From assembly GCA_027858355.1 (NCBI GenBank), contig JAQICW010000300.1:1-5183 (forward strand): 5,183 bases of DNA, given 5' to 3'. The DNA is from Desulfobacula sp. Lineage in GTDB: Bacteria; Desulfobacterota; Desulfobacteria; Desulfobacterales; Desulfobacteraceae. Of this stretch, positions 1 to 5,183 are shown in pieces; position 1 is the stretch's first letter, and each line of letters begins with the position of its first letter. The translations under genes were made by a program, and so were the position numbers. Under the pieces are notes generated by a model. It had not been told where the DNA came from. It worked only from the letters and a program-made list of their open reading frames with translations, and did not search any database.

Positions 1-16
1 TTTTCTAACCATGTCT

Positions 17-44
17 TTGACTTTTATTACCATAACTCTATAAA
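17..44 (+). promoter_or_regulatory. Sigma70-like promoter candidate
   Basis: A -35 box TTGACT (17-22) is followed after 16 bp by a -10 box TATAAA (39-44), each matching the consensus at five of six positions. Transcription would start near position 51 and run to the right. The nearest gene downstream starts at 421, so the product is either a long-leader mRNA or a separate small RNA covering the structured element at 190-300. AT-rich DNA yields such matches by chance, so this is a sequence-only call. Confidence 0.4.
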
Positions 45-189
45 GATCCAGTACTATAAATGGTGTTGCAAAACAAATAAATTTTAAAAATAATTCAAAT
101 ATATGTGAAAGGGCAGAATAAAATTATTACAACTTCCATAACATTATATTTTATGTGCGCTATTTACTCAAAATGTCAGGATTGGCATA

Positions 190-300
190 ATGGGTAAATA
201 CCGATTTATTGAAAGTATTTTCAGTCCTACAGGTTGCGCAAAAGCACAACTGGCTTGAAACCATGGTAGGGTGACTGGCCCTGGTAAATACGGATAATTT
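190..300 (+). other. Candidate structured RNA element or short intergenic repeat, with a possible tiny ORF
   Basis: This GC-richer patch in AT-rich DNA can fold compactly. CAGTC (222-226) pairs with GACTG (273-277). CTAC (227-230) pairs with GTAG (266-269), leaving GGT as a bulge. Inside is a hairpin, GTTGCGC (233-239), loop AAAA, GCACAAC (244-250), with one C-A mismatch. A small TGG/CCA hairpin (251-263) follows. GTATTT (215-220) with AAATAC (286-291) could close the whole element. The same DNA contains an ATG (190) preceded by AGGA (178-181, spacing 8) that opens a 22-codon frame ending at TGA 256-258. The peptide begins MGKYRF and contains PTGCAK. I do not recognise the RNA or the peptide. 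It may be a cis-acting leader, a small RNA, a REP/MITE-like repeat or the remnant of an older gene. Confidence 0.3.
193..295 (+). repeat. Direct repeat GGTAAATAC, two copies 90 bp apart
   Basis: GGTAAATAC occurs at 193-201 and again at 283-291. The flanking bases also match except for one C/G difference (GGTAAATACCGAT against GGTAAATACGGAT). The spacing is an exact multiple of three, so both copies read Gly-Lys-Tyr in the frame of the possible ORF at 190. The copies bracket the foldable element. They could be operator half-sites, borders of a small mobile or repetitive element, or coincidence. Confidence 0.4.
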
Positions 301-410
301 AGATTGATGATTATCGTAAAATTATGTTATCTTACAGACGAAAAATGAAAATGGAAGAATAAAGACATCTATCAAACATTGAAATATAAAAAATATTAAG
401 GATATTTATT

Positions 411-415
411 GGGAG
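411..415 (+). promoter_or_regulatory. Ribosome-binding site that decides the start at 421
   Basis: GGGAG lies 5 nt upstream of the ATG at 421. A TTG at 409 is in frame and has AAGGA (398-402) 6 nt before it, so it could add four residues. The ATG has the stronger start codon and a good Shine-Dalgarno match, so it is preferred. Confidence 0.55.
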
Positions 416-420
416 CTCCA

Positions 421-1284
421 ATGACATCAAAAAATCATAATATTAATAAAGATTTTGCATTCAGGGTTTTGCCGGTAATTGAGAAACAGGTTTTCAGGAT
501 GGGTATTGCCGGAAACTACGGGATAGATTCTTCTGATATCGAATGGGCCGCGGGCCAGGGAGCCAATTACTGGGTATGGGGTGCTAGTTTTAAAAAGGTT
601 ACAGCAGGGATTAAGGAAGTAATCAGAAAAGATAGAGAGAATAATGTGGTGGCCCTGCTTGGTTGGGGATTTTTTGGCTGGCAGGTGCGCCAAAGTATTG
701 AAAAAGCTTTGCGCAAATTAAATACGGATTACCTGGATGTTTTCAAACTTGGGTGGCTGGGGCGGACATCAGCTTATAGCCGTGGTATTATCGATTCATT
801 GTTGAAACTTAAACAGGAAGGTAAAATCAGGGCTATTGGAACCAGCATCCATGATCGGAAACGGGCCGGAGAATTGGCCCTGGACTCAGAATTGGATCTG
901 CTGATGATCCGTTATAACGCCAAACACACGGGAGCAGAAGAGGATATTTTCCCGTATTTAAAAAACCGGAATCCTTGTGTTATCAGTTATACGGCATTGG
1001 CCTGGCAGCAGTTAATCAACCCTGTGAAAAATATTGAAATGCCTCCCTGGCCGGGTAGCAAGGAAGAAGTTAAGATACCTCCTATGACACCTGAACTCTG
1101 CTATAAATTTGTTTTGTCAAACCCTCACATTCACCTGGTTCTGACCGGTCCGAAAAACAGGGAGCAGTTGATGACAAATTTTCGAGCAATACAGCAGGGG
1201 GCTTTAACTCCGGAAGAATTGGACTGGATTCGACAATATGGAAAACTGATCAGATCAAAGAAAAAATTTGATTACATCAAATAG
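421..1284 (+). CDS. Aldo/keto-reductase-fold protein lacking the canonical catalytic tetrad
   Basis: This 287-residue protein, presumably cytoplasmic, has the layout of the aldo/keto reductase superfamily. Residues about 93-109 (SIEKALRKLNTDYLDVF) match the family's helix and strand before the active-site histidine. GKIRAIGTS (134-142) matches the strand that usually reads IRAIGVSN. TGPKNREQL (243-251) followed by N253 resembles the C-terminal NADPH-phosphate loop. The catalytic positions are changed. Alignment of GANYWVWGASF (47-57) to the usual GVNYFDTADVY puts Val52 at the Asp position and Phe57 at the catalytic Tyr. VVALLG (76-81) has Gly81 where Lys is expected. KLGW (109-112) has Gly111 where His is expected. 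Length and frame are intact, so this is not a decayed gene. I recall similar AKR-like proteins with WG in place of the DTA motif in deltaproteobacteria, so the change may define a subfamily. The substrate is unknown. It may have altered chemistry or bind a nucleotide without reduction. It is convergent with the ligase gene and is not in an operon with visible neighbours. Confidence 0.85.
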   Translation: MTSKNHNINKDFAFRVLPVIEKQVFRMGIAGNYGIDSSDIEWAAGQGANYWVWGASFKKVTAGIKEVIRKDRENNVVALLGWGFFGWQVRQSIEKALRKLNTDYLDVFKLGWLGRTSAYSRGIIDSLLKLKQEGKIRAIGTSIHDRKRAGELALDSELDLLMIRYNAKHTGAEEDIFPYLKNRNPCVISYTALAWQQLINPVKNIEMPPWPGSKEEVKIPPMTPELCYKFVLSNPHIHLVLTGPKNREQLMTNFRAIQQGALTPEELDWIRQYGKLIRSKKKFDYIK

Positions 1285-1303
1285 GGTCGGCCGAAAGGTA
1301 ATA

Positions 1304-1330
1304 TATTCAATAATTTTGAATAACCCTTTT
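1304..1330 (+). terminator. Weak terminator-like hairpin between convergent genes
   Basis: TATTCAA (1304-1310) and TTGAATA (1316-1322) form a 7-bp stem around a 5-nt loop, followed after three bases by TTTTT (1326-1330). It lies 20 bp past the reductase stop codon and overlaps the last codons of the opposing ligase gene. The stem is almost all A/T, so it would be weak. It can serve only the plus-strand transcript, because no T-run follows on the other strand. Confidence 0.25.
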
Positions 1331-2638
1331 TGCTTTTCCCATTTTGCTGCGTTCTATTGAGTCGGGTTTTACGAGCTCGATAATTCCTTTAAAGTTCAAG
1401 GTTTCTTTAATTTTTTTCTCAATCTTTAATTTCAGATCTATCATCTTATCCGGTGTGATGTGTATTCCATGCTCCACTTTTATATCAAGGCCCGTATATG
1501 GGGAAGGGTGGTTCAGAATGATCTGGAATTCGCCTGTTACTTCGGGAACTATATCTTCCAGGACCATAGCAATGCCGTTGGGGAAGACATTGATGCCTTT
1601 TACATGGAGCATGTCATCAGCTCTGCCCACAATCCTGAACCGGAATCCTGTCCTGCCACACTCACACGGGCCTGTTTCAAGAATTTCCATGAGATCTGAT
1701 GTCTGGTATCTGACCAGGGGCTGAGCTTCTTTTTTTAGATGGGTCAGAACCATTTCACCGACGGCTCCCTGTGTAATCGGAATATCTTTCAAGGTCAGAG
1801 GATCAATGAGCTGGACAAGCAATGCGCCCTGCCCCAGGAAATGGAGTTTGTAATTGTCCAGGCAAACGGAAGCAAAATTACACAATACATCTGAAACCCC
1901 ATAGTTGGCGTTCTGGGCCTTCATTCCCCAGGTGGTTTCTATTCGTTCCCTATATACGGGATTTTCAAGCCCGGGCTCTCCGCCAAACAATCCAAGTTTC
2001 AGGCCAAGTTCAGCCGGGTCCATGTTGAATTCGGTTTTAATTATTTTTTCCAGGTGTCTGGGGTAGGATGGTGTGGAGGAAATGGCATTTATTCCGGCGT
2101 CTTTGATGACCTGGATCAATTGTCTGGAATTACCGACCCCAAAAGGGATGACAGTGGCACCGGTTGTTTCCAGATTGGCATGATCCGTATATCCGCCCAT
2201 CCACATGCAATAATTCAGGCAGTGAACAACACGATGGTGGGGACGCAGGCCTCCTGCCCAAAATGCCCTGGCACCGCAATTGTGGGTCAGGTCTAAATCC
2301 TGTTTTGTCAAAGCGGTATAGATAAAGCTGCCAGTGGTACCGGACGTCCGGTGAACCCGGCTGACTTTTTCAGCAGGGGCCGCCAGAAAGTCACCAAACG
2401 GTGCCAATCTTTTCTGGGAATCTCGCAACTCCTGTTTGGTGGTAAAGGGAAGAAGTGCAAGATCTTTAACATCCTTTATTTTATCTTTTGTAATGCCGGC
2501 CTTTGAAAATTTATTCTGGTACATTTTGCTGTGCCCGTATACATACTCAATCTGGTCGAGAAGAAGGGATTTCTCCAGTTTTTCCTGGTCTGATGCAGAT
2601 ATGGATTCCATATCCGGATTAAACATTGTCTGTTCCAT
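1307..2638 (-). CDS. Phenylacetate-CoA ligase-family (PaaK-type) acid-CoA ligase
   Basis: This 443-residue protein is a member of the adenylate-forming (ANL) superfamily and would activate a carboxylic acid with ATP and CoA, through an acyl-AMP, to an acyl-CoA in the cytoplasm. The ATP-binding loop RTSGTTG is at 97-103. FGGEPG (218-223) and NYGVSD (244-249) fit the adenine-binding region; PaaK proteins usually have YGxSE, so Asp replaces Glu here. YQTSDL (311-316) carries the ribose-binding Asp. CECGRTGFR (325-333) followed by IVGRADDMLHVKGINVFP (336-353) is the hinge typical of PaaK. KMGKAKR (432-438) near the end carries the lysine of the C-terminal domain. Length is normal for PaaK (about 430-440). 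The ATG at 2638 has GGGAG (2648-2644) 5 nt before it. It is the second gene of an operon with the hydratase, 44 bp downstream of it. The substrate may be aromatic (phenylacetate, benzoate-like) or another short acid; family motifs do not settle this, so no gene symbol is given. Confidence 0.9.
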   Translation of the reverse strand: MEQTMFNPDMESISASDQEKLEKSLLLDQIEYVYGHSKMYQNKFSKAGITKDKIKDVKDLALLPFTTKQELRDSQKRLAPFGDFLAAPAEKVSRVHRTSGTTGSFIYTALTKQDLDLTHNCGARAFWAGGLRPHHRVVHCLNYCMWMGGYTDHANLETTGATVIPFGVGNSRQLIQVIKDAGINAISSTPSYPRHLEKIIKTEFNMDPAELGLKLGLFGGEPGLENPVYRERIETTWGMKAQNANYGVSDVLCNFASVCLDNYKLHFLGQGALLVQLIDPLTLKDIPITQGAVGEMVLTHLKKEAQPLVRYQTSDLMEILETGPCECGRTGFRFRIVGRADDMLHVKGINVFPNGIAMVLEDIVPEVTGEFQIILNHPSPYTGLDIKVEHGIHITPDKMIDLKLKIEKKIKETLNFKGIIELVKPDSIERSKMGKAKRVIQNY

Positions 2639-2682
2639 TTTTTCTCCCGTGATGTATACTCATTCTATAAAACCGGCCTGGT

Positions 2683-3447
2683 TTATTTTTCTTTCATTTC
2701 CTTGAGCCGTTTTTCCACAAATTCTGTCCCGCTTTGGGCACATATGATCAAATGGCTTTTTTCAAGTTCCATGATTTGATCAAAACTGGCCTCCAGGCCC
2801 TGATCAAGAGCAGTTCGTGACAGGCTGGTGGCAAGAGGTGAACGGCTTGCAATTTTTTCGGCCATGGCCATTGATTCTGTCATGAGATCTTCAGATGCCA
2901 CCACCTTATTTACAAGACCGATTCTTTGTGCTTCAAATGCATCAATGAAATCTCCGGTTAATACCAGTTCTTTGGCTTTACCCAGCCCCACAAGATGGGG
3001 TAATAGTTTTGTACCGGCATTTGTAACTGTCATGCCCACCGTGGTTTCTGGAAATCCTAACACAGCAGTTTCAGCAGCAATCCGGATGTCACATCCCATG
3101 GCAAACTCGCATCCGCCGCCCAGAGCATATCCGGAAATTGCTGCAATAATTGGTTTGCCAAGTTTCATGGTCATGCGCTGGACGTCCTGGAGTCTTTGGG
3201 CCTCATCCATCCATTGTTCCATGCTTTTGCCGGAAGCCGTCTCTTTTAGATCCTCACCCGCGCAAAAGGCTTTTCCTTCTCCAGTGAGGATAATCACCCG
3301 TGCTTTTGTATCCTGTCTTGCCCTGTCAAGCTGTTTCATAAACCCTTTGAGCAGATCAAGATTAATGGCATTGAGGCGGTGGGGGCGGTTAAGGGTAATA
3401 ATTCCGACATCCTTTTGTCGGTGGTACAATACTGTTTTGTTTTCCAT
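2683..3447 (-). CDS. Enoyl-CoA hydratase/isomerase family (crotonase) protein
   Basis: From the preferred ATG at 3447 this is a 254-residue crotonase-fold enzyme, the usual length for the family, acting on a CoA thioester in the cytoplasm. NRPHRLNAIN (20-29) is the N-terminal signature. AFCAGEDLKE (60-69) supplies the first oxyanion-hole backbone position. GYALGGGCEFAMGCD (106-120) supplies the second and carries Glu114. GFPETTVGM (131-139) carries Glu134. The two glutamates match the acid/base pair of classic enoyl-CoA hydratases, so hydratase activity is likely, though isomerases and related lyases share the fold. After the second Glu the common PGAGGT loop is TVTNAGT, a modest departure. 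The ATG at 3459 would add four residues but has no Shine-Dalgarno. This is the first gene of the operon with the CoA ligase, which suggests beta-oxidation-like processing of the acid the ligase activates. Substrate unknown. Confidence 0.9.
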   Translation of the reverse strand: MENKTVLYHRQKDVGIITLNRPHRLNAINLDLLKGFMKQLDRARQDTKARVIILTGEGKAFCAGEDLKETASGKSMEQWMDEAQRLQDVQRMTMKLGKPIIAAISGYALGGGCEFAMGCDIRIAAETAVLGFPETTVGMTVTNAGTKLLPHLVGLGKAKELVLTGDFIDAFEAQRIGLVNKVVASEDLMTESMAMAEKIASRSPLATSLSRTALDQGLEASFDQIMELEKSHLIICAQSGTEFVEKRLKEMKEK

Positions 3448-3449
3448 AT

Positions 3450-3457
3450 TCCTCTCC
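3450..3457 (-). promoter_or_regulatory. Ribosome-binding site that decides the hydratase start
   Basis: On the minus strand GGAGAGGA precedes the ATG at 3447, with the GGAG core (3457-3454) 6 nt away. This purine run overlaps the end of the other in-frame ATG at 3459, which has only an A/T-rich sequence upstream. The shorter start is therefore preferred. Confidence 0.6.
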
Positions 3458-3475
3458 ATAAAATTGAGTTATCAC

Positions 3476-3504
3476 AATCTATGTTGATGTCTGGTTTATG
3501 TCAA
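3476..3504 (-). promoter_or_regulatory. Sigma70-like promoter of the hydratase-ligase operon
   Basis: On the minus strand a perfect -35 box TTGACA (3504-3499) is followed after exactly 17 bp by TAGATT (3481-3476), which matches four of six -10 positions. The start of transcription would fall near 3469, giving a leader of about 20 nt before the ATG at 3447. Confidence 0.5.
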
Positions 3505-3539
3505 ACACAAATAATTTGAATGGTGTTTGGAGCAAATGA

Positions 3540-3581
3540 AAAATTATCGGAAATACAAATATTGGTAATATCGATAATTTT
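3540..3581. repeat. Ten-bp inverted repeat in the divergent control region
   Basis: AAAATTATCG (3540-3549) is repeated in inverted orientation as CGATAATTTT (3572-3581), with 22 bp between the arms and 32 bp between arm centres, about three helical turns. The match extends loosely outward: the left side begins GGAGCAAA and the right side, read inverted, begins GGAGAGCAAA. A smaller inverted repeat, ATATT-GGT-AATAT (3559-3571), lies between the arms. It sits between the two divergent promoters, a plausible place for a regulator to bind. Chance in AT-rich DNA is a real alternative. Confidence 0.35.
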
Positions 3582-3634
3582 GCTCTCCTATTTTTAAGAT
3601 TCCCATAAAAATATTTGTTATTAGCCGCAATCGC

Positions 3635-3663
3635 TTGACATGTAATTGTTCGCATATTAAAAA
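3635..3663 (+). promoter_or_regulatory. Sigma70-like promoter candidate for the helicase gene
   Basis: A perfect TTGACA (3635-3640) is followed after 17 bp by TAAAAA (3658-3663), which matches four of six -10 positions. Transcription would start near 3670, leaving a leader of about 65 nt before the ATG at 3735. The seven bases AATCGCT occur at 3629-3635, touching the -35 box, and again at 3669-3675, around the start site, and could bind a repressor. The -10 box is poor. Confidence 0.4.
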
Positions 3664-3734
3664 AAACAAATCGCTAAACTAATTTTGTATCTGCCAATAA
3701 TGATATTTAAGTGGCAACCTGAAATAAGGATAAG

Positions 3735-5183
3735 ATGAGCATAGCATATTCAATCATAGCTCCTGGTACAAGGATTGTCATACGAGATTCTGAGTGGATC
3801 GTACGAAGAGTTGATAATACATCAACCGGGGGCCAGGCGCTTCATGTGATTGGCATATCCGAACTGGTTAAGGACAAAGAAGCCATTTTTCTGGATGAAA
3901 TAGAAAAAAAGATTGAGATCCTTGATCCTGCCGAAACTAAATTAGTTCAAGATAATTCAAGTTCATATCAGGCCTCATTGTTATATATAGAGAGCCTTTT
4001 GAGGAAGACACCACCCACAGATGAAAATTTGTATATCGGTCATAAGGGAGCCATGGATTCTGTCCCCTACCAGCTTGACCCGGCGATTCAGGCATTAAAA
4101 CAACCCAGACAAAGGATATTGATTTCAGATGCAGTCGGGCTTGGGAAAACTCTGGAAGCAGGTATCCTGCTCAGTGAGCTTATCAGGCGCGGCAAAGGGA
4201 AACGCATCCTTGTCCTTGCCGTAAAAAGCATGCTGACACAATTTCAGAAAGAAATGTGGGCAAGGTTTACCATCCCGTTGACCCGGCTTGATTCTTCCGG
4301 CATTCAACGTATCAGATCGCAGATTCCAACCAACCACAATCCTTTTTACTATTATGACAAATCCATTATTTCCATTGATACCTTAAAACAGGATATTGAG
4401 TACAGAACCTATATTGAAAACGCCTACTGGGATGTGATTGTCATTGACGAAGCCCATAATGTGGCCGAGAGAGGCAACAATTCTTCCCTTCGGGCCAAAC
4501 TTGCCAAGCTTTTGTCCAGAAGATCAGATACATTGATCATGCTGTCTGCAACACCCCATGACGGGAAGGCAAAAAGCTTTGCCAGCCTGATGAATATGCT
4601 GGACCCGACTGCAATTGCCAATCCTGAGGATTATGGACCGGAAGATATCAAAGGCCTTTATATCAGGCGATTTAAAAAAGATATTCAAGCTCAGGTCGAA
4701 TCTGCATTCAAGGAAAGACAGATTAGCGTTGCCCGTTGTGAGGCAGGGTTAGAAGAAGAAGCGGCTTTTGATGTGTTCACAAAATTAAAATTTGCATCCA
4801 TTGATCAGAAAAGAACCGGGGGGCAGCTTTTTAAAACCACCCTTGAAAAATCCCTTTTTTCAAGTCCTGCAGCCTGTCTTGATACCATTGGCAATAGAAT
4901 TGAACGGCTTAACAAAACAGGAGATGAAAGATACCATAGGGATATTGAATCCCTGCAGGAATTGCACGAAACCGTCCGGCGGATTTCATCAAAAGTCTTT
5001 TCTAAATATCAGAAATTATTGGTAACGATAAAAGACAGCTATAAAGGATTTGGCTGGACCGGAAAGGATAAGACAGACCGCCTGGTTATTTTCACCGAAC
5101 GAATCGAAACTCTCTTTTTTTTACATTCCAGTCTTTTAAGGGATTTGAACTTAAAATCGGACCAGATTAACATTCTCCATGGT
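3735..5183 (+). CDS. drmD: SNF2-type DEAH-box helicase, DrmD-like (class 1 DISARM), cut by the right edge
   Basis: The frame is open from the ATG at 3735 to the window end: 483 codons with no stop, so the gene is 3'-partial. TAAGGA (3725-3730) precedes the ATG by 4 nt. Residues 1-100 are an N-terminal region beginning with a PGTR...WIVRRV segment, as in this helicase family. DAVGLGKT (132-139) is the Walker A motif with Lys138 and Thr139. VIVIDEAH (234-241) is the DEAH-box Walker B with Asp238 and Glu239. SATPHDG (271-277) is motif III. IRRFKKDI (310-317) fits the linker of SNF2-like proteins. VIFTERIETL (451-460) starts the C-terminal helicase lobe, whose remaining motifs lie beyond the edge. 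The family segments YIGHKGAMDSVPYQLDPA, FTIPLTRLDSSGIQR and SFASLMNMLDPTAIA strongly resemble, from memory, DrmD of class 1 DISARM. That system restricts phage DNA, and drmD is its first gene. The position after a promoter-bearing gap fits this. Alternatives are a helicase of another defence or modification system, or a standalone SNF2 helicase. Confidence 0.8.
   Translation, partial: MSIAYSIIAPGTRIVIRDSEWIVRRVDNTSTGGQALHVIGISELVKDKEAIFLDEIEKKIEILDPAETKLVQDNSSSYQASLLYIESLLRKTPPTDENLYIGHKGAMDSVPYQLDPAIQALKQPRQRILISDAVGLGKTLEAGILLSELIRRGKGKRILVLAVKSMLTQFQKEMWARFTIPLTRLDSSGIQRIRSQIPTNHNPFYYYDKSIISIDTLKQDIEYRTYIENAYWDVIVIDEAHNVAERGNNSSLRAKLAKLLSRRSDTLIMLSATPHDGKAKSFASLMNMLDPTAIANPEDYGPEDIKGLYIRRFKKDIQAQVESAFKERQISVARCEAGLEEEAAFDVFTKLKFASIDQKRTGGQLFKTTLEKSLFSSPAACLDTIGNRIERLNKTGDERYHRDIESLQELHETVRRISSKVFSKYQKLLVTIKDSYKGFGWTGKDKTDRLVIFTERIETLFFLHSSLLRDLNLKSDQINILHG

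Follow-up and report, generated by a model that had tools for sequence, protein, structure and literature searches.

The locus and its chromosomal setting

The window, by which we mean the whole 5,183-nucleotide stretch analysed, ends within an open frame on the plus strand (3735..5183) that begins with an ATG, runs for 483 codons without a stop and is still open at the right edge, covering about half of a protein of ~950 amino acids. In 500 mononucleotide shuffles of the stretch, read in six frames, the longest open frame was 176 codons. The frame contains a Walker A motif (DAVGLGKT; 4128..4151, residues 132-139), a Walker B motif (DEAH; 4446..4457, residues 238-241) and the SAT of helicase motif III (4545..4553, residues 271-273), together with the Pfam domains SNF2-rel_dom, ResIII and DEAD. 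An earlier note on this DNA had described the open frame and the three motifs; the frame exceeds all shuffles, and the motifs lie at exactly the residues then given. We assign the frame to the first 483 codons of armA of the ARMADA Type II system. ARMADA, an anti-phage system of bacteria that is related to DISARM, was described only recently. Window residues K138 and D238 align with K136 and D236 of E. coli ArmA, the two residues that were mutated there, and mutation of K136 abolished defence in E. coli, according to the portion of the text of Bell et al. (bioRxiv 2025, PMC12458937) on which we draw here and below.

To the left lie three genes of the chromosomal flank: an aldo/keto-reductase-like gene (409-1284, plus strand), a phenylacetate-CoA-ligase-like gene (1307-2638, minus strand) and, likewise outside the system, an enoyl-CoA hydratase gene (2683..3459, minus strand). 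Positions 1304-3473 match the paaK-ech block of a Desulfobacula sister genome (L172) at 87% DNA identity. The aldo/keto-reductase-like gene is not beside that block in the sister genome, and no ARMADA gene was found within the 12 kb of the sister paaK-ech region that was examined. The ARMADA locus of the sister (L074) adjoins a gene that reads as nadB, and the window and L074 carry ARMADA at different chromosomal sites. Since homology of the window to the sister paaK-ech block ends at 3473 and homology to the sister ARMADA starts at 3605, the most likely place for the left edge of the ARMADA insertion is the unmatched stretch 3474..3604. A 27-base match of 3575-3600 to the sister paaK-ech region (E 0.18) was taken as chance. 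The block directly upstream of armA (3605..3734, plus strand) belongs with that gene and is kept in L074 though the chromosomal neighbours differ. It contains the hexamer TTGACA at 3635, which by itself is no evidence of a promoter; a promoter scan of 3400-3800 gave two promoter-like sites, both on the minus strand, against 2.4 expected, so that the promoter-bearing intergenic region described in the earlier note did not rise above chance. ARAGORN found no tRNA in the window.

The armA gene and the operon of its relatives

A contig scan gave 105 relatives of the window protein, of which the best 80 were kept (54-92% identity); two relatives come from viral contigs. The closest is the 951-residue ArmA of the Desulfobacula MAG L074, which is 92% identical to the window, and E. 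coli ArmA is 62% identical to the window frame. Among solved structures the best sequence match of ArmA is RapA (105 bits), and the BrxHII model matches it at 223 bits; the PDB sequence searches also returned YprA with two helicases of ~2000 residues, and PcrA/UvrD. RapA acts on RNA polymerase and BrxHII works in BREX. The likeness of ArmA to both is one of sequence, whereas the operon context differs. The window thus encodes a BrxHII/RapA-like first helicase with intact Walker A and B motifs, as found in ARMADA Type II.

The presence of armA and armB was assessed in 84 loci. Both genes were recognised in 75; several of the remainder stop too early to be judged. The distance between the two genes is at most 100 bp in 70 of the 75, the five outliers being 211, 223, 554 and 590 bp and L080 at -2194, a value that is an artefact of ORF calling and is still counted as an outlier. 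ArmB, encoded directly after armA, is a PglX-like methyltransferase with GxG and NPPW motifs. Its best PADLOC model is REase_MTase_IIG (PDLC03614), matched over nearly the full length at 991 bits in L074 (armB at 12847-17538) and 924 bits in L083 (13533-18458). A stand-alone type IIG enzyme was rejected as an explanation for ArmB because armB has armA on one side and armC on the other.

ArmC (E <=1e-80) was found in 36 of the 40 genomes searched, with none in the genomes of L005, L006, L007 and L020. It is a YprA/DruE-like helicase of ~2100 residues with DEAD, Helicase_C and MZB domains in Pfam. In PADLOC it is matched best by DruE models (349 bits for the L083 protein, which is cut), and this is its point of likeness to Druantia; Druantia III, considered on account of these matches, was rejected since armA and armB precede armC. 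The next gene after armC is armD in 46 of the 48 stretches with at least 1 kb beyond armC, at gaps of at most 156 bp; in L040 (L154) and L080 (L149) no armD was recognised after armC, with ~7 kb in view. Pfam identified UvrD domains in ArmD; of the proteins examined for a PLD domain, two each of ArmC and ArmD, none showed one. A Vsr-type nuclease at the C terminus of ArmC is reported from structure models and profile searches, and ArmD is reported as a GajB/UvrD-like helicase with a RelE-like part, in the text consulted of PMC12458937. Pfam returned no Vsr-type nuclease at E values up to 1 in the ArmC of L105 or E. coli, and showed no RelE part in ArmD; these two assignments therefore rest on that source.

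Several loci depart from this plan or add to it. A 1103-residue ORF follows armC in place of armD in L040, and armA is interrupted or partial in L006, L022, L058, L068 and L075, by decay or assembly error. One Lachnospiraceae genome (G027) has two ARMADA II operons (L025 and L042), one with an empty interval between armB and armC and the other with two ORFs there. On a Haematobacter plasmid a WYL-domain protein, possibly a regulator of the operon, is encoded directly upstream of armA (L164, 14067-14927); none lies beside armA in the window. On a Hydrogenimonas plasmid a DEAD/DEAH helicase of 1715 residues directly precedes an ArmA-like helicase (L167, 4848-12784), which resembles the gene order reported for ARMADA Type I.

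The frame had earlier been read as DrmD of a class 1 DISARM system, in which DrmMI, DrmA, DrmB and DrmC would follow. The resemblance is real: the two systems share an SNF2-like helicase and a large adenine-type methyltransferase that open the operon, and a DUF1998/MZB module; the DrmMI model also matches ArmB (190 bits); and the profile search proposed in the earlier note did place DrmD first, at 228 bits in PADLOC and 230 bits in NCBIfam, as it did for the full-length ArmA of L074 (341 and 353 bits). The NCBIfam scores nevertheless remain below the DrmD cut-off of 610, while DrmDs over that cut-off, at 980-1431 bits, occur in five of the 198 genomes of the sister genome's phylum. An ArmA-like match (E <=1e-120) was found in four of these 198, the sister genome included. 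The window is 29-34% identical to six DrmDs (the five over the cut-off and an annotated cyanobacterial DrmD), against 62% to ArmA of E. coli and up to 92% to that of the sister. In a tree built with mixed outgroups and then repeated with the DrmDs over the cut-off, a branch with 100/100 support separates 21 ArmA rows, the window among them, from the six DrmDs; long branches meet at the Haematobacter ArmA, and the window's own branch, next to L074, is short. Because full-length L074 ArmA scores 353 bits against a cut-off of 610, and the ArmA clade stands apart from DrmD, the window helicase is not DrmD; with the low identity to DrmD, this led us to reject class 1 DISARM, which we consider extremely improbable. 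The operons of relatives agree with its rejection. An adenine-type methyltransferase and a DUF1998 (MZB) helicase do follow armA, as the earlier note had foreseen, but the MZB module is fused to the giant helicase of ~2100 residues rather than split into DrmA and DrmB, and the last gene is UvrD-like where class 1 DISARM ends with a PLD-type nuclease. It is also very unlikely that the frame is an orphan or decaying armA, the remnant of a lost system. Broken copies among relatives (L006, with pieces of 686 and 241 residues and no armB detected; L022, L058 and L075, split; L068, partial) and the four genomes with no ArmC would fit such a reading, whereas the frame in the window has neither a break nor a damaged motif, and in the great majority of loci armA and armB were both recognised.

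The ArmA ortholog, the order A-B-C-D, the catalytic residues and the UvrD-like ArmD are those of ARMADA Type II, of which the window alone is a new member. With a probability of about 95%, in our estimate, a Desulfobacula-like sulphate reducer carries an ARMADA Type II operon here, and the frame at 3735-5183 is the 5' half of its first gene, armA. The earlier note was thus right in placing the first gene of an anti-phage operon here, and its class 1 DISARM gives way to ARMADA Type II.

The interval between armB and armC

In most relatives the gene order is armA-armB-[cargo]-armC-armD, the cargo occupying a slot in the armB-armC interval. In 57 loci (the 46-locus set and 11 further loci) the slot was in view at both ends; these loci were selected for their likeness to the window protein and are not a random survey. 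The slot held an ORF of at least 120 aa in 35 of them, or 33 of the 57 if the doubtful L080 (a 151-aa ORF) and L073 (a 253-aa ORF overlapping armB) are left out. L069, with a 374-bp gap and only a 93-aa ORF, was scored as empty. Dropped from the count were L054, in which armB and armC lie on different contigs; L009, L012, L013 and L046, in which the contig ends before armC and ArmC fragments occur on other contigs; the continuation pieces L114, L134 and L142; and loci with armB or armC cut, broken or absent.

The longest armB-armC interval measures 17.3 kb, and the A-B and C-D junctions are tight. Of the 114 cargo ORFs in the 46-locus set that reach 120 aa, 113 run in the same direction as the operon. 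In 22 of 33 filled loci of this set no more than 60 bp separate the armB stop from the first cargo ORF; in 19 the last cargo ORF comes equally close to armC, and in 14 both distances are this short. Cargo that shares the direction of the operon and often lies close to both neighbours is therefore probably co-expressed with it. The bases just before the armC start are shared within the close pairs L025/L023 and L049/L045, of which one member has cargo and the other none, which places the insertion between the armB stop and the ribosome-binding region of armC.

The occupancy of the slot varies. In many gut Firmicutes loci it is empty. Of the 518 E. coli genomes with a match to the armB-armC junction, 514 have 80% or more of it in one place, and the junction is a single piece in all 40 of the matches listed. 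The E. coli slot looks empty, which may be why work in E. coli did not show it. Among relatives of at least 64% identity with both slot ends on one contig, all eight are filled (L074, L001, L002, L058, L022, in which armC is broken, L072, L008 and L011). The slot of the window's own operon lies beyond the right edge, and we predict that it very likely carries cargo too. The earlier note had pointed to additional genes downstream as the place to look for a new variant, and the relatives bear this out.

Complete sets of defence genes occur within the slot in some relatives. That of L074, the sister of the window, holds a complete Gabija (GajA 959 bits, GajB 843 bits) and a Schlafen/AlbA_2-HATPase protein. 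L047 has Zorya I (ZorC1 772 bits, ZorD1 1502 bits, with ZorA and ZorB assigned via protein clusters and the family tally). The slots of L050, L056, L063 and L064 encode proteins homologous, at 33-55% identity, to the annotated ZorA2, ZorB2 and ZorE of E. coli, and by protein clusters L050 has Zorya I-type genes as well. Further PADLOC matches in slots were to TmtA (L016, 737 bits), MkoA (L011 and L052, 206 and 290 bits), ZacB (L077, 353 bits), AbiLi (L014, 332 bits, then a RloB-like protein), AbiLi/PDC-M38A (L072, 188 and 196 bits), HEC-01A (L018, 315 bits), PD-Lambda-2_B (L001, 505 bits) and PDC-S31 (L023, 122 bits). The three cargo proteins of L002 and one of L011 (219 aa) had no match in PADLOC at E <=1e-10 or in Pfam at 1e-3, and the cargo of L019 (533 aa), L024 and L029 had none in PADLOC at a strict 1e-30. 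Single-protein searches covered 20 of the 114 cargo proteins in PADLOC, besides GajA and that of L001, and 10 of the 114 in Pfam; all 114 entered the family tallies, of which the top 25 families were listed, and defence content was scored for slot proteins only. Related proteins are encoded just before armC in the slots of two distant loci, L074 and L043 (L113, 6671-8089, and L130, 14119-15834, both on the minus strand). The former reads as Schlafen AlbA_2, HATPase_c_4 and HTH, and the pair is a candidate slot regulator or effector.

It might be argued that the slot genes do not belong to ARMADA as such, and represent unrelated insertions of a defence island or chimeric assemblies of metagenomes. 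In favour of this view, defence islands accumulate genes in any case, many of the loci are MAGs, the cargo ORFs were called mechanically and the loci were selected for likeness to the window protein. We nevertheless regard this explanation as unlikely. Long insertions are confined to one junction of the three, the cargo is almost uniformly co-directional and in many loci close to both neighbours, and the bases before armC are kept in close relatives with and without cargo. Moreover, cargo is also present in named strains rather than MAGs, namely Bowmanella pacifica (L016), Marinobacter sp. BW6 (L064), Lachnoclostridium sp. An196 (L045) and a plasmid of Haematobacter massiliensis (L164); the last was found separately and has the same gene plan, with a 282-aa protein in the slot.

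In the portion of PMC12458937 that we consulted, the ARMADA gene order is called strict; compared with Type II as published there, the relatives of the window often have extra genes between armB and armC. That text makes no mention of the slot or of the swapped ArmB region discussed below, and its supplements might mention the slot. A literature search over titles and the beginnings of abstracts (passages in the case of PMC13192584) returned no paper on the slot or the swap. On the evidence of the relatives, the nested-defence slot is an architectural variant that the text consulted does not describe.

Exchange within ArmB and a model for the system

Some close pairs of loci differ by a swap of the C-terminal part of ArmB, with ArmA, ArmC and ArmD still 91-99% identical between them. 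Between L044 and L045, ArmA is 99%, ArmC 98% and ArmD 98% identical and the first ~900 columns of ArmB are 99-100% identical, while columns ~1100-1500 of ArmB are 30-39% identical. The pattern is similar in L044/L049 and L001/L002 and broader in L033/L035; it is absent in the close pairs L045/L049, L023/L025 and L052/L064. The idea that ArmB is simply the fastest-diverging protein overall was rejected: over 903 pairs the mean identity was 0.53 for ArmA, 0.50 for ArmB and 0.42 for ArmC, with ArmB below ArmA in 734 pairs and below ArmC in 69. Target recognition regions of such methyltransferases usually sit after the NPPW motif. Since the swapped region lies in that place, we infer that the swap exchanges sequence specificity. 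L045 and L049 share ArmB (95%) and only L045 has cargo, and L044 and L049, both without cargo, differ in the ArmB region; swap and cargo are therefore independent.

In E. coli all four ARMADA genes are needed and protection is non-abortive. Defence is abolished by mutating the ATPase motifs of ArmA or ArmC, the Walker A motif of ArmD or the NPPW of ArmB, and ArmB SAM-motif and ArmD Walker B mutants show partial loss only (all from the text consulted of PMC12458937). In the model that we propose, ArmB would methylate adenine at specific sequences and so mark self DNA, with its swappable C-terminal part determining the site. ArmA, as a RapA/BrxHII-like translocase, and ArmC, as a YprA-like helicase with the reported C-terminal Vsr-type nuclease, would recognise unmarked incoming DNA, translocate on it and cut it, and ArmD, a UvrD-like helicase with the reported RelE-like part, would complete the response. 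We hold this division of labour to be reasonably probable. The operon also serves as a chassis, with further defence genes and in some cases entire systems in its armB-armC slot; functional coupling of this cargo with ARMADA stands, in our estimate, at even odds. Taken as a whole, it is likely that ARMADA Type II is a modular immune chassis. It would have one slot, between armB and armC, for defence genes that run with the operon, ranging up to complete systems (Gabija, Zorya I, Zorya II and others), and a C-terminal swap in ArmB would change its specificity. The nested systems would be expressed with the host operon, probably as a second layer when ARMADA is evaded, and the operon of the window would very likely be among those bearing cargo.

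Filing the locus under ARMADA and not DISARM has consequences, as it predicts other partners, no drmC and a non-abortive mechanism that has already been tested in E. coli. It also exposes a problem of labelling: the type IIG enzyme that PADLOC gives as the best model for armB hides ARMADA, and annotation tools may report armB as type IIG. The slot offers a targeted route to new defence genes, as some of its proteins (L002, L011) match no PADLOC model at E <=1e-10, and it shows immune systems stacked within a single operon, beyond their side-by-side placement in an island.
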